Positions 1 through 64,000 of a stretch of DNA of 64,000 bases are shown piece by piece. Made by a program: the position numbers and the translations under genes. Origin of the DNA: Natrinema salsiterrestre (GTDB lineage Archaea; Halobacteriota; Halobacteria; Halobacteriales; Natrialbaceae); NCBI RefSeq assembly GCF_029502005.1, contig NZ_JAMQOT010000002.1, positions 248,001 through 312,000 on the forward strand. Direction: 5' to 3'. The notes below the pieces were generated by a model that ran no database searches, was not told the origin of the DNA, and saw nothing but the letters and a program-made list of their open reading frames with translations. How positions within the stretch are numbered: the first letter of the stretch is position 1; each line of letters opens with the position of its first letter.

Positions 1-2
1 CC

Positions 3-491
3 TCGACGGATCCGAAGCACAAGGAGCTCGGCGAGGCGCTGGGCGGCGGACTCAGAGACGCCGGCCACGGCGCGCTCGTCGTCTCGAAACCGGAATCGGC
101 GTTCCTCGAGCGGTCCGTCACCGGCTCCGAGCGCGACTACTCGGTGTTCGTCGGCGAGATCACCGGGACCCCCGATCCGGACTCGCACCTCTATCCGACG
201 TTCCACGAGAACATGGCGGGGGTAACGAACGGCACCTTCTACCGCGAGGACGCCGTCATGGAGCGGCTCGCGGCGGCTCGCGAGACCGAGGACCGCGAGC
301 GGCGACGCCGGCTCTACGAGACCGCGATCGCGCGGCTGCTCGAGGACCGCGTGTGTCTGCCGATCTGCTCGTTCGAAAACAGCTTCGCCGTGGATGCGGA
401 CGTGCAGAACTTCCGCGTGCATCCGATCGCGGAGGTCAATCCGCGGCTCGCAGCGGGTGCCGACGTCGTCACGATGGGGTCGGAATCATGA
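3..491 (+). CDS. ABC transporter substrate-binding protein, C-terminal part
   Basis: This frame is open from the left edge, so the gene starts outside the window. The visible 162 residues match the C-terminal lobe of family 5 (peptide/nickel/oligopeptide) solute-binding proteins. They include the DPDSHLYPTFHE stretch, an RRRRLYETA helix like the one where the family usually has 'R..LY..AQ..L..D.P..P', and a terminal segment with hydrophobic strands. Such proteins sit outside the membrane and deliver peptides or similar solutes to an ABC permease. The stop overlaps the start of the permease-like gene at 488 (ATGA), so the two are probably co-transcribed. The substrate cannot be read from this fragment. 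No signal peptide is visible because the N-terminus is missing. Confidence 0.72.
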   Translation, partial: STDPKHKELGEALGGGLRDAGHGALVVSKPESAFLERSVTGSERDYSVFVGEITGTPDPDSHLYPTFHENMAGVTNGTFYREDAVMERLAAARETEDRERRRRLYETAIARLLEDRVCLPICSFENSFAVDADVQNFRVHPIAEVNPRLAAGADVVTMGSES

Positions 492-1879
492 GCGGAAGCG
501 GAAAGGGTGCGGGAGCGAACGGAACCGGTGGACACGGGAACGGAAGCGGAGATAACGGGGGCGGAGACGACGGCGGGTTCGGTGTCGGAACCGCGGTCGC
601 CCTCGGTGTCGGCGGGATCGTCGGCGGCGGCATCTACGCGGCGATCGGCATCGTCGTGGCCGCCGCGGGAATCCTGACGTGGTTCGCCTACAGTCTCGCG
701 ACCGTCGTCGTCCTCTGCTGTGCCTACTCGTACGTCAAGCTCAACGACGCGACCGACAGCGACGGCGGCTCGGTCACGTACATCGAGGAACTCACGGGGA
801 GATCGACGGCCGCCGGCGTCGTCGGCTGGACCCTGATCGTCGGTTACATCGGGACGATGGCGATGTACGCCTACGCGTTCGGCATGTACGGCCAGATGCT
901 GCTCGGCTTCGAGTACGTCTGGGGGCTGCCGATCCGGCAGTTCCTCTCGGTCGGCGTGCTCGCGATCTTCATCGGGTTGAACCTCCTCGGTGCGAGTTCG
1001 TCGGCCGCGGTCGAGCGGTATCTCGTGTTCGTCCAGGCCGGGATCATCGCCGTCTTCGGCCTGATCGGCCTGTGGTACGGCGCGGCGAACTACCAGCTAC
1101 GGCTCGGCTTCGCGGAACTCGGGCTCAACCCGATAATCGCCGCGTCGGTCGGATTCGTCTCCTTCGAGGGGTGGCAGCTGCTGTTCTACGATCAGGAGCA
1201 GTTCGACGACCCCGACGAGACGCTCGCGAAGGGCGTGTTCATTTCGATCCCGATCGCGGCGGCCGTCTACGTCCTCGTCGGGTTCGTGATCACGACGCTG
1301 TTGCCCGAAGAGGTGGTCGCCGCCCAGCCCGAACCGGCGCTGCTCTACGGCGCGCTACTCATCTCGAAGTGGCTCGCGCTGGCCGTCGGGCTCGCCGGAC
1401 TCATCTCGACGGCCAGCGCGATCAACTCGACGCTGTTCAGCGAGGCCATCTTCGCCAAGAACCTGATCAGCGACGATATCTTACCCCACGAGATGGGCGA
1501 TCCCGACGCCGACGCCGCCCCGAAACGGACCGTGATCGTCATCGGCGTGCTGACGGCCGCCTTCACCGTCCTCGGGAGCCTCGAGGCCGTCGTGGAGTTC
1601 GCCTCGCTGGCCTTTATCGTCGTCTTCGGCGCGATGAGCGCGCTCGCGTTGGGAGTGCGCGATGCCGACGGAGTCGACGTCAACCCGGTCCCGCCGCTGC
1701 TCGGCGCGATCGGGTCGGCCGCCTTCTTCGTCATGCTGACGTGGTATCTCTACTCGCAGCTTCCGGCCGTCTTCTGGCTCGTCGTCGTCATCGCGGCCGC
1801 CGTCTTCGCGATCGAAGCGCTGTACTTCAAGCGCCAGACGCTCTCGGAGGGGATTCGGCAGGTCGAAAAACGAGTCTGA
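488..1879 (+). CDS. APC-family amino acid permease
   Basis: 463-residue polytopic membrane protein. After a Gly/Asn-rich hydrophilic N-terminus of about 30 residues, the first helix carries GVGGIVGGGIYAAIG, the G(I/V)GxGI(Y/F) signature of helix 1 in the amino acid-polyamine-organocation (APC) superfamily. About 12 hydrophobic segments follow, and FEGWQLLFYDQEQFDDP resembles the conserved loop after TM6. The role is secondary transport of an amino acid or amine across the cytoplasmic membrane; specificity is unknown. I chose the ATG at 488 because it overlaps the upstream stop as ATGA and directly precedes the Gly-rich tail; an upstream open frame exists but is opposite to normal codon use. 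The gene ends 2 nt before the stop of convergent topA. Confidence 0.85.
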   Translation: MSGSGKGAGANGTGGHGNGSGDNGGGDDGGFGVGTAVALGVGGIVGGGIYAAIGIVVAAAGILTWFAYSLATVVVLCCAYSYVKLNDATDSDGGSVTYIEELTGRSTAAGVVGWTLIVGYIGTMAMYAYAFGMYGQMLLGFEYVWGLPIRQFLSVGVLAIFIGLNLLGASSSAAVERYLVFVQAGIIAVFGLIGLWYGAANYQLRLGFAELGLNPIIAASVGFVSFEGWQLLFYDQEQFDDPDETLAKGVFISIPIAAAVYVLVGFVITTLLPEEVVAAQPEPALLYGALLISKWLALAVGLAGLISTASAINSTLFSEAIFAKNLISDDILPHEMGDPDADAAPKRTVIVIGVLTAAFTVLGSLEAVVEFASLAFIVVFGAMSALALGVRDADGVDVNPVPPLLGAIGSAAFFVMLTWYLYSQLPAVFWLVVVIAAAVFAIEALYFKRQTLSEGIRQVEKRV

Positions 1880-1881
1880 GC

Positions 1882-4362
1882 CTACGCCTTCGCCTGCCAG
1901 CTCCGGATCCGATCCGCGCTGACGCCCTCGACGTCCGACGCGATCGCGTCCGGATCGGCCTCGGTCAGGTCGTCGAGATCTTCGATCCCCGCGTCGGCGA
2001 GCTTCTCGACGGTCTTCGCACCGACGCCCTCGAGCGCCTCGAGATCGGAGCCCGTCTCGCTCTCGCGGGCCTGGAACTCCTGATAGTTACAGATCGGGCA
2101 GCCCAGTTCCCAGGGTTCGTCGCCGCTGTGGACGACGATCTCGGGGAGCTCGTGTTCCTCGCAGTGCTCGTCGGTGACCTCGATATCGCCCCGTCGGGGC
2201 AGGGGCAGCGAGTACTCGCAGTCCGGGTAGCGCGTACAGCCGACGAGTCGCGACCCGCTCTGGAGGGTCTTGACGGCCAGTTCGCCGCCGTGCTCGTCTC
2301 CACAGTCCGGACACTCGCCCAGCACCGGCCCCTCGCCGGCGTCTTCGGCCTTACAGAGCGGGCAGCCGTGGACGAACGTCTGCCGACCCGCGAGCATCTT
2401 GACCTCGTTGAGGCCGTGGTCCTCGCACTCCTCCTCGAGGATGAGCGGCTTGCCGGTCGAGGGCAGCGGCAGGGTGTTCTCGCAGTCGGGGTAGCCGTCA
2501 CAGCCGATGAAGTACGAGCCGTGGCGGCTCCGGCGCACGAGCAGGTCCTCGCCGCACTCGGGACAGGGGCCGAGTCGCTTGTCGTCCTTGAGCGACTTGC
2601 GGAGGTGATCGCCGATCTCGTCCCGGGAGTCGCCGAGGTTCGCGAAGATATCCTCGAGCATCTCGCGGGAGTCGTCGGTCACGTCGTCCAGCGTCGCCTC
2701 GCCGCTCGCGATGGCGTCCATGTCGGCCTCGAGCTGGGCCGTCATCTCCTCGCTGACGATCCGATCGGCGTAGTCCTCGGCGGCCTCGACGACGGCCATG
2801 GCCAGCCGCGTCGGACGCGGGGGATCGCTCTCGACGTAGCCCCGATCGTAGAGCTTCTCGAGGATGTCGTGGCGGGTCGACTTCGTCCCGATCCCCAGGT
2901 CCTCCATGGTCTCGATGAGCCGCGACTGGCCGTACCGGCGGGGCGGCTGTGTCTCCTTGGCCTCGAGTTCGACGTCGGAGAGGGCGAGTTCCTCGCCCTC
3001 GTCGACGTCCGGCACGTAGTTCTCCGTCGTGGAGAAGTAGGGGTAGACGTCGTGGTAGCCGGCCTCGACGAGGCGCTTGCCGTTGGATTTGAGCCGGTAG
3101 TCGTCGACCTCGGCGACGACCTTGAGGTGTTCCCAGACCGCGGCGTCGGCGACCGTCGCGTAGAACCGGCGCACGACGAGTTCGTAGATCTCCCACTCGT
3201 CGTCGCTGATATCGCCGCGGGAGGGGATCTCGCCCGTCGGGTGAATCGGCGGGTGGTCGGTCGTCTCCTCGTCGCCCTCCGTCGGGACGATCTCGTCGGC
3301 CTCGAGCAGCGACTCGGCGGAGTCGCCCAGCGTCGGATGGTCGACGAACTCGCCGAGGAGTTCCTCGGGGTCGAGGTCGTCGGGGTAGACGGTGTTGTCC
3401 GTCCGCGGGTAGGTCATGTAGCCGGCGGTGTAGAGGTCCTCGGCGATCGACATCGCCCGCTTGGCCGAGTAGCCGATCGCGCTCGCCGCGCGGATGAACT
3501 GGGTCGTGTTGAACGGCGTCGGGGGCGAGTCGGTGCGGGTTCGCCGGTTGACGTCCACGACGGTCGCGGCGTCGCGATCCGCGAGGGTCTCGTAGACCTC
3601 GTCGGCGGTGGCTTCGTCCCAGACGCGTTCGGCCTCGTTGTCGTCCTCGTCGCGGTAGAAGTACTGGGCCTCGAAGCTCGTCTCGTCTTTTTGCAGATTC
3701 GCAAAGAGTTCCCAGTAGTCCTCCGGATCGAACGCCTCGATCTCGCGTTCTCGGTCGACGATCAGCTTCAGCGTCGGCGACTGCACCCGGCCGACGGAGA
3801 TGAAATCGTTGCCCAGCTGGCCGGCCGACAGCGAGAGGAATCGCGTGAGCGCGGCCCCCCAGATGAGGTCGATGATCTGGCGCGCCTCGCCGGCGGCGGC
3901 CAGATCGAAGTCGAGCTCGTCTGGTTCGTCGAAGGCGCTCTGGACCTCGTTTTCCGTGATCGAGGAGAACCGAACGCGACGGATCGGCACGTCCTCGTCG
4001 ACGTTCCGGACGATGTCGTACGCTTCCTTCCCGATCAGTTCCCCCTCGCGGTCGTAGTCCGTCGCGATCGTCACGCGCTGGGCGCGCCGGGACAGCAAAC
4101 GCAGCGTCGCGACGATGTTCTCCTTCGTCGCCGTCTTCTCGACGCTCGCGTCGATCAACTCGACCGGTTCGACGTCCCGCCAGTCGGAGTACTCCGAGGG
4201 GAAGTCCACGCCCACGACGTGGCCCGACAGCCCCACGCAGCGCTTGCCGCCCCACTCGTAGACGTTGACTCCGTTTTCGCGACTCGAGTCGTAGGTCCCG
4301 CCGCTCAGGATGTCGGCGATCCGGCGGGCCGCGTTGTCCTTCTCCGTGATTATCAGCTCCAC
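1882..4362 (-). CDS. topA: DNA topoisomerase I (type IA)
   Basis: 826 residues. The Toprim domain comes first (TEKDN near residue 6, DYDREGE at 102-108), then the type IA cleavage domain with the active-site tyrosine in GYMTYPRTDNT (Tyr318). The C-terminal third holds several four-cysteine zinc ribbons (CPECGEDLL...CDGYPDCENTLPLP from about 607, then two or three more, including CPDCGDE and CPICNYQE). The last 50 residues form a helix-hairpin-helix segment (LEGVGAKTVEKLADAGI). The enzyme relaxes negative supercoils by cutting one strand through a 5'-phosphotyrosine. Length and domain order fit archaeal TopA, and all catalytic motifs are intact. It is convergent with the permease and separated from the next minus-strand gene by 170 nt, in which I see no gene. 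Confidence 0.96.
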   Translation of the reverse strand: MELIITEKDNAARRIADILSGGTYDSSRENGVNVYEWGGKRCVGLSGHVVGVDFPSEYSDWRDVEPVELIDASVEKTATKENIVATLRLLSRRAQRVTIATDYDREGELIGKEAYDIVRNVDEDVPIRRVRFSSITENEVQSAFDEPDELDFDLAAAGEARQIIDLIWGAALTRFLSLSAGQLGNDFISVGRVQSPTLKLIVDREREIEAFDPEDYWELFANLQKDETSFEAQYFYRDEDDNEAERVWDEATADEVYETLADRDAATVVDVNRRTRTDSPPTPFNTTQFIRAASAIGYSAKRAMSIAEDLYTAGYMTYPRTDNTVYPDDLDPEELLGEFVDHPTLGDSAESLLEADEIVPTEGDEETTDHPPIHPTGEIPSRGDISDDEWEIYELVVRRFYATVADAAVWEHLKVVAEVDDYRLKSNGKRLVEAGYHDVYPYFSTTENYVPDVDEGEELALSDVELEAKETQPPRRYGQSRLIETMEDLGIGTKSTRHDILEKLYDRGYVESDPPRPTRLAMAVVEAAEDYADRIVSEEMTAQLEADMDAIASGEATLDDVTDDSREMLEDIFANLGDSRDEIGDHLRKSLKDDKRLGPCPECGEDLLVRRSRHGSYFIGCDGYPDCENTLPLPSTGKPLILEEECEDHGLNEVKMLAGRQTFVHGCPLCKAEDAGEGPVLGECPDCGDEHGGELAVKTLQSGSRLVGCTRYPDCEYSLPLPRRGDIEVTDEHCEEHELPEIVVHSGDEPWELGCPICNYQEFQARESETGSDLEALEGVGAKTVEKLADAGIEDLDDLTEADPDAIASDVEGVSADRIRSWQAKA

Positions 4363-4532
4363 CGCGGCTCACCCCCTCGAGCGAGTGCTGCCGGTGGCAG
4401 CGGACGAGTGTCGGTCATCGTGGCTCGTTACGATTGAGCGTTTGATAACGCTTTCGCCAAAACCGACCGACAGCGCGGGTGTGCGTGCGGTCGCGGGCTC
4501 GCGCAGGCGACGCGCGTGTTCGTCCGTGAGTG

Positions 4533-5879
4533 CTACGACTGCCGCAGCGTCTCGAGCGCCCGCGGCCAGTACTCGGCGTCGGCCTCCGCGTACCCTGCCG
4601 GCGTTCCGCCCATCACGTACTGCTCTGATTCCGCCCGATTGGCGGTCGGGACGTAGGGGTAGTGAATCGCGTGGCCCGCATCTTCGAAGATCAGATGGTC
4701 GTACTCGTGTTCGAAATCGCGTGCCTCGAGGCGATCGATCGCTAGTGACGACAGTTCGGCGGCGTTCCACAGCCTGTCGTCTCCCCCGGAAACGAGCAAC
4801 ACGGGGGCGTCGGTTTTCTCGACGGGAATCGTCGCCTCGTCGATTCGATCCTCGGATGCGGCTTCGAGCGATGCCGCGAACCCGGGTTCGTGTTCGTAAG
4901 GGCGCTGTTGATCCCAGACGGACGGATCGTCGACTTGCGGGACGTACGAAACTGGCTCCCCGTCGAGCGTCCAGGTGGATCTGGGGGCGGAGTCCGTCTC
5001 CGAATACCCTTGCCAGGCGACGCCGCTCGCGCTGATGCCGACGACGGCGCCGATCGAATCGAACTGGCTCCCCGCCAGCAACGCGAGTTCCCCGCCTCTC
5101 GACGAGCCGATGAGACCGACACGCGAGCCGGTGACTCGATCGCGCTCGAGGAGCCACGTCGCCGCCTCGTCGACGATTTCGGCCGGGACCTCGACGAGTT
5201 CCTCCGGCACTCCCTCGGTGCCGAAATACTGGAGCGCGAGGGCGACGAACCCGTTCGCCGCGAGCAACTGTGCCATCCCGAGCCAGGGTTCGCCGCCGGA
5301 TCCGTGCAACACGACGACGGCGGGTGTGGGGTCCGTCCCCGTCGGTTTGAAGACTCGTCCGGCGAGTCGGCCGTCGTCGACGACGCTCGAGCTAACGTAG
5401 GGGCTACTGAAGGGACGCGTGATCGTGGTCGAACCGACGACGTCCCCGTCGGCGATCACCTCCACCGAGAGCTGTTCTTCCGATGGAGAAACGTATATGC
5501 TGGAACCGCCGTTTGCTGGTTCCATGCGCTGGATCAACCGCATGGTATCGGCCACGTCGTAATCGCCCGCAGTCGGGGCGTCGGCGTCGAGGTCGATCGT
5601 CCCATCGGTTACCTCGTAGGTCACACTCGCAGACCAGGATACACTGCGGCGGTCCTCAGCTGTCGCAGCGATTTCGACGGTCCCCGTCGGGAGTCCCTCG
5701 ATCTCGAGAGTGAACGACTCGTCGATCGGGACGCTATCGGGATGGTGGAACGTCAGCTCGGGATCGTCGGTCTGCACGGTCTCCATGCAGCCGCCGACCG
5801 ATGCTGTAATGCCGGTCCCGAGCGCCTCGAGAGCGCGTCTCCGGGATATTTTCGCCCCCGCATAGTTTCTGTTTGACAT
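4533..5879 (-). CDS. Tat-exported BAAT-family (acyl-CoA thioester hydrolase fold) lipoprotein
   Basis: 448 residues. The N-terminus has a twin-arginine motif (SRRRAL, residues 12-17), a hydrophobic stretch, and a lipobox-like TASVGGC with Cys31, suggesting a Tat-exported lipoprotein. Residues about 40-160 look like the immunoglobulin-like N-terminal domain of BAAT/acyl-CoA thioester hydrolases. The rest is an alpha/beta hydrolase with nucleophile elbow GSSRGG (Ser260), a VSGGDDRLW acid loop and EDAGHAIHYPY supplying the histidine. The family conjugates or hydrolyses acyl thioesters. Since CoA is not expected outside the cell, an extracellular esterase or dienelactone-hydrolase-like role is possible. 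The ATG at 5879 places the Tat motif at the correct distance. It is divergent from the MATE gene. Confidence 0.82.
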   Translation of the reverse strand: MSNRNYAGAKISRRRALEALGTGITASVGGCMETVQTDDPELTFHHPDSVPIDESFTLEIEGLPTGTVEIAATAEDRRSVSWSASVTYEVTDGTIDLDADAPTAGDYDVADTMRLIQRMEPANGGSSIYVSPSEEQLSVEVIADGDVVGSTTITRPFSSPYVSSSVVDDGRLAGRVFKPTGTDPTPAVVVLHGSGGEPWLGMAQLLAANGFVALALQYFGTEGVPEELVEVPAEIVDEAATWLLERDRVTGSRVGLIGSSRGGELALLAGSQFDSIGAVVGISASGVAWQGYSETDSAPRSTWTLDGEPVSYVPQVDDPSVWDQQRPYEHEPGFAASLEAASEDRIDEATIPVEKTDAPVLLVSGGDDRLWNAAELSSLAIDRLEARDFEHEYDHLIFEDAGHAIHYPYVPTANRAESEQYVMGGTPAGYAEADAEYWPRALETLRQS

Positions 5880-5948
5880 TTTTCACAGAATCTATTATGA
5901 AGTATACAGGCCATAATATTTGTGCATTGATCTTCGTAACATGGCTGA

Positions 5949-5958
5949 AATACGTATT
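5949..5958. promoter_or_regulatory. Perfect palindrome AATACGTATT upstream of the BAAT-like gene
   Basis: A 10-bp self-complementary site lies 70 nt before the start codon at 5879, in an AT-rich stretch of the 231-nt divergent intergenic region. Related AATAC..GTATT palindromes occur at 26709, 28811 and 35112. A regulator-binding role is inferred from position and symmetry only. Confidence 0.35.
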
Positions 5959-6070
5959 ATTACACCTATTACGGGGTGAAGTCGACGGATAATCGCTTCA
6001 GGCATGCAGCTCGATATTTCCATCGAGACCCGTGATCACGAGCCGGCAACCCGCGCCCGTGAGCCGAGGC

Positions 6071-6078
6071 CTTTTACC
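6071..6078 (+). promoter_or_regulatory. TATA-like box for the MATE gene
   Basis: CTTTTACC stands 33-40 nt before the GTG at 6111, which would put the transcript start about 6100-6104, inside or beyond the out-of-frame ATG at 6098. This supports GTG 6111 as the start of the exporter. Confidence 0.4.
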
Positions 6079-6110
6079 ACGCCCCGGCGAGGCTCCGATG
6101 AGAGCCTTTC

Positions 6111-7613
6111 GTGACAACGACGGATCAGGATCGCTCGCGCGTCGACATGACGACGGGGGCGATTTCCCCCAAGCTCCTCCACCTCGCGTGGCCGCTCGTT
6201 CTGGGGAACCTCCTCCAGACCGTCTACAACCTCGCCGATATGTTCTGGGTCGGCCGCGTGAGCAGCGACGCCGTCGCCGCCGTCTCGCTGATGTTCCCGC
6301 TCTCGTGGCTGTTCGTTTCGACCGCGATGGGAATCACCGCCGCCACCATCGCGCTGGTCTCCCAGTACGTCGGCGCGGGCGACGATCGAACCGCCGATCG
6401 CGTCGTCGCCCAGACGATCCTGCTGACGCTGTCCGTCTCGAGCGTCCTCGCCGTCCTCGGCTACGCCGCCCGGCGACCGCTGCTCACCCTGATCGGTGCT
6501 CGCGGACAAGTGTTCGTCGAGGCGCTCGCCTACATCGAGGTCATCTTCCTCGCCTTGCCCTTTACCTTCCTCTTCTTCGCCTTTCGGGCCTCGCTGCAGG
6601 GCGCGGGCGACACGAAGACGGCGATGTGGCTCGTGTTCGTTTCGGCGGGACTGAACGTCGTATTCGATCCGTTCCTCGTCCTCGGCTGGGGGCCGTTTCC
6701 CGCGATGGGGACGCGAGGAGCGGCCATCGCGACGTTTTTCTCCCGCGGGCTCGCGACCGCCGCGGGGATCGCCATCCTGTTAGACGGCGGGTTCGGCGTT
6801 CGGCTCCGACCCGGTGATCTCAAGCCGGACCTCGAGCTCCTGAAGCGACTGGTCGACGTCGGGTATCCGGCCACGTTCGACGGCTGGGCCCGGAGCTTCG
6901 CGGCAGTAGCGATGGCCGGATTCGTCGCCCGCTTCGGGGCCGCACCCACCGCGGCGTACGGGATCGGCATCCGGCTCATGTCGGTAACCTGGGCCGTCGC
7001 GGGGGCCGTCGGGCAGGCGACCGCGACCGGCGTCGGGCAGAACCTCGGCGCAAAGACGCCCGAGCGGGCCGCCGCGGTCGCGCGAACCGCCACCGCGGCA
7101 ACGATGGTGTTCATCTTCGCCGTCGCGGCCGTCCTGTTCGCGTTCCCCGCAGGGGCCATGCGGATATTCGTCACTGATCCCGCCGTCGTTACCGAGGGCA
7201 TCGTCTTCCTCCGGATTACTGCCCCCTTCTGGGCGCTGTTCGCCGGCGTGATGGTCATTCAGGGAGCGTTCCGCGGAGCCGGAAACACCCGCGAGGCGAT
7301 GGTCCTCTCCATCCTCTCGCGGTGGGTCTTCCGGATCCCGCTCGTCGTCGTCCTCGCCTTCTCGTGGTCCGTGACGATTCCCGGTACCGGCGTGACGGTC
7401 GCCGCCCTCGAGTGGGGCATCGAGGGAATCTGGTGGGCCTTCGCGGTCGGCATGATCGCGGCCTTCGTCGTCGCCGTCAGCTGGTTCCGCCTCGGAACCT
7501 GGACGGAGGGCGTCATCGACGAGGGGAGAGGGGAGACTCCCGGCGACGGTGACGGTGCGCGAGCAGGGCCGGCGTCCGGCACCGAGAGCGAGACGGATTT
7601 CGTCGACGACTGA
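6111..7613 (+). CDS. MATE-family multidrug/cation antiporter
   Basis: 500 residues with about 12 hydrophobic segments in two related halves. The start of TM1 (LAWPLVLGNLLQTVYNLADMFWVGR) and the corresponding point of the second half (VGYPATFDGWARSFAAVAMAGFVARFG) match the MATE/DinF pattern, in which this motif begins each bundle; FRASLQGAGDT and FRGAGNTREAM are the paired conserved loops. The protein exports organic cations or metabolites in exchange for Na+ or H+ in the cytoplasmic membrane. The start is GTG, supported by a TATA-like box 33-40 nt upstream. The C-terminal 40 residues are acidic and disordered, as is common in haloarchaea. It stands alone as a transcription unit; the substrate is unknown. 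Confidence 0.9.
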   Translation: MTTTDQDRSRVDMTTGAISPKLLHLAWPLVLGNLLQTVYNLADMFWVGRVSSDAVAAVSLMFPLSWLFVSTAMGITAATIALVSQYVGAGDDRTADRVVAQTILLTLSVSSVLAVLGYAARRPLLTLIGARGQVFVEALAYIEVIFLALPFTFLFFAFRASLQGAGDTKTAMWLVFVSAGLNVVFDPFLVLGWGPFPAMGTRGAAIATFFSRGLATAAGIAILLDGGFGVRLRPGDLKPDLELLKRLVDVGYPATFDGWARSFAAVAMAGFVARFGAAPTAAYGIGIRLMSVTWAVAGAVGQATATGVGQNLGAKTPERAAAVARTATAATMVFIFAVAAVLFAFPAGAMRIFVTDPAVVTEGIVFLRITAPFWALFAGVMVIQGAFRGAGNTREAMVLSILSRWVFRIPLVVVLAFSWSVTIPGTGVTVAALEWGIEGIWWAFAVGMIAAFVVAVSWFRLGTWTEGVIDEGRGETPGDGDGARAGPASGTESETDFVDD

Positions 7614-7743
7614 GGCCTCGAGTCGGGCGCCGGACGGCGACACCTCGAGTCACCGACGACGGCCCGTCGTTTCTCTTTTCAAACCTATTTCTCCGCGAGA
7701 ACCCAATGAAAGTTGATTACATCTCCGATATCGGCGACGATAG

Positions 7744-7750
7744 ACTTAAC
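7744..7750 (+). promoter_or_regulatory. TATA-like box of thi4
   Basis: ACTTAAC lies 27-33 nt before the ATG at 7777, so the mRNA is probably leaderless or nearly so. That leaves no room for a TPP riboswitch in a leader, and fits control at the promoter by a DNA-binding protein such as the ThiR encoded at 19276-20190. Confidence 0.45.
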
Positions 7751-7776
7751 ACTACTCAGTAATACCACCTAGTTGT

Positions 7777-8706
7777 ATGAGCGAATTCGAGCAGTTCAGT
7801 CAGGTCGGCGAAGCGGACGTGACCCGTGCGATCGGACAGGAGTGGACCGAGGAGTTCATGGACTTCTCGGACTCGGACGTCATCATCGTAGGCGGTGGGC
7901 CCTCGGGACTGACGGCCGCGAAGGAACTCTCCGAGCGCGGTGTGAAAGTGATGGTCGTCGAGAAGAACAACTACCTCGGGGGCGGCTTCTGGCTCGGTGG
8001 CTTCCTGATGAACAAGGTCACGGTTCGCGACCCCGCCCAGCAGGTCCTCGACGAACTCGAGGTGGACTACAAACAGTCCCAGGACAGCGAGGGACTCTAC
8101 GTCGCGAACGGGCCCGAGGCCTGTTCAGGCCTCATCAAGGCCGCCTGCGACGCGGGCGCGAAGATGCAGAACATGACCGAGTTCACGGACATCGTCATCC
8201 GCGAGGACCACCGCGTCGGCGGCATCGTCATGAACTGGACGCCGGTCCACGCGCTGCCCCGCGAGATCACCTGCGTCGACCCGATCGCCGTCGAGGCGGA
8301 TCTGGTCATCGACGCGACCGGCCACGACGCGATGGCGGTCAAGAAGCTCGACGAGCGCGGCGTCCTCGACGCACCGGGTATTGCCGACGCCGAGGAGAAC
8401 GCGACCGGTATGGACCAGACCGATGCCGATACGTACGGCGCACCCGGCCACGACTCGCCCGGCCACGACTCCATGTGGGTCGGCAAGAGCGAGGACGCCG
8501 TCGTCGAACACACCGGTCTCGTCCACGACGGCCTCATCGCGACCGGGATGGCGACCGCCACCACCTACGGCCTGCCGCGCATGGGCCCCACCTTCGGTGC
8601 CATGCTCGTCTCCGGCAAGCGCGCCGCTCAGGTCGCCCTCGACGAACTCGAGGTCGACGCCGAGCCCGTCGAGTTGACCTCGCGGGCCGCGCCGGCCGAC
8701 GACTGA
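7777..8706 (+). CDS. thi4: Thiamine thiazole synthase (Thi4 family)
   Basis: 309 residues. A Rossmann FAD/NAD-binding motif (VGGGPSG, residues 38-44) is followed by the Thi4 signatures [36 protein letters not shown] and the C-terminal [15 protein letters not shown]. The enzyme makes the ADP-thiazole half of thiamine from NAD and glycine. Cys166 in REITCVDPI aligns with the cysteine that donates sulfur in yeast THI4 and in the Haloferax protein, whereas sulfide-dependent methanogen enzymes have histidine there. This one is therefore probably the single-turnover, self-sacrificing type (known for the family; not shown here). It is a single gene with a close TATA-like box. The putative thiamine repressor is 11.5 kb away. 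Confidence 0.93.
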
Positions 8707-8773
8707 TCGGCCATCGGTCCGTCGACTCGCCGAAACCCATAGCGTTTTCGCGCCCCGGTGGCACCGCTCGGGT

Positions 8774-9664
8774 ATGAATCTCGTCGTCACCGGTGCGACC
8801 GGCGGTGCGGGGAGCTGGGTGGTCGATCACTTCGCCAGCGAGGGCCACGACGTGCTGGGCCTCGACCTCGAGCGCCCGGCGGGCGAGCGCGACAATGCCA
8901 CCTTTCTCGCGACCGACCTGACCGAACAGGGGCGGGCCTGGGAAGCGATCACCGACCACGATCCGGACGCGGTGATCCACTTCGCCGGGATCCCGAAGCT
9001 GGGCATCGCGACCGGGACCGAAACGTTTCTGACGAACGTCACGACCGCCTACAACGTCTTCGAGGCCGCCGGGCGAGCGGGCGCGGACGTCGTCTGGGCC
9101 TCGAGCGAGAGCCTCTATGGAATGCCCTTCGCCGCGGAGCCGTTCCTTCCCGATTACCTGCCGATCGACGAGACCCACCCGATGCGGCCGGAAGACGGCT
9201 ACGGCACCTCCAAGCTCGTCGGCGAAGAGATCGCCGCGAAGACGGTCCGGCAGCACGGTATCTCGGTCGCCTCGATTCGCCCTTCGTGGATCCAGTACCC
9301 GGGCGCGTACCCCGTCGCGGACGAACGAGCGTCGTTCGACCCTGAGACGGCAGCCCGGAGCGGTAACTTCTGGTCGTACGTCGACGTCCGCGATGTCGTA
9401 TCGATCGTCGACGCCGCGCTCGAGGCCGACATCGACGGCCACGAGCCGTACCTAGCGGTGGCCGAGGAGAACTATCTCGACCGTCCGACTACCGAGGTCA
9501 TCGAGGCCGTCTTCGGCGACCTGCCCGACGAGTGCGACCTCGAGGGGGACGAGTCGGCGTTCTCGACGGCGAAAGCCCGCGCGGAACTTGGGTGGGAGCC
9601 CGCACACTCCTGGCACGAGGCCGAGGACGAAGCGCTCGCGGGGCCCGCCTTTTTGTCGAAGTAA
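8774..9664 (+). CDS. NAD-dependent epimerase/dehydratase (extended SDR)
   Basis: 296 residues. It begins directly with the Rossmann motif VTGATGGAG (residues 5-13). An acidic residue after beta-2 (Asp31 in LGLDLE) favours NAD over NADP. The catalytic triad is present as Ser110/111 (ASSESLYG), Tyr143 and Lys147 (GYGTSK). The protein belongs to the extended short-chain dehydrogenases acting on nucleotide sugars, sugar acids or similar substrates; the C-terminal substrate lobe (RPSWIQYPGAYP) resembles uronate dehydrogenase-like and NAD-dependent epimerase proteins, but I cannot name the substrate. A TTTTCGC element about 28 nt upstream is compatible with leaderless transcription. It lies between thi4 and the AT-rich island and has normal base composition. 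Confidence 0.83.
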   Translation: MNLVVTGATGGAGSWVVDHFASEGHDVLGLDLERPAGERDNATFLATDLTEQGRAWEAITDHDPDAVIHFAGIPKLGIATGTETFLTNVTTAYNVFEAAGRAGADVVWASSESLYGMPFAAEPFLPDYLPIDETHPMRPEDGYGTSKLVGEEIAAKTVRQHGISVASIRPSWIQYPGAYPVADERASFDPETAARSGNFWSYVDVRDVVSIVDAALEADIDGHEPYLAVAEENYLDRPTTEVIEAVFGDLPDECDLEGDESAFSTAKARAELGWEPAHSWHEAEDEALAGPAFLSK

Positions 9665-9719
9665 CCGCCGGCCGCCCGGATTTCGTTAATTGAGGATCGG
9701 CTCGAGGGATCCGGTGGGG

Positions 9720-9968
9720 ACCGAGAAACGTCACAACAGCCACCTCGGCTGGCAACTCGCCCGCCGTAAGGCGGGCGAGTAGCACAGCCTCGCTGCGGAC
9801 AACGGCGAAAATTGGCAGCAGTTACGTGAGAAACTGCGGGAAGAGGACGTAAGACATCTGATCAAGCATCGTGAGTTCCGTCCTATCGATCACGCAGATA
9901 ATGCGCGGATCGATGAGACATTCTACGGCCAGAGAGCGTTGTCTGAGACAGTTGTCTCGGGGTGCTAG
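9720..9968 (+). pseudogene. Decayed IS5-type (ISH) transposase C-terminal remnant
   Basis: Reading the frame from 9720 gives TEKRHNSHLGWQLARRKAGE, an in-frame TAG at 9780, then HSLAADNGENWQQLREKL, EEDVRHLIKHREFRPIDH and DNARIDETFYGQRALSETV, ending at TAG 9966. This is the C-terminal catalytic part of a haloarchaeal IS5-group transposase, where a similar series TEKRHDTQLGWQLARR, LAADKGYDW, LIKHREFRPIDHAHNARID and YGQR..CETVFS is familiar. The N-terminal half, the last 40-50 residues and recognisable terminal inverted repeats are missing. The remnant sits exactly at the left border of the AT-rich island. A perfect 11-bp hairpin at 9755-9780 is part of these codons. Confidence 0.8.
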
Positions 9969-10079
9969 TGGTCGGAACTCCTAGTCTTATCCTGGCCCCA
10001 AGCAATCACCATGTGCTATACTTTCTCGAATTACCACAACACAATATGTAGAGAATTAGAAATTATTTTGGATATTAAT

Positions 10080-10334
10080 TTAAAACCAATCTATAATATA
10101 CAAATAGGAATACTGGAAAATTTGCATGTAGAATATTGTTAATGAGATTGCAATACCTGCTTCTGCTAGTGAATAAATTAGATTCGGTTCATAAACTGAA
10201 ATAAATATATCTACAATTGTCATGACTGCATAAGCAACAGCACCTCCTGTAATTCCCCCTGTTGCAATGAATAGAAAAGCCCCTATAGCACTCTCGCTCG
10301 ATTCTTCCTTTCCGTTAGTGTCCTCTTCCCCCAT
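10080..10334 (-). CDS. Small two-helix membrane protein (paralogue of 10419-10640)
   Basis: 84 residues: a polar N-terminus rich in Glu, Ser and Asn, then two hydrophobic helices (about 18-45 and 53-80) joined by a short SVYEPN turn, with an aromatic C-terminus. The first 45 residues align closely with the upstream neighbour (TNxKxESxESAI, AFLF, GxTGxAVxYA), so the two arose by tandem duplication. I do not recognise the family. It lies downstream of the exported protein gene on the same strand, separated from its paralogue by 84 nt of AT-rich DNA. Position, size and topology would suit an immunity protein for a membrane-active toxin, but that is inference; a holin-like or regulatory membrane peptide is equally possible. 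Confidence 0.6.
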   Translation of the reverse strand: MGEEDTNGKEESSESAIGAFLFIATGGITGGAVAYAVMTIVDIFISVYEPNLIYSLAEAGIAISLTIFYMQIFQYSYLYIIDWF

Positions 10335-10418
10335 ATTAATACACTAGTATATAAGTGGAAATATATTTCGAGAACTATAAAAATATACTAGATGGTGCCA
10401 ATGAGTGTAGTTATAAAA

Positions 10419-10640
10419 TCAGAGGAGAATAGATTTGTAAGCATTATAGAATATAGACATATAAAACGTGATCATAAATATTACTATAACTGCCTCTATC
10501 ACTGAGGAGTGGACGTTAAACAATTCTGTAATTGCATATGTAACAGCACTTCCAGTAAGCCCTGCCGTTCCCATAAATAAAAAAGCTATTATTGCACTTT
10601 CGTTCGATTCGTTCTTTTCATTAGTGCTCATCTCTCTCAT
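10419..10640 (-). CDS. Small two-helix membrane protein (paralogue of 10080-10334)
   Basis: 73 residues from the ATG at 10640, or 70 from the in-frame ATG at 10631, which aligns better with the paralogue downstream. The polar head STNEKNESNESAI is followed by two hydrophobic helices with a small GTAGLTGSAVTYA motif in the first. The family is unknown to me. The gene begins 70 nt after the end of the exported-protein gene on the same strand, and the three genes could form one transcription unit. Codon use is AT-rich, unlike the host core, which points to transfer. Duplication of such a short gene suggests a dose or specificity function, as seen for immunity proteins, but nothing here proves it. 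Confidence 0.6.
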   Translation of the reverse strand: MREMSTNEKNESNESAIIAFLFMGTAGLTGSAVTYAITELFNVHSSVIEAVIVIFMITFYMSIFYNAYKSILL

Positions 10641-10710
10641 AATAATTTACCATGGTCTATATATAAATATCTTCTGGATATAATTAAACATTATATTATA
10701 TTTCTGTGAC

Positions 10711-11028
10711 TTAAAATGGGTTCGGTATGTTTATGTCGAGGTCACCAGCATTGTCAACGAACCATTCGACGAGTTCTCGGGAGGTGTTGATCGGAGCTCC
10801 TGGTAACGCTGCCTCCCCAACTGCTGTCATAATCGTATCTTGGTCTCTCATGTGGCCAGGGTGGTAGCTGAATGACCCGATGTCCTCCGATTCATCAAGG
10901 TAGTGCCCATTGCCGAAGCTTCGCATAGCGGGCGCACAGGTTTCGAACCTCCAAGCACCTGCACAAACATCAGTGTCTTGGAGACCAAATGTGAGATACT
11001 TCGAATCTTTTGCATGGTCCCACATCAC
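10711..11028 (-). CDS. C-terminal part of the frameshifted exported protein
   Basis: This frame starts formally with GTG at 11028 but is better read as the continuation of 11034-11789. If one base is added near 11040, the hydrophobic segment runs on without a break from VAAAVGLAAVQLL into GAVAGVMWDHAKDSKY. The 105 residues contain two cysteines (DTDVCAGAWRFETCAPAM), a Tyr/His-rich SFSYHPGHM stretch and end in DINIPNPF. I know no match. No ribosome-binding site or promoter is visible for an independent start, and such a Gly/Ala half-helix would be an unusual N-terminus. The joined product would be about 357 residues. Confidence 0.6.
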   Translation of the reverse strand: MMWDHAKDSKYLTFGLQDTDVCAGAWRFETCAPAMRSFGNGHYLDESEDIGSFSYHPGHMRDQDTIMTAVGEAALPGAPINTSRELVEWFVDNAGDLDINIPNPF

Positions 11029-11033
11029 GCCTG

Positions 11034-11789
11034 CTACGGCTCCAATAACTGCACGGCCGCCAGACCTACCGCAGCTGCTACACCTGCGCCTGGTCCCGTA
11101 ATTGATGCTGCTGCGGCACTCAAGCCTGCGCCGAGTAGACTACCTAGGGCTGCGGTGAACGCAGCATTTGAAATTAAGTCATCCATAAGATCTGTCCATT
11201 CGACACCGATCCCAAACTGCCAATGAGTCGGAGCTTCCCAGAAATCAGCCTCACAATCTTCCTCTAGGTCGTTCATATACCATTCGGCACGCACGATGTA
11301 ATCTTCGGCCTCAGTAGGAAGGTTATGAATCACTCCTTCCCATCCGCCATGATCCAGAGTGTCAACACCATCTTCATTGAGTTTCCGAATCACCTCTTTC
11401 ACCTTTTCTGGATCACTTCTCTTCAGGAGCGAAGCATCGTCTGCTTCTGCGGTTTGGGCCCCAACAGTTGGCTCTGCCGCCGGAGTCAACTCTCCTTTGA
11501 GTTTGCCTTGCGTCGATTGGACTCCTGCCTCTGAAGTTTCGATCTCGGAAACAAACGCTGCTTCCTCTCCAGTATCAGTGTCTTCACAAACAGAAAGGAC
11601 AGCGGTCTTCCCATCGAGTTCAACAGTTTCGACTGTCAGATCAAGATTGCCTTCATCTTGATCGTAATAGTTTGCCTCTGTTTCGTCTCCATTAGCACCA
11701 TCAGCAAGTGCTGTGCCTGGGATAGTCAGAGATGCAGTTCCAATGCCGATACCACGAATCCATTTCCGTCTGCTATGGTTATCAACCAT
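11034..11789 (-). CDS. Tat-exported protein with Gly/Ala hydrophobic core (halocin-like candidate), truncated by frameshift
   Basis: 251 residues ending at TAG 11034. The N-terminus is a Tat signal (SRRKWIRGIGIGTASL, then a likely cut after TALA near residue 29). Next come an acidic beta-rich region with one cysteine (LSVCEDTDTG), a helical charged region (DPEKVKEVIRKLNEDG), another cysteine (EEDCEADFW), and a long Gly/Ala hydrophobic region starting about residue 203, which is cut off by the stop. The missing rest is in the next frame at 10711-11028. Halocin H4 is known as a Tat-exported protein of about 359 residues with a central hydrophobic core; the joined product here would have similar size and plan. 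I claim resemblance of architecture, not of sequence. Confidence 0.65.
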   Translation of the reverse strand: MVDNHSRRKWIRGIGIGTASLTIPGTALADGANGDETEANYYDQDEGNLDLTVETVELDGKTAVLSVCEDTDTGEEAAFVSEIETSEAGVQSTQGKLKGELTPAAEPTVGAQTAEADDASLLKRSDPEKVKEVIRKLNEDGVDTLDHGGWEGVIHNLPTEAEDYIVRAEWYMNDLEEDCEADFWEAPTHWQFGIGVEWTDLMDDLISNAAFTAALGSLLGAGLSAAAASITGPGAGVAAAVGLAAVQLLEP

Positions 11790-12199
11790 TGCGATTGTTT
11801 ATTTCACCTTAACAAAAAAGAATATTTTGATTTGATTGATAAACAATAATTAAATGTATAAGCCCAATAGAAACCCCGAAACCCATATAATAGTTAAGGG
11901 GACGCCCAATTTTTAAATTTACTTGGATTTTGAGACAGTATTTTTCAGTTTCATTCTCAAGACCGAACCATCGCGATCAAAAAACTCTGACTCGTCGTGC
12001 CGATCCTTACTGTCGACGACGCTGTCAACGCCTACCTCGGAGAAGTCAATCACGGGCCGAATCAGTAGTTGCCGACAGAAAGCGACTAAATCCAACCGAT
12101 AGTGTAATTTCTGTCCAATATATATCCGGTTGTAATGACGACACACCGAACGGACCGGACGCGCCGTCGGCCGTCGGGACTGGGGGGAGACGAAAACGA
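11790..12199. other. Right edge of the island, no convincing gene
   Basis: The first 140 nt are AT-rich and include the promoter region of the minus-strand exported-protein gene. From about 11930 the composition rises. A minus-strand open frame at 11919-12146 encodes 75 residues with no recognisable domain and no clear start signal; I treat it as decayed or chance. An AT box (ATATATAT) near 12118-12125 and GGGGGGAGA at 12182-12190 precede the ATG at 12200; the latter could be a ribosome-binding site for the ATPase gene. Confidence 0.45.
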
Positions 12200-14845
12200 A
12201 TGATTCCGAATACCGTCGAGATCGACCGGATGGTACCGGCAGCGGGAGCGATCAAACACTCGCTCGAGTCCTACGCGACGGAGGCGGTCGGACCGGACGC
12301 GGAGCTCACGAGGCTCCACCGCGTTCTCTACCCTGTGTTCCGGGTCGAATACCGGTACGAAGAGGAGAGTCGGCTCCCGTGGGGAGACGAGACGGCCCGC
12401 GGCGTGACGCTGCTCGACGGGCTCTGGGCCGACAATCACGCCGCGCTACAGCAGTACCGATCGGGAACCGACTCGCTCGAGCCCGTATCGCTGGACGCGT
12501 ACGATCTGGGGCGGGATCGGCCGGGACTGGGCCGGACCGTGCTGCTCGATTTTCAGGTTCCGACGCAGCGAGCGCGCCGGTTGCTCCCGGAGCGGCTCGC
12601 GGACGTGGTCGAATCCCACCGGTTCGACGACCCGGCGTCGATCACGTCGTCGTACGCCGAGGAACTGGTCGACACGTTCGGGCTGCCGTCGGATCTCGAT
12701 CCCGCGGCGTTCGAGGGCATCGCGGACGTGATGCGGCTCTATCTGCCGTTCTGGGTCGGTGAAGTGTATCGGCCCGACGACCGAGATCTCATCGGTGTCG
12801 TGCGAGATCCGGAAGACACGCGCGACGACGGCGGCTCGTCCCACGAGTGGCTCTCCGCGTTTTTCCGCGCGGACAAGGGACGTCTCGCCCGGTACGCGCA
12901 CACGTCGATTCGGCAGCCGACCGCTCCGTCGGTGACCGGCGATTCCGGGTCCGACTCTAGCGATAGCACCGTTTCGGACGGACACACCGGCGAGGCCGCG
13001 GACGGACACGACGGAGACACCGCGGGCGGACGCGCCGACGACGGGTCCGATGCAGCAGAGACGGCGGACGACCGGACGACCGCCACCGATGGAACCGATG
13101 ATCACGGCGAACCGCACTCCGAACCAGTCCAGCCCGAGACCGCGGAGCTCGACGCCGAGACGCTGGTGGACCCGACACCGGACCGATGTTTCGCCGACAT
13201 CGGCGGCATGGCCGACCTCAAGGAGACAGTACGACGGACCGTCATCGGTCCGGTCGAACGGCCCGACCAGTTCCGGGAGTACGGGCTCGACCCCGTCTCC
13301 GGCGTCTTGCTCCACGGACCGCCCGGCTGTGGCAAGACCTACGTGGCCGGTGCGCTGGCCGGCGAGCTCGACTATTCGTTCCTCGAGGTGACCCCTGCCG
13401 ACCTCTCGAGCAAGTACATGGGGAAACCCGCCGAAAACGTCCAGGACGTCTTCGCCATCGCCGAGGCGAACCGGCCGTGCGTGCTCTTTCTGGACGAGAT
13501 CGACGCCATCGCGAGCGCCCGGGAGGACCAGTCGAGCACGAGCGAACGGGGAATGGTCAACCAGCTCCTGACCGAGCTCGAGGCCGTTTCGGACGGCGTA
13601 TTGGTGCTCGCGGCGACGAACCTGCTCGAGGACGTCGACGACGCGATTCTGCGGACGGGGCGGTTCGACGAGCGGATCGAGGTGCCGCCGCCGGACGCGG
13701 CCGCTCGCGAGGAGATCCTCGAGATTCATCTCGAGGAACGACCGGTCGTCGACGGTCTCGCGCTCGAGTCGGTCGTCGACCGCACCGCGGGATACGCGGC
13801 GAGCGACCTCGAGTACATCGCGACGGACGCGGCGCGCCGGGCCCTTCGGGACGACGAGCGCATCGATTCCGAACACCTGCTCGCCGCCGTCGAGGCCGTC
13901 GACTCGAGCGTGCCGGACTGGGCCGGCGGGGCGCTGGAGGAGGGGAAGACGATCACCCAGCCCGACGGCGTCGATCTGAGCGCCCGATCGCTGGTCACCC
14001 CGACGGTCGACCGCGGGTTCGACGACGTCGGCGGAATGGACGACCTGAAAGAGCGGTTGCACGAGACGGTGATCGATCCCCTCGAGAACGCGGATCGGTA
14101 CGCCGAGTACGGACTGGGCGTGACGAGCGGGGTCCTGCTACACGGCCCGCCGGGCTGCGGGAAGACGCACGTCGCCGGTGCGTTCGCCGGCGAACTGGAC
14201 TACTCCTTCCTCGAAGTGACCCCGGCGGACCTGACGAGCAAGTGGATGGGCAAACCCGCGCGGAACGTCGCCGATCTCTTCGAGATCGCGCGCCAGAACG
14301 CGCCCTGCGTGGTCTTTCTCGACGAGATCGACGGCATCGCCGGTGCGCGAACCGGCGGCGGGAACGCCAGTCAGCGCCAGCTGGTCAATCAGTTGCTCAC
14401 CGAACTCGAGTCACTCGGGGACGAAGCGGTCGTGGTCGTCGCAGCCACGAACCGCATCAGCGATATCGACGACGCCGTCTCGCGGTCCGGCCGCTTCGAC
14501 GAGCGGATCGAGGTGCCGCCGCCGGACGCGACCGCGCGCAGGGAAATCCTTCGGGTTCACCTCGCGGATCGGCCGGTCGCCACCGATATCACCTGGGAAA
14601 CCGTCGTCGAATACACCGACGGATACGCGGCCAGCGATCTGGCCCTGCTGGCCGACAACGGGGCCCGGCGGGCGATGCGGGCGGGCGATCGCGTCCGCGA
14701 GCGACACCTCCTCGCGGCTGTCTCGGAGACGGACTCGAGCCTCGGCTCGGACAGCGCCGAGACGGCCGGCGACATCGACACAGATAGTCGGCGGGCCGAC
14801 GACACTGGAGGTCGGCGGGACGACGATACCTGGTATCACCAGTGA
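12200..14845 (+). CDS. Cdc48-like double AAA+ ATPase with unrecognised N-terminal domain
   Basis: 881 residues from the ATG at 12200. Residues 1-240 form an unrecognised domain with aromatic-rich strands (LYPVFRVEYRYEE, YLPFWVGEVYRP). Residues 245-330 are a disordered acidic, Ser/Asp/Thr-rich linker. Two AAA modules follow: Walker A GPPGCGKT at 373-380 and 649-656, Walker B VLFLDEID at 428-435 and VVFLDEID at 704-711, and the second region of homology with TGRFDERIE and SGRFDERIE. Both sites look active. The modules resemble each other more than Cdc48 D1 and D2 usually do (shared FLEVTPADL, MGKPA), suggesting internal duplication. The family remodels or unfolds proteins, but Cdc48 has a double-psi barrel N-domain, which is not seen here. 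The frame is open upstream, so an earlier start is possible. Confidence 0.85.
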   Translation: MIPNTVEIDRMVPAAGAIKHSLESYATEAVGPDAELTRLHRVLYPVFRVEYRYEEESRLPWGDETARGVTLLDGLWADNHAALQQYRSGTDSLEPVSLDAYDLGRDRPGLGRTVLLDFQVPTQRARRLLPERLADVVESHRFDDPASITSSYAEELVDTFGLPSDLDPAAFEGIADVMRLYLPFWVGEVYRPDDRDLIGVVRDPEDTRDDGGSSHEWLSAFFRADKGRLARYAHTSIRQPTAPSVTGDSGSDSSDSTVSDGHTGEAADGHDGDTAGGRADDGSDAAETADDRTTATDGTDDHGEPHSEPVQPETAELDAETLVDPTPDRCFADIGGMADLKETVRRTVIGPVERPDQFREYGLDPVSGVLLHGPPGCGKTYVAGALAGELDYSFLEVTPADLSSKYMGKPAENVQDVFAIAEANRPCVLFLDEIDAIASAREDQSSTSERGMVNQLLTELEAVSDGVLVLAATNLLEDVDDAILRTGRFDERIEVPPPDAAAREEILEIHLEERPVVDGLALESVVDRTAGYAASDLEYIATDAARRALRDDERIDSEHLLAAVEAVDSSVPDWAGGALEEGKTITQPDGVDLSARSLVTPTVDRGFDDVGGMDDLKERLHETVIDPLENADRYAEYGLGVTSGVLLHGPPGCGKTHVAGAFAGELDYSFLEVTPADLTSKWMGKPARNVADLFEIARQNAPCVVFLDEIDGIAGARTGGGNASQRQLVNQLLTELESLGDEAVVVVAATNRISDIDDAVSRSGRFDERIEVPPPDATARREILRVHLADRPVATDITWETVVEYTDGYAASDLALLADNGARRAMRAGDRVRERHLLAAVSETDSSLGSDSAETAGDIDTDSRRADDTGGRRDDDTWYHQ

Positions 14846-14887
14846 TCCCGTACCGCGGTCGGTTCTCCGGTGACGGCCCAGCCGACC

Positions 14888-14939
14888 ATCGAGACGGTGA
14901 ACGGGGAGCAAGTATCGAGACGGTGAACGGGGAGCAAGT
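14888..14939. repeat. Tandem repeat, two copies of a 26-bp unit
   Basis: The unit begins ATCGAGACGGTGAACGGGGA and occurs at 14888-14913 and 14914-14939 without a mismatch, followed by a partial third copy (ATCGAGACG). It lies in the 122-nt gap between the convergent ends of the AAA gene and the histidine kinase gene, so slippage here has no coding effect. Confidence 0.85.
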
Positions 14940-14967
14940 ATCGAGACGACGTAACGGTCGATTCGTC

Positions 14968-16737
14968 CTAGGTCGGATCCGCAGCCGTCGTTTCGGGGCT
15001 GACGCGTTCCGCGTACTCTGCGCCCGAAATCTCGAAGCGTGCACCGCCGTCGCGTCCCTCCGTCGCCGCGATCGACCAGCCGTGCGCCGTGGCGATCGAT
15101 CTGACGATGGCGAGGCCGAAGCCGGTCCCCTCCTCCCTCGTCGTTCGACCGTATTCGAAGACCGTTTCGCGTTCGTCCACGGGGATCCCCGGGCCGTCGT
15201 CCTCGACGAAGAACCCGTCCTCGAGCGAGCCGACGCGAACCGTCTCGCCGCCGTGCTCGGCCGCGTTTCGAAAGAGGTTCTCGAGCAGCGTCCGGAGTCT
15301 GGACGCGTCTGCTCGGACGCGCGTTCCGTCGCCGATCTCGACTTTCAGCGCCGCGGTTTTCGTCTCACTGGTCGTCCACGCCTCTTCGACGACCGATCGA
15401 AGGGGGACGGGCTCCGGGTCGTCGATTGCTTCGCCCTCTCGGGAGAGCATCAGGAGGTCCTCGATGGTCTCGTCGATCCGCTCCAGTGCGCCGATCGCCT
15501 TCTGCAGGTGCTCGGACTCCCGGTTCTCCTGCTCGAGTTCGGCGTACCCGAGCGCGACCGAGACCGGGTTCCGGAGATCGTGCGAGAGGACGCCCGCGAA
15601 CCGCTCGAGTTGTTCGGTCTTGCGCTCGAGGTCGGCCGCGTAGGCCTCGAGCTCCGTGACGTCGCGAACGATCAGTCCGTACCCGCGCGGTTCGCCCCCG
15701 CTAGCGACCTCGAAGACCGTAATCCGAAGGGTTCGATCGCCGTCCGACGATCGGACGGTCTCGGCGAATCCCGTTTCCGCGGACGCCTCGATCGTCTCGA
15801 AGTCGGCCTCGGACACGGCAGTCCCCCCGTCCGTTACGAGCGTCTCCTCTCGAGGAACGAAGGCGGGATAGGCGTGATCCAGCGATTCGCCGACGTTCTC
15901 GTCGATGGTGGGCAAATACTCGCGAGCCGTATCGTTGTAATCAGCGATGGCCAGTTCGGCGTCGACGACGAGGATTCCCTCGTCGAACGAGTCGAAGAGC
16001 GCGTCTCGTGCGAGCGGTGCGACCCCGAACAGTTTCGTGCGGAACAGTCCGATCGCGACGATGACGCCGAACACGCCCGACCCGTACAGCCCGAACGGAA
16101 TGCCGGCCCCGTACACGCCGGTTGGACCGTACGGAGAGGGAATGAAGCCGTTCGCGCCGAGAATCGCGGGGACGAAGATCGACGCCATCCCGGCGAGGAG
16201 CGCGCCGATCTGCAGTCGCGCGGTCCGCCAGGAGAACAGGAACTGCCGAAAGAACAGCCCGAACGCGAGGACGATGGGGACGAGGGTCACGAGCAGGAGG
16301 ACCTCGTTCGCGGCGGTAGTCGTCGCTGCAAGTCGTCGGAACGGCTCCGCTTCGAGTCTCCAGCTGAGGATCAGGACATCGGTAACGGGGCTCGTGAGAA
16401 TCAAGCCGGCCGGAATCGCGGCGGCCGCGATCACCAGCCCCCAGGTCACCTTCGTCAGCCAGTACTCTCGTCCGGTGTAATAGATCGCGAGGAGGAGCCA
16501 CACCGGATTGACGGCGTGCAGGAGGGCGTACCACAGGAGCGACCAGCCGGTCTTCCACGCGAGGCTCGAGCTCAGGATCTGTCCCGCGACGGCGGTGGCC
16601 ATGACGGCGTGAACGAGCAGAATGACGATCATCACGGTCCCCGCACGGTCCCGCGTCTGTCGTCGAACCCAGCGCGCGACGAGCACGGAAACGACGGCGA
16701 CGAAAAAGAGCCCGACGAGGAGGGCGAACCGAATCAT
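14968..16737 (-). CDS. Membrane PAS histidine kinase (7TM N-terminal sensor)
   Basis: 589 residues. The first about 235 residues hold seven hydrophobic segments, the N-terminal 7TM region found in many haloarchaeal kinases. A PAS domain occupies about 243-360 (ALFDSFDEGILVVDAELAIADYN), followed by a coiled linker, a HisKA domain with the phosphoacceptor in SHDLRNP (His386), and an HATPase domain with N box NLFRNAAEHG, G1 DDGPGIP and G2 GTGFGLAI. The enzyme should autophosphorylate and pass phosphate to a response regulator. No regulator gene is adjacent, so the partner is encoded elsewhere. The signal is unknown, but the PAS domain may sense redox, light or small ligands. It is convergent with the AAA gene; the ATG at 16737 precedes the first helix directly. 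Confidence 0.92.
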   Translation of the reverse strand: MIRFALLVGLFFVAVVSVLVARWVRRQTRDRAGTVMIVILLVHAVMATAVAGQILSSSLAWKTGWSLLWYALLHAVNPVWLLLAIYYTGREYWLTKVTWGLVIAAAAIPAGLILTSPVTDVLILSWRLEAEPFRRLAATTTAANEVLLLVTLVPIVLAFGLFFRQFLFSWRTARLQIGALLAGMASIFVPAILGANGFIPSPYGPTGVYGAGIPFGLYGSGVFGVIVAIGLFRTKLFGVAPLARDALFDSFDEGILVVDAELAIADYNDTAREYLPTIDENVGESLDHAYPAFVPREETLVTDGGTAVSEADFETIEASAETGFAETVRSSDGDRTLRITVFEVASGGEPRGYGLIVRDVTELEAYAADLERKTEQLERFAGVLSHDLRNPVSVALGYAELEQENRESEHLQKAIGALERIDETIEDLLMLSREGEAIDDPEPVPLRSVVEEAWTTSETKTAALKVEIGDGTRVRADASRLRTLLENLFRNAAEHGGETVRVGSLEDGFFVEDDGPGIPVDERETVFEYGRTTREEGTGFGLAIVRSIATAHGWSIAATEGRDGGARFEISGAEYAERVSPETTAADPT

Positions 16738-16838
16738 ACCGGTCGTTTCGTTCCAGCCCTCAAACGGGTTGTGGCCGATCGGAGTATGCTATCGAGATGT
16801 CCGCGATCGGTCGAACCGCAGAACCGCAACCCGTTTCA

Positions 16839-16851
16839 ACTACCGGGTAGT
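16839..16851. promoter_or_regulatory. Inverted repeat ACTACC-G-GGTAGT in the divergent promoter region
   Basis: A perfect 6+1+6 inverted repeat in the 213-nt region between the divergent histidine kinase gene (start 16737) and the gene starting at 16951. It is 100 nt from both starts. It may bind a regulator; there is no direct evidence. Confidence 0.3.
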
Positions 16852-16950
16852 ACAACCGGGATATGGCCGCGGCTTCCACCGACGAACCGTCGATCCGCGC
16901 CGCTCGACGGACCGATCGACCGTTCGAATCGTCCACACTGGGTGCGAACC

Positions 16951-17712
16951 ATGGTCGATAGCGTCGTCCTCTATCGAGCACCGACGACGGTCTGCGACGT
17001 CGATGCGATCGCTGACTGGCTCGCGGATCGGATCGACGCCGACGTGACCGTCCGCGATCGGTTCCTCGCGGTCCACCGCACCGAAAACCTCCCCGAACGC
17101 TTCGCCGAGGCGCGGGTCCCATCGCCGTACGAGCGCGACACCGGCAACACGATGCTCGGGACGATCCGCTACGAGGAGCGCGCGCTCGAGCACCCCGAGC
17201 GCGAGGACGGCGTCCTCTACGACGGGGTCGGGATCCAGCGTGCACTCAATTCCGCGCTTCCCGCCGAGGAACGGGGGCTCGAGACGCTTCACGTTCCGAT
17301 CCTCGACCGGGCCGTCGGGACCTGGGGCGACCACGACGGCCGCTGGCACAAGCGCGTGACCGTCCTCGGACAGCCCGGACTCGCCTCGGTGCCGGGCCTC
17401 TACGAAGCGCCCGCTAAACCCGAGGCGTACTACAAGGAGAAACAGCGCCACGCACTGCTTTCCGGCGACGCGCCGCCGCGGGAGGTCCTCGAGAATCAGG
17501 TCGAGGGCGACTTCCTCGTCCAGGACGACCCGCGAACGACGGACGCGCTTCGGGGGTACGTCCTGCAGGCGTACCACTTCCTCGAGACCGGTGAGGCATT
17601 CTGCGATCGGGAGGCATGTCGGTTGTTCGACGCACACTACCACGAGGACCTGATCGACGCCCAGCTTCGCGAGCCCGCGTTCTGTAGCGAACACGCGCGG
17701 CTGTACGAGTGA
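16951..17712 (+). CDS. Conserved haloarchaeal protein of unknown function with C-terminal Cys/His motifs
   Basis: 253 residues, soluble. Sequence features are an N-terminal alpha/beta region (VVLYRAPTTV, ADWLADRIDADVTV), DGVGIQRALNSALP, the stretch LDRAVGTWGDHDGRWHKRV and the segment YEAPAKPEAYYKEKQ. The C-terminus has AFCDREACRLFDAHYHEDL and PAFCSEHARLYE, where paired cysteines and histidines could bind metal. The end resembles archaemetzincin-type putative metallopeptidases in layout, but there is no HExxH motif, so I do not assign protease activity. The start at 16951 (ATG GTC GAT) gives the compact domain; the frame is open far upstream because of GC bias. It is a single gene, divergent from the histidine kinase. 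Confidence 0.7.
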   Translation: MVDSVVLYRAPTTVCDVDAIADWLADRIDADVTVRDRFLAVHRTENLPERFAEARVPSPYERDTGNTMLGTIRYEERALEHPEREDGVLYDGVGIQRALNSALPAEERGLETLHVPILDRAVGTWGDHDGRWHKRVTVLGQPGLASVPGLYEAPAKPEAYYKEKQRHALLSGDAPPREVLENQVEGDFLVQDDPRTTDALRGYVLQAYHFLETGEAFCDREACRLFDAHYHEDLIDAQLREPAFCSEHARLYE

Positions 17713-18116
17713 CGATCGAGCATCCCGGTGAAGTACGCGATAGTCTCCCTCGGGTTCCGCTCCCGAACCGATATGCCGTGGCGCGCGCTGTCGGCTGTCT
17801 GAGCGCTAGCGAAGGCAGCCGATGATATTGCGCGAGGGATGAGTGAGCGAAGCGAGGGTGAACGGAGTGAACCCCTCGCAAGGGAACGAATCGGCTGGGG
17901 AGGGCGTGGCCATTCTCTGCCGCCACGATAGCAGGGACACTCTTTTCGAACAGGACTGCCCCTCGCTCACCGATGCCGTTCACGGGTTCGCCCGATATCG
18001 TCCCCAGAAATCTTACGCGATACCCGTCTCTCCGGCCGCTTTCCTTCCCTGAAGCAGGAGCCGCGAATACCCAAATCGGTGCGTACTTTTGTCTCAATCC
18101 GCTCGAGAAACGTACA
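17713..18116. repeat. Intergenic palindromic repeat region
   Basis: 404 nt without a gene. It holds an imperfect hairpin at 17793-17820 (GGCTGTCT paired with AGGCAGCC), a second at 17832-17879 (GCGAGGG paired with CCCTCGC, enclosing GAGTGAGCGAAGCGAGGG and a GTGAAC-GGA-GTGAAC direct repeat), then the GC-rich run GGCTGGGGAGGGCGTGGC. This combination of GAGCGAAGCGAG-type palindromes and GGGGAGGG is a familiar haloarchaeal intergenic repeat, presumably structural or mobile. A TATA-like GTACTTTTG at 18082-18090 should serve the thioesterase gene at 18117. Confidence 0.6.
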
Positions 18117-18527
18117 ATGAGTGCTGAGTTCACAGTCGACATCTCGGTTCGCTATCGCGACCTCGATCCGCTCGACCACGTCAACCACGCCGTCTACGCC
18201 AGCTACCTCGAGATCGCCCGCACCAGCTACCTCCGGGAGATCGCGGCACTGCCCTCCGAGGAAATCTCCTTCGTCATGGCGAACCTCGAGATCTCCTACG
18301 ACCGCCCGATCAGGATGGGCGACGACCCCACGATCGCGCTCTCGGTGTCACGGCTCGGCGACTCGAGTTGCACCATGACCTACGAGATCCGGGCCGACGA
18401 TGCCGTCGCGGCGACCGCCGAAACGACGATCGTCCACGTCGATCCCGAGACGGAGCGGCCGAGCTCGATCCCCGACGGGATGGCGCGACGGATTCGGGAG
18501 TACGAGGGCCTCGAGGCGACGGCATAA
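18117..18527 (+). CDS. Acyl-CoA thioesterase (4HBT hot-dog fold)
   Basis: 136 residues, the usual length for a single hot-dog domain. The N-terminal VRYRDLDPLDHVNHAVYASYLEIAR is the classic 4-hydroxybenzoyl-CoA thioesterase/YbgC-type signature, with the catalytic aspartate in RDLD and the N-H-x-x-Y-x-x-Y/F pattern. The rest forms the antiparallel sheet (VMANLEISYDRPIRMGD, CTMTYEIRADD). It hydrolyses acyl-CoA thioesters in the cytoplasm; the acyl chain is unknown. I chose the ATG at 18117 because it gives the canonical N-terminus and follows a TATA-like GTACTTTTG at a suitable distance. It is convergent with the methyltransferase gene. Confidence 0.9.
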   Translation: MSAEFTVDISVRYRDLDPLDHVNHAVYASYLEIARTSYLREIAALPSEEISFVMANLEISYDRPIRMGDDPTIALSVSRLGDSSCTMTYEIRADDAVAATAETTIVHVDPETERPSSIPDGMARRIREYEGLEATA

Positions 18528-18558
18528 TCGGGTCGGAACGGCGCGGATATCTCTTCCC

Positions 18559-19245
18559 TCACTCGAGCCGCCCGCCCGTAAGCCGAACTACGCCGAAAAC
18601 GTGCGTCTCGTCCGCGACGGCGATAGCGCGCTCGCGGAGGCGGGCGTGTGCGGCGTCGATCTTCTCGTCGAGCCGTCGGTGTGGATCGTCCTCGTACCGA
18701 AGCTTGGTCGTCGGCGGCGTCGAGAGGACGACGATCGCCCGGAAGACCGCGTTGACCGGCGGGGCGTACCATTCCTGACTTCGAGCGGCGTTTGCGAGAA
18801 CGACGGTGCCGTCGGGACCGACGAGGTCGCACCAGTCGTCGACCGCGTCCGCCGGGTCCTCGAGCATTCCGGCGACGAACGTCGCGAGGACGGCGTCGAT
18901 CTCACCGGCGTCTCCTTCCGAACCCTCGCTGCCGACCGGCGGCCGCGTCGCGTCCCCTCGCAGGACGTGGACGTTGTCGTACGCCGCGGTGGCCGCACGC
19001 GCCCGCTCGAGCACCGGTCCCGTGAAATCGAGTCCGATCACGGTTCCCTCGGGACCGACTCGCTCGCGGAGATACGGGAGGTTCGCGCCGGTGCCACACC
19101 CCATTTCGACGACGGTGTCGCCGGGATCGAGTCGACAGGCGGCGGCCGCCCGGTCCCGGAGCCGTGCGATACCCGGCGTTCGGCGTGCGATCAGATCGTA
19201 GAGGCGCGCCCAGCGGCCGTAGAACTCCTGTGCTGATTCGGTCAT
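18559..19245 (-). CDS. Class I SAM-dependent methyltransferase (UbiE/COQ5-like)
   Basis: 228 residues. Motif I is VVEMGCGTGANLPYL, motif II follows as VIGLDFTGPVLERAR, and the acidic loop is HVLRGDATRPP; this is the Rossmann methyltransferase core with the order of UbiE-like enzymes. The N-terminus EFYGRWARLYDLIAR also fits the UbiE group (FYDxxAxxYD). The target is not visible; quinone, lipid or small-molecule methylation is possible. The C-terminal half carries a helical cap (LRYEDDPHRRLDEKIDAAHARLRER). The gene ends 31 nt from the convergent thioesterase stop and starts 30 nt downstream of thiR, so it may be read in one unit with thiR. Confidence 0.85.
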   Translation of the reverse strand: MTESAQEFYGRWARLYDLIARRTPGIARLRDRAAAACRLDPGDTVVEMGCGTGANLPYLRERVGPEGTVIGLDFTGPVLERARAATAAYDNVHVLRGDATRPPVGSEGSEGDAGEIDAVLATFVAGMLEDPADAVDDWCDLVGPDGTVVLANAARSQEWYAPPVNAVFRAIVVLSTPPTTKLRYEDDPHRRLDEKIDAAHARLRERAIAVADETHVFGVVRLTGGRLE

Positions 19246-19275
19246 GGCCTGCGCTCGCTATCGTCCATCGGCGGC

Positions 19276-20190
19276 TCAGATGATCGACCGGATCGCGTCC
19301 GCGACGGACTCGGCGTCGGGACCGAGGACGTAGATCAGCGGCTCGATGCCCATGCCGCCGGTCTGGTACAGCACCGTCGCCGCCGGCTCGTCTTCGATCG
19401 CCGCGCCGACGCTCGAGGCGACGTCGCCCGATTCGTCGAACTCGGCGGCGACGTGGCCTCGTTCGGTCAGGTCGTCGATGAGTCCCGGCTCGTACGTGAC
19501 GTTGATCCCCGCCGAAACGTCCGCGCCGTGACGGCGCGCGGCGAGTAACACGCGAGCGACGTGCTCGGAGACGCCGAACTCGGGATCCGCGGGGACGGTG
19601 GTTCGCCCTTTCACGTCGAAAATCCGCCCGGGGACGCCCGCGACGTCGTCGACGTCGTCGGCGTCCGGCGTACAGGCGACCAGGTTCGAGCCGACCGCGG
19701 GGATCAGGTTCGTGAACCCGCTGGCGGTCTCGAGCATGCCCAGCCCGCGCCGGAGCGACGAGAGGACGCGCTCGCTCGTCCGGAGATCGCTCTCGGGGTC
19801 GTGAACTCGGAACCCGGAGCCGTGATCGGCGAGTTCCGGCACGGCCTCCTCGTGGAGCTGCGCGAGGAGGTCGCCACCGGACTCGAGGTCGCGGATCAGG
19901 ACCTCGATCTCGATCAGGGCCTGCACGGGCGAGATGTCGCCGGCCGCCAGCCCGGTGCCGAGTTCGTCGACGAGCGTCCGGACCCGCTGATCCTCGGCGA
20001 TACGGTCGTTGATCGTGACGTCGCCGTGAGCGTACTTCGAGACGGCGCTCTGGCTGATGCCGAGCACTGCGGCGACGTCGCTCTGCGTGAACCCGCGGTC
20101 CCGGAGATCGCCGGCGAGCAGCGACCTGATAGTGGGGAGGAACTCGTCTACGACGATTTCTTCGACGAATTGCATTCGTTGCTCGGGCAT
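19276..20190 (-). CDS. thiR: Thiamine-responsive regulator, HTH plus ThiN domain (ThiR type)
   Basis: 304 residues from the ATG at 20190. Residues 34-56 form a Cro/XRE-like helix-turn-helix (FTQSDVAAVLGISQSAVSKY). After a helical linker, residues from about 120 on match the ThiN domain, known as the thiamine phosphate synthase module fused to ThiD in archaea (MLETASGFTNLIPAVGSNLVAC, GRIFDVKGRTTVP, FGVSEHVARVLLAARRHG, TGGMGIEPLIYVLG). The HTH-ThiN combination is the archaeal thiamine regulator ThiR, in which the ThiN domain senses the thiamine phosphate ligand. A likely target, thi4, is in this window. An upstream ATG (20376) is unlikely, since it would overlap the DUF420 gene and add low-complexity residues. 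Confidence 0.85.
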   Translation of the reverse strand: MPEQRMQFVEEIVVDEFLPTIRSLLAGDLRDRGFTQSDVAAVLGISQSAVSKYAHGDVTINDRIAEDQRVRTLVDELGTGLAAGDISPVQALIEIEVLIRDLESGGDLLAQLHEEAVPELADHGSGFRVHDPESDLRTSERVLSSLRRGLGMLETASGFTNLIPAVGSNLVACTPDADDVDDVAGVPGRIFDVKGRTTVPADPEFGVSEHVARVLLAARRHGADVSAGINVTYEPGLIDDLTERGHVAAEFDESGDVASSVGAAIEDEPAATVLYQTGGMGIEPLIYVLGPDAESVADAIRSII

Positions 20191-20276
20191 AGGAACGGCC
20201 AGCGGGATAACTTGTCGGTACCGAGGGTGCGCCGGGCTCGGGGAAGACTCGGAAGGGACGAAACGGAATCGAACCG

Positions 20277-20882
20277 CTAGAAGACGATCGGGCCGATCAT
20301 CGACGCGAACTCGTAGCTGAAAGCGTGGTTGAGCAGGACGTACGTGACGACGCCGAGGAAGAGACTCAGGATCCACGAGCCCGCGGCGATCCGACCGACT
20401 CGAGCGTGGGACGTGGTCCGGAGTTCGGCGGGCGTGTGGGTCACTCCGAGTACCAGCGCGTAGAGGACGACCGGAACCGAGACGATCGAGAGGATGATGT
20501 GGATCGCCAGCATCACGAGATAGGCGTAGTAGACCGGGTCGGGGCCGACGAACTCCTTCGTCCCGCCGCCGCCGACCTTGAGCAGGTAGACGACCAGGAA
20601 TCCGAGGATCAACACGAACCCGCTACTCATCGCCGCCCGGTGTTTCTCGACCTCGCCGGCGCGGATCCAGTACCACCCGAGCACCAACACGATCGTCGCG
20701 GTGGTGTTGATGACCGCGATCACGTGGGAGAGCAGGTTGACCTGCGCGTTCGTCAAGTCCGGATAGAGCGGGATATCCAGGAGGAACGTCCCGAGCACCA
20801 GCGCGTACCCGACGATCGTCAGGACGATCGTTGCACCGATCGGCTGCTCGCGGAGCCGGCGTCTCGCGTCAGCGGTTGCCAT
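20277..20882 (-). CDS. DUF420 family membrane protein
   Basis: 201 residues with five or six hydrophobic helices. The loops YPDLTNAQVNLLSHVIAVINTTAT, AGEVEKHRAAM and VYYAYLVMLAIHIILS fit DUF420, a family often found beside heme-copper oxidase and cytochrome assembly genes; histidines within helices (LLSHV, EKHR, AIHI) could contact heme or copper. Here it has no oxidase neighbour. It is upstream of thiR on the same strand, 86 nt apart. The ATG at 20882 precedes a short cytoplasmic arm. Function unknown beyond a suspected role in oxidase assembly known from context in other genomes. Confidence 0.8.
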   Translation of the reverse strand: MATADARRRLREQPIGATIVLTIVGYALVLGTFLLDIPLYPDLTNAQVNLLSHVIAVINTTATIVLVLGWYWIRAGEVEKHRAAMSSGFVLILGFLVVYLLKVGGGGTKEFVGPDPVYYAYLVMLAIHIILSIVSVPVVLYALVLGVTHTPAELRTTSHARVGRIAAGSWILSLFLGVVTYVLLNHAFSYEFASMIGPIVF

Positions 20883-21014
20883 TATCCGACGTTAGGAGCA
20901 CCGCCGTATCACCCTTGCTGTTCCAGCACGCTCGCACGGGGAATTAATCGCGATCCGCATTCGGGATCCGAGTCGATCGGCGACCCGACTCACCGGGAGT
21001 CGAACCGATACGGG

Positions 21015-21785
21015 TCAGTCCCGATCGAACGGGAACCGGTCGAGTCGCTCGCGAACGAGCGGTTTCAGGTCGAAGATGTACCGTTCGGTGTCCGCGAAGC
21101 CGCCGTCGTCGGACTCCTCGTGCGGAACGTGTTGCGTGTAAATCACCTGTTCGACGTCGACGTCGCCCGGGATTTCCTGGGCGACGACGACCCCGTCCAC
21201 TGCTCGCCCCGGTTCGAGTTCGACGTCCGTCCCGACCCATCGCTCGGGGAAGTCGGTGGCGTGGGCGGCGACGATACTCGAGCCCTCGTAGAGGAACCCG
21301 TCGTCGCCGATGAAACTCGTGTTCGTCTTCCCCTGCCAGGAGAGAGATCGGGCGCTCATATTGTGGATGCGGAAGAACGCGACCGTCCGCTCGGTCGCGG
21401 CAGTAACGGGGCCGTCGACCAGCGCCGCGAGGTCGACGTCGTGAACCAGTCCGGCGAGCGTCACCGTGAGGTATTCGCCGCTGACCGTCAGTTCGTGGGT
21501 TCGATCGCGGTCGTCGGTATCGTCGCGCTCGTCCGGATCGTAGGTTGGCCGCTGGCGGCGGTGTGACCCCGGGTGTCCCCGGGTAATCGCACCCCCGTCC
21601 GTCTCGCGTTCGCCCGGCACCCGCTCGCCGAGGATCGCTTCGTACGCCTCTTTGATTCGTATGAACTGTTCTCGAGAGCCACCCTGGTCCGGATGGTGTT
21701 CCTTCAGTAAGGACCTATAGGCCCGCCGAACTGCCCGTTCGTCGGCATCGACGGATAGTCCGAGGACCTCGTAGTGGCTCTCCAT
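21015..21785 (-). CDS. J-domain (DnaJ-like) protein
   Basis: 256 residues. The J domain is at residues 1-55 (HYEVLGLSVDADERAVRRAYRSL) with the essential HPD tripeptide at 31-33, followed by a charged linker (60-90). The C-terminal 160 residues form an unrecognised beta-rich domain (VSGEYLTVTLAGLVHDVDLAAL, TNTSFIGDDGFLYEGSS). It lacks the Gly/Phe and zinc-finger regions of true DnaJ, so it is a specialised co-chaperone that should stimulate an Hsp70 ATPase; its client is unknown. It is a single gene on the minus strand, just downstream of the frameshifted HalOD1 gene. The start is clear because the J domain begins immediately. Confidence 0.88.
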   Translation of the reverse strand: MESHYEVLGLSVDADERAVRRAYRSLLKEHHPDQGGSREQFIRIKEAYEAILGERVPGERETDGGAITRGHPGSHRRQRPTYDPDERDDTDDRDRTHELTVSGEYLTVTLAGLVHDVDLAALVDGPVTAATERTVAFFRIHNMSARSLSWQGKTNTSFIGDDGFLYEGSSIVAAHATDFPERWVGTDVELEPGRAVDGVVVAQEIPGDVDVEQVIYTQHVPHEESDDGGFADTERYIFDLKPLVRERLDRFPFDRD

Positions 21786-21878
21786 CGTGGCGGTAATCGA
21801 TCCTTCGTCGAAAAGAGTCTTTCCGTGTTCGGTCTCAACTGGTCCGTCGGGTGCCCGAATTCACGGTCCGATACGCCG

Positions 21879-22173
21879 TCAATTGCCCCGTTCGTTCCGT
21901 CCCTCGAGCGACACCGATCCGTCCCGCTCGACGGTGACGTCGTAGCCACAGAAGGGGAAGGAGACGGTCCCCGCCGGGTCTGCTCGTCCCGTTAGACCGA
22001 TCCGCGAAAACCGCATCGAGCGCCGTCGGGTCGACGACGGCGTGGAGCGACTCGTACTCCGGCGGCGAGACCGTCGTCGGTGGAACGCCTTCCGCTTCGG
22101 CGACCGCTTCGATCACCGCCCGGCTCGCCGGCGTTCCTGTCGGGCCGTCGGCGCTATCCCCACCCCTCTCCAT
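21879..22173 (-). pseudogene. HalOD1 output-domain protein, frameshifted
   Basis: Starting at ATG 22173 the frame encodes MERGGDSADG, then ASRAVIEAVAEAEGVPP and YESLHAVVDPTALDAVF, the first half of a HalOD1 domain as found in small haloarchaeal proteins and at the ends of sensor proteins. Around 21976 the meaning moves to the next frame: GTVSFPFCGYDVTVERDGSV, the typical second half (a GYxVTV strand), ending at TGA 21879. The total, 295 nt, is one base more than a multiple of three. Skipping one G in the GGCGGGG run restores a 97-residue protein. This is a one-base insertion, either real or a read error in a G-rich run. The domain's role is signal output; the mechanism is unknown. Confidence 0.72.
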
Positions 22174-22299
22174 GTACTCGGTCTTTTCAAAGTCGATCGA
22201 ATAAAGCTGTTCTTCCGGTCTCGGTCGCACTCGCGGTCGATCACGGTCGCGGACGAAGACGGCCACCGCGGTCGGATCGAAGGACGCCCGGACGGACGG

Positions 22300-25056
22300 T
22301 CACCTGATGTGAATCGCGGGTTTGCCGGGCCGGGCTCGAGCCGCGTGCTCGTCGTCCGTGCTCGCCCGTCGGACGACGACGTCCGCTCCGAACTCGTCGG
22401 TGACGAGCCAGGACGCGCGGTCGAGGATCGCCGACTCGCGATCCCCGGTGAGCGTCTGTCCGCTTTCATCGCCGTCGTGGCCGGCCAGTTCACCGACGAA
22501 GGCCGCGACGGTCTCACGGTCGGCATCGATTACGTCGTCCTCGAGCACGCGGTCGACCACCGACCCGACGTCGTCGATCCCGTCGGCCTCTGCACTCGCA
22601 CTCCGGTTCGTCAGATGGGCGGCACGGTACTTCCACTCCGGAGCGACGACCAGTTCGATCCGTTCCGGTTCGTCGATCGCGGCGACGTCGACGATGTCTC
22701 GCACGTCCCCGAGCGTTCGCTCGACCAGCTGCCGCTCGAGCCGGTAGGACGAGGCGTCGTGAGTCGGTTCGGGCCAGTCGGCCTCGACGGCGAGTCCCTC
22801 CCCGCGGAGTTTGTTCCAGAGTTCTTCGCCGAGGTGGGGCGCCATGGGCGCGATCAGCGCGGCGAGCGTACGCATTCCGCGTCGGTAGACGTCGCCGTGC
22901 GGGCCGTCGTACTCGCGGTATCGTCGGAGTAAGCGTGCCAGCTCTCGGATCTCGGTCGCGGCACGGTGGAACCGGAACCGGTCGTACTCCTCGGTGACCG
23001 CCGCGGTCGTTCGATCGATCTCCCGTGCCACGTAGTCGTCGTGTTCGCGCCGCTCGACGCGGGGCGTGCCCTCGTCGACGAACTCGGTCGCCATCCGATA
23101 GAGCGTTTGCTGCAGGTCGTACGCTCCGCGGACGTTGTTGGCGGTCCACTCGAAGTCCTGTTCGGGGTGAGCCGCCGAGAGCACGAACAGCCGGGTCGTC
23201 TCCGCACCGTACTCCTCGGGGGTGACGACGTTCCCCTTCGAACTGGACATCTTCTCGCCGTCGTACAGCACCGTCCCCTGGCTCATGAGCTCCCGAATCG
23301 GTTCTCGCCGCTCGAGAAGCCCGATATCGGCCAGCGCCTTCGTAAAGAAGCGGGTGTACAGCAGGTGGAGGATGGCGTGTTCGTCGCCGCCGACGTAGAC
23401 GTCGATCGGCAGCCAGTCGTCGGCGAGCTCCGCGTCGAACGGCGCATCCGCGAGGTCCGGCGAGAGGAAGCGCAGGTAGTACCACGAGGAGTCGACGAAC
23501 GTGTCCATCGTGTCCGTTTCGCGGCGGGCGGGCCCGCCGCAGTCGGGGCAGGTCGTCTCGCGGAACGACTCGTGGGCCTCGAGCGGGTTGCCCGTGGTCC
23601 GAACGAACTCGGGGAGTTCGACGGGCAGCTCCTCGTCCGGCACGAGGACGTGGCCGCAGTCGTCGCAGTGGACGACCGGGATCGGCGTCCCCCAGTAGCG
23701 CTGCCGGGAGATCAGCCAGTCCCGCAGCCGGTAGGTGACGTCTTCAGCGAGCGCGTCGTGGTCCGCCACGAGCCGTTCGCTGGCGATCTCGCTCGCGAGC
23801 CCGTCGTACTCGCCGCTGTTCTCGAGGATCCCCTCGCCGGTGTAGGCCGGCGTTTCGTCGGTTTCGTCGTCGCTACTGTCGACTGTCCGATCATCTCCGC
23901 CCTCGGGAACGATCACGCGCTCGACCGGGAGATCGTGTTCGCGTGCGAAGGAGCGATCGCGCTCGTTGTGGCCGGGAACGCCCATGACGGCCCCGGTGCC
24001 GACGTCCTCGAGAACGTAGCCGGCGACGTAGACGGGGAGTTCCTCGCCGGTGAGCGGGTGGATCGCCGTCGCGTCCGTTTCGACGCCCGAAAAGCCGACT
24101 TCGTCGGGGTCCTGTTCGCGGACGGTCTCGACGTACTCCGCGACGTCGTCGTTGTCGTCGGCCAGTGTCCGAGCCAGTTCGTGCCCCGGCGACACCGCGA
24201 GGTAGGTCGCGCCGTAGACCGTCTCCGGGCGCGTGGTGAACACGTCGACGGGACCGCTCTCTTCGGTATCGTCACCGTACCCGGTCACGTCGAACGTGAT
24301 CCGCGCGCCTTCCTGCCGGCCGATCCAGTTGCGCTGGATCTCGCGAACGCCCTCCGGCCACCCCTCGAGTTCGTCGAGTCCCTCGTGGAGCTCCTCGGCG
24401 TAGTCGGTGATCGTGAAGAACCACTGGTCGAGTTCGCGCCGTCCGACGGGGGTCTCGCAGCGCCAGCAGACGCGGTCGCCGTCGCTGCTCGCAGCCTCAT
24501 CGCTCCCCTGATCCGAAGGCCCGTTGCGCTCGTCCTCGCGCTCGGCGACCTGGGCGTCGGCCAGCACCGTCTCGCAGTCGGGACACCAGTTGACCGTCGC
24601 CGCCTCGTACTCGACGAGCCCAGCCTCGTAGAGCCGTTTGAACAGCCACTGGTTCCACCGGTAATACTCCGGTTCGCAGGTGGTAATCTCCCGAGACCAG
24701 TCGTAGCCGAAGCCCATGGTCTCGAGTTCCTCGCGCATCCGCCGGATACACGCCTCGGTCCAGGATCGCGGGTCCGTCTTCCGCTCGAAGGCGGCGTTTT
24801 CGGCGGGAAGACCGAACGCGTCCCACCCCATGGGGTGGAGGACGTCGTCGCCCCGCATGCGGCGATAGCGCGAGTACGCGTCCGTAATCGCGTAGTTTCG
24901 GACGTGCCCCATGTGGAGCGTGCCCGACGTGTAGGGGAACATGCCGAGCACGTAGGTCGGATCGTCGGCGTCGGCATCGAGCGCGTAGACGTCCTCGCGC
25001 TCCCAGACGTACTGCCAGAACTCCTGTACCTGCGCGTGATCGTAATGACTCGTCAT
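22300..25056 (-). CDS. leuS: Leucyl-tRNA synthetase
   Basis: 918 residues of class I synthetase. The HIGH motif reads HMGH (48-51) after MFPYTSGTL, and the KMSKS motif is KMSSS (602-606). The editing domain (CP1) lies about 225-430 and includes the threonine-rich loop [13 protein letters not shown] and [16 protein letters not shown] zinc-binding insertion ([13 protein letters not shown] ... CWRCETPV) holds a halophile-type acidic insert near 185-205. The C-terminal anticodon domain is present. It charges tRNA-Leu in the cytoplasm. The motif layout resembles bacterial-type LeuS, which haloarchaea commonly carry. Start ATG 25056. It is divergent from the acidic anchored protein gene. All key residues are intact. 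Confidence 0.96.
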
Positions 25057-25270
25057 TGTCGGCGAGGTCCGTTATCATCCACTGAGTGGGCCGGCTATAT
25101 CATTGTTCGGCCGTTCGGTGATGCCATCCGGCGTCGCGACCGGAATCGTCCGGCTCGACTCGAGCATTGGGGGCCGCATACCGGTCCCGTCGCAGCCGCC
25201 GGGTGCCGCCCGCGCCCACTGTGGGCCGAGATTAACAAAGCGCGTCGATCGCCTCCGATCGACTGGTACC

Positions 25271-25963
25271 ATGTCCCGCATTCGAGACGACCTCCCGTCG
25301 GCGTTCGCGATGCTGCTCACCATCGCGGCCGTTGCCCTCGCGTTCGGCGCCCTCACGGTCGTTTTCGCCCCGGATATGACGGCCGAGGAAACGGATTCGC
25401 CCACCACCGCCGTGGAGGGCGACGGCGTCTCGGCCGCTGAATCCACCGAGGCGAGCGACGAAGACGAGACGGCCGAGACGACTGCCACCGATACCGATAG
25501 CTCGCTCTCCGACGGTGACGAGAGCGACTCGAGCGGATCGGCGTCCGAATCCGATCCACCGAGCGACGGCGAGTCGTCTATCGACGACGATCCCGAGGAG
25601 TCGCCCGAACCGCCAGCCGAGTCACCCGACGACCCCGAAGAACCGTCCGAATCAACGGTTGACTCCGACGATGACGATGCCGAACCAGCTGAATCTTCCG
25701 ACGATGACGACGATGACGACGACACGCCAGACGAATCCGAAGAACCAACATCTGACGATGGCGCTGACGACTCCGGTATCGACGAACTCGAGGAGGTACT
25801 CGAGGACGTCGGACTGACGGACGACGCAGACGAGGAGGAATCTGCGGAGGACGACCGAAGTTCACCGGGTGACGACGAGCGGGGACCACCGGAAGACGCT
25901 GGCCCGCCAGGGGACGATCGCGGCCCGCCCGACGACGTCGATCCGTTCGGAGACGACGGCTGA
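25271..25963 (+). CDS. Membrane-anchored acidic low-complexity protein
   Basis: 230 residues from ATG 25271. One hydrophobic helix near the N-terminus (residues about 11-33, SAFAMLLTIAAVALAFGALTV) acts as a signal anchor. Everything after it is disordered and dominated by Asp, Glu, Ser, Thr and Pro, with DDDD runs and a closing GPPEDAGPPGDDRGPPDD repeat. The net charge is strongly negative, so the tail should lie outside the cell and stay soluble in high salt. I recognise no domain. It may be a cell-surface spacer or simply a poorly conserved protein. Composition repeats make it prone to length change. It is divergent from leuS, with 214 nt between them in which I see only promoter-like sequence. 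Confidence 0.7.
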   Translation: MSRIRDDLPSAFAMLLTIAAVALAFGALTVVFAPDMTAEETDSPTTAVEGDGVSAAESTEASDEDETAETTATDTDSSLSDGDESDSSGSASESDPPSDGESSIDDDPEESPEPPAESPDDPEEPSESTVDSDDDDAEPAESSDDDDDDDDTPDESEEPTSDDGADDSGIDELEEVLEDVGLTDDADEEESAEDDRSSPGDDERGPPEDAGPPGDDRGPPDDVDPFGDDG

Positions 25964-26067
25964 CTGCGAGCGACCCTCGCTGAAACCCCTGTGTGGACAC
26001 GTCCCGTCGAAATCGATCGACATCTACAGGACGGAACGGGAACGAAAACGGACCGCGATCGGGGGAG

Positions 26068-26526
26068 TCAGGTTCCCGCGGCCGTTCCCCGCGGGACTTC
26101 GCGGCCGGCGGTGTACGCGACGTACGCCGACACCGCCGCAGCGATGAGTCCCGACACGACGTTACTCCAGGCGAGGCCCTCGCCGGCGACCTCGAGGCCG
26201 CTCATCGCGATGTCGCCGCCGACCGCGAAATGGGAGACGGCCGTCCACAGCGCCAGCAGGGCGACCAGTGACATCACGCCGGTACTCGTCGAGTGACCGT
26301 CGCTGATCCGGTAGTAGTTGTAGCCTGCCAGCAGGAAGATCGCGGCTCCGATCAGCACGTTGTTCCACAGCATCGACGCGGCTTGGTCGTAGAAAACCGG
26401 GGAAACGGCGATCCAGAGCCCGATCAGCGAGACGATACCACTGAGCCATTTCTGGCCCTCCGGTTCACCCTGATCGTGGGTGTGCGATTCACCGGTCGTC
26501 GGGTCGTTGGTCGTGGACTCGCTCAT
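26068..26526 (-). CDS. SPW-repeat integral membrane protein
   Basis: 152 residues from ATG 26526. A hydrophilic His/Asp/Glu-rich N-terminus (about 30 residues) precedes four or five hydrophobic helices. The SPW motif pattern appears in WLSGIVSLIGLWIAVSPVFY and again, weaker, in LLALWTAVSHFAV, each repeat being a helix pair. SPW proteins are small membrane proteins of unknown function in archaea and bacteria. A GGGGGGAACT sequence directly before the ATG, unusual in a genome that favours leaderless starts, supports this start over the ATG 12 nt upstream. The last residues are Gly/Thr-rich. It follows the multicopper oxidase on the same strand with 353 nt between the two coding regions. Confidence 0.8.
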   Translation of the reverse strand: MSESTTNDPTTGESHTHDQGEPEGQKWLSGIVSLIGLWIAVSPVFYDQAASMLWNNVLIGAAIFLLAGYNYYRISDGHSTSTGVMSLVALLALWTAVSHFAVGGDIAMSGLEVAGEGLAWSNVVSGLIAAAVSAYVAYTAGREVPRGTAAGT

Positions 26527-26538
26527 AGTTCCCCCCAA

Positions 26539-26879
26539 TCGGTGCTACCGCTAGAGCACCCAAAAAGAGGGACGACTGTTCCGCTCACTCGCCCGAAAAC
26601 CCGCTTCGGAACGGGCTATCCGGCGATCCGTCAACGAGATGGGAGGAGATCCAAAACAGTAGTTACGCGATCGCAATGGGTGACTGGTACCGTCCCCGTG
26701 GACCGAGAAATACGGTATTACTACGGCGACGATCGCTTCGGAAGGCAAGTCAGTGCGAAAATTGAAGATAGATGCCGAATGTACGACGGCCCTGATCCAA
26801 CCGAACTAGTTGCGCGAGAGCCACAGCCGTTCGCCGTCGGCTTCTTGCGTCGGTGACTCGATCGGAACGGACCGCCGTC
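26539..26879. other. Intergenic region between SPW protein and multicopper oxidase
   Basis: 340 nt with no convincing gene. A plus-strand GTG frame at 26680-26856 could encode 58 residues (VPVDREIRYYYGDDRFGRQ, then PDPTELVAREPQPFAVGF), but it has no clear promoter and I cannot tell it from chance. The palindrome AATACGGTATT at 26709-26719 lies in it. Confidence 0.4.
26709..26719. promoter_or_regulatory. Palindrome AATAC-G-GTATT
   Basis: An 11-bp inverted repeat that is the exact reverse complement of the AATACCGTATT at 35112-35122 before the nuo operon. It is 183 nt upstream of the SPW gene start. Binding of a regulator is inferred only from symmetry and recurrence. Confidence 0.35.
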
Positions 26880-28742
26880 TTATCGGCCGCGATCCGGGCC
26901 GCCTTCCCGGCCCGAATTCCCACCGGCGTCACGCCCCGGAGCGTCGTTCGAGTTCCCTTCGACGACCTCGAACATGCGCATCATGGCGTGTTCCTCGTGC
27001 TCGAGGATGTGGCAGTGGAAGGGGTACTTGCCGGCGAAGTCGCCGAACTTCGCGGCGATCCTGACGGTTTCGCCGGGGTTGACCCGCACGACGTCCTTGC
27101 CGCCCCGTTCGTTCGGAAGCGGGGGCTGTGGACCGTGATCAGTGTTGTGGCGCTCGCGTTCGAGGACCTCGAATTCGACCAGGTGAAGGTGGATGGGATG
27201 GGTGTGCATGTCGTCGTTGACGAGCTCCCAGATCTCGGTCGTCCCGAGCTGAGGTTTGTGCTGAATCTCGTCGCCCCAGGTTCGGCCGTTCAGCTTGTGG
27301 ATCATGAGCCCGTGCTCGTCCGTCCCCATGCCCATCGTCATCTCCCGCGTCGTCTTGGCGGCGGCCGGGTTCGGTCCGTTACGGTTCGGGAGTCGCAGAT
27401 CGGACGGATGCGTGCTGGTGTCCGGTTCGGTGGTCTCCTCGGTCACGCGAATCTGCATTACCTCGTCGATCTCGGGATGCTCCATGTCTCCGTGGCCCAT
27501 CCCACCATCGCCACCCATGTCCATGCCATCCATGCCGTCGCCGTGATCCATCCCTCCGTCACCGTGATCCATGCCGCCTTCGTAGGGGAACTCGGCATCG
27601 TTCGTAACGGTAAACGTCTCGCCGGCGTGATCCGAGAAGTCAACGACGATCTCGGCCCGCTCGAACGGTGCCACTATCAGCGACTCCATGTCGCCGCCGT
27701 GGCCGATCGAGACGACCTCTTCCAGGAACCCGTGGTCGGGCGCGATCTGGAACATGGTCGGAACGGCGTCGTGGTCCTCGTCCTCGTTCTCGAGGCTGAG
27801 GTCGTACGTTCGGCCGTTGGAGACGTTCGCGATCCGGAATCGGTACTTGCGCGGCTCGACCTCGAGATACGGCCACGCTTTGCCGTTGACGGTGGCGGTG
27901 TCGCCGGCGAAGTTCGCGACGAACTTCTCGGGGTAGTGCAGCGACCCGTCGTCCTCGAACGAGCGGTCCGCCAGTACCAGCGGGATGTCGTACTCGTCCT
28001 CCGGCAGGTCGAGTTGCTCCTCCCTCTGACTCCGGATGATGTAGGGACCGACCAGGCCGGCGTAATTGTTTAGCCGACTGATCCCGCGGGCGTGATCGTG
28101 GTACACCGTCGACATTCGGGACTGCCGATTGGGCATCTCTTGGACGTCCCGCTGGAATCGGGGGCCAGTCACCCCGTCCGGGGACGTCCACATATCGGCC
28201 TGCCCGTCGCTTTCCGTGGCAGTGTTGAGTCCGTGGAAGTGCGTCACCGTCCGCACGTCCGGGACCGGACCGTCGTAATCGACGTAGTTCTCCGACGTGG
28301 TTCCCTCGATTCGGTCGTCGATCTCGAACAGGTGCTCGTCCGGCAGTTGGCTGTTGTCGAACTCGATCGCCAGTTCCTCGTTCCGGTCGCCCGCGAGGAG
28401 CGGACCCGGAAACTGCCCGCCGAATCCCCAGATCGTCGTGTCCTCGAGGTCCGGGTGGAAGCTGTGCGTGGTCTCTTTCACCTCGATCTCGTGGTAGTCG
28501 GCACCGTTTCGCGTGCCGTCCGGCGGTCGTTCCTCCGGGATCGGTAGTTCCCGTTTGTATTTCTCGAGATGCGGTGAGACACCCGCGTCGGACGAGTGAC
28601 CCCCGTCCCCGTCCCCGTCCGAGTGATCACCGTCGTGCTCGTCCTCCGCCGCCAGGACACCGCTCGGGACGGATCCTGCGACACCAAGCGTCGCACTCGC
28701 CCGAAGCAACAGCCGCCGCGAAAGGTCCCGCATTAGCGACAC
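26880..28742 (-). CDS. Multicopper oxidase (laccase/CueO-like), Tat-exported
   Basis: 620 residues. A Tat signal (SRRLLLRASATLG, residues 8-20) is followed by a His/Asp/Gly-rich region (33-55). Three cupredoxin domains carry all copper ligands: HFHG (168-171), YHDHA (214-218), HPIHLH (about 511-516) and HCHILEHEEHAMM (576 on), which supply the trinuclear cluster and the T1 copper. At about 385-421 there is a Met/His/Gly/Asp-rich insert with repeated MDHGDGG and MDGMDMGG, like the copper-binding methionine loop of CueO. The protein should oxidise phenols, amines or Cu(I) outside the membrane with reduction of oxygen to water. Haloferax LccA is the nearest characterised archaeal type. The C-terminus ends in an Arg/Gly/Asp tail. 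Confidence 0.93.
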   Translation of the reverse strand: MSLMRDLSRRLLLRASATLGVAGSVPSGVLAAEDEHDGDHSDGDGDGGHSSDAGVSPHLEKYKRELPIPEERPPDGTRNGADYHEIEVKETTHSFHPDLEDTTIWGFGGQFPGPLLAGDRNEELAIEFDNSQLPDEHLFEIDDRIEGTTSENYVDYDGPVPDVRTVTHFHGLNTATESDGQADMWTSPDGVTGPRFQRDVQEMPNRQSRMSTVYHDHARGISRLNNYAGLVGPYIIRSQREEQLDLPEDEYDIPLVLADRSFEDDGSLHYPEKFVANFAGDTATVNGKAWPYLEVEPRKYRFRIANVSNGRTYDLSLENEDEDHDAVPTMFQIAPDHGFLEEVVSIGHGGDMESLIVAPFERAEIVVDFSDHAGETFTVTNDAEFPYEGGMDHGDGGMDHGDGMDGMDMGGDGGMGHGDMEHPEIDEVMQIRVTEETTEPDTSTHPSDLRLPNRNGPNPAAAKTTREMTMGMGTDEHGLMIHKLNGRTWGDEIQHKPQLGTTEIWELVNDDMHTHPIHLHLVEFEVLERERHNTDHGPQPPLPNERGGKDVVRVNPGETVRIAAKFGDFAGKYPFHCHILEHEEHAMMRMFEVVEGNSNDAPGRDAGGNSGREGGPDRGR

Positions 28743-28810
28743 CCCCGTTCCGATTCACTCCGACTCGATAGCGCTGACTCCCCTTCCACTGGTACCGCCC
28801 TCCCCTCTCT

Positions 28811-28827
28811 GAATACCATCGGTATTC
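28811..28827. promoter_or_regulatory. Inverted repeat GAATACC-ATC-GGTATTC before the multicopper oxidase gene
   Basis: A perfect 7+3+7 inverted repeat 69-85 nt upstream of the start codon, just downstream (in the direction of transcription) of an AT-rich TTATATATAA element at 28840-28849 that would be the TATA box. It would therefore overlap the transcription start, as a repressor operator would. The bound protein is unknown. Confidence 0.5.
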
Positions 28828-28849
28828 TGTTCGGAAACTATTATATATA

Positions 28850-29163
28850 AAATCTTTGGCCTATAATATACCCTCATTTAGTGGCTGGTCCGCCGTGATG
28901 AAGCGAAAGTGATTCTTCACACTATATGAATATAGTTTTATAATAATGGGGCGGATGTGGGCTCGATTTGCAATAACTGCTCGATAAGAGGCCGTACATC
29001 AATACACTCGCCAGATGTAATGGCCAAATCAGTGAGTAATCATATCCGCGAGTCGCTGGAGGGATCAGTATCCGGGCGGGGTTGTTATGATGGTAACGTA
29101 CTATCGGCCGTGTAGAGTCCTCATTCGTGGGGCCCTCTCCCCGAAAAGGTAAAATTTCTGTCA
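28850..29163. other. AT-rich intergenic stretch before tRNA-Gln
   Basis: About 310 nt, AT-rich to 28950, with no gene I can support. A minus-strand frame at 28922-29164 (80 codons) starts inside the tRNA region and has no recognisable domain. The tRNA transcript ends somewhere here. Confidence 0.4.
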
Positions 29164-29266
29164 TAGTCCCGGGCGGATTCGAACCGCCGTCATGGGCTGT
29201 CTTCCGTGACGGATCAAACCGGGCACGTCCAAAGGCCCATATGATTGGCCACTACACCACGGGACT
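29164..29266 (-). tRNA. tRNA-Gln (UUG) with a 30-nt intron
   Basis: On the minus strand the acceptor arm AGTCCCG pairs fully with CGGGACT, followed by discriminator A; CCA is not encoded. The T arm is GGCGG-TTCGAAT-CCGCC. The anticodon stem is TGGGC/GCCCA with loop CTTTGGA, giving anticodon UUG and G37. After G37 an intron occupies 29199-29228 (starting ACGTGCCCGG and ending GGAAGAC before A38), the usual archaeal 37/38 position, with the exon-intron pairing expected for a bulge-helix-bulge splice site. The mature tRNA is 73 nt. An intron of about this size in tRNA-Gln(UUG) is known in Haloferax. The D stem is weak at the last pair. Confidence 0.93.
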
Positions 29267-29367
29267 TCTCACTTCGGTCGAAGTCCAGTGTCGTTCGCAA
29301 ACCCGTCGGATTTGCTCACTACCACGGAACTTCCTACCGCTGGATAACGGACGCCGCCACAATAGTG

Positions 29368-30117
29368 TTACTTTTCGCGGTCAGGAGAAACAGCTATCTG
29401 TCCCTCCTCGGCACGTCGATGACAGCTCCGGCAGAGCGTAATTACGTTCTCCATTCGATGCGCATCCTCGGGTCTGTCGAACGACCGAACGGGTCGCAAG
29501 TGATGGACGTCCGGATTCCGACCGAGCTTCGGCTTCCCCGCGCCACAGTGCTGACACGTGTAATCGTTCCGCTCGAGTGCCTGTCGTCGAATCCGCCACC
29601 ACGTTCGACCGTACTCGATTGGGCCGCCTTCCCACTGATGATGATCCGGTCCGACGACGTTCTCCGAGAGCCAGTCGCCGTAACAGTCGAGGGTGCAAAA
29701 GAAGCCCCGTTCTTGCTCTTCGAGCCGCGCTGGACGGATCTCGATATCGGAATCGCACGAGCGGCAGGACACCGTCACCCTGTCACCTTTCGTCGACGGA
29801 TTGTCCGGAAGCAATCCGTCAGCGGCTTCGACACACTCCGAACAGTAGATACCCTTCTTCGAAGACGGATAGAACGTGATCGTCGATCCACAGCACTTGC
29901 AGACCGACGTTTCCGTCGCGTCCGTCCAGTTACCGTTGTGCTCGCCAGCGTTCGGATTGCAGTCGTCGCAGTATTCACGCCGTGCTTTCGGATCGTAGAA
30001 ATTCGTTTCGCAGCCGCGACACGTACGATTCGGAAGCGGGTCTCCGTGGACCTTCGTATGGTGTTGTCGCATGCCCTGCTCCGTCCGCAGCGTTTTTCCA
30101 CACGTCGGGCAGTCCAT
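29368..30117 (-). CDS. HNH endonuclease with several zinc knuckles
   Basis: 249 residues. The N-terminus is a C2H2-like finger (CPTCGKTL...HHTKVH, residues 3-24). Paired-cysteine knuckles follow: C33/C36 with C50/C53, C73/C76 with C92/C95, and C118/C121 with C141/C145. The C-terminal HNH fold has CQHCGAGKP (188-191), DVHHLRPV (His205/206) and NVITLCRSCHRR (229-233), so the metal ligands and catalytic histidine are present. The protein should bind and cut DNA. It is not a plain free-standing homing endonuclease, since the zinc array is long and the neighbour is a tRNA, a common integration target. It could be a restriction, recombination or mobile-element protein; specificity is unknown. The gene ends 101 nt upstream of tRNA-Gln on the same strand. 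Confidence 0.85.
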   Translation of the reverse strand: MDCPTCGKTLRTEQGMRQHHTKVHGDPLPNRTCRGCETNFYDPKARREYCDDCNPNAGEHNGNWTDATETSVCKCCGSTITFYPSSKKGIYCSECVEAADGLLPDNPSTKGDRVTVSCRSCDSDIEIRPARLEEQERGFFCTLDCYGDWLSENVVGPDHHQWEGGPIEYGRTWWRIRRQALERNDYTCQHCGAGKPKLGRNPDVHHLRPVRSFDRPEDAHRMENVITLCRSCHRRAEEGQIAVSPDREK

Positions 30118-30286
30118 GCGGCCGTTGGCCGCGGCATCGTATATAAACTCGAGGCGTCTCGTTCCGGAAGCTCATCCCGAGTCCGAATACCGCTACTCGA
30201 GACGAACCCAGTGCTGACCGCGACGCGAAATCGACGGAAAACAGTCGCAGTCGGCGGAAAGACGATCGCGAGCCGCGAAAGCCGGC

Positions 30287-31432
30287 TTACAGGTAGCCTT
30301 CTTCGGCCAGTCGCTCGATCCCCTCCTCGAGGCGCTCCTCGCTCGCTGCGTACGAGATCCGCGCGTAGCCGGGCGTGCCGAACGCGCTCCCGGGGACGGT
30401 CGCGACGTGAGCGTCTTCGATCGCGCCCTCGCACCACGCCTGATCGTCGTCATCGACCGGAAGCATCATGTAGAACGCGCCTTCCGGTACGGCGACGTCG
30501 ACGCCGTGGTCGTCGAGCAGGTCGACGACCAGATCGCGGCGCTCTTCGAAGGCGTCGACCATCTCGGTGACGGCGTCCTCGGTCTCGAGCGCCTCGAGTC
30601 CGGCGTGCTGGACGAAGTTCACCGCCGACGAAACGGAGTGGCTGTGGAGCTTGCCGGCCTGATCGATCAGTTCCTCGGGGCCGGCGAAGTAGCCGAGCCG
30701 CCAGCCGGTCATCGAGTAGGCCTTCGAGAAGCCGTTGACCGTAACGGTCCGGTCGGCCATCCCCTCGAGCGTGCCCAGACTGGTGGGTTCGACGCCGTAG
30801 GTGATCTCCTTGTAGATCTCGTCGCTGATGACGGTGACGTCGTGTTCGACGGCGAGATCGCGGACGCCCTCCAGTGCCGCGTCGGAGTAGACGGCACCGG
30901 TGGGGTTCGACGGCGAGTTGACGATCAGCAGTTCGGTCTCGTCGGAGACGGCGGCGTCGAGGTCGTCGAGCGCGGGCTCGAGCTGGAAGTCGGTCTCGGA
31001 AAGGTCGACGCGGGTGAGGTCGCCGCCGGCCATCTTCACCATGGCCTCGTAGGAGACCCACGCGGGGTCGAGCAGTGCGACCTCGTCGCCGTCCTGGACG
31101 AGCGCTTGGACGATCTCGTAGAGGGCCTGTTTCGCGCCGGGCGTGACGATGATCTCGTCCGACGTGTGATCGAGCCCGTCGTCGGCCAGCTTGTCGGCGA
31201 TCGCCTCGCGCAGGTCGAGGATGCCGGCGGAGGTCGTGTAGCCGGTGTGGCCGGCGTCCATCGCGTCCTTGCCGGCCTCGACGATGTTCTCGGGCGTGGG
31301 AAAGTCGGGCTCGCCGACGCTCAGATCGACGACGTCTGCGCCCTCGGCCTCGAGTTCGGTGGCGAGTGCTGAGATGGCGAGCGTTGCGGACGGTTCGACT
31401 CGGGATACGCGGTCGGTGAATTCCATCGTCAT
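30287..31432 (-). CDS. PLP-dependent aminotransferase, class I (aspartate aminotransferase type)
   Basis: 381 residues. Fold type I aminotransferase with the substrate loop SVGEPDFPTP (38-47), PSNPTGAVY (174-182), the aspartate contact VISDEIYKEITYG (201-213) and the PLP lysine in NGFSKAYSMTGWRLGY (Lys237); the C-terminal arginine lies in GYARISYA. It transfers amino groups between an amino acid (aspartate or aromatic) and 2-oxoglutarate in the cytoplasm. The ATG at 31432 overlaps the ribH stop (ATGA), so translation is probably coupled; this decides the start over the ATG two codons later. Exact substrate cannot be read from sequence alone. Confidence 0.92.
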   Translation of the reverse strand: MTMEFTDRVSRVEPSATLAISALATELEAEGADVVDLSVGEPDFPTPENIVEAGKDAMDAGHTGYTTSAGILDLREAIADKLADDGLDHTSDEIIVTPGAKQALYEIVQALVQDGDEVALLDPAWVSYEAMVKMAGGDLTRVDLSETDFQLEPALDDLDAAVSDETELLIVNSPSNPTGAVYSDAALEGVRDLAVEHDVTVISDEIYKEITYGVEPTSLGTLEGMADRTVTVNGFSKAYSMTGWRLGYFAGPEELIDQAGKLHSHSVSSAVNFVQHAGLEALETEDAVTEMVDAFEERRDLVVDLLDDHGVDVAVPEGAFYMMLPVDDDDQAWCEGAIEDAHVATVPGSAFGTPGYARISYAASEERLEEGIERLAEEGYL

Positions 31433-31863
31433 TGGTGGGAACCTGCAGCTGAACTGGGGTCGGGTAGTTCGTCGACGAGACTGAGCGCCCCGTCGACGGC
31501 TTTCGCCGCGTTCTCGACGCGTTCGCGCGCTTCGGCGGCCGACATGCCGGGCCCGGTCACGCCGAGGGTCACGGGCGTGTCGCGGTCGAGACTCACGTCG
31601 GAGAGCCGCTGAGCGGTGGCGTCGGTGATCACCTGGTCGTGGTCCGTGTCACCGGTGATGACGGTTCCGATGACTGCGACGGCGTCGACGGCGTCGAGGC
31701 GCGCGAGTCGGTCCGCGGCCAGCGGGGCGTCGTACACTCCCGGGACGCGGACCGTCTCGTACACCTCGGCACCCGCGGCTGTGGCCGCCTCGAGTGCCTC
31801 CTGCTCCATCTGCTCGGTGATCGGTCGGTTGAATTCCGCGACCACCAGTCCGAGCGTGGTCAT
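31429..31863 (-). CDS. ribH: 6,7-dimethyl-8-ribityllumazine synthase
   Basis: 144 residues, the standard length. It contains the substrate contacts EFNRPITEQM near the start, VPGVYDAPLAADRL in the middle, and GTVITGDTDHDQVITD with the catalytic histidine of the family. It condenses 5-amino-6-ribitylaminouracil with 3,4-dihydroxybutanone phosphate in the penultimate step of riboflavin synthesis and usually forms a pentamer or capsid-like 60-mer. Its last four bases overlap the aminotransferase start. No other riboflavin gene is next to it, and no FMN riboswitch is visible upstream. Confidence 0.94.
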   Translation of the reverse strand: MTTLGLVVAEFNRPITEQMEQEALEAATAAGAEVYETVRVPGVYDAPLAADRLARLDAVDAVAVIGTVITGDTDHDQVITDATAQRLSDVSLDRDTPVTLGVTGPGMSAAEARERVENAAKAVDGALSLVDELPDPSSAAGSHQ

Positions 31864-31998
31864 AGGCGTGGGGTGGGGAGGGCAGGTAAAAGAGGTACCG
31901 TTCTCGGGCGAACCGACCGGAACCAGACGAGTCCCACGCCGCCGATCGGGGAGTCACCGTCTCGGGAATCCCACGCCCCACCCGGTCGGTTCGCCGTC

Positions 31999-32832
31999 TT
32001 ACGCCTCGTCTTCGTTTCGAAAGGTTACGCCGCCGTTAGTCGTCTCGACGCGGATACTGCGCGTCCCCTGGCCGAGCGTCATCTCGAGCGAGCCGTCGCC
32101 CGGGGCGGGTGCGCCGTCGAACCCCTCGACGGAGATCGCACCGTTCGCCGTCGAGACGCTGACGGTCGCGTCGAGCGAGGGCGGTGCGAGAACGGTAACG
32201 TCGCCGTTCGTGCTTTCGGCGATCAGATCTCCCTCCCCGGCGCCCGCGAGCGTGACGTCGATCCCGCCGTCGGTCGTCTCCGCGCGAACGGCACCGCCGA
32301 CGTCGGCCACCCGAACCGATCCGTTGGTGTTCTCGGCGACCAGTCCCCCGTCGACGCCCCGGACGTCGATATTCCCGTTGGTCGTCTCCGCGTCCAACTC
32401 GCCGGTCACGTCGCGGGCGTCGATGTCCCCGTTTACCGTCGCTGCACGCGCGACTCGCGTTCCGTCGGGGACCGTCGCCTCGAAGTCCAGTTTCGGATCG
32501 GGGCCGAACAGGAACGGCGGCTCCTCGCCCCGTCGTGCGTCGACGGCGAGGCGGCCGTCGTCGCGACTGGTCGCCATCGTCATCGATTCCAGGGACTCCT
32601 CGGTCGGCGCGGCCTTGTGGCCGTGAACCTCGATCGCGTCACTTCCTGTTCCCGCGACGGCGACCGACCCGTGTTCGGTCGTGAGCGAAACCGCGTCGAC
32701 GTCGTCGGCGTCGTACGTTTCCGTTACGGTCTCCGATTCCCCCCGGCCGGTCGCGAGGCAACCGGCGAGCGATCCGAGCAGGCACACACCGCTCCCGGCG
32801 AGCGCCCGACGCCGCGATATGCTCGATCTCAT
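31999..32832 (-). CDS. DUF4097-type beta-strand repeat lipoprotein
   Basis: 277 residues from ATG 32832. A Tat lipoprotein signal comes first: SRRRALAGSG and the lipobox SLAGC (Cys24). Then a beta-helix-like region with a repeated strand motif of the DUF4097 (putative adhesin) family: AATVNGDIDARDVTGELDAE, TTNGNIDVRGV, NTNGSVRVADVGG, TTDGGIDVTLAG, STNGDVTVLAP and TANGAISVEGF, each with the (T)NG(D/S/N)(I/V) turn. The protein is probably anchored outside the membrane. The function of the family is unresolved. I chose 32832 because a longer frame (to 32901) would put 23 residues before the Tat motif. Confidence 0.82.
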   Translation of the reverse strand: MRSSISRRRALAGSGVCLLGSLAGCLATGRGESETVTETYDADDVDAVSLTTEHGSVAVAGTGSDAIEVHGHKAAPTEESLESMTMATSRDDGRLAVDARRGEEPPFLFGPDPKLDFEATVPDGTRVARAATVNGDIDARDVTGELDAETTNGNIDVRGVDGGLVAENTNGSVRVADVGGAVRAETTDGGIDVTLAGAGEGDLIAESTNGDVTVLAPPSLDATVSVSTANGAISVEGFDGAPAPGDGSLEMTLGQGTRSIRVETTNGGVTFRNEDEA

Positions 32833-33013
32833 GTTCGTGTCTATACGTTGCCACCTATGCATATAATAGCGCCCAGTTTCCGGCGCGATTTCTCTGCACA
32901 ACGAATTTATACGAGAACGCTCGCCGCCTGGGTTCGGCGGTTCGATCCAGAGACAGAGAACCGATCAATCGAGACGTGACGGCGCGTTCGCCTCGAGCGG
33001 GCCGTTTGGGAAT

Positions 33014-33019
33014 TCTTAA
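33014..33019 (+). promoter_or_regulatory. TATA-like box of purK
   Basis: TCTTAA is 27-32 nt before the ATG at 33046, giving a leaderless or nearly leaderless message. Similar spacing is seen for the genes at 45816, 47465, 48399, 56167, 59310 and 60584. Confidence 0.45.
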
Positions 33020-33045
33020 CCGCGGGCGACGCGAACCGCCGCGTA

Positions 33046-34260
33046 ATGACGACGTTACGGACGCCGGGACCGACGATCGGCGTAGTCGGCGGGGGACAGC
33101 TCGGACGGATGCTGGCCGAGGCGGCCGCGCCGCTGGGCGTCGAGGTAGTCGTGCTCGATCCGACGCCTGACTGCCCCGCGGCGCTCGTGGCCCGCGACCA
33201 GATCGTCGCCGGATTCGACGACGAAGCGGGGATCCGCGAACTCGCAGCCCGCGCCGACGTCCTCACGTTCGAAATCGAACTGGCGGATCAGGAGGTGATG
33301 AAGCGCGTGAGCGAGGACACTGGAACACCCGTCCACCCGAAGCCGTCGACGCTCGAGACGATTCACGACAAACTCGTCCAGAAGCGAGAGCTCGAGGACG
33401 CCGGGGTTCCGGTGCCGCCGTTCCGTGCGGTCGAGGACGCGGACGACGTCCGCGACGCGATCGACGACTACGGCGCGCCGGTGATGCTCAAAGCCCGAAC
33501 CGGCGGCTACGACGGCCGGGGCAACGTCCCCGTCGAGTCGAAAGCCGACGCGGAGGACGCCCTCGAGTCGGTCGCCGGCCCCGCGATGGTCGAGTCGTTC
33601 GTGGACTTCGAGCGCGAGGTGTCGGTCATCGCCGTCAAGGGGGATGACGAAGTCGCGACCTTCCCGATCGGGGAGAACATTCACGAGGAGGAGATCCTCC
33701 GGGAGACCGTCGTTCCCGCACGCTCGAGCGACGCCGTTACCGAGCGGGCTCACGCGGTAGCGCGCGACGTCCTCGAGGTGATGGACGGCCGCGGGGTGTA
33801 CGGCATCGAGCTCTTCGAAACGAGCGGGGCGCGCAGCGCCCCGGATGACTCGAGCGGGCGAAGCCCGCGAGAGAGCGAGGGAGAAATCCTGCTCAACGAA
33901 ATCGCGCCGCGCCCGCACAACTCCGGCCACTGGACGATCGAAGGGGCCCGGAGTTCCCAGTTCGAACAGCACGCCCGCGCCGTCCTCGGCTGGCCGCTGG
34001 GCTCGACGGAGTTGCGCTCGCCGACCGCGATGACGAACCTGCTCGGCGACGTCGACGAGGAACAGTCTGCACAGCTGGAGGATATCGACGAAATCCTCGA
34101 GACCCCCGGCGCGGCCCTCCACTGGTACGGCAAGCGGCAAGCGCGGCCGCTGCGGAAGATGGGCCACGTGACGCTCACGGCGGGCGAGGAGAACGAGTCG
34201 GTCGAGGAGCTGCTCGAGCGTGCGCGCGAACTCGAGGACGCCGTGACGTTCCGACCGTAA
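33046..34260 (+). CDS. purK: N5-carboxyaminoimidazole ribonucleotide synthase
   Basis: 404 residues with the ATP-grasp layout: VVGGGQLGRMLAEAA at the start, the domain A loop VLTFEIE, ATP-binding LKARTGGYDGRGN and VESFVDFEREVSV, and the metal/product loop LLNEIAPRPHNSGHWT. It carboxylates AIR with bicarbonate and ATP in purine synthesis; PurE then rearranges the product. Between GIELFE and EILLNEIAP there is an in-frame insert (residues about 260-278, GARSAPDDSS then GRSPRESEG) that I would not expect in PurK. Its DNA consists of two GC-rich palindromes. Start ATG 33046 follows a TATA-like box. purE lies 97 nt downstream. Confidence 0.95.
   Translation: MTTLRTPGPTIGVVGGGQLGRMLAEAAAPLGVEVVVLDPTPDCPAALVARDQIVAGFDDEAGIRELAARADVLTFEIELADQEVMKRVSEDTGTPVHPKPSTLETIHDKLVQKRELEDAGVPVPPFRAVEDADDVRDAIDDYGAPVMLKARTGGYDGRGNVPVESKADAEDALESVAGPAMVESFVDFEREVSVIAVKGDDEVATFPIGENIHEEEILRETVVPARSSDAVTERAHAVARDVLEVMDGRGVYGIELFETSGARSAPDDSSGRSPRESEGEILLNEIAPRPHNSGHWTIEGARSSQFEQHARAVLGWPLGSTELRSPTAMTNLLGDVDEEQSAQLEDIDEILETPGAALHWYGKRQARPLRKMGHVTLTAGEENESVEELLERARELEDAVTFRP
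33826..33868. repeat. Two palindromes inserted in frame within purK
   Basis: GGGGCGC-GCA-GCGCCCC (33826-33842) and GCGGGC-GAA-GCCCGC (33854-33868). The second has the same GAA triloop as the intergenic palindrome at 60373. They encode a low-complexity Ser/Arg/Gly loop between two strands of the ATP-grasp fold, a place where an insert can be tolerated. Confidence 0.7.
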
Positions 34261-34357
34261 CCGCCGTGACCTTCCCAACGTAGCGTCGGCCGCGCGGTCA
34301 CCCGTCGTCCGTCTCGTTTGCTATCGTTTCAAGTCGATCGCCCGACCACCACCACAC

Positions 34358-34996
34358 ATGAGCGACAGCGTCACCGAACTGATCGACCGCCTACGGGACG
34401 AAGCGACGCAGGATCGTCCCGCCGAGGAAACGCCCGACGTCGGGATCGTCATGGGGAGCGACTCCGACCTCGAGACGATGATGACCGGCGGGAAGCGCCG
34501 CGGGGCTTACGACGCCTTCGTCGACGAACTCGGCTTCGCCGAGCAGACCGACTACGAGAACCCGCCGGACGAGCAGTTCACGTTCGAGACCTACGTGACC
34601 TCGGCCCATCGAACGCCGGATCTGATGACCGTGTACGCCGAGACCGCGGAGGAGCGGGGTCTCGAGGTGATCATCGCCGGTGCGGGAGGGAAGTCCGCGG
34701 ACCTGCCGAACATGACCGCGTCGATCGCGTATCCACTGCCGGTCATCGGCGTCCCGGTTCAGGAGAAATCGGTCGATAGCGTCATCGGCATGCCGACCGG
34801 CGCGCCGCTGGTCGCGGTCGATGCCGGGAAATCGTTCAACGCGGCGCTGTCGGCCGCGCAGATTCTCGCCCGCCAGCACGACGAGGTCCGCGAGCGGCTG
34901 GTCGCCTACCACGAGGACCTCCGCGAGGGCGTCGGCGCGGTCTCGCGAGAGCTGCACGACGGCGGGACACCGGCGTTTCAGGACCGCGATCGCTAA
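34358..34996 (+). CDS. purE: N5-carboxyaminoimidazole ribonucleotide mutase
   Basis: 212 residues, class I PurE. The signature motifs are IVMGSDSDLETM (30-41), TSAHRTPDLM and IAGAGGKSADLPNMTAS, then VIGVPVQEKSVDSVIGMPTG, which holds the residues around the active site. The family core is about 160 residues; the halophile protein has an N-terminal helix (residues 1-27) and an insertion between the first strand and the SAHRTP loop (GFAEQTDYENPPDEQ). It converts N5-CAIR to CAIR, forming octamers. It follows purK in the same direction and order as in many genomes. The ATG at 34358 is clear; a TTTCAAG sequence about 28 nt upstream may be its own promoter. Confidence 0.95.
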   Translation: MSDSVTELIDRLRDEATQDRPAEETPDVGIVMGSDSDLETMMTGGKRRGAYDAFVDELGFAEQTDYENPPDEQFTFETYVTSAHRTPDLMTVYAETAEERGLEVIIAGAGGKSADLPNMTASIAYPLPVIGVPVQEKSVDSVIGMPTGAPLVAVDAGKSFNAALSAAQILARQHDEVRERLVAYHEDLREGVGAVSRELHDGGTPAFQDRDR

Positions 34997-35110
34997 CCGG
35001 AACGCCAGCGAATGGGGCCACTCTCGACGAGAACCCGTTCGATCGATCGTCTCCGTTGGGTCGCAGAGGGTATCGTCTCCAGCCCCTCACCGTCTGATTT
35101 CGATCGCGAG

Positions 35111-35157
35111 TAATACCGTATTACCGATTCGGTCACCCCCTATACGGCTACGTATAG
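35111..35157 (+). promoter_or_regulatory. Two perfect palindromes before the nuo operon
   Basis: TAATAC-C-GTATTA (35111-35123) and CTATACG-GCTA-CGTATAG (35140-35157), in the 281-nt region before nuoA. The second runs into TATAGTTTAA (35153-35162), a likely TATA region, so a protein bound there could block or tune transcription of the whole operon. The inner part of the first is identical (as reverse complement) to the site at 26709. Confidence 0.5.
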
Positions 35158-35277
35158 TTTAACGTGATTATTCACGAGAGATTCATCCCGCAGAACCCCG
35201 TCTCGGCCCGTGTTTCCCCGAATAAGGAAGAATCAACCCTTATGTGCGTGCGGTCTGAAGCCTCGAACGTTACCGAG

Positions 35278-35685
35278 ATGAATGATTGGATCGCCATCGG
35301 GGCGCTGGCGCTCGTGGGAGTGCTGATACCGTTCGGGATGATGACGGTGTCGTACCTCCTGCGGCCCACCGTGCCCGAAACGAGCAAACGAGCCACCTAC
35401 GAGAGTGGCGAGATTCCGACCGGCGGAACGCGCATCCGGTTCAATATCCAGTACTACATGGTTGCGCTGCTGTTCGTCGTCTTCGATATCGAGACCGTCC
35501 TGTTGTTCCCGTGGGCGGTCGCCTATCAGGATGCGCTCGCCGCGCCGGAGATCTCGCTGGTCCGCGCGCTCGGGCCGATGCTGCTGTTCGTCGCCATCCT
35601 GCTCGTCGGACTCGCGTGGGCGTGGCGCACGGGCGCAGTACAGTGGGCACAGACACCGCGCCAGCTGGAAACTGACAGACAATGA
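35278..35685 (+). CDS. nuoA: NADH-quinone oxidoreductase-type subunit A
   Basis: 135 residues from ATG 35278, with three transmembrane helices. The loop between helices 1 and 2 contains TSKRATYESGEIPTGG, where complex I NuoA/ND3 has the conserved ExxxYECG-type sequence (here YESG, cysteine replaced by serine), and helix 2 begins RFNIQYYMVALLFVVFDIETVLLFPW, the most conserved ND3 segment. It lies at the junction of the membrane and peripheral arms near the quinone site. An upstream ATG at 35242 would add 12 residues that look unlike the family. It overlaps nuoB by ATGA. It is the first gene of the operon. Confidence 0.93.
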   Translation: MNDWIAIGALALVGVLIPFGMMTVSYLLRPTVPETSKRATYESGEIPTGGTRIRFNIQYYMVALLFVVFDIETVLLFPWAVAYQDALAAPEISLVRALGPMLLFVAILLVGLAWAWRTGAVQWAQTPRQLETDRQ

Positions 35686-36389
35686 GTAGCGAACAACCGC
35701 GCACGCAGATCTACGACAGCACCGCACCGTCGACCGACACCCGGGATTCGCGAATCGGTGAGGGTGCCGACGACCGCTTCAACTCCAAGCTCCGGGAGGC
35801 GTTCGGGTCGACCCCGTTCATCCTCACGAAGTTCGACAAGTTCATGAACTGGGTGCGGGGCAACTCCATGTTCATGCTCCAGTTCGGGATCGCGTGTTGC
35901 AGCATCGAGATGATGCACACGTACGCGATCAAACACGACCTCGACCGCTTCGGGGCCGGCGTTCCGCGCGCCTCGCCCCGGCAGGCCGACGTGATGATCG
36001 TCCCCGGGACGATCGTCTCGAAGTTCGGCCCCCGCATGAAGCGGGTCTACGACCAGATGCCCGAACCCAAGTTCGTCGTCGGCATGGGCTCGTGTACGAT
36101 CTCCGGCGGCCCCTTCCAGGAGGGCTACAACGTCGTCAAGGGTGCCGAGGAGATCATCCCGATCGACATCCACGTCCCCGGCTGCCCGCCGCGACCGGAA
36201 GCGCTCGTCTACGGCATCGCCAAACTGCAAGAGCGGATCCGCAACGGCGAGTCCACGCCCGTCGTGGTCAAACCGTACGAGCTCGAGGAGTTCGGCGACC
36301 TGCCACAGGACGAACTCGTCCAGAAGCTCGCGGACGACATCGACGAGGAGGACCTCGTCATGCGATACAACTGGGCTGATTCGCCATGA
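35682..36389 (+). CDS. nuoB: NADH-quinone oxidoreductase-type subunit B
   Basis: 235 residues. The [4Fe-4S] N2 cluster ligands are present: the tandem cysteines in GIACCSIEMM (72-73), GSCTISGG (Cys138) and VPGCPPRPEAL (Cys168). N2 passes electrons to quinone, the end point of the peripheral arm. The N-terminal 40 residues are a hydrophilic extension typical of haloarchaea, and the C-terminal about 50 residues are acidic. Overlaps of four bases at both ends (nuoA and nuoCD) imply translational coupling. Family members are usually about 160-230 residues, so the length is normal for the group. Confidence 0.95.
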   Translation: MSSEQPRTQIYDSTAPSTDTRDSRIGEGADDRFNSKLREAFGSTPFILTKFDKFMNWVRGNSMFMLQFGIACCSIEMMHTYAIKHDLDRFGAGVPRASPRQADVMIVPGTIVSKFGPRMKRVYDQMPEPKFVVGMGSCTISGGPFQEGYNVVKGAEEIIPIDIHVPGCPPRPEALVYGIAKLQERIRNGESTPVVVKPYELEEFGDLPQDELVQKLADDIDEEDLVMRYNWADSP

Positions 36390-38047
36390 GCACGGGACTC
36401 GAGCGAGGACAGCAGCCACCGGTCGACGTGACCGAAGACGAACTCGCGGCGCTGATCGGTGATCGCGCGCTCGCACGCGACGATCACCTGAACGCGCCCG
36501 GGTTCGTCATCCGGCCGGACGACGTCCAGGACGTCCTCACGGACCTGCGCGACGAGGCGGGGTTCGATCACCTCGCAAATCTCACCGCACAGGAGTACGC
36601 CGACCGGTACGAGTCGATCTACCACCTCCGGAAGTACGCCGATCCGACGCAGGAGGTGTCGGTCGTCGTTCCGACGACCACCGACGAGCCGGTCAGTCAG
36701 ACCGCCGAGCCGGTCTTCCGAACCGCGGACTGGCACGAGCGGGAGGCGTTCGACCTCGTGGGCATCGACTACGAGGGCCACCCCGATCCGCGACGGATCC
36801 TCCTGCCCGAGACCTGGCAGGGACACCCGCTCTCGCGGGGCTACGATCAGGAAAAGCCCCAGCTCGTGACCCTGACCGAACACGCCAACCCGGTCCAGCC
36901 GGACCACCACGACGACGAGTCGGACACGATGTTCCTCAACATCGGGCCCCACCACCCGGCGACCCACGGCGTGCTCCACATCGAGACGGTGCTGGACGGC
37001 GAGACGGTCGTCGACGTCGACCCCGACATCGGCTATCTGCACCGCTGCGAGGAGCAGATGTGCCAGCAGGGGACCTACCGCCACCAGATCATGCCCTACC
37101 CCGACCGCTGGGACTACGTCTCCGCCGGCCTGCTCAACGAGTGGGCGTACGCGCGCACGGCCGAGGACCTCGCCGACATCGAGGTTCCCGAATACGCGCA
37201 GGTCATCCGGACGATGGGGGCCGAACTCTGCCGGATCGCCGCGCACATGCTCGCGCTCGCCACGTTCGCGCTGGACGTCTACGGCGACTTCACCGCCATC
37301 TTCCAGTACGGCATGCGCGACCGCGAGGTCGTCCAGGACATCCTCGAGGACCTCACCGGCCAGCGCCTCATGTTCAACTACTTCCGGCTCGGCGGGGTCG
37401 CCTGGGATCTGCCCGAACCCCGCGAGGAGTTCTTCGAGAAGACCCGGGACTTCCTCGACGGACTCCCCGCGAAGGTCGACGAGTACAACGACCTGCTGAC
37501 GGGCAACGAGATCTTCCAGATCCGGTGTCACGACACCGGGATCCTCGAGCCCGAGGTCGCCAAACAGTACGGCTGTACCGGCCCCGTCGCCCGCGGGTCG
37601 GGCATCGACTACGACCTCCGCCGCGACGACCCCTACGGCTACTACGACAACCTCGAGTGGGACGTCGTCACCGAGGACGGCTGTGACAACTACAGCCGCG
37701 TTCTCGTGCGGATGCAGGAGGTCGAGGAGTCCGCGAAGATCATCGAGCAGTGTGTCGACCTGCTCGAGGACTGGCCCGAAGACGAGCGGACGGTTCAGAG
37801 CAACGTGCCGCGGACGCTCAAGCCGGACGCGGACACGGAAATTTACCGCAGCGTCGAGGCCGCGAAGGGCGAACTCGGGATCTACATGCGCTCGGACGGG
37901 ACGGACAAGCCCGGCCGGTTCAAGATCCGGAGTCCGTGTTTCCACAACCTCTCGGCGCTGCCCGAGATGTCCGAAGGGGAGTACGTGCCGGACCTGATCG
38001 CGTCGCTCGGCAGCCTCGATATCGTCCTCGGGGAGGTGGACCGATAG
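36386..38047 (+). CDS. nuoCD: NADH-quinone oxidoreductase-type subunit C/D fusion
   Basis: 553 residues. Residues 1-165 are the 30-kDa NuoC part (YESIYHLRKYADPTQEVSVVV, WHEREAFDLVGIDYEGHPDPRRILLP). From about 185 the 49-kDa NuoD part begins with MFLNIGPHHPATHGVLHIE, whose HHPATHG motif lines the quinone pocket; RCEEQMCQQGTYRHQIMPY and the C-terminal CFHNLSALPEMSEG are also recognisable. Fused CD occurs in several groups and is the rule in haloarchaea. The protein forms the quinone-proximal part of the peripheral arm. It ends two bases before nuoH. Confidence 0.95.
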   Translation: MSTGLERGQQPPVDVTEDELAALIGDRALARDDHLNAPGFVIRPDDVQDVLTDLRDEAGFDHLANLTAQEYADRYESIYHLRKYADPTQEVSVVVPTTTDEPVSQTAEPVFRTADWHEREAFDLVGIDYEGHPDPRRILLPETWQGHPLSRGYDQEKPQLVTLTEHANPVQPDHHDDESDTMFLNIGPHHPATHGVLHIETVLDGETVVDVDPDIGYLHRCEEQMCQQGTYRHQIMPYPDRWDYVSAGLLNEWAYARTAEDLADIEVPEYAQVIRTMGAELCRIAAHMLALATFALDVYGDFTAIFQYGMRDREVVQDILEDLTGQRLMFNYFRLGGVAWDLPEPREEFFEKTRDFLDGLPAKVDEYNDLLTGNEIFQIRCHDTGILEPEVAKQYGCTGPVARGSGIDYDLRRDDPYGYYDNLEWDVVTEDGCDNYSRVLVRMQEVEESAKIIEQCVDLLEDWPEDERTVQSNVPRTLKPDADTEIYRSVEAAKGELGIYMRSDGTDKPGRFKIRSPCFHNLSALPEMSEGEYVPDLIASLGSLDIVLGEVDR

Positions 38048-38048
38048 T

Positions 38049-39170
38049 ATGAGCGGCGCAACGGTCGCCGGCGGAATCGACGCGATGCAAGCATTGCCGG
38101 CAGTGCCGCTGCAGGACACGGTCTTGCTTCCCGAGCGGATCGGCGAGCTGACCGGCCTCGACGGGTTCGGACTCGGCGGTGAACTGCTCGCGACCTTCCT
38201 CGCGGCCTTCATCGTCGGTAATTTGATGCTCGCGATGACCGGCGTCGCGGGACCGTGGGCCAAACGGAAGATCACCGCCGCCTTCACGGACCGGATCGCC
38301 GTCAACCGACTCGGTCCGGCCGGCCTGTTCATCATTATCGCCGACTCAGTGCGGCTCCTGTCGAAGGAGCTCGTCATCCCCGAAAACGCGGATCGACCGG
38401 CGTACGACCTCGCGCCGATCGTCGTCGCGTCGTCGGCGCTGCTCGGGTTCGCCGTCATTCCGATGGGGAGCGGGATCCACCTCGCCGACCCCGAAGTCGG
38501 ACTCGCGTACGTCTTCGCGGTGTCGGGCATCGCGAGCCTCGGCCTGGTGATGGCCGGCTACGCGTCGGCGAACAAGTACTCGATGCTCGGCGGACTCCGC
38601 GCGGTGGCACAGAACATCGCCTACGAGATCCCGCTCGTCATCACCGGGATGTCGGTCGTGATCTTCGCCGGGACGCTGCAGATGGGCGAGATCGTTTCGG
38701 CTCAGGCGGAGCCGCTGGTAACGATCGCGGGGGTTTCGATCCCCTCGTGGTACGCGCTGGTCAACCCCTTCGCGTTCGTCCTGTTCCTCGTCGCGAACTT
38801 CGCGGAGGTCGGCCGCAACCCCTTCGACACGCCGGAGGCACCGACCGAGATCGTCGCCGGCTACCAGACCGAGTACTCCTCGGTCTACTTCGTGCTGATT
38901 TACCTCGGGGAGTTCCTCCACATCTTCCTCGGCGGTGCGATCATCGCGACGATCTTCCTCGGCGGTCCGGCCGGACCCGGACCGGCGGCGCTCGGCATCG
39001 TCTGGTTCATCATCAAGATCTGGGGCGTCTTCTTCGCGACGCAGTGGCTGCGCTCGGCGGTGCCCCGAGTTCGGATCGACCAACTCATCGAGATCGGCTG
39101 GAAGGGACTGCTCGTCCTCTCCTTCGCCAATCTCATTCTGACCGCGGTAATCGTGGGGGTAGTAACATGA
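38049..39170 (+). CDS. nuoH: NADH-quinone oxidoreductase-type subunit H
   Basis: 373 residues with eight or nine membrane helices. Conserved ND1 features include RIAVNRLGPAGLFIIIADSVRLLSKELVIP, where the quinone channel loop lies, GYASANKYSMLGGLRAVAQNIAYEIPL, and NPFDTPEAPTEIVAGYQTEYS with the acidic residues near the channel. The protein anchors the peripheral arm and forms the entry for quinone. The N-terminus has an extra 35 residues before helix 1. The stop overlaps the ATG of nuoI. Confidence 0.95.
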   Translation: MSGATVAGGIDAMQALPAVPLQDTVLLPERIGELTGLDGFGLGGELLATFLAAFIVGNLMLAMTGVAGPWAKRKITAAFTDRIAVNRLGPAGLFIIIADSVRLLSKELVIPENADRPAYDLAPIVVASSALLGFAVIPMGSGIHLADPEVGLAYVFAVSGIASLGLVMAGYASANKYSMLGGLRAVAQNIAYEIPLVITGMSVVIFAGTLQMGEIVSAQAEPLVTIAGVSIPSWYALVNPFAFVLFLVANFAEVGRNPFDTPEAPTEIVAGYQTEYSSVYFVLIYLGEFLHIFLGGAIIATIFLGGPAGPGPAALGIVWFIIKIWGVFFATQWLRSAVPRVRIDQLIEIGWKGLLVLSFANLILTAVIVGVVT

Positions 39171-39628
39171 TCGGGATACTCAAATCGATGGCGACGACGA
39201 TGAAGCACGCACTGGACGGCTCCACCTTCACGGTGGAGTATCCGGAGACCGCACCCGACGTCTCGCCGCGCTTTCGCGGCGTCCACAAGTTCAGTCAGGA
39301 GCGGTGTATCTGGTGTCGGCAGTGCGAGAACGTCTGTCCGAACGACACGATCCAGATCGTCACGAACGATCAACGACAGGGCGAACAGTACAACCTCCAC
39401 ATCGGGCAGTGTATCTACTGCCGGCTCTGCGAGGAGGTCTGCCCTGTCGACGCCATCCTGCTCACGGAGAACTTCGAGTTCACCGCGGACACGAAACACG
39501 ACTTCGTCTACAACAAAGAGCAGCTGAAGGCCGTTCCGTGGTACAAGGACATCGACCCGCTCGCGTCCCGCGAACCCGACCGGGGCGCGTGGGTCGGTGA
39601 GGGAGAGGGAGAGGTCGACTACCAGTAA
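39167..39628 (+). CDS. nuoI: NADH-quinone oxidoreductase-type subunit I (two [4Fe-4S] ferredoxin)
   Basis: 153 residues from ATG 39167, overlapping nuoH by ATGA. Two complete 4Fe-4S binding motifs are visible: CIWCRQCENVCP (47-58) and CIYCRLCEEVCP (82-93), for clusters N6a and N6b that relay electrons to N2. Between them is the family's NDTIQIVT segment. Since no NuoE, F or G is in the operon, electrons must enter this relay from another donor (ferredoxin or coenzyme F420-like donors are proposed in related archaeal complexes). The C-terminal tail is acidic. Confidence 0.96.
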   Translation: MIGILKSMATTMKHALDGSTFTVEYPETAPDVSPRFRGVHKFSQERCIWCRQCENVCPNDTIQIVTNDQRQGEQYNLHIGQCIYCRLCEEVCPVDAILLTENFEFTADTKHDFVYNKEQLKAVPWYKDIDPLASREPDRGAWVGEGEGEVDYQ

Positions 39629-39635
39629 CGGGTCC

Positions 39636-39654
39636 GCCCGTCCCGCAAACGGGC
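39636..39654 (+). other. Small hairpin between nuoI and nuoJ1
   Basis: GCCCGT and ACGGGC are complementary with a 7-nt loop (CCCGCAA). This 39-nt gap is the only real spacer within an otherwise overlapping operon; RNA processing or partial termination here is possible. Confidence 0.3.
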
Positions 39655-39667
39655 ACTATCAACAAAC

Positions 39668-39940
39668 ATGAACTACGAGCTGATCGCGTTCGCGCTGTTC
39701 GCCGGCGTTACGCTGGCCAGCGCGGTGGGTGTCGTGCTCATGCAGGACCCGTGGCATTCGGCGCTCCTGCTGGGCGTGGCGCTGCTCAGCGTGGCGGTCC
39801 ACTACGTGATGCTGGCGGCGGAGTTCGTCGCCATGATGCAGGTCCTCGTCTACGTGGGCGGGGTCCTCGTCCTCATCACGTTCGCCGTCATGCTGACCCA
39901 GCGCGACGACGCCGGCACGGAAGAGGTGGTACAGGCATGA
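39668..39940 (+). CDS. nuoJ1: NADH-quinone oxidoreductase-type subunit J, N-terminal part
   Basis: 90 residues with three hydrophobic helices. Features of the first part of ND6/NuoJ: FALFAGVTLASAVGVVLMQDPWHSALLLG, then MLAAEFVAMMQVLVYVGGVLVLITFAVML, which contains the family's pi-bulge helix 3 (xxYVGAVxVLxxFxxML). Helices 4 and 5 are in the next gene, so NuoJ is split into two polypeptides, as in other haloarchaea. Stop overlaps the J2 start. Confidence 0.92.
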   Translation: MNYELIAFALFAGVTLASAVGVVLMQDPWHSALLLGVALLSVAVHYVMLAAEFVAMMQVLVYVGGVLVLITFAVMLTQRDDAGTEEVVQA

Positions 39941-40362
39941 CGACCGGACCGAAACTCCGACTCGGCAAGACCCTCGTTCCGGGACTGCTCGCCGTCGGAC
40001 TGTTCGCGGTGATGGCGCTCATCACCCTGAACACGGCGTTCGAGCCGATGTCACAGGGCGGCTTCCCGGACGTCTCGATCACGGCCGAACTCGGCTACGC
40101 GCTGTTCGGCTTCGACGAACTCCAGACGATCGGCGGCACGGAACCGTTCCTCGCCGCCGTCCTCCTCGTCGCCGTCGCGCTCGACGCCGCGCTCGACGCC
40201 TCGCTCGTCCTCGCGAAACGCGAGGAGGGCGGCGAACCCGTTTCCGCGCTCTCGAGCGCCGGCGAGGCCTCGACCAGCAGCGAGGGACCGGAGCCGGCCG
40301 TCGCCGACGGTGGGACGCGGTCGGACGGCGATTCGACCGAGACGGGAGGTGAGACTCGATGA
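39937..40362 (+). CDS. nuoJ2: NADH-quinone oxidoreductase-type subunit J, C-terminal part
   Basis: 141 residues from ATG 39937. Two hydrophobic helices (residues about 13-32 and 66-92) correspond to the last helices of NuoJ. The remaining 45 residues are a disordered, acidic Ser/Gly/Glu-rich tail facing the cytoplasm. The start overlaps the nuoJ1 stop and the end overlaps the nuoK start. It has few conserved residues on its own; the assignment rests on position and topology. Confidence 0.85.
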   Translation: MTTGPKLRLGKTLVPGLLAVGLFAVMALITLNTAFEPMSQGGFPDVSITAELGYALFGFDELQTIGGTEPFLAAVLLVAVALDAALDASLVLAKREEGGEPVSALSSAGEASTSSEGPEPAVADGGTRSDGDSTETGGETR

Positions 40363-40664
40363 CCGTCGACGTGCAGTACTACGTGCTGCTGTCGATGGCG
40401 GTGTTCTGTATCGGTCTCTTCGGGGTGTTGACGCGTCGTAACGCACTGTTGTTCCTGATGTCCGTCGAACTCATGCTGAACGCGGCGAATATCAATTTGA
40501 TCGCGTTCTCGTTCTATCACGGCAACCTCACGGGGCAGTTGTTCGCGCTGTTCACGATGGCGCTCGCCGCCGCGGAGGTAGCCGTCGGACTCGGGATCAT
40601 CCTGGTGTTGTACCGCAACTTCCGTGACGTCGACGTCACGGTTCCGACGACGATGAGGTGGTAA
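40359..40664 (+). CDS. nuoK: NADH-quinone oxidoreductase-type subunit K
   Basis: 101 residues, three helices, the standard size of NuoK/ND4L. The conserved carboxylates in helices 2 and 3 are present: LMSVELMLNAANINLIAF (glutamate in helix 2) and TMALAAAEVAVGLGIILVLY (glutamate in helix 3); both belong to the chain of charged residues that carries protons through the membrane arm. It lies directly before nuoL. Confidence 0.95.
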   Translation: MTVDVQYYVLLSMAVFCIGLFGVLTRRNALLFLMSVELMLNAANINLIAFSFYHGNLTGQLFALFTMALAAAEVAVGLGIILVLYRNFRDVDVTVPTTMRW

Positions 40665-40665
40665 G

Positions 40666-42714
40666 ATGGCAGGACTAGCAACAGATCCGTTCGGATTCGC
40701 ACCGGCGATCGCAGTGTTCCCGCTCGTGGCGTTCGTGGTTGCACTCCTCTTCGGCGAGCACCTGCCGAAGAAGGGGGCGCTCCCGGGCATCATCGCGACG
40801 GCGGGCTCGCTCGCGATCTCGCTCGTGATGTTCGTGGCTGTCGGAGGCGGTAAGACCCATCACGCGACGCTGTACGAGTGGACGAACGGTGCGGCCCAGA
40901 GCGCGACCGGCGTCGAGACGATCGCGTTCAGTTTCGGCATCCTGATCGATCCGCTCTCGGCGCTCATGCTGGTGATCGTCTCGCTCGTCGCACTGCTCGT
41001 TCACGTCTTCAGTCTCGGCTACATGAACGCCGAAGGCGAGACCGGGTTGCCGCGGTACTACGCCGAACTCGGGCTCTTTACCTTCAGCATGCTCGCGTTC
41101 GTCTTCGCGGACAACCTGCTGATGGCGTTCATGTTCTTCGAGCTCGTCGGGCTGTGCTCGTACCTGCTGATCGGGTTCTGGTTCCGCACGAAGTCGGCGC
41201 CGTCCGCGGCGAAGAAGGCGTTCCTCGTCACCCGCTTCGGGGACTACTTCTTCCTGATCGGCGTCGTCGCCATCGCGGCGACGTTCGGCACGGTCGGCTT
41301 CGCCGGCGAGGAATCGTTCGTCACCGCCGCCGAGACGGCGATCGACAACGAAGCGACCCTGTTCGGCTTCGATGCCCAGACCTGGGTGACGATCACCGGA
41401 CTGCTCGTCCTCGGCGGCGTCCTCGGCAAGTCCGCGCAGTTCCCCTTCCACACCTGGCTCCCCGACGCCATGGAGGGCCCGACCACCGTCTCCGCGCTCA
41501 TTCACGCGGCGACGATGGTCGCAGCTGGGGTCTACCTGGTCGCCCGAATGTTCGGGTATTACGCGCTGAGCCCGACCGCGCTGGCGATCATCGCCTTCGT
41601 CGGCGGGTTCACGGCGCTCTTCGCCGCGACAATGGGCGTCGTCAAGGACGACGTCAAGCAGGTGCTGGCGTACTCGACCATCAGCCAGTACGGCTACATG
41701 ATGCTCGGACTGGGCGTCGGCGGCTACGTCGCCGGCGTCTTCCACCTCATGAACCACGCCTTCTTCAAGGCGCTCCTGTTCCTCGGTGCCGGCGCCGTCA
41801 TCATCCTCATGCACCACGAACAGGACATGTGGGAGATGGGCGGCCTCAAAGACAAAGCGCCCGTCACCTACTACACGTTCCTCGCCGGCGCGCTCGCGCT
41901 CGCGGGGATCGTCCCCTTCTCGGGCTTCTGGTCGAAGGACGAGGTCCTCTTCGACGCGCTGATCGTCGGCCTCGAGCAGCCGGTCATCCTCGCGGCCTAC
42001 GCGATGGGACTCATCGCCGTCTTCTTCACCGGCGTCTACACGTTCCGGATGGTCTTCCTGACCTTCCACGGCGAGCCCCGCTCCGAGACGGCCGAGGACC
42101 CGCACCCGGTCGGCTGGGCCGTCAAGGCCCCGCTGATCGTGCTCGGCGTCCTCGCGGCGCTCACCGGCCTCGTGAACATGGCTCCCGTCGCTCACGTGCT
42201 CGGGGTCGATATCACGTTCCTCGAGTTCTGGCTCGACGGCGAGTACGGTGCCGTCGAGGGACTGACCTACCACGAGTACAGTGAGACGGTCGCCTTCGGC
42301 GAGAGCTACGTCGGCTCGGAGACGGTCACCATGCTCCTGAGCGCGGGCCTGTCGCTCGGACTCGCGCTGGCCGGCGCGTTCACGGCGCACACGCTGTACA
42401 ACGTGCCCGAACCCGACCGCCACATGACGAAACTCGGCGGGGCGTACGGTCTCCTGCGGCGGAACTACTACCAGGACGAGTACCAGGTCTGGCTCGCGGA
42501 AGGCCTGACGCTCCCGCTGGCTCGAGCGGCCGACCGGTTCGATCAGACCGTCATCGACGGGGTCGTCAACGGGACGTCGACGATCAGCCTGTTCGGCAGC
42601 GATCGACTGAAACGGATTCAGACGGGTATCGTGACTAACTACGCGGCGCTGTTGGTGGGCGGGTTCATCGGCTTACTGCTCGTCCTCGGCTACATCGGAG
42701 GGTGGTTCGCATGA
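40666..42714 (+). CDS. nuoL: NADH-quinone oxidoreductase-type subunit L
   Basis: 682 residues, about 16 membrane helices, antiporter-like subunit. Key features: GLCSYLLIGFW with glutamate in FMFFELVG, KSAQFPFHTWLPDAMEGPTTVSALIHAATMVAAGVYL with the conserved lysine and histidine, and KDDVKQVLAYSTISQYGYMM for the central lysine. The C-terminal part carries the long lateral helix and a final helix. NuoL is the distal proton-translocating subunit of complex I. Spacing to nuoK is one base; overlap with nuoM is four bases. Confidence 0.95.
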   Translation: MAGLATDPFGFAPAIAVFPLVAFVVALLFGEHLPKKGALPGIIATAGSLAISLVMFVAVGGGKTHHATLYEWTNGAAQSATGVETIAFSFGILIDPLSALMLVIVSLVALLVHVFSLGYMNAEGETGLPRYYAELGLFTFSMLAFVFADNLLMAFMFFELVGLCSYLLIGFWFRTKSAPSAAKKAFLVTRFGDYFFLIGVVAIAATFGTVGFAGEESFVTAAETAIDNEATLFGFDAQTWVTITGLLVLGGVLGKSAQFPFHTWLPDAMEGPTTVSALIHAATMVAAGVYLVARMFGYYALSPTALAIIAFVGGFTALFAATMGVVKDDVKQVLAYSTISQYGYMMLGLGVGGYVAGVFHLMNHAFFKALLFLGAGAVIILMHHEQDMWEMGGLKDKAPVTYYTFLAGALALAGIVPFSGFWSKDEVLFDALIVGLEQPVILAAYAMGLIAVFFTGVYTFRMVFLTFHGEPRSETAEDPHPVGWAVKAPLIVLGVLAALTGLVNMAPVAHVLGVDITFLEFWLDGEYGAVEGLTYHEYSETVAFGESYVGSETVTMLLSAGLSLGLALAGAFTAHTLYNVPEPDRHMTKLGGAYGLLRRNYYQDEYQVWLAEGLTLPLARAADRFDQTVIDGVVNGTSTISLFGSDRLKRIQTGIVTNYAALLVGGFIGLLLVLGYIGGWFA

Positions 42715-44234
42715 TGATAGAAGCGCTCATCGCGGTCGCACTGCTCGGCGCGCTGGTCACGTTCGTCGCGCCGAATCGCATCGCTGGCAAACTCGCGTTC
42801 GCCATCAGCCTCGTGCCGGCGGCGATCAGCCTGTGGCTGTTCACCGCCTTCGACGGCAGCGGGAACGCCTTGCTGGATGGCGAATTAGCCTTCGAATCGC
42901 AGACGGCGTGGCTCGAGATCGGCGACTACTCGGTCTCGTGGTTCGTCGGTCTGGACGGTATCAGCCTGCCACTGGTCGTCCTGACGACGATCCTCTGTAC
43001 GCTGGCGATCGTGAGTTCGTGGACGCCCATCGACGAGCGCGAATCCCAGTTCTACGGGCTCGTCCTGTTCATCGAGGCGAACCTGATCGGCGTCTTCGCG
43101 GCGCTGGACTTCTTCGTGTGGTTCATCTTCTGGGAGGCGGTCCTGATCCCGATGTACCTGCTGATCGGGATCTGGGGCGGTCCGCGACGGAAGTACGCCG
43201 CGATCAAGTTCTTCGTCTACACGAACGTGGCGTCGCTGGTGATGTTCGGGTCGTTCATCGCGCTCGTCTTCGGGCTCGGCGACTCGGTGACGTCCTTCGC
43301 CCTGCCCGAAATCGCGACGGCGATGGTCAACGGCGGTCCCGAGGGACTCTTCGGTCTCGGCGGGACGGCGCTCGCGTCCGTCGTCTTCGTCGGGATGTTC
43401 CTCGGCTTCGCGGTGAAGGTCCCGGTCGTCCCCTTCCACACGTGGCTGCCCGACGCCCACGTCGAGGCCCCGACGCCGGCCTCGATCCTGCTTGCCGGCG
43501 TCTTGCTGAAGATGGGGACCTACGCCCTGCTCCGATTCAACTTCACGATGTTCCCGGACCAGGTCGAGCTCTACGCGGTGCCGATCGCGGCGATCGCCGT
43601 GATCAGCGTTATCTACGGTGCGATGCTGGCGCTCGCCCAGACGGACCTGAAGCGGATCGTCGCCTACTCGTCCGTGTCGTCGATGGGCTACGTCATCCTC
43701 GGACTGGTCGCCTCCACGCAGTTCGGGGTCGGCGGCGCGACGTTCCAGATGATCTCCCACGGCCTGATCTCGGGGCTGATGTTCATGGCCGTCGGCGTCA
43801 TCTACAACGCGACCCACACCCGGATGGTCACCGACATGTCCGGGATGGCCGATCGGATGCCGATCGCGGTCGGGATCCTCATCGCCGGTGCCTTCGGGTA
43901 CATGGGCCTCCCGCTGATGAGCGGGTTCGCCGCCGAGTACTTCATCTTCTTCGGCTCCTTCGGGTCCGAGTTGCTCGCGTACTCGGCCCTCTTCACGTCG
44001 GTCGCGATGTTCGGCATCGTCATCGTCGCCGGCTACCTGCTCTTCGCACTCCAGCGGACGGTGTTCGGACCGTATAGCCTCGAAACCGACTACGACGTGG
44101 GCCGTGCGCCCGTACACGACGTCGCGTCGATGGTCGTGTTGCTGGGGCTCATCATCGCCCTCGGCGTGGCCCCCGACCTGATCTTCGACATGATAACCGA
44201 CGCAATCGATCCGATCATCGGAGGTGAGCGCTGA
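42711..44234 (+). CDS. nuoM: NADH-quinone oxidoreductase-type subunit M
   Basis: 507 residues from ATG 42711 (a second ATG follows at once), about 14 helices. Conserved antiporter-like features are DFFVWFIFWEAVLIPMYLLIGIWGG with the essential glutamate, KVPVVPFHTWLPDAHVEAPTPASILLAGVLLKMGTYALLRF, and QTDLKRIVAYSSVSSMGYVILG. It pumps protons in the membrane arm between L and N. The stop overlaps the nuoN start by one base (TGATG). Confidence 0.95.
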   Translation: MMIEALIAVALLGALVTFVAPNRIAGKLAFAISLVPAAISLWLFTAFDGSGNALLDGELAFESQTAWLEIGDYSVSWFVGLDGISLPLVVLTTILCTLAIVSSWTPIDERESQFYGLVLFIEANLIGVFAALDFFVWFIFWEAVLIPMYLLIGIWGGPRRKYAAIKFFVYTNVASLVMFGSFIALVFGLGDSVTSFALPEIATAMVNGGPEGLFGLGGTALASVVFVGMFLGFAVKVPVVPFHTWLPDAHVEAPTPASILLAGVLLKMGTYALLRFNFTMFPDQVELYAVPIAAIAVISVIYGAMLALAQTDLKRIVAYSSVSSMGYVILGLVASTQFGVGGATFQMISHGLISGLMFMAVGVIYNATHTRMVTDMSGMADRMPIAVGILIAGAFGYMGLPLMSGFAAEYFIFFGSFGSELLAYSALFTSVAMFGIVIVAGYLLFALQRTVFGPYSLETDYDVGRAPVHDVASMVVLLGLIIALGVAPDLIFDMITDAIDPIIGGER

Positions 44235-45760
44235 TGGCGGTCCTCGAGCTTCCCGACTGGACGGCGCTCGCACCGGCGCTGATCCTGGCGGGGACGGCGC
44301 TCGTGTTGTTCCTGCTCGATAGCATCAATCCGCGTTCGACGAACCGCTCGCTGCTCGCCGGCACCGCCGTCGTCGGCTCGCTGGCGTCGCTCGCCGTCGC
44401 GGTCTGGTACACCGCCGCCGGCGTCGGCGCGACCGGGATCGAGAACCACGGCGTCATCGACATCATGGGCGGCCAGTTCATCGTCGACCAACTGGCCCTG
44501 TACTTCATGATCATCATCGCCGTCGTCACCGCCCTCGTGACGGTCGCGAGCTACGACTACCTGCGGGATCACACCTACCAGGCCGAGTACTACTCGCTGG
44601 TCGTCCTCGCGGCGACCGGGATGTCGACGATGGCCGCCTCGAACAGCCTCGTGACGATCTTCATCGCCCTCGAGCTGACGAGCCTCCCCTCGTACGCCCT
44701 GGTGGCGATCCTGAAGGACAACCGGGGCAGCGTCGAGGCCGGGCTGAAGTACTTCCTGATCGGCGCGCTGTCGTCGGCGATCTTCGTCTACGGCGTCTCG
44801 CTGGTCTACGGCGCGACCGGCTCGCTGCAGCTCGAGGCGATCGCCGACGGGCTCGGCGGAGCCGGCGAGATGGGCGGCCTCCTCGGACTCGGCATCCTCA
44901 TGCTGATCGGCGGGATCGCGTTCAAGACCGCGAGCGTGCCCTTCCACTTCTGGGCCCCCGAGGCCTACGAGGGCGCGCCCGCGCCGATCTCGGCGTTCCT
45001 CTCTTCGGCCTCGAAAGCGGCCGGCTTCGTGCTCGCCTTCCGCGTGTTCGCGACCGCGTTCCCGCTCGAGGCGACGACCGCCATCATCGGCGTCGACTGG
45101 ACGCTGGCGTTCGTCATCCTGGCGATCGTCACGATGACGGTCGGGAACTTCGCGGCCGCGACGCAGGAGAACGTCAAGCGAATGCTCGCCTACTCCTCGA
45201 TCGGGCACGCCGGCTACGTGCTGATCGGGCTGGCGGCCCTCTCAGCGGACGGTGGCGAGCTCGTCATGGGCGCGGCCATGATGCACCTGCTGGTCTACGG
45301 CTTCATGAACACGGGCGCGTTCCTGTTCGTCGGACTGGCGGAGTACTGGGGCGTCGGCCGAACCTTCGAGGACTACAACGGCCTCTCCGAGCAGGCGCCC
45401 TTCGCCTGCGCCGCGATGGCCGTCTTCATGTTCAGCCTCGCGGGCATCCCACTGTTCGGCGGGTTCTGGAGCAAGTACCTGCTGTACACCGCCACCATCG
45501 ACGCGGCCGCGGACAACGCGATCCTGCTCGTTCTCGCCGCCGCGCTCGTGGTCAACAGCGCGCTCTCGCTGTATTACTACTCGCGGCTGGTCAAGGCCCT
45601 CTGGATCGAGGATCCGGTCACCGACCGCGACCAACTCGCCAAGCCGACCGGGCTCTACGCGGCGATCATCGCTGCCGCAGTGATAACGGTCCTCATCCTC
45701 CCGGCGTTCGGTCCGATCGCCGACGCCGCGACCGAGGCGGCCGCCGCGATCATCGTCTGA
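44234..45760 (+). CDS. nuoN: NADH-quinone oxidoreductase-type subunit N
   Basis: 508 residues, about 14 helices. Conserved segments are FIALELTSLPSYALVAILKDN, KTASVPFHFWAPEAYEGAPAPISAFLSSASKAAGF and QENVKRMLAYSSIGHAGYVLIGL, with the proton-path lysines and glutamate. It is the last gene of the operon; the next gene is 56 nt further with its own TATA-like box. The protein is the third antiporter-like proton pump of the membrane arm. Confidence 0.95.
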   Translation: MAVLELPDWTALAPALILAGTALVLFLLDSINPRSTNRSLLAGTAVVGSLASLAVAVWYTAAGVGATGIENHGVIDIMGGQFIVDQLALYFMIIIAVVTALVTVASYDYLRDHTYQAEYYSLVVLAATGMSTMAASNSLVTIFIALELTSLPSYALVAILKDNRGSVEAGLKYFLIGALSSAIFVYGVSLVYGATGSLQLEAIADGLGGAGEMGGLLGLGILMLIGGIAFKTASVPFHFWAPEAYEGAPAPISAFLSSASKAAGFVLAFRVFATAFPLEATTAIIGVDWTLAFVILAIVTMTVGNFAAATQENVKRMLAYSSIGHAGYVLIGLAALSADGGELVMGAAMMHLLVYGFMNTGAFLFVGLAEYWGVGRTFEDYNGLSEQAPFACAAMAVFMFSLAGIPLFGGFWSKYLLYTATIDAAADNAILLVLAAALVVNSALSLYYYSRLVKALWIEDPVTDRDQLAKPTGLYAAIIAAAVITVLILPAFGPIADAATEAAAAIIV

Positions 45761-45783
45761 GGATCCCGCGGGCGACCCGGTAG

Positions 45784-45790
45784 CTTTTAC
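45784..45790 (+). promoter_or_regulatory. TATA-like box of the DHH gene
   Basis: CTTTTAC is 26-32 nt before ATG 45816 and separates this gene from the nuo operon, supporting independent leaderless transcription. Confidence 0.4.
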
Positions 45791-45815
45791 CCGCAGGGGT
45801 TGCAAGCCGCGACAA

Positions 45816-47315
45816 ATGGTTTTCCGGCTCGTGCTCGGCTGCGGGACGATCTGCCGACAGGTGACGGAGCGGCTGCCCGAGCGCGACGGCGACCGGCGAC
45901 TCGTCATCACCGACGACGAGAGCGTCGTGGAAACGTTGCGCGAGGAAAGCGTGCCGGCTCGCAGTGCCGATCCGTCCGATCCCGACGCGATCGAGAACGT
46001 CGATCACCCGGACGTTATCTTCGTCGCCAGCGACCGCACCGACGTCAACCGAGCCGCCCTCGAGGCGGCCCGGGAGCGGTTCCCCGCGGCGTCGATCGTG
46101 GCGTATCTGGGCGGCAACGCGACGGCGGCCGACCGACAGCGGTTCGACGAGCTGGCGGACCACGTCGTCGATCCGACGACCGCCATGGCCGATCGGGTGA
46201 TCGGCGGAACGGCGATGCCGACGGCCGAATCCGCGATCGAGCTCCGGGAGCAACTCGTGGGAATCGACGGCCGGCTCGCGGTCGTCGCCCACGACAACCC
46301 GGATCCGGACGCGATCGCGAGCGCGGTCGCGCTGGTCGCTATCGCCGAGTCGGTCGGCGTCGACGCCGACGCCTGCTACTTCGGTAACATTTCCCACCAG
46401 GAGAACCGGGCGATGGTCAACCTCCTCGGCCTGAACCTGCGAAACCTGGACCGAAACGACTCGCTCGGGGAGTACTCGGCCTTCGCACTGGTCGATCACT
46501 CCCGGCCCGGCGTCAACGACCAGCTCCCGTCGGATCTCCACGTCGACATCGTCATCGATCACCATCCGCCTCGCGGACCGGTCCCCGGCGAGTTCGTCGA
46601 TCTCCGCCAGCAGGCGGGCGCGACCAGCACCGTCCTGACCGAGTACCTCGATCACGTCGATCTCGACTTCGATCCGGCGACGGCGACGGCCCTGCTGTAC
46701 GGAATCCGGGTCGACACGAACGACTTCGCGCGGGAAGTCTCGCCGGCCGACTTTCGGGCCGCGTCGCTGCTGTGGCCCCACGTCGATACCTCGCTCCTGG
46801 ATCAGATCGAACAGCCCTCGCTCGAGGGCGAGACCTTAGAGACGATCGCACGGGCGATCAAGAACCGGGTGCAGCGGGATTCGGTCGCCGTCGCCAGCGT
46901 CGGTCGGATCGGCGACCGAGATGCGCTCCCCCAGGCGGCCGATCAGTTGCTCGCGATGGAGGGCGTCGACACGACGCTGGTCTTCGGGTTCGCCGACGAG
47001 ATGGTCTTCCTGTCGGCCCGGTCCCGGGCCGCGGACGTCGATCTCGGGGAGACGCTTCGCGACGCGTTCGATCGGATCGGGAGCGCCGGCGGCCACGCCG
47101 ATATGGCCGGCGCGCAACTCGAGATCGGTATTCTGGGCAGTGCGGACGACGAGGAGGAGATCGAGTCGATCGTCAGCGTCGTCGAAGAGGTCATCACGAA
47201 CCGATTCTTCGAGGCAATCGACTCGCGGCCGGGGGTCCCGGTCGGTGCCTACACGCAGACCAGCGAGTGGCTGTTCACCCAGCGCGGCGAGCCGGAAGAC
47301 GGCGAGTCGGCGTAG
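45816..47315 (+). CDS. RCK_N/DHH/DHHA1 phosphoesterase
   Basis: 499 residues. The N-terminal 125 residues are a degenerate TrkA-N (RCK) Rossmann domain (LVLGCGTICRQV, then HPDVIFVASDRTDVNRAAL). The DHH domain begins at about 140 with AHDNPDPDAIASAV, then VDHSRPG and the signature VIDHHPP; the C-terminal DHHA1 domain has GSAGGHADMAGAQL. The metal-binding aspartates and histidines are intact. Such proteins hydrolyse small phosphodiesters such as cyclic dinucleotides or nanoRNAs; the RCK domain could sense a nucleotide. In haloarchaea the substrate may be c-di-AMP, but I infer this only from the family. Confidence 0.88.
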   Translation: MVFRLVLGCGTICRQVTERLPERDGDRRLVITDDESVVETLREESVPARSADPSDPDAIENVDHPDVIFVASDRTDVNRAALEAARERFPAASIVAYLGGNATAADRQRFDELADHVVDPTTAMADRVIGGTAMPTAESAIELREQLVGIDGRLAVVAHDNPDPDAIASAVALVAIAESVGVDADACYFGNISHQENRAMVNLLGLNLRNLDRNDSLGEYSAFALVDHSRPGVNDQLPSDLHVDIVIDHHPPRGPVPGEFVDLRQQAGATSTVLTEYLDHVDLDFDPATATALLYGIRVDTNDFAREVSPADFRAASLLWPHVDTSLLDQIEQPSLEGETLETIARAIKNRVQRDSVAVASVGRIGDRDALPQAADQLLAMEGVDTTLVFGFADEMVFLSARSRAADVDLGETLRDAFDRIGSAGGHADMAGAQLEIGILGSADDEEEIESIVSVVEEVITNRFFEAIDSRPGVPVGAYTQTSEWLFTQRGEPEDGESA

Positions 47316-47464
47316 GACCGCTAGCGCACCGAGCGGGCGCTGGCTCCCACGTTCGTTGACGGGAACGGAATGTCGCGCGACCCGGACGACAGTCCGGTTC
47401 TCGAAGCGAGTTCCCGACCGCACGGAAGACAGTACTTTTGCGCGCCGGCCCCGTGTGTCCCACT

Positions 47465-48283
47465 ATGGAGGTCGCGTCGGACCGAACGAAGCCCAAGGTC
47501 AAAGACTACATGACACGCGACGTCGCAACGGTATCGCCCGACGAGACCGTCCGCCAGGTCGCGACGCGGATCGCGGAAAGCGAGGAGCACAGCGGCTTCC
47601 CCGTCTGCGAGCGCCGCCGCGTCGATGGCTTCATCAGCGCCCGCGATCTGTTGCTCGCGGACGACGGCGATCCGATTTTCAAAGTGATGGCGACCGATCT
47701 CCTGGTCGCCCACCCCGACATGAAGGTGACCGACGCCGCCCGCGTCATCCTCCGATCGGGGATCCAGAAGCTGCCCGTCGTCGACGACGCGGGCAACCTC
47801 GTCGGGATCATCTCCAACGCCGACGTCATCCGCAGTCAGATCGAACGCGCGACGCCCGAGAAGGTCGGCAAGCTGATGCGAACCCTGGAGCAGATCCACG
47901 AGATCGACCTGACCGAAGAGCGTCGCACCATCGCGCTCGCAGATCTGACCCCCACGCAGGGTCGGGTCTACGCGGACGAGCTCGAGGGCCGGCGATACGA
48001 GCTCGAGCGCGGGCTCGCCGAACCGCTCGTCGTGATCGACAACGGCGGGACCCTCCTGCTGGCGGACGGCCACCATCGCGTGCTCGCGGCCGATCGGCTG
48101 GCCATCGACGAGATGGACGCCTACGTCATCGTCATCGATCACGAGATCGATCTGGGGATGGCGCGCACGGCCGAAAAGGAGGGGTTGGAGCGAATCGACG
48201 ACATCGACGTCGTCGACTACGCGCGACATCCGCTGGTCCAGACGACGAAGCGACTGCAATCCGACGGCGGCGAAGGCGAATAA
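47465..48283 (+). CDS. CBS-pair protein fused to a ParB/Srx-like domain
   Basis: 272 residues from ATG 47465. Residues 12-125 are two CBS domains (VKDYMTRDVATVSPDETVRQVATR and DLLVAHPDMKVTDAARVI, with KLPVVDDAGNLVGIISNADV). From about 150 a ParB/sulfiredoxin-like domain follows: IALADLTPTQGRVYADELEGRR, EPLVVIDNGGTLLLADGHHRV and AYVIVID. The ADGHHR motif is the nucleotide-binding box of the fold. There is no helix-turn-helix DNA-binding part, so plasmid partition is unlikely. ParB/Srx-fold enzymes include an archaeal serine kinase, and CBS pairs bind adenine nucleotides; a nucleotide-controlled kinase is a possibility. A TATA-like TACTTTT lies 26-32 nt upstream. Confidence 0.85.
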   Translation: MEVASDRTKPKVKDYMTRDVATVSPDETVRQVATRIAESEEHSGFPVCERRRVDGFISARDLLLADDGDPIFKVMATDLLVAHPDMKVTDAARVILRSGIQKLPVVDDAGNLVGIISNADVIRSQIERATPEKVGKLMRTLEQIHEIDLTEERRTIALADLTPTQGRVYADELEGRRYELERGLAEPLVVIDNGGTLLLADGHHRVLAADRLAIDEMDAYVIVIDHEIDLGMARTAEKEGLERIDDIDVVDYARHPLVQTTKRLQSDGGEGE

Positions 48284-48398
48284 CGGGCCCGAAGGAGGGT
48301 ATCGGTAGAACCCGGCGTTTTCACAGTCGTTTCCGACGGACAGTCGGCGCTATTGATCGCTGATGAGCGTTTTCCGTGTCCGGGCAGTACCCCGTTCG

Positions 48399-49139
48399 AT
48401 GACTGGTTCACACACGTCCGACCGCGTCCTCGTCGCCGGTGCCAGCGGAGCGACCGGCGAGGAGCTACTCTCCGTCCTGCGACCGACCGACCTCTCCGTT
48501 CGCGCGACGACGCGATCGTACGCGAGCGTCGATACGCTCGAGCGACACGGGGCCGACGAGGTGGCCGTCGTCGATTTCTTCGAGTCCGCCGACGCCGTCG
48601 GGGCGGTCGAGGACTGCGATATCGTCTACTGTGCGCTCGGGACGCCGCCGAGCCTGCGTCACGTGACCGGCGGGAAACTGGTCGATCGAACCGGCGTCAT
48701 CAACCTGGTCACCGCCGCCGTCGCGGAGGGCGTTTCGTACGTCGTCTTCGAGAGCGCGATCGGCGTCGGGAGTTCGAAGGCGGGGATGCCCCTGCCGGCT
48801 CGGCTCGTGCTCCGGGGATCGCTCCGAGCCAAGGGGGACGCGGAGCGGGCACTGCGGCGCTCGGGACTGGCGTACACGATCGTCCGGCCCGGAAAACTGA
48901 CGAACGAACCGCCGACCGGACAGGTAGTGGTCGGTGAAGGGGGCGACACGGTCTCGGGATCGATCCCGCGTGCGGACGTCGCGCGGGTGATGGCCGCGGC
49001 CCCGTTCACGCCCGACGCGCGCGATCGAACGCTCGAGATCGTCAGCCGCGAGGGGCTGTCGAGCAGGCCGGCTCACCGCGTCGACATCGACTGGGCCGAG
49101 GATCTGCACGCGGCCGAGCGAGAACGGGAGCGACTCTAA
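48399..49139 (+). CDS. NAD(P)-binding SDR-like protein (NmrA/atypical SDR)
   Basis: 246 residues from ATG 48399, preceded by a GCGTTTTCC box about 28 nt upstream; the frame begins earlier, at 48363. The Rossmann motif is VLVAGASGATGEELL (residues 10-24). Next are DFFESADAVGAVEDCDIVYCALGTPPS, VVFESAIGVGSSKAGMPLP (where the active-site YxxxK pattern is replaced) and YTIVRPGKLTNEPPTGQV. The protein belongs to the atypical SDRs that bind NAD(P) for reduction or sensing, often without normal catalysis. The lack of YxxxK suggests a redox sensor or an NAD(P)H-dependent reductase of another chemistry. Confidence 0.82.
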   Translation: MTGSHTSDRVLVAGASGATGEELLSVLRPTDLSVRATTRSYASVDTLERHGADEVAVVDFFESADAVGAVEDCDIVYCALGTPPSLRHVTGGKLVDRTGVINLVTAAVAEGVSYVVFESAIGVGSSKAGMPLPARLVLRGSLRAKGDAERALRRSGLAYTIVRPGKLTNEPPTGQVVVGEGGDTVSGSIPRADVARVMAAAPFTPDARDRTLEIVSREGLSSRPAHRVDIDWAEDLHAAERERERL

Positions 49140-49227
49140 GTATCGTTCTCCGCCACAAAGCGCCCGCGTTCTCAGAGCCGATGACCGCTCCCGAACCTTC
49201 ATTGCGCCGTCGGCAAATATTACGACC

Positions 49228-50928
<1,701 letters not shown>

Positions 50929-50950
50929 GCGGCGGCAGTTACGACACCGA

Positions 50951-51217
50951 TTACACGCCGTTTTCGTCGAATCGGGAGAGAACGAGGACGACGGTCCCGA
51001 GCGTTGCGAGAACGCCACCGACGGCGGCGGCACCGTAGGCGGCGAGCGTGAGCGGAGTGACGGGGACAGTGACCGCGAGGACGGTGAGCTCCTCGAGTCC
51101 GGTTCGGTCGGGGAGGGTCGCCCCGAGCAGCGCACCGAAGGCGGCGGTCGCGGCGATCAGCGCGAGGCCGAGGCCGGCGACGGCCCGACGGCCCCCTACT
51201 CGTTCGTCGTCGAACAC
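50951..51217 (-). CDS. Small membrane protein of unknown function
   Basis: 88 residues with two hydrophobic helices (about 12-34 and 57-79) separated by a loop (LPDRTGLEELTVLAV); the C-terminal tail is SRFDENGV. I do not recognise the family with certainty; short haloarchaeal proteins of this build are common. It lies convergent with the mutase gene (22 nt gap) and 102 nt downstream of the L12 gene on the same strand. Ala, Val and Leu dominate and there are no cysteines. Confidence 0.65.
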   Translation of the reverse strand: MFDDERVGGRRAVAGLGLALIAATAAFGALLGATLPDRTGLEELTVLAVTVPVTPLTLAAYGAAAVGGVLATLGTVVLVLSRFDENGV

Positions 51218-51319
51218 GGTCGACCGTACGCGCTCCCGGATGTAGGCTCTTGCTGTGGGTGCCGTTACAGCGACGGGACGCCGTTCGGAATCGAATCGCT
51301 CGCGAAAAAGGTGAGACGG

Positions 51320-51655
51320 TCAGCCGAACAGTTCGCCGAGGCCTTCGCCCGCCGTGTCATCTTCGTCTTCGTCCTCCTCCGGTTCGGGTTCGTCCTCCGC
51401 TTCTTCTTCGGGTTCTTCTTCTGCCTCTTCCGCCGGCGCTCCCGCAGCGCCGGCCGCCGGAGCGGGCGCGGCCCCACCGAACGCCGTGTCCGCGATGGCG
51501 TCCTCGATGTCGACGTCCTCGAGCGCGGCGACCAGCGCTCGCACACGGGATTCATCGACTTCGACGTTGGCGGCCTCCAGCACGTCGCGAACGTTGTCTT
51601 CGGAGATCTCGCGGTCGGCTTCGTGGAGTATGAGGGCTGCGTATACGTATTCCAT
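51320..51655 (-). CDS. rpl12: Archaeal ribosomal protein P1/L12
   Basis: 111 residues from ATG 51655. The N-terminal helical dimerisation domain [20 protein letters not shown] and [30 protein letters not shown], the Ala/Pro hinge, the Glu/Asp-rich tail and the conserved end GLGELFG are all as in archaeal L12 (P1), the stalk protein that recruits elongation factors. In haloarchaea L12 usually follows L1 and L10; neither is adjacent here. I therefore suspect either a relocated gene or a paralogue. A TATA-like TTATAA at 51723-51728 gives it its own promoter, with a leader of about 45 nt. The in-frame GTG at 51664 is less likely. Confidence 0.93.
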
Positions 51656-51722
51656 CGGTACCACCCGTTCGGACGGTACGCCACTGACTCACAAAGAGAC
51701 ACCGTTGGTCAGCGAGAACGAC

Positions 51723-51728
51723 TTATAA
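51723..51728 (-). promoter_or_regulatory. TATA box of the L12 gene
   Basis: CTTATAAG is centred about 70 nt before ATG 51655. With the usual spacing of 25 nt, transcription would start near 51700 and leave a 5' leader of about 45 nt, one of the few genes here that seems to have a leader. Confidence 0.45.
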
Positions 51729-51853
51729 GCGGCGGTCTTTATCCCCGTAACGAACGCGTGCCACGAGGATAGTGGGGACCAGCGAACGAGCGGCAGCCAC
51801 AGTCCGGGAAACGTTCTTCCGTGACTGCGGTGTAGCGCCGACAGTGGTCCCCC

Positions 51854-51988
51854 GTGAGTTCCGATAGATCCGAGTCCGACGGGCTGCTATTCCAGCGACG
51901 ACTGACGGAAAAGGAACTGGTCTTGCTACTGCTGGTCGGGATCGCGATCATGATGGCGGTGACCGGGTTCGTCCTCATCGTCAACTGA
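51854..51988 (+). CDS. 44-residue single-helix membrane peptide
   Basis: GTG 51854 to TGA 51986. The product begins SSDRSESDGLLFQRRLTEKE and then has one hydrophobic helix LVLLLLVGIAIMMAVTGFVL, ending IVN. It is clearly coding in composition (GC-rich wobble bases) and not an antisense shadow. I know no named family; single-helix proteins of this type occur beside terminal oxidase genes of haloarchaea, and the next genes also look oxidase-associated, but no oxidase gene is here. The start codon is GTG; the reading frame has no ATG before residue 30. Confidence 0.55.
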   Translation: MSSDRSESDGLLFQRRLTEKELVLLLLVGIAIMMAVTGFVLIVN

Positions 51989-52004
51989 GTCCGACGGCCG
52001 GCAG

Positions 52005-52265
52005 CTACCGATCGGACGACGTCTCGGACGTATCGTGCCGCGTTCGCTCGTCCGTTTCGATCACTCTGGCCGCGATCCATGTCACGACCCCGAGCGTTCC
52101 CATCGTCACCAGCAGGATCGCGAACTGGATCGTCGACTGGAGCGGGTCGAACCCCCACGGGTTGAAGACCGCGAAGACGGCGACGAAGAAGGCGATTATC
52201 GTAAACGGGATCAGGTTGACCGCGAGGTCGAGCGTGATTTCCGCTTCGAAGGCGCGTCGACTCAT
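52005..52265 (-). CDS. Small two-helix membrane protein (DUF6684-like)
   Basis: 86 residues from ATG 52265. Two helices (LDLAVNLIPFTIIAFFVAVFAVF and TIQFAILLVTMGTLGVVTWIAA) are separated by NPWGFDPLQS, a conserved-looking WGFDP loop, and the C-terminal tail is charged. Its pattern reminds me of DUF6684, a haloarchaeal membrane family often near heme-copper oxidase genes; the name is given from memory. A longer frame would add 14 residues before the ATG that look unlike protein. Its stop is 16 nt from that of the convergent 44-residue gene. Confidence 0.68.
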   Translation of the reverse strand: MSRRAFEAEITLDLAVNLIPFTIIAFFVAVFAVFNPWGFDPLQSTIQFAILLVTMGTLGVVTWIAARVIETDERTRHDTSETSSDR

Positions 52266-52316
52266 AGTTGTGTGGGTTGATCGATAGGTCGAGGCGGCAT
52301 TCTGCAAGCGAGCCGC

Positions 52317-52736
52317 TCAGTCATCGTGTGAGTCGCTCCGTCGCCGCCGCGGCCTTCGTGCCGATACCAGACCGGCCCCGACGACCGCCACGAAGCCGGC
52401 GAGGACGAGCGCGATGCCCCGACTCGTCAGCCCGGAGAGGGGCTCGAGGGGTGTGATCGGGACCGCTCCGGTCCCGTGAGCGGCCAGTACGCCACCGACG
52501 ACGACGAAGGCCGCGCCGAATTTGGCGAGGAGCGCCAGTGGCCGGTCGACGTACCCCGAATCGGCCAGGATGCCGGCGACGCTCGCGGCGAACACGACGA
52601 GCCCGGCGACGGCGACGGGGGCGAGGTCGACGACGATGCCGACCTCCGAGCCGGCGAGTCCGACGGCCACGAGAAGGGGCCACGGCCTCGCGGCGTCGGT
52701 CCCCGCAGTCGGTGCCCCGCTCGAGTGGTCGGCCAT
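52317..52736 (-). CDS. Small four-helix membrane protein (DUF7541-like)
   Basis: 139 residues. Four hydrophobic helices with loops ILADSGYVDRPLAL and HGTGAVPITPLEPLSGLTSRG, and an Arg-rich C-terminus (RRPRRRRSDSHDD). The helix 1-2 region PWPLLVAVGLAGSEVGIVVDL resembles a haloarchaeal family found with oxidase genes; the label is tentative. It precedes the DUF6684-like gene on the same strand (51 nt apart), and the two probably form one unit. No metal ligands stand out. The function is unknown. Confidence 0.68.
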   Translation of the reverse strand: MADHSSGAPTAGTDAARPWPLLVAVGLAGSEVGIVVDLAPVAVAGLVVFAASVAGILADSGYVDRPLALLAKFGAAFVVVGGVLAAHGTGAVPITPLEPLSGLTSRGIALVLAGFVAVVGAGLVSARRPRRRRSDSHDD

Positions 52737-52840
52737 ACTCGGCGTTCCACGTCGAGGGGATTGTATCTGGCCCTACCGGCCGTCTCTCGAGAGAGTCTCG
52801 AGTACCTGACTGTCGAACCCTCGCGGCCGGCCGAACGCCG

Positions 52841-53527
52841 TCAGGAGTCCGATCGGTTCCACGGGGTCGGCAGGAGGTTCCCGATCCTCTCGATCTGATA
52901 GGTCGGCCTCGGTCCGTCGGCATCGGTATCACCACCGGATACCCAGACGGTGTGCAACCCAGCGGCCGTGGCACCCCCGACATCCGATTCGAGCGAATCG
53001 CCGACGTAAACGGCGGTCTCTGGGGGTGCGTCGAGCGCGTCGAGCGCGCGTTCGAACGGTTCGGAGGCCGGTTTCGGTGGAACGTCCTGACCGGCAATGA
53101 CGATCGTTTCAGCCCAGTGTTCGAGTCCGACGGCGTCTATTTTCCGCCGCTGTGCGTCTCGCGCCCCGTTCGTCACGATTCCGACCGCGTACCGGGTGCC
53201 GATCGTCTCGAGCACCTCCCCGGCGCGAGGGAACAGTTCCACGTTCGACTGGTCGCGTTCGGCGTCGAACGCCGTCGCCACCGCTCGTCCGAGGGCTGCA
53301 TCGTGCCCGTTTTCGGCGGCGAGAGCGGCGAAGCAGTCAGAGCGAAGCTCGACCATCGAATCACACCGGCCGGCGAACTCGTCGAACCGGTCGTAGTAGT
53401 CTCCGACCGAAAAGAGGGGGTCGGTCCCGACTCGCTCGAAGCTGGCCCGGAGTACCTCTCCCGGAGATCGCTCGTATCGAAGGAGAGTGCCGTCGAGATC
53501 GAAGAGAACCGTTTCGATGCGTTTCAC
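52841..53527 (-). CDS. HAD-superfamily phosphatase
   Basis: 228 residues. Motif I is FDLDGTLL (nucleophile Asp10 and acid/base Asp12), motif II VGIVTNGARDAQ, motif III lysine in EPFERALDA with DVPPKP, motif IV VGDSLESDVGGATAAG. A helical cap lies between motif I and II, so this is a subfamily I HAD, like phosphoglycolate phosphatases or pyrimidine nucleotidases; the substrate is not certain. It hydrolyses a small phosphate ester in the cytoplasm. It stands 36 nt from the end of the prenyl synthase gene, on the same strand. Confidence 0.9.
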   Translation of the reverse strand: MKRIETVLFDLDGTLLRYERSPGEVLRASFERVGTDPLFSVGDYYDRFDEFAGRCDSMVELRSDCFAALAAENGHDAALGRAVATAFDAERDQSNVELFPRAGEVLETIGTRYAVGIVTNGARDAQRRKIDAVGLEHWAETIVIAGQDVPPKPASEPFERALDALDAPPETAVYVGDSLESDVGGATAAGLHTVWVSGGDTDADGPRPTYQIERIGNLLPTPWNRSDS

Positions 53528-53563
53528 GGGGAGTCAGCTCTTGCATCCGATGATTTCGCGGCG

Positions 53564-54628
53564 CTACTCGTCGCGTTCGATGACGAACTCCGTGAACTCG
53601 TTCAGTTTCCGGGTCGTCTCCGCGTCGAAATCCAGCCCGTCGATCGCCGCGCGGGCCTGTGCAGCCAGCTCGAGTGCGCGTTCACGCGCGTACTCGATGC
53701 TCCCTGCGTCCTCGAGGATCGAGAAGGCCTCGAGGACCTCGTCGTCGGTGTTCTCGTCCTTTTCCAGGATATTCTGCAACCGTCGGGCGCGCTCGCGCTC
53801 GCTCTCCCGGATCGCGTGGATGACCATGAGCGTCTTCTTGCCCTCGCGGATGTCGTTGCCGAACGCCTTGCCGAACTCGCCGGCCCGGCCCAGCGAGTGC
53901 TCGACGTCCAGGATGTCGTCGCCGATCTGGAAGGCGACCGCGGTCAGTTCGGCGTACTTCGCGACGGCGTCCTCGACCGACGGGGGTTGGTCGGTGACGA
54001 TCGCGGCGAGGCGGGCGACGATCCGACCGAGACAGCCGGTTTTGCACGCGCACATCTCGAGGTACTCCTCGATACCGACTCGGACTTCGCGCTCGTTGTG
54101 CCAGGCGATGTCCATCCCCTGCCCCAGATGCGTCCGGTTGAGTTCGTGCATCAGCATCTCGTAGGCGGCCAGCCGACGGTCGGCCGGGAGGTCGGCCGGA
54201 TCCTGCGCGATGATCTTCAGCGGCAGGAAGTACATCGCGTTGCCGACGTTGAGCGCGACATCCCGGCCGTAGATGCGATGCAGTGCCGGTTCACCGCGTC
54301 GGATCGTGGCCTCGTCCTCGACGTCGTCGACGATGATCGTCCCGTTGTGCAGAATCTCCGGAATACAGGCGTAGGGCAGATACTCGGCCGGGTCAGCGCC
54401 GAACTCCTCGACGAAGACGAGAAACAGGACCGCACGCCACCGCTTCCCACCCCGATCGAGCAGCTCCCACAGCGGCGTCGACAGCGCTCGCTGCAGTCCG
54501 ACGGGATCGTACTCGTACGTCGGCACGCCGAAGAACGACTCGAGGTAGGCGGCGTCGATTTCGCGTGGGACCAGGTCGGCGATCGCCTCGTCGATGGCCG
54601 GCCGCCAGTCGGCAAGCGTCTCCCGCAT
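53564..54628 (-). CDS. Isoprenyl diphosphate synthase (polyprenyl synthetase)
   Basis: 354 residues, trans-prenyltransferase. The first aspartate-rich motif is DDVED (101-105) after EILHNGTIIV, the second is DDILD (237-241) after FQIGD; GGKRWR (60-65) binds diphosphate, and GQGMDIAWHN is the mid-protein motif. It condenses isopentenyl diphosphate with an allylic primer. In haloarchaea such enzymes make C20/C25 chains for ether lipids or longer quinone/dolichol chains; the chain length cannot be set from the residues I see. Two cysteines (CACKTGC) are unusual. It lies upstream of the HAD gene on the same strand. Confidence 0.9.
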   Translation of the reverse strand: MRETLADWRPAIDEAIADLVPREIDAAYLESFFGVPTYEYDPVGLQRALSTPLWELLDRGGKRWRAVLFLVFVEEFGADPAEYLPYACIPEILHNGTIIVDDVEDEATIRRGEPALHRIYGRDVALNVGNAMYFLPLKIIAQDPADLPADRRLAAYEMLMHELNRTHLGQGMDIAWHNEREVRVGIEEYLEMCACKTGCLGRIVARLAAIVTDQPPSVEDAVAKYAELTAVAFQIGDDILDVEHSLGRAGEFGKAFGNDIREGKKTLMVIHAIRESERERARRLQNILEKDENTDDEVLEAFSILEDAGSIEYARERALELAAQARAAIDGLDFDAETTRKLNEFTEFVIERDE

Positions 54629-54777
54629 ATCGAGTCCGAGAGGGACCGGCGTAAAAAAGATTCGCAGTTTGTCGTATCAATCAGTGATAGTTATTAACAT
54701 GCCATGTATTTGTATACGAATATATAGTCCTCAACTCGAGCGATACAGTTACACGGCCGTCTGTCCACGTTTCAGTC

Positions 54778-56088
54778 ATGACCGCCTGGATCGGTACCGT
54801 CTTCGAGAGCGACGTCGGGTGGAACCACCTCGAGGGACTCGTCGATATCGGAAATCGAATGGCCGGGAGCGAGGGCGAACGGGAGGCCGCCGAACTGACA
54901 CGAGACGCGCTGGCCGACGCCGGCGCGCGAAACGCTCGGTTCGACCCCTTCGAGATACAGGGCTGGACGCGTGGCGACAGTGCGATCGTGACTGGCGACA
55001 CGGCTCAGGACTGTATCGCCCTGCCGCGCAGTCCCGACGACCGCGTCGTCGCGCCCCTGATCGATCTCGGCTACGGGCTGCCCGCTGATTTCGAAGAGAC
55101 CGACGTCGAGGACGCGATCGTCATGGTCCGAAGCGACGTTCCCGACTACTACGACCGGTACCTCCACCGCCGGGAGAAGTACCACCACGCCGTCGAGAAC
55201 GGTGCGGTGGGATTCGTCTACCGCAACCACGTCGAGGGCTGTCTCCCGCCGACCGGCAGCGTCGGCTGGAGGGACGAGCCGATCGGCCCGATTCCGGCCG
55301 TCGGCGTCTCGAGCGAGGTCGGCGCGCGGCTCGGTCGCCGGTTCGACGGCGAATCGGTCACGCTCTCCGTCGAGGCGGAGATCGACCCCGCAGAGAGCCG
55401 GAACGTCCGCGCCGAACTCGGACCGGACACGGATCAGCGCGTCCTCGTGACGAGTCACGTCGATGCCCACGATATCGCGGAAGGAGCGATGGACAACGGC
55501 GCCGGAACCGCGATGGTGGTCGAACTCGCGAACGCGCTCGCGGAGCGGGAAGACGAACTCGAAACGCGCGTCGAGTTCGTCGCCTTCGGAGCGGAAGAGG
55601 TCGGTCTCGTCGGCTCGACGCGGTACGCCGAGGAGGCGGATCCGGAGGCGATCAAAGCGGTGGTCAACAGCGACGGCGTCGTCCGCGATCGGACGCTCTC
55701 GATCATTACGCACGGGTTCGACGCGCTTCAGGACGTCGCGAACGACGTCGCAGAACGGTACGAGCATCCGATTGGCACCGTCCCCAAGGTCGGTCCCCAC
55801 AGCGATCACTGGCCGTTCGTCGAGCGCGGTATCCCGGGCTGTCACGTCAAGTCGATATCGGACGGGCCGGGTCGCGGCTGGGGCCACACGTACGCCGACA
55901 CCATCGAGAAACTCGAGCCCCGGACGCTGTGCGAACAGGCGATCCTCCTGACCGAGTACGCCGTCGCGCTCGCTCGAGAGGACGTGACGGTCGACCACCG
56001 AGAGCGCGAGGAGATCGCTGCCGACCTCGAAGCGCAGGATCTCGCGGAAGGAATGCGGATCACCGGCGACTGGCCGTACGACGAGTGA
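54778..56088 (+). CDS. M28-family zinc metallopeptidase with PA insert
   Basis: 436 residues without a signal peptide. A protease-associated (PA) domain occupies about 75-200. The catalytic domain has zinc ligands H227 (SHVDAHDIAEGAMDNGAG), D239, the glutamate pair E273/E274 (FGAEEVGLVGS) and the C-terminal HSDHWPFVERGIPGCH, all as in M28 aminopeptidases and carboxypeptidases. It removes terminal residues from peptides, probably in the cytoplasm as no Tat signal is visible. The ATG at 54778 is far from its divergent neighbour (149 nt), with an AT-rich GTATAC region near 54712-54717. Confidence 0.9.
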   Translation: MTAWIGTVFESDVGWNHLEGLVDIGNRMAGSEGEREAAELTRDALADAGARNARFDPFEIQGWTRGDSAIVTGDTAQDCIALPRSPDDRVVAPLIDLGYGLPADFEETDVEDAIVMVRSDVPDYYDRYLHRREKYHHAVENGAVGFVYRNHVEGCLPPTGSVGWRDEPIGPIPAVGVSSEVGARLGRRFDGESVTLSVEAEIDPAESRNVRAELGPDTDQRVLVTSHVDAHDIAEGAMDNGAGTAMVVELANALAEREDELETRVEFVAFGAEEVGLVGSTRYAEEADPEAIKAVVNSDGVVRDRTLSIITHGFDALQDVANDVAERYEHPIGTVPKVGPHSDHWPFVERGIPGCHVKSISDGPGRGWGHTYADTIEKLEPRTLCEQAILLTEYAVALAREDVTVDHREREEIAADLEAQDLAEGMRITGDWPYDE

Positions 56089-56166
56089 GGCGCCGCCGGA
56101 GAGTTCCATCGCCGCCCCGCGTTCGACAACCGTACGCTTTTGAGCGGGCCGTGTGAACTGGCGGCC

Positions 56167-56973
56167 ATGGATGCGGCGTGGAACGCGGGCGACTCCCCCA
56201 TCGTCGGCGTCGTCGATCGCGAGGCGACCGCGAGCGACGCCGGCGAGATCGGCGACTCCCTCGAGTCGACGGTCGCCGACGTGACGGTCACGAGCGGCGA
56301 CCTCGAGGACGTTCTCGCGGCGGAGCCGTCGCTACTGGTGACAGTCGGCGAGACGACGCTATCGGCGGCCGCTCGCGCCGGCGTCGACGTTCCCGCGCTC
56401 CCGGTCGGCTCGGTTCCCGGAATCGACGGGGTCGACCGCGACGACGCGCCCGCTGCGCTCGAAGCCGCGCTCGCGGGCCGCGCCGTCCGTCGCGAGCGAT
56501 CGATACTGGGCGTGCGCCTCGAGCCGGACGGCGACGCCGACTCGACGGACGCTGCGACGCGAGCGCGTGCCCTCTTCGACGTGACGCTCATCACCGACGA
56601 ACCGGCCCGGATCTCCGAGTACGGCGTCTGCGATCGCGGTCGATCCGTCGCGACCTTTCGCGCCGATGGCGTCGTGACGGCGACGCCGGCGGGGAGCCAC
56701 GGCTACGCGAGCGCAGTCGACGCGCCGCACCTCTCGCGGGCCGTCGACGCGGTCGCGGTCTCGCCGATCGGTCCCTTCGTCACCCAGACTCGCCAGTGGG
56801 TCCTGCCGACCGACGACCTGACGTTCACGGTCGAACGCGACGAGGGCGACGTGACGCTCGTCGTCGACGGTCGATCGGTCGGCACGGTCACCGTCGACTC
56901 GCGGGTTTCGGTCTCCCTCGCCGGGACGCTCGCGACGCTGATCGTTCCGGACGAGCGACTCGAGGGCGAGTGA
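56167..56973 (+). CDS. Degenerate ATP-NAD kinase paralogue
   Basis: 268 residues from ATG 56167. The fold is that of NAD kinase: DGVVTATPAGSHGYASAV corresponds to the conserved DGxxxxTPTGSTAY that binds NAD, and SVATFRADG and QWVLPTDDLTFTVERDEGD fit the sheet that follows. The catalytic GGDGT motif is missing; at its place is VTVGETTLSAAARAG. The N-terminal part otherwise keeps the Rossmann half (LLVTVGETT, VPALPVGSVPGIDGV). The protein is likely inactive as a kinase or changed in function, for example an NAD(P) sensor. A TTTTGAG box 25-31 nt upstream gives a leaderless start. Confidence 0.78.
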   Translation: MDAAWNAGDSPIVGVVDREATASDAGEIGDSLESTVADVTVTSGDLEDVLAAEPSLLVTVGETTLSAAARAGVDVPALPVGSVPGIDGVDRDDAPAALEAALAGRAVRRERSILGVRLEPDGDADSTDAATRARALFDVTLITDEPARISEYGVCDRGRSVATFRADGVVTATPAGSHGYASAVDAPHLSRAVDAVAVSPIGPFVTQTRQWVLPTDDLTFTVERDEGDVTLVVDGRSVGTVTVDSRVSVSLAGTLATLIVPDERLEGE

Positions 56974-57045
56974 GAGCGCCCGGGAATATCGGTGTCGACG
57001 GAGGCGTGACGGGGCGGAGTCGACTGCTGTCCTCCGACGCTGCCG

Positions 57046-57306
57046 TTAACTGTTGTACGGCTCCTCGTCCCGATGCTGGTCCGGGTTCTCGTTCTCGAGG
57101 GCGTCGTCCTCCCGGTCGACGGACCCCTGTTCGATGTCCTGTCGACGCTGCTCTTCGTCCGCCCGTTCGCGGGCCGCTTTTTCCTCCTCGGTCAGCCCCT
57201 CCTCGTCTCGCGCTTCCTCGGGGTCGGTCTCCTCCTTCTCGAGCTGGACGTCTCGCCCGTGTTCGTCTTTACCGGTATCGTCGCGTTCGTCGGTATTGTC
57301 TGACAT
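57046..57306 (-). CDS. Small highly charged disordered protein
   Basis: 86 residues from ATG 57306, almost entirely Glu, Asp, Arg, Lys and Gln, with no hydrophobic core (blocks EETDPEEARDEEGL and EEKAARERADEEQRRQ). It is predicted to be helical or disordered. I do not know a function. The opposite strand is also open and would encode a hydrophobic protein, but the position of acidic codons, halophile composition and the start ATG 57306 favour this strand. The upstream frame extension lacks protein character. It is downstream of nth on the same strand, 102 nt from it. Confidence 0.6.
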   Translation of the reverse strand: MSDNTDERDDTGKDEHGRDVQLEKEETDPEEARDEEGLTEEEKAARERADEEQRRQDIEQGSVDREDDALENENPDQHRDEEPYNS

Positions 57307-57407
57307 CGTGATCCCGGCCGGGGGTATCGCCGGTTTCTGAAAAGGCGTTGGGCTTGCGAGCGTCGGTGTGCCGGCTATATCGGTGCCGCTGCTCGTCTGA
57401 GCGCCAG

Positions 57408-58097
57408 TTACCAGGCATCGCCGGAGGCGAGGTCGATCTCGACGTCGCCCTTCTCGGAGGGACAGATGTCCGCCAGCACGCAGTCGGCACAGTCGGGGTT
57501 CTGTGCGGTACAGACCGCTCGCCCGTGATCGATACAGAGGTGCGTGAACTGCTGCCAGTCGTCTTCGGGGACGATCTCGATCAGGTCCTGCTCGATCCGC
57601 TCGGGATACTCCTCTTCGGTCAGCCCGAGGCGCCGCGAGAGCCGCTGGACGTGCGTATCGACGACGATTCCCTCGACGATATCGTGGCCGTGCTGGAGGA
57701 CCACGTTCGCCGTTTTCCGACCGACACCCGACAGTTCGGTCAACTCGTCCATCGTATCCGGCACCTCGCCGTCGTGGTCCTCGAGGATCGTCTCGCAGGC
57801 GCTGCGGATGTATTTGGCCTTGTTGTTGTAGTACGTGATCGAGTTCAGATCCTCGGCGAGCTCGTCCTGATCCGCGTTCGCGTAGTCCTCGGCCCCGTCG
57901 TACGTCTCGAAGAGGTGCTTCGTCTCCTCGTTTACCCGTTGGTCGGTACACTGCGCCGAGAGGATCACCGCGATCAGCAACTCCAGTCGGTTCGCGTACC
58001 GCAGCGAAATCGTCGAGTCGGGGTATTCCGCCTCGAGCCGGTCGACGACCTCGACTGTCTGTTCCCGGCGGGTCTCCAGTGGGGTTCCCATGCGCAT
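57408..58097 (-). CDS. nth: Endonuclease III (DNA glycosylase/AP lyase)
   Basis: 229 residues. Helix-hairpin-helix LSGVGRKTANVVL with the catalytic lysine (Lys128) and the Asp of VDTHVQRLSRRLGL (Asp147). The C-terminal [4Fe-4S] loop has C196, C203, C206 and C212 (C-x6-C-x2-C-x5-C, the standard spacing). The N-terminal region LLIAVILSAQCTDQRVNEET is the usual Nth opening. It removes oxidised pyrimidines and cleaves at AP sites in base excision repair. An ATG two codons downstream is an alternative start. It is divergent from the coiled-coil protein gene. Confidence 0.96.
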   Translation of the reverse strand: MRMGTPLETRREQTVEVVDRLEAEYPDSTISLRYANRLELLIAVILSAQCTDQRVNEETKHLFETYDGAEDYANADQDELAEDLNSITYYNNKAKYIRSACETILEDHDGEVPDTMDELTELSGVGRKTANVVLQHGHDIVEGIVVDTHVQRLSRRLGLTEEEYPERIEQDLIEIVPEDDWQQFTHLCIDHGRAVCTAQNPDCADCVLADICPSEKGDVEIDLASGDAW

Positions 58098-58295
58098 CCG
58101 CTAGGCGCGTCGTCGTTTGAGCGTTCGGGTTCTCCGTCACAGCGACCGCGTCGGACATCGGTCCGACATGTTTTCGACTGGTAGGTACTATTATTATCCG
58201 CGAGCACTCATAATTGAATTACGCATACCAGACGATTCTCGCCGGTCGTCCGGCAGCGTCCGAATTCGGCGGAATCGGTGCGGGGGTGATCGACC

Positions 58296-59240
58296 ATGAC
58301 CATTCAGAACGACACCGGGAACGTTGAGGGGGAATCGCCACAGGACAGCGCCGTCGTCGACGCACTGCTGGCCGAACTCAAGGACGATCAGGGGGCCACC
58401 AAGCGGGCAGCGCTCAGACGAGCGCTCGAGGTCGACGACGCGTCCGGACCGGAGCCTCGAGACGAATCGAGCGACCCCGACGACGCCCGCGTCAGCAACG
58501 ACGTTCGCATCGAACGGTTACAGGCGACCGTCGAGTCCCTCGCCGCCTACACCGATTCCCTCGAGGCGTTTCTCGACGAGAACGGAACTGCCGAAACCGT
58601 CCTCGCCGACGTGCAGACTGGGCTCGACGACACCCGCGACGAACTCGAGACGCTGTCGGCGTCCGTCGCGGACCTCGAGGCCACCGACGCCGATCACGCG
58701 GATCGGCTCGCCGCAACGGAGACGCGCTGTGACTCGATCGAGGACGCAGTCAAGACGCTGGCCGGGCAACTCGCGGACCTCGAGAAAGCCACCGAAGCGG
58801 CGGTCAAGACCCTCGACGACCAGTGGATCGCCCTCGAGGGACGCGTCGACACGTTCGAGCAACGCCTCGATATCCTCTCCGAGCGGGTCGACGACGCCAC
58901 GTCGACGGTCAATTCGCGCACCAGGCGGCTCGAATCGGCGCTCGCGGACCTCGAATCGGCGGTCGACGAGCAGTTCGCCGAACTCGATAGAGACCTCGAG
59001 CGGGAGCTCGACGCGCTCCGAGACGACCGCTCCGCGACCGACGACGACGTCGACGCGAAGATCGACCGCCTCGCGTCCCGGTTCGAGGACCGGATCGCCA
59101 ATATCGAGGCCGATCTCTCCGACGATATCATGGACGTCGAAAAGACGCTCGTCTACACGTCCAACGACCTCGAGGAGGAGATCGAGTCGCTGGCGGCCGA
59201 GATCGACGATCTCGAGTCGCAGTCCGGCGATCGGGAATAG
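58296..59240 (+). CDS. Long coiled-coil protein of unknown function
   Basis: 314 residues, nearly all predicted alpha-helix after residue 65, with heptad-like Leu/Ala spacing (LQATVESLAAYTDSLEAFLDE, LADLEATDADHADRLAATET, LDDQWIALEGRVDTFEQRLD, IDRLASRFEDRIANIEADLS). No membrane segment. The first 55 residues are disordered and acidic. The build resembles haloarchaeal cytoskeleton-like or scaffold proteins but I cannot name a family. It ends 69 nt before the mevalonate pathway gene at 59310 and could be co-transcribed, though that gene has its own TATA-like box. Confidence 0.72.
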   Translation: MTIQNDTGNVEGESPQDSAVVDALLAELKDDQGATKRAALRRALEVDDASGPEPRDESSDPDDARVSNDVRIERLQATVESLAAYTDSLEAFLDENGTAETVLADVQTGLDDTRDELETLSASVADLEATDADHADRLAATETRCDSIEDAVKTLAGQLADLEKATEAAVKTLDDQWIALEGRVDTFEQRLDILSERVDDATSTVNSRTRRLESALADLESAVDEQFAELDRDLERELDALRDDRSATDDDVDAKIDRLASRFEDRIANIEADLSDDIMDVEKTLVYTSNDLEEEIESLAAEIDDLESQSGDRE

Positions 59241-59277
59241 ATCGGCCCGCTGGCGAGCGTGGACGACGATGCCGTGA

Positions 59278-59285
59278 CATTTAAG
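59278..59285 (+). promoter_or_regulatory. TATA-like box of mvaD
   Basis: CATTTAAG is 25-32 nt before ATG 59310, giving a leaderless transcript independent of the preceding coiled-coil gene. Confidence 0.45.
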
Positions 59286-59309
59286 CGGTCGTCATCCAGC
59301 TATGTGGGT

Positions 59310-60293
59310 ATGAAAGCCACGGCCATGGCCCACCCCATCCAGGGGCTGGTCAAGTATCACGGGATGCGAGACGAGATCGAGCGGCTCCCCTATCACGACA
59401 GTATCAGCGTCTGTACGGCCCCCAGTCACACCCGAACGACCGTCGAGTTCTCGATGGACCACGAGGATGACACCTTCATCGTCGACGGCGAGGAACTCGA
59501 GGGACGCGCCCACGAACGCGTCGAGGCCGTCGTCGAGAAGGCCCGCTCGAAGTCCGACGCCGCCCACACCGTGTATCCCGTGCGCCTCGAGAGCGAGAAC
59601 AGTTTCCCGACGAACGTCGGGCTGGGGTCGTCCTCGTCGGGCTTCGCGGCCGCGGCGATGGCGCTGGCCGAGGCGGCCGAACTCGACGCCTCCAAGCAGG
59701 AGATTTCGACGATCGCCCGCGTCGGCTCGGCCTCGGCGGCTCGAGCGGTCACCGGCGCCTTCTCGCATCTCCGCACCGGGATGAACGACGAGGACTGTCG
59801 CTCCGAGCGGATTCCCTCGAACCTCCACGAGGACCTCAAGATCATCGTCGGCCTCGTCCCCTATCACAAGGACACCGACGACGCCCACCGCGAGGCCGCC
59901 GACAGCCACATGTTCCAGGCCCGCAACGCCCACATCCACGAGCAGATCGCGAAGATGCGCGACTCCCTGCGCAACGACGACTTCGAGGGCGTGTTCGAAC
60001 GCGCCGAACACGATTCGCTGTCGCTCGCGGCGACCACGATGACCGGGCCCTCGGGGTGGGTCTACTGGCAGCCGGCGACCCTCGCGGTCTTCAACACGGT
60101 CCGCGAACTCCGCGAGGAAGAGGACATCCCCGTCTACTTCTCGACGGACACCGGTGCCAGCGTCTACGTCAACACCACCGAGGAACACGCCGAGGAAGTC
60201 GAGGAGGCAGTCTCCGACTGTGGCGTCTCCACGACCACCTGGGACGTCGGCGGGCCTGCGAAACTGCTCGACGAGGACGAGCACCTGTTCTAG
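59310..60293 (+). CDS. mvaD: Phosphomevalonate decarboxylase (haloarchaeal type)
   Basis: 327 residues from ATG 59310, GHMP-kinase fold. The nucleotide loop is FPTNVGLGSSSSGFAAAAMA; STIARVGSASAARAVTGAFSHL matches the serine-rich motif of diphosphomevalonate decarboxylases, and STDTGASVYV contains the catalytic aspartate region. In Haloferax the homologous enzyme acts on mevalonate phosphate, giving isopentenyl phosphate that is then phosphorylated (the alternative mevalonate route). The N-terminus KATAMAHPIQGLVKYHG is typical of this group. It supplies precursors for the lipids built by the prenyl synthase at 53564. An upstream in-frame ATG (59259) is less likely. Confidence 0.92.
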   Translation: MKATAMAHPIQGLVKYHGMRDEIERLPYHDSISVCTAPSHTRTTVEFSMDHEDDTFIVDGEELEGRAHERVEAVVEKARSKSDAAHTVYPVRLESENSFPTNVGLGSSSSGFAAAAMALAEAAELDASKQEISTIARVGSASAARAVTGAFSHLRTGMNDEDCRSERIPSNLHEDLKIIVGLVPYHKDTDDAHREAADSHMFQARNAHIHEQIAKMRDSLRNDDFEGVFERAEHDSLSLAATTMTGPSGWVYWQPATLAVFNTVRELREEEDIPVYFSTDTGASVYVNTTEEHAEEVEEAVSDCGVSTTTWDVGGPAKLLDEDEHLF

Positions 60294-60296
60294 AGA

Positions 60297-60440
60297 CGAA
60301 CTTTTGCTCTGCAGGTGCGCCTTCGGCGCACCCTCGGCAAAACTTCGATGAAAAGCACTCCTCCCTCCGTTCCGAGCGCGAAGCGCTCTCCACATCGGTC
60401 GTCGGCCCGCTCGCTCACTTCGTTCGCTCGCGGTCGATAA
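60297..60440. repeat. Palindromic repeat cluster downstream of mvaD
   Basis: A long imperfect hairpin at 60297-60347: CGAACTTTTGC pairs with GCAAAACTTCG (one mismatch) around an inner GGTGCGCC-TTC-GGCGCACC. It is followed by GAGCGC-GAA-GCGCTC (60373-60387) and GCTCGCTCACTTCGTTCGCTCGC near 60409-60431. It may terminate mvaD transcription, but the motif family also recurs elsewhere in the window, so it may be a mobile or structural haloarchaeal repeat. Confidence 0.6.
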
Positions 60441-60583
60441 CTGGGCAAGTGCCTGCCCTCCCCCGGGTCACAGACTCCTCGCGATGCTCGGAGCCCGCTC
60501 CCGGCCACAGTTGCGATCGCTGTGCTTCGCTCGCTCCGTCGTTCTCGAGCACAACTATACCGCTCGAACCCCTACGCTCACCC

Positions 60584-61747
60584 ATGCACGTCGTGGTCCT
60601 CGGTGCAGGCTACGCCGGACTGACGCTGACGCGCTTGCTCGAGCGGGACCTCCCCGAGGAGGTCGACATCACGCTGGTCGACCAGTCGCCGGATCACCTC
60701 GTCCAGCACGAACTCCACCGGGTGATCCGCCGGCCGGAGCTGGCGGCGGCGATCACGGTTCCGTTGCCGCAGGTTCTCGAACGGGCGAGTGTCCGCGTCG
60801 CTCGCGTGGAGGAAATCGACCGGGACGAGCGGGTCGTGTCCCTCTCCTCTGGCTCGCTGCCCTACGACGTCGCGGCGATCTGTCTCGGCGCGCGGACGGC
60901 CTACCACGGGCTCGAGGACGTTCGTGAGTACGCGACCCCGTTGAAGCGACTCTCGCACGCGAGTCGAATTCGGTCGGGTGCACTCGAGGCGCTCAGGGCC
61001 GACGACCCGCGGATCGTCGTCGGCGGGGCCGGCCTCTCGGGCGTGCAGGTCGCCGGCGAGTTGGCAGCGCTCGCCCGCGACGAACGCAGCGACGCGACGA
61101 TCACGATCCTCGAGCAACTCGAGAGCGTCGCGCCGACATTTGACGAGAACTTCCAGCAAGCGGTTCGGACCGCGCTGGAAGCACAGGCCATCGAAGTCCG
61201 GACCGGCGCGGCCGTTTCGGGAGCCGACGAGACGCACGTCCACCTCGAGTCCGGCGAGCAGGTTCCCGCCGACCAGTTCGTCTGGACGGGCGGTATCCGC
61301 GGCTCGGATCCGCTCGCGGGCGAGCGCCCGACGGTCGAGAGCGACCTCCGACTGGACGACCGGACCTTCGCCCTCGGGGACGCAGTTCGGGCCGTCGACG
61401 CCGACGGGCGGCCGGTCCCGGCGAGTGCGCAGGCGGCCGTCCGAGAGGCGCGGACGGTCGCCGCGAACATCACCGCCCTCGTGACCGACGACCTCGAGCC
61501 CGCGGTCGATAGCGAGAGCGCAGCCGCCCCGCTCGAGCAGTTCAGCTTCGAATCGCCCGGCTGGGTCGTCAGCGTCGGCGACGACGCGGTCGCGACGGTC
61601 GGCTCGCGAGTTCTCACGGGACGACCGGCAAAGGCGTTGAAGACGAGTATCGGCCTCGGCTATCTCTCCGGAGTCAGCGACGTCGAAAACGTGGCCGAGC
61701 TCGCCTATCGAGAGCTCGTTCCGGGGCGACTGCAGCGCGATCGGTAG
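60584..61747 (+). CDS. NDH-2-type NADH dehydrogenase (FAD-dependent)
   Basis: 387 residues from ATG 60584. The FAD-binding motif VVVLGAGYAGLTLTRLL opens the protein; DITLVDQSPDHLVQHELHRV is the next strand; VVGGAGLSGVQVAGELAAL is the NADH-binding motif; and FALGDAVRAVDADGRPVPASAQAAVREA is the second FAD contact typical of type II NADH dehydrogenases (NDH-2/sulfide:quinone reductase group). It passes electrons from NADH to membrane quinone without pumping protons. With the Nuo complex lacking its NADH-binding subunits, this kind of enzyme is a reasonable NADH entry point. The C-terminal helix would attach it to the membrane. Confidence 0.88.
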   Translation: MHVVVLGAGYAGLTLTRLLERDLPEEVDITLVDQSPDHLVQHELHRVIRRPELAAAITVPLPQVLERASVRVARVEEIDRDERVVSLSSGSLPYDVAAICLGARTAYHGLEDVREYATPLKRLSHASRIRSGALEALRADDPRIVVGGAGLSGVQVAGELAALARDERSDATITILEQLESVAPTFDENFQQAVRTALEAQAIEVRTGAAVSGADETHVHLESGEQVPADQFVWTGGIRGSDPLAGERPTVESDLRLDDRTFALGDAVRAVDADGRPVPASAQAAVREARTVAANITALVTDDLEPAVDSESAAAPLEQFSFESPGWVVSVGDDAVATVGSRVLTGRPAKALKTSIGLGYLSGVSDVENVAELAYRELVPGRLQRDR

Positions 61748-61824
61748 CGGAGTCACCGACAGTCACTGCAGACCGAATCTTCTGACTGCGTTGCGAGTGT
61801 GTCAATCGGTTCGGACTACGAGAA

Positions 61825-62802
61825 CTACGTCCAGCGGTCCAGCCCCGTCTGCGTGACGCTCTCCTCGATGCGTTCGAAGCCGCGCTCGACTTCGCCGGCG
61901 TCGACGCCCCACTCGTCGGTGACGTACGTTCGCGCGGCCTCGAGGTCCGGATCGATCGCCGCGTCGAACTCGTACTCGTCGGTCACGTCGGGATCCCGGA
62001 ACAGCTGTCTGACGCGGTCGCCGTACTCGATGTGATCCCCGCGGGCCTCGAGGACGCTCCAGAGGTCGCCGTGTTCGGTGATCGCCGAAATCGCCGTCTT
62101 CGGGCCGATTCCGGAGACGCCCTCGTTGAAGTCCGTCCCGATAAGGATCGCCGCGTCGATCAGCTGCTCGAGGGTGAGCCCGTGGTGGTCGAGGGTCGCC
62201 TCGAGATCCATCAGCTCGGGGTCGCCCTTGCTCGTCAGCTGGCGCAGCGTCAGCGGGGAGCCGAAGAGCAGGGCGTCGTAGTCCTCCGAGCCGACGTAAT
62301 CGGCGTCGCCCCGCTTGACCATGTGCGCGGCCTGCGCCTCGCCCTCCGCGGGCGCTTCGACGACCGGCACGTCGAGCAGCTCCAGGAGTTCGCGGCTGGT
62401 CTCCTGAATCGTCGGCGTCAACCGCTGCGTTCGGGACTCGAGCTGGGCGATCGCGACCGCGTCGCCCTCCTCCCGAGCGGTCTCGAGCTGGTCCTCGTAG
62501 CTCCGGCGCTGCTCGCGGCGGGATTCGATCTCGTCGTCCTTGAGGTCGGAGGGGCCGCCGTCGAAGACCATCACCGGCGTGATGTCGTGCTCGAAGAACT
62601 TGGGCAGCCCCTGGACGATGCCGAGCAGGTTGGCGACCTCGGTCCCGTCTGCGGTCGTGTATTTGCCGCTGTCGGTCCACTTGACGGTCGTCGTCAGGTA
62701 CCGGTAGAGCCAGTTGTGCGCGTCGACGGCGACGACGCCCTCGATCTCCTCGAAGGGGATGTCCTCGATGACGGCGATGTCCCGGAGTGCAGCGTTTCCC
62801 AT
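61825..62802 (-). CDS. fen1: Flap endonuclease 1
   Basis: 325 residues from ATG 62802. The start is [12 protein letters not shown], as in haloarchaeal FEN1. The XPG N region contains [13 protein letters not shown], and the I region contains [20 protein letters not shown] with the metal acids and [13 protein letters not shown]. The H3TH motif lies near [20 protein letters not shown]. The C-terminus ends QTGLDRWT, a QxxLxxWx PCNA-interaction box in the usual last position. It cuts 5' flaps during Okazaki fragment maturation and repair. Upstream frame to 62997 has no protein character. It is convergent with the NDH-2 gene. Confidence 0.95.
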
Positions 62803-62993
62803 TGGCGAGTCCTTGGGACGGCCGGGATTTGAATCGTTGGCTTCCCGATCTGCCCGCTGGCGCTCCGGCTCGAGCGCGTCGGCGACGCGCTCACTGGCAT
62901 CGGCGGCGTCGCGCCGTCGTCGATCGCGGGCGTCGTCCCGGGCACCATCGGAAGTGGTTCGAATCCCAGCAGGTGTCGATCCCGACTCCACGG

Positions 62994-63548
62994 TCAACGT
63001 GACGATTTTCCAGAGCCCGGCGGCTCGCTGTCGCGTCGCGCGTCGAGGAAGGTCTCCTCCTCGTCGGAGAGGTCACGGTCGCGAAACTCCTCGAGACCGG
63101 CCTGATACCGCTCCCGTTCGTTCCATTTCGTGTCCGCGTCGGTACTCGGTGCCGGATACTCGAGGACCAGTTCCGCGATCCCGGTCGTCTCGCCGGTGTA
63201 GGCGAATCCCGTCCGGTAGAGCGCCTCGTACGCGAAGGGGTTGTTGACCGCGATCCGGAGCCGCTCGTACCCCCGGTCGATGGCGCGATCGCGGACCAGC
63301 CGACAGAGCCGGGGGCCGATCCCCTCGCCGCGGCGCTCGCGATCGACCGTCACGTAGCGCAGCCACAGCGTGTCCGCGTCGGTGCGATCCTCGTTGAATG
63401 CGACCGCGCCGACGACCCGGCCGTCGTCCGCTCGCGCAACCGCTTTCCCCGTGTTCGTCATGACGAATTTGCCGGCGTAGCTGAACCGTTCGTGGTCGAG
63501 TCGGAGTTTCGGTCCGTCCGGCGGCCACTCGAGCAGTTCGTACTCCAC
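62994..63548 (-). CDS. GNAT-family N-acetyltransferase
   Basis: 184 residues from the GTG at 63548. The acetyl-CoA site is [14 protein letters not shown] (R-x-x-G-x-G/A pattern); strand 4 before it is [12 protein letters not shown], and [23 protein letters not shown] is the C-terminal part with the usual Y near the end of the fold. The N-terminal about 60 residues ([23 protein letters not shown]) come before the core. A formal ATG at 63689 would overlap the start of the divergent gene at 63670 and add residues unlike a GNAT protein, so I prefer the GTG. The acetyl acceptor is unknown. It lies upstream of fen1 on the same strand. Confidence 0.85.
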
Positions 63549-63669
63549 GGGATGTCTTCGCGATCGACCCACAACAGTCCACGGTATCGGGACGTTCCGG
63601 CCGTCCTGAGATGCCGGATCGCGGACGTAACCAACGCTTTTGGGATCGTTCGTAGTATCCCCCGCCACG

Positions 63670-64000
63670 ATGAGCGGGGAAACCGACACCGCGGCCGCAT
63701 ACGGGATCGGCGGTCACGCCGGATGGATCGTCGGCGGTGCGCTCGGCGGCGCGATCGGCGCGGTCGCGTTCGGCATCGTCATGTGGGTGCTCGAGCCGGG
63801 CGTCCTCGCTGCCGCTATTCCCGCCCTCTACGGGATCGAACCCGTCGGCCTCGTCGGGTGGGCGATTCACATCGCACACGGGGCACTGCTGGGAATCGTC
63901 TTCGGCCTGCTGGTTACGCGGCCCCGGGTCCTCGGCGTCCTCCGGACCGACGTCGAAACGAGTGCCCTCTCTCGAATCGGTATCGTCGTCCGGACGACAG
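63670..64000 (+). CDS. Membrane protein, N-terminal part
   Basis: Open from ATG 63670 to the edge of the window. 110 residues are visible: a short polar start (SGETDTAAA), then hydrophobic helices with GGHAGWIVGGALGGAIGAVAFGIVMWVLEPG and GWAIHIAHGALLGIVFGLLV, rich in Gly/Ala with histidines (HAGW, HIAHG), then a charged loop. I do not recognise the family. It is divergent from the GNAT gene with 121 nt between them. The rest lies beyond the window. Confidence 0.65.
   Translation, partial: MSGETDTAAAYGIGGHAGWIVGGALGGAIGAVAFGIVMWVLEPGVLAAAIPALYGIEPVGLVGWAIHIAHGALLGIVFGLLVTRPRVLGVLRTDVETSALSRIGIVVRTT

Follow-up and report, generated by a model that had tools for sequence, protein, structure and literature searches.

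The window, a stretch of 64,000 nucleotides from the haloarchaeon Natrinema salsiterrestre, contains an open reading frame that encodes a double-AAA ATPase of 881 aa (Table 1). The frame remains open upstream as far as a TTG at 11930, but the N-termini of the homologues line up from the ATG at 12200 and not from this TTG. The protein has an N-terminal domain (N-domain, residues 1-236), a low-complexity linker from residue 237 to about residue 312 whose length differs among homologues, two complete AAA modules (D1 and D2), and a C-terminal tail.

Table 1. Positions in the window of the double-AAA gene, its parts, and the upstream Thi4 gene.
Feature	Position	Strand	Remarks
Thi4 (thiazole synthase), upstream neighbour	7777..8706	+	TIGR00292, 221.5 bits (cut-off 148.3)
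Double-AAA ATPase gene	12200..14845	+	881 aa plus stop; ORF and translation
N-domain, residues 1-236	12200..12907	+	Predicted model; without Pfam or NCBIfam match; dN/dS 0.18
RVLYPVFR motif, first half, residues 41-48	12320..12343	+	R41, V42, P45 invariant, Y44 in at least 90% (34 sequences)
RLYLPFW motif, second half, residues 179-185	12734..12754	+	L182, P183 invariant (34 sequences)
Low-complexity linker	12908..13129	+	About 25% Asp/Glu
Pre-D1 segment, residues 311-326	13130..13177	+	Resembles pre-D2 segment (pairwise alignment); conserved in homologues
AAA module D1, residues 327-560	13178..13879	+	PF00004
D1 motifs	Walker A 13316-13339; KYMG within 13409-13426; Walker B 13487-13504; Arg fingers 13652-13669	+	
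Pre-D2 segment, residues 587-602	13958..14005	+	Repeat of pre-D1 segment
AAA module D2, residues 603-836	14006..14707	+	PF00004
D2 motifs	Walker A 14144-14167; KWMG within 14237-14254; Walker B 14315-14332; Arg fingers 14483-14500	+	
C-terminal tail ending TWYHQ	14708..14842	+	Relatives end WYR, WYE or WYD (HbYX-like)

PF00004 matched the protein in two stretches (E 6.6e-78). The Walker A motifs lie at residues 373-380 (D1) and 649-656 (D2), the Walker B motifs (FLDEID) at 430-435 and 706-711, and the R..GR arginines at 485-490 and 762-767, while sensor-1 AATN is present in both modules. With Walker A and B, sensor 1 and paired arginine fingers (SRH) in each module, the protein can be assigned by its motifs to the classical AAA proteins. 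An aromatic-X-Gly pore loop 1 was also recognised in each module, and the pair KYMG (D1) and KWMG (D2) occurs in all nine intact main-clade proteins of the own family, Natrialbaceae. The preliminary description had read the locus as a double-AAA ATPase with Walker A and B in both modules and an acidic linker, and both readings agree with the motifs and composition found here. Between the window gene and its nearest relative, dN/dS was 0.18 in the N-domain, 0.54 in the linker, 0.08 in D1, and 0.18 in D2, values consistent with purifying selection on the N-domain and both modules and with weak constraint on the linker.

N-domain and distribution of the gene

The preliminary description held that the N-domain does not match that of Cdc48, whose fold is a double-psi barrel/4Vr. 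Our searches by profile, by sequence against solved structures, and by fold gave no confident match of this kind. For the window N-domain, no Pfam or NCBIfam model scored at E 1 or better, and a Pfam scan of all 34 N-domain members returned scattered weak matches, the best being DUF5848 (3 of 34; 1.5e-4). When the 34 N-domains were aligned by hhalign with those of the five own-genome Cdc48 proteins, the probability was 0.04% over 16 columns, which gives no support at profile level for a Cdc48 N-domain. A sequence search of solved chains gave a best E of only 0.41.

The structure prediction (model mbf3f4b05c903; pLDDT 86, pTM 0.85) suggests two halves, each made of a helix, a long beta-hairpin and a helix, with helices joining them. 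The halves align weakly in register (hhalign P 0.034; reversed control 0.21). Each carries a conserved motif, and in the second R179, Y181, F184, and W185 are kept in at least 90% of the 34 sequences. Foldseek against the PDB found no confident fold for the first model (best E 0.22) or the second (best E 0.07; TM-scores of the top three 0.13-0.17), nor did VIA-align 2 (best Z 3.2 and 3.9), and such results can neither exclude a fold nor prove that the fold is new. In a viral structure library, the best match, a tentative lead, was a DnaJ-like protein (E 0.03, TMq 0.38). The N-domain is thus unrecognised by every library searched here.

The gene was found in 14 of the 125 genomes of Natrialbaceae and in 46 of the 391 genomes of Halobacteria. 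The double-AAA proteins with this N-domain are therefore a patchily distributed haloarchaeal family. In the own genus, 27 of 29 genomes gave no match. One genome (G012) keeps only the N-domain and linker, the copy in another (G104) is broken, and the gene is dispensable. Among 392 genomes spread over the phylum there were eight matches at E 0.01, seven of them from the same order; the eighth (G570; 19 bits, positions 99-173) was judged spurious. The N-domain matches once in the whole own genome. A contig search with one sequence as query matched only Halopiger djelfimassiliensis. The N-domain was absent from the viral contigs searched, also with one sequence as query, and was not found among the plasmids searched, so an origin as a virus or plasmid gene was rejected; a search with the whole protein hit 329 plasmid records, in no case over more than 80% of the protein.

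The gene lies beside an accessory island, as had been stated. Among the 13 own-family loci fetched, just one other (L015) has relatives of the island proteins, while the gene is present in the rest as well, which indicates that it is not part of the island. It is very improbable that the protein is an anti-virus, IetA-like component of this island. The patchy distribution and the island next door would fit such a role, and PADLOC gives IetA matches in the modules (best E 1.2e-82), but these matches fall on AAA modules of a related kind, common to many AAA proteins. The NCBIfam anti-phage ATPase model NF042959 reached 275.9 bits against a cut-off of 510. The gene context is also different. The recurring neighbours in relatives, among those identified, are metabolic, and the N-domain was missing from the viral contigs and plasmids searched.

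Relationship of the two AAA modules

D1 and D2 are identical at 148 of 233 positions (64%), against 49-56% between the modules of the genome's five Cdc48-like proteins. The two modules were thus rightly called unusually similar. The repeat takes in the 16 residues preceding each module.

In a tree of 46 modules, the D1 and D2 modules of the family grouped together, apart from Cdc48 D1, Cdc48 D2, and PAN (support 100/99), and in a tree of 65 modules they were also apart from FtsH (100/98). In neither tree did D1 group with Cdc48 D1, or D2 with Cdc48 D2. These trees take in 16 of the 30 two-module family proteins; two of the 32 (L074 and L075), without a matched second Walker A, were excluded from D1/D2 counts. 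The own Cdc48 proteins of L030 were included in the 46-module tree but not in the 65-module tree. The single AAA module of L037 forms a very long branch.

The outer members of the family clade are bacterial AAA proteins. The modules of Streptomyces WP_327301825.1 and Haliscomenobacter WP_013769014.1 branch beside the family, on long branches in the 65-module tree, and share the Walker A sequence GPPGCGKT. Unlike the window protein, each has one AAA module and another N-terminal part, a protein kinase domain in the Haliscomenobacter protein, and neither shows similarity to the window N-domain. The first modules of two further proteins fall among the family modules: an own-genome double AAA of 663 aa (L036, in both trees) and the Haloarcula plasmid double AAA WP_324761081.1 (L129, in the 65-module tree). 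Both lack an N-domain of the window type, L129 giving no match to it, and their second modules were missed by the motif filter and are absent from the 65-module tree. A single clade for the family's 32 modules (16 proteins) was not rejected (p-AU 0.077), but the best 65-module tree nonetheless places these two first modules inside it.

Judging from these alignments and trees, the double-AAA tandem appears to be separate from that of Cdc48. It seems that the double-ring architecture evolved twice, here through the duplication of a single module belonging to another AAA branch. The proposal of a distinct unfoldase class is supported, within limits. Both modules lie outside Cdc48, PAN, and FtsH, as a phylogeny of each module shows, but the "class" is a subfamily of the classical AAA proteins, seen in this analysis in no group but Halobacteria, and its module clade also takes in the first modules of two proteins that lack its N-domain.

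It is accordingly improbable that the protein is a divergent Cdc48 paralogue, ordinary except for an N-domain that has changed too far to be recognised. The tandem layout is that of Cdc48/p97/VAT, with an N-domain, two AAA modules, Walker A and B and arginine fingers; TIGR01243 aligns over both modules at 374.7 bits, and five other Cdc48-like proteins are present in the genome. However, 374.7 bits falls short of the cut-off of 802.65, which four of the own-genome Cdc48 proteins pass and the fifth does not (740.2). The modules belong to one clade with bacterial outer members rather than to the two Cdc48 groups, the N-domain is unrelated to Cdc48-N by profile, and the window protein differs from Cdc48 in its long low-complexity linker. 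The best single NCBIfam model is that of PAN (PRK03992/TIGR01242; 420.2 bits), itself below its cut-off of 500. This model covers the AAA modules only, and PAN has a single module.

Same-gene D1-D2 identity exceeded cross-gene identity in 14 genes (70.0 vs 68.3%; 0 of 10000 permutations) and in a second set of nine (63.0 vs 62.4%; p 0.037), and the relatives thus show signs of sequence exchange between D1 and D2. The longest identical tract in the window gene is 36 nt. It does not exceed the longest cross-gene tract of the clade (38 nt), so this gene gives no sign of recent exchange. Several genes have no tract longer than those shared between genes (L015, 17 nt; L062, 21 nt; L081, 22 nt), the cross-gene means being 21 and 24 nt.

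Tail, neighbours and probable function

The protein is probably a haloarchaeal unfoldase of the classical AAA group, type II (with two modules), which is distinct from Cdc48 but acts in the manner of Cdc48/VAT. By analogy with known members of the AAA family, its subunits would assemble into a hexamer with one ring stacked on the other. The N-domains, on flexible linkers, would sit on top of the D1 ring and bind a client, either alone or in a complex, and substrate choice would presumably be theirs. ATP hydrolysis in both rings would move the aromatic pore loops, Tyr in D1 and Trp in D2, which would thread and unfold the client as in other AAA proteins. In PMC5511170, the aromatic-X-Gly loop is described as the threading element, present also in D1 of archaeal Cdc48. 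Two active rings are not universal in the family, because in four members (L025-L027 and L073) D2 is degenerate, with DD in place of DE in Walker B and one or both arginine-finger residues lost. The unfolded client would then be released or passed to the 20S proteasome.

Hand-off to the proteasome is possible. The HbYX motif is by definition the last three residues, as PMC11475706 gives it, and the window protein, which ends in W-Y-H-Q, is one residue too long. Among the full-length members, 5 of 32 have an exact HbYX (hydrophobic-Tyr-any) and 27 do not, which argues against hand-off as a family trait. Its absence does not preclude docking, because Cpa is described in PMC6017811 as interacting with the proteasome without HbYX.

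That the protein is mainly a dedicated cap, feeding the 20S proteasome through its tail as PAN does, is therefore rather doubtful. HbYX-like ends (WYR, WYE or WYD), a point of likeness to PAN, occur in five of the nine intact main-clade proteins, and two more end in WYHH and WYHQ. In L018 the same frame continues past the stop to end in RWYD, so the tail looks old in the main clade. Against this, exact HbYX is confined to the five members above, none of the frames read directly downstream of L021 gives a WY tail, and own-family L025-L027 and members from other families end differently.

A somewhat better prospect, though still short of an even chance, is a segregase or chaperone that assembles or takes apart a complex without degradation. 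The non-HbYX ends of 27 members and the degenerate D2 of some would suit it, as would an operon-like site: in all 20 loci fetched outside the own family, the gene follows PPS, a gene of the CoA pathway. However, aromatic pore loops in both main-clade rings fit full threading, and no tie to a particular complex was found.

For the unfoldase reading, the neighbours suggest a link between client and adjacent enzymes. In 21 of the 32 full-length loci at most one gene separates PPS from the double-AAA gene, and in 24 there is a Thi4 gene no more than 8 kb away on the same strand, which precedes the double-AAA gene in one lineage and follows it in others; own-family L023, L024, L026, and L027 have neither within the fetched 20 kb. 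Thi4 is a single-use enzyme, as the reaction is believed to use up its active-site cysteine. The window Thi4 keeps the cysteine motif, and so does every one of the 45 Thi4 rows compared (from 44 distinct genes), and the Thi4 ends showed no difference between genomes with and without the AAA gene. A study of H. volcanii Thi4 suggests that proteasomes may clear spent Thi4 (PMC4215014).

A client-specific unfoldase encoded beside its client, pulling apart spent Thi4 or PPS and feeding it to the proteasome, is nevertheless unlikely. Thi4 and PPS are near-universal in the own family (122 and 124 of 125 genomes), while the gene is in only 14. In nine of nine stretches from AAA-less genomes, chosen for PPS-Thi4 proximity, both genes are close together; since they are linked without the AAA gene too, the neighbourhood may be an inherited position. 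In the literature searched, no study joined haloarchaea, an AAA ATPase and Thi4, although one may have been published elsewhere, and a broader search gave no haloarchaeal study among the matches listed.

Archaeal tandem-ring AAA proteins are easily mistaken for Cdc48, and plasmid relatives of this one are annotated as "CDC48 family AAA ATPase" or "AAA family ATPase". The family offers a test case for double-ring evolution and for the contribution of the N-domain, in organisms that are genetically tractable. Should the adjacent enzymes prove to be clients, it would bear on how cells clear a single-use enzyme.

Domain layout and likeness of the two AAA modules

The gene encodes an N-domain, a linker, two AAA modules (D1 and D2) and a C-terminal tail, and our analysis showed that Walker A, Walker B, sensor 1 and the Arg fingers are all complete in both modules. 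D1 and D2 of the window protein are 64% identical (148/233), as compared with 49–56% in five Cdc48-like proteins encoded by the same genome. This agrees with the preliminary description of a double-AAA layout with strongly alike modules, as if duplicated. The 16-residue segments preceding D1 and D2 are also alike.

Layout of the double-AAA ATPase and positions of the small genes beside it
Feature	Position	Strand	Description
Double-AAA ATPase gene	12200-14845	+	881 residues (ORF translation)
N-domain	residues 1-236		without Pfam or NCBIfam match
Linker after N-domain			~75 residues, low-complexity, 25% Asp/Glu
C-terminal tail			45 residues, after second AAA module
Split ORF pair	10711-11789	-	251 and 104 aa
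Small hydrophobic proteins	10080-10334; 10419-10640	-	mutually similar

Between the window gene and its nearest relative (genome G069), dN/dS was lowest in D1 (0.08), 0.18 in both the N-domain and D2, and highest in the linker (0.54). In three Natrialbaceae members (L025-L027) and in L073, the Walker B of D2 is DD rather than DE, and one or both Arg-finger residues are gone, so in these proteins the role of the second ring may be chiefly structural.

Under separate evolution of the modules, the D1 and D2 within one gene would be expected to be no closer than those of different genes. Same-gene identity was higher, at 63.0% versus 62.4% cross-gene in nine genes of the window gene's own clade (p 0.037), and at 70.0% versus 68.3% in a set of 14 from another family (0/10000 permutations). 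The third codon positions of the 14-gene set gave 63.7% versus 59.2%, a signal which may come partly from shared codon bias. D1 and D2 of the member L072 share an identical tract of 90 nt, spanning sensor 1 to the Arg fingers, against a longest cross-gene tract of 47 in the set. Several genes have no long tract, and in the window gene the longest is 36 nt, under the 38 nt reached between genes of its clade. The G104 gene (L105 3854-5579, present in L019 as well, from 9289) is disrupted, with one AAA module remaining, a state that may stem from D1-D2 recombination.

The N-domain and its distribution

The search of Pfam and NCBIfam with residues 1-236 gave no match up to E 1. Comparison with the Cdc48 N-domains of the same genome gave a probability of 0.04%, which at the level of sequence profiles supports the earlier statement that this domain does not match the Cdc48 N-domain. 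An AlphaFold2 model from 34 sequences had pLDDT 86 and pTM 0.85; with 14 sequences, the values were lower (80 and 0.80). The N-domain is predicted to consist of two halves, each of helix, long beta-hairpin and helix, joined by extra helices. The halves carry similar motifs, RVLYPVFR and RLYLPFW, whose core residues are invariant or ≥90% conserved, and hhalign aligned the halves in register, weakly (P 0.034; reversed control 0.21). Foldseek of the model against PDB found nothing below E 0.07, VIA-align 2 gave no Z above 3.9, and the best match in a viral structure library was a DnaJ-like protein (E 0.03). The N-domain of this subfamily is unrecognised in Pfam, NCBIfam and these fold searches, which covered PDB, VIA-align 2 and the viral library; its fold may be present among predicted cellular structures. 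Our literature search found no published study of the subfamily.

With a single-sequence query (E 0.001), the N-domain was found in 14/125 Natrialbaceae genomes (9/29 genera), including 2/29 genomes of the same genus. With a 14-row alignment as query, it was found in 46/391 genomes of the class (15/86 genera, three families). Across the phylum, 8/392 genomes matched at E 0.01, seven of them from the same order as the window. None was found in the plasmids or viral contigs searched. Detailed study covered 14 Natrialbaceae loci (the window and 13 others) and, of the 34 matches outside the family, 20; genes were called with a simple caller rather than taken from annotation. Of the 34 loci so studied, 32 had a full-length gene. 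The ORF of Halopiger djelfimassiliensis (G012; L016 9292-10314) stops after the N-domain and linker, giving 340 aa and no AAA modules.

Phylogeny of the AAA modules

The trees took 16 of the 30 two-module proteins. In the 46-module tree, all family D1 and D2 grouped together with the first module of L036, another double-AAA protein of the same genome, and were split from the Cdc48 D1, Cdc48 D2 and PAN of that genome (support 100/99). In the 65-module tree, Cdc48 was represented by three proteins of the same genome and by those of eight further archaeal genomes, alongside two PANs, two FtsH, and four more AAA proteins encoded on plasmids. This tree separated FtsH, Cdc48 and PAN from the family and two bacterial AAA proteins (support 100/98); one of the two bacterial proteins is a protein kinase–AAA fusion. 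One strict clade of family modules was not rejected (p-AU 0.077). The split from Cdc48 in these module trees suggests that the family tandem arose separately from that of Cdc48, by its own duplication.

The first modules of L036 and L129 (a Haloarcula plasmid double AAA, WP_324761081.1) sit inside the double-AAA family in the 65-module tree, so the AAA core seems to be used with other N-termini too. Unlike these two, a Rhizobium double-AAA protein groups with Cdc48.

L036 (434-2422, minus strand; G000:C11 ~815-817 kb) has a hydrophobic, apparently membrane-spanning N-terminus. L037 (493-1929, minus strand; G000:C11 ~708-710 kb) is a single-AAA protein with a long branch in the trees; it scores best with models of the anti-phage ATPases IteA/IetA (193.8 bits versus a cut-off of 510; PADLOC E 1.9e-64). 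On a Haliscomenobacter plasmid, the kinase-AAA fusion gene (L134 1086-2900) is flanked by genes of the Hsp70 and TerB families, and BrxL lies further out.

Gene neighbourhood and possible function

Outside Natrialbaceae, the gene comes after PPS (4-phosphopantoate-beta-alanine ligase) in 20/20 loci examined, immediately in 19 and separated from it by a single gene in L078; in 13 of the 20 the two are −4 to +2 nt apart. PPS was identified in L065 by 314.2 bits versus 300 for NF041123, and the other copies by clustering. A pantoate-kinase-like gene is upstream in 18/32 loci (L065 copy 171.6 bits, under the cut-off of 380), and the thiazole synthase gene Thi4 lies ≤8 kb away in 24/32. In the window lineage, Thi4 is upstream of the gene and PPS is elsewhere. 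Among 19 further Natrialbaceae Thi4 stretches (17 genomes without the gene, G008 with it elsewhere, and G104), only G104 had a trace of the gene near Thi4. PPS was near Thi4 in nine of the 17 gene-less stretches, these nine having been picked for that. From this pattern of PPS and Thi4 with and without the gene, its position is probably old, and is either functional or simply inherited.

The split ORF pair matches one 363-aa ORF of the G069 locus (L015; 87% and 80% identity), which has a twin-arginine-like N-terminus. It is a probable secreted-protein gene, split in the window. Its products had no match in Pfam or NCBIfam, and we presume a resemblance to a halocin precursor. The two small hydrophobic proteins beside it, with a relative at the G069 locus, are possibly immunity proteins, which is a guess.

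Haloarchaeal Thi4 is described as dependent on a cysteine in its active site, and sampylation and proteasomes are suggested in that study as a possible route for clearing the spent protein (PMC4215014). Each of the 45 Thi4 rows examined, from 44 distinct genes, has the cysteine. However, Thi4 ends in these 45 rows did not differ by presence or absence of the AAA gene, and nearly all Natrialbaceae genomes have Thi4 and PPS, against 14/125 with the AAA gene. It is improbable that the putative unfoldase beside Thi4 is the missing remover of spent Thi4.

The pore loops are aromatic-X-Gly (KYMG in D1, KWMG in D2), a form described as a threading element (PMC5511170), and, judged from sequence, the protein anatomy fits a threading unfoldase. 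Five of the nine intact main-clade proteins end in WYR, WYE or WYD, which resemble the proteasome-docking HbYX tail; this signal is described as having to be at the very C-terminus (PMC11475706). The window and G069 proteins have one residue beyond the HbYX-like end, L018 has RWYD only past its stop, L021 has none, and other lineages have different ends. Cpa is described as a proteasome interactor without HbYX (PMC6017811).

The double-AAA subfamily is real and conserved. Because the pore loops fit, the HbYX-like ends are mixed and Cpa lacks HbYX, we favour that its members would be threading unfoldases, possibly proteasome-coupled, whose clients would be chosen by the N-domain.
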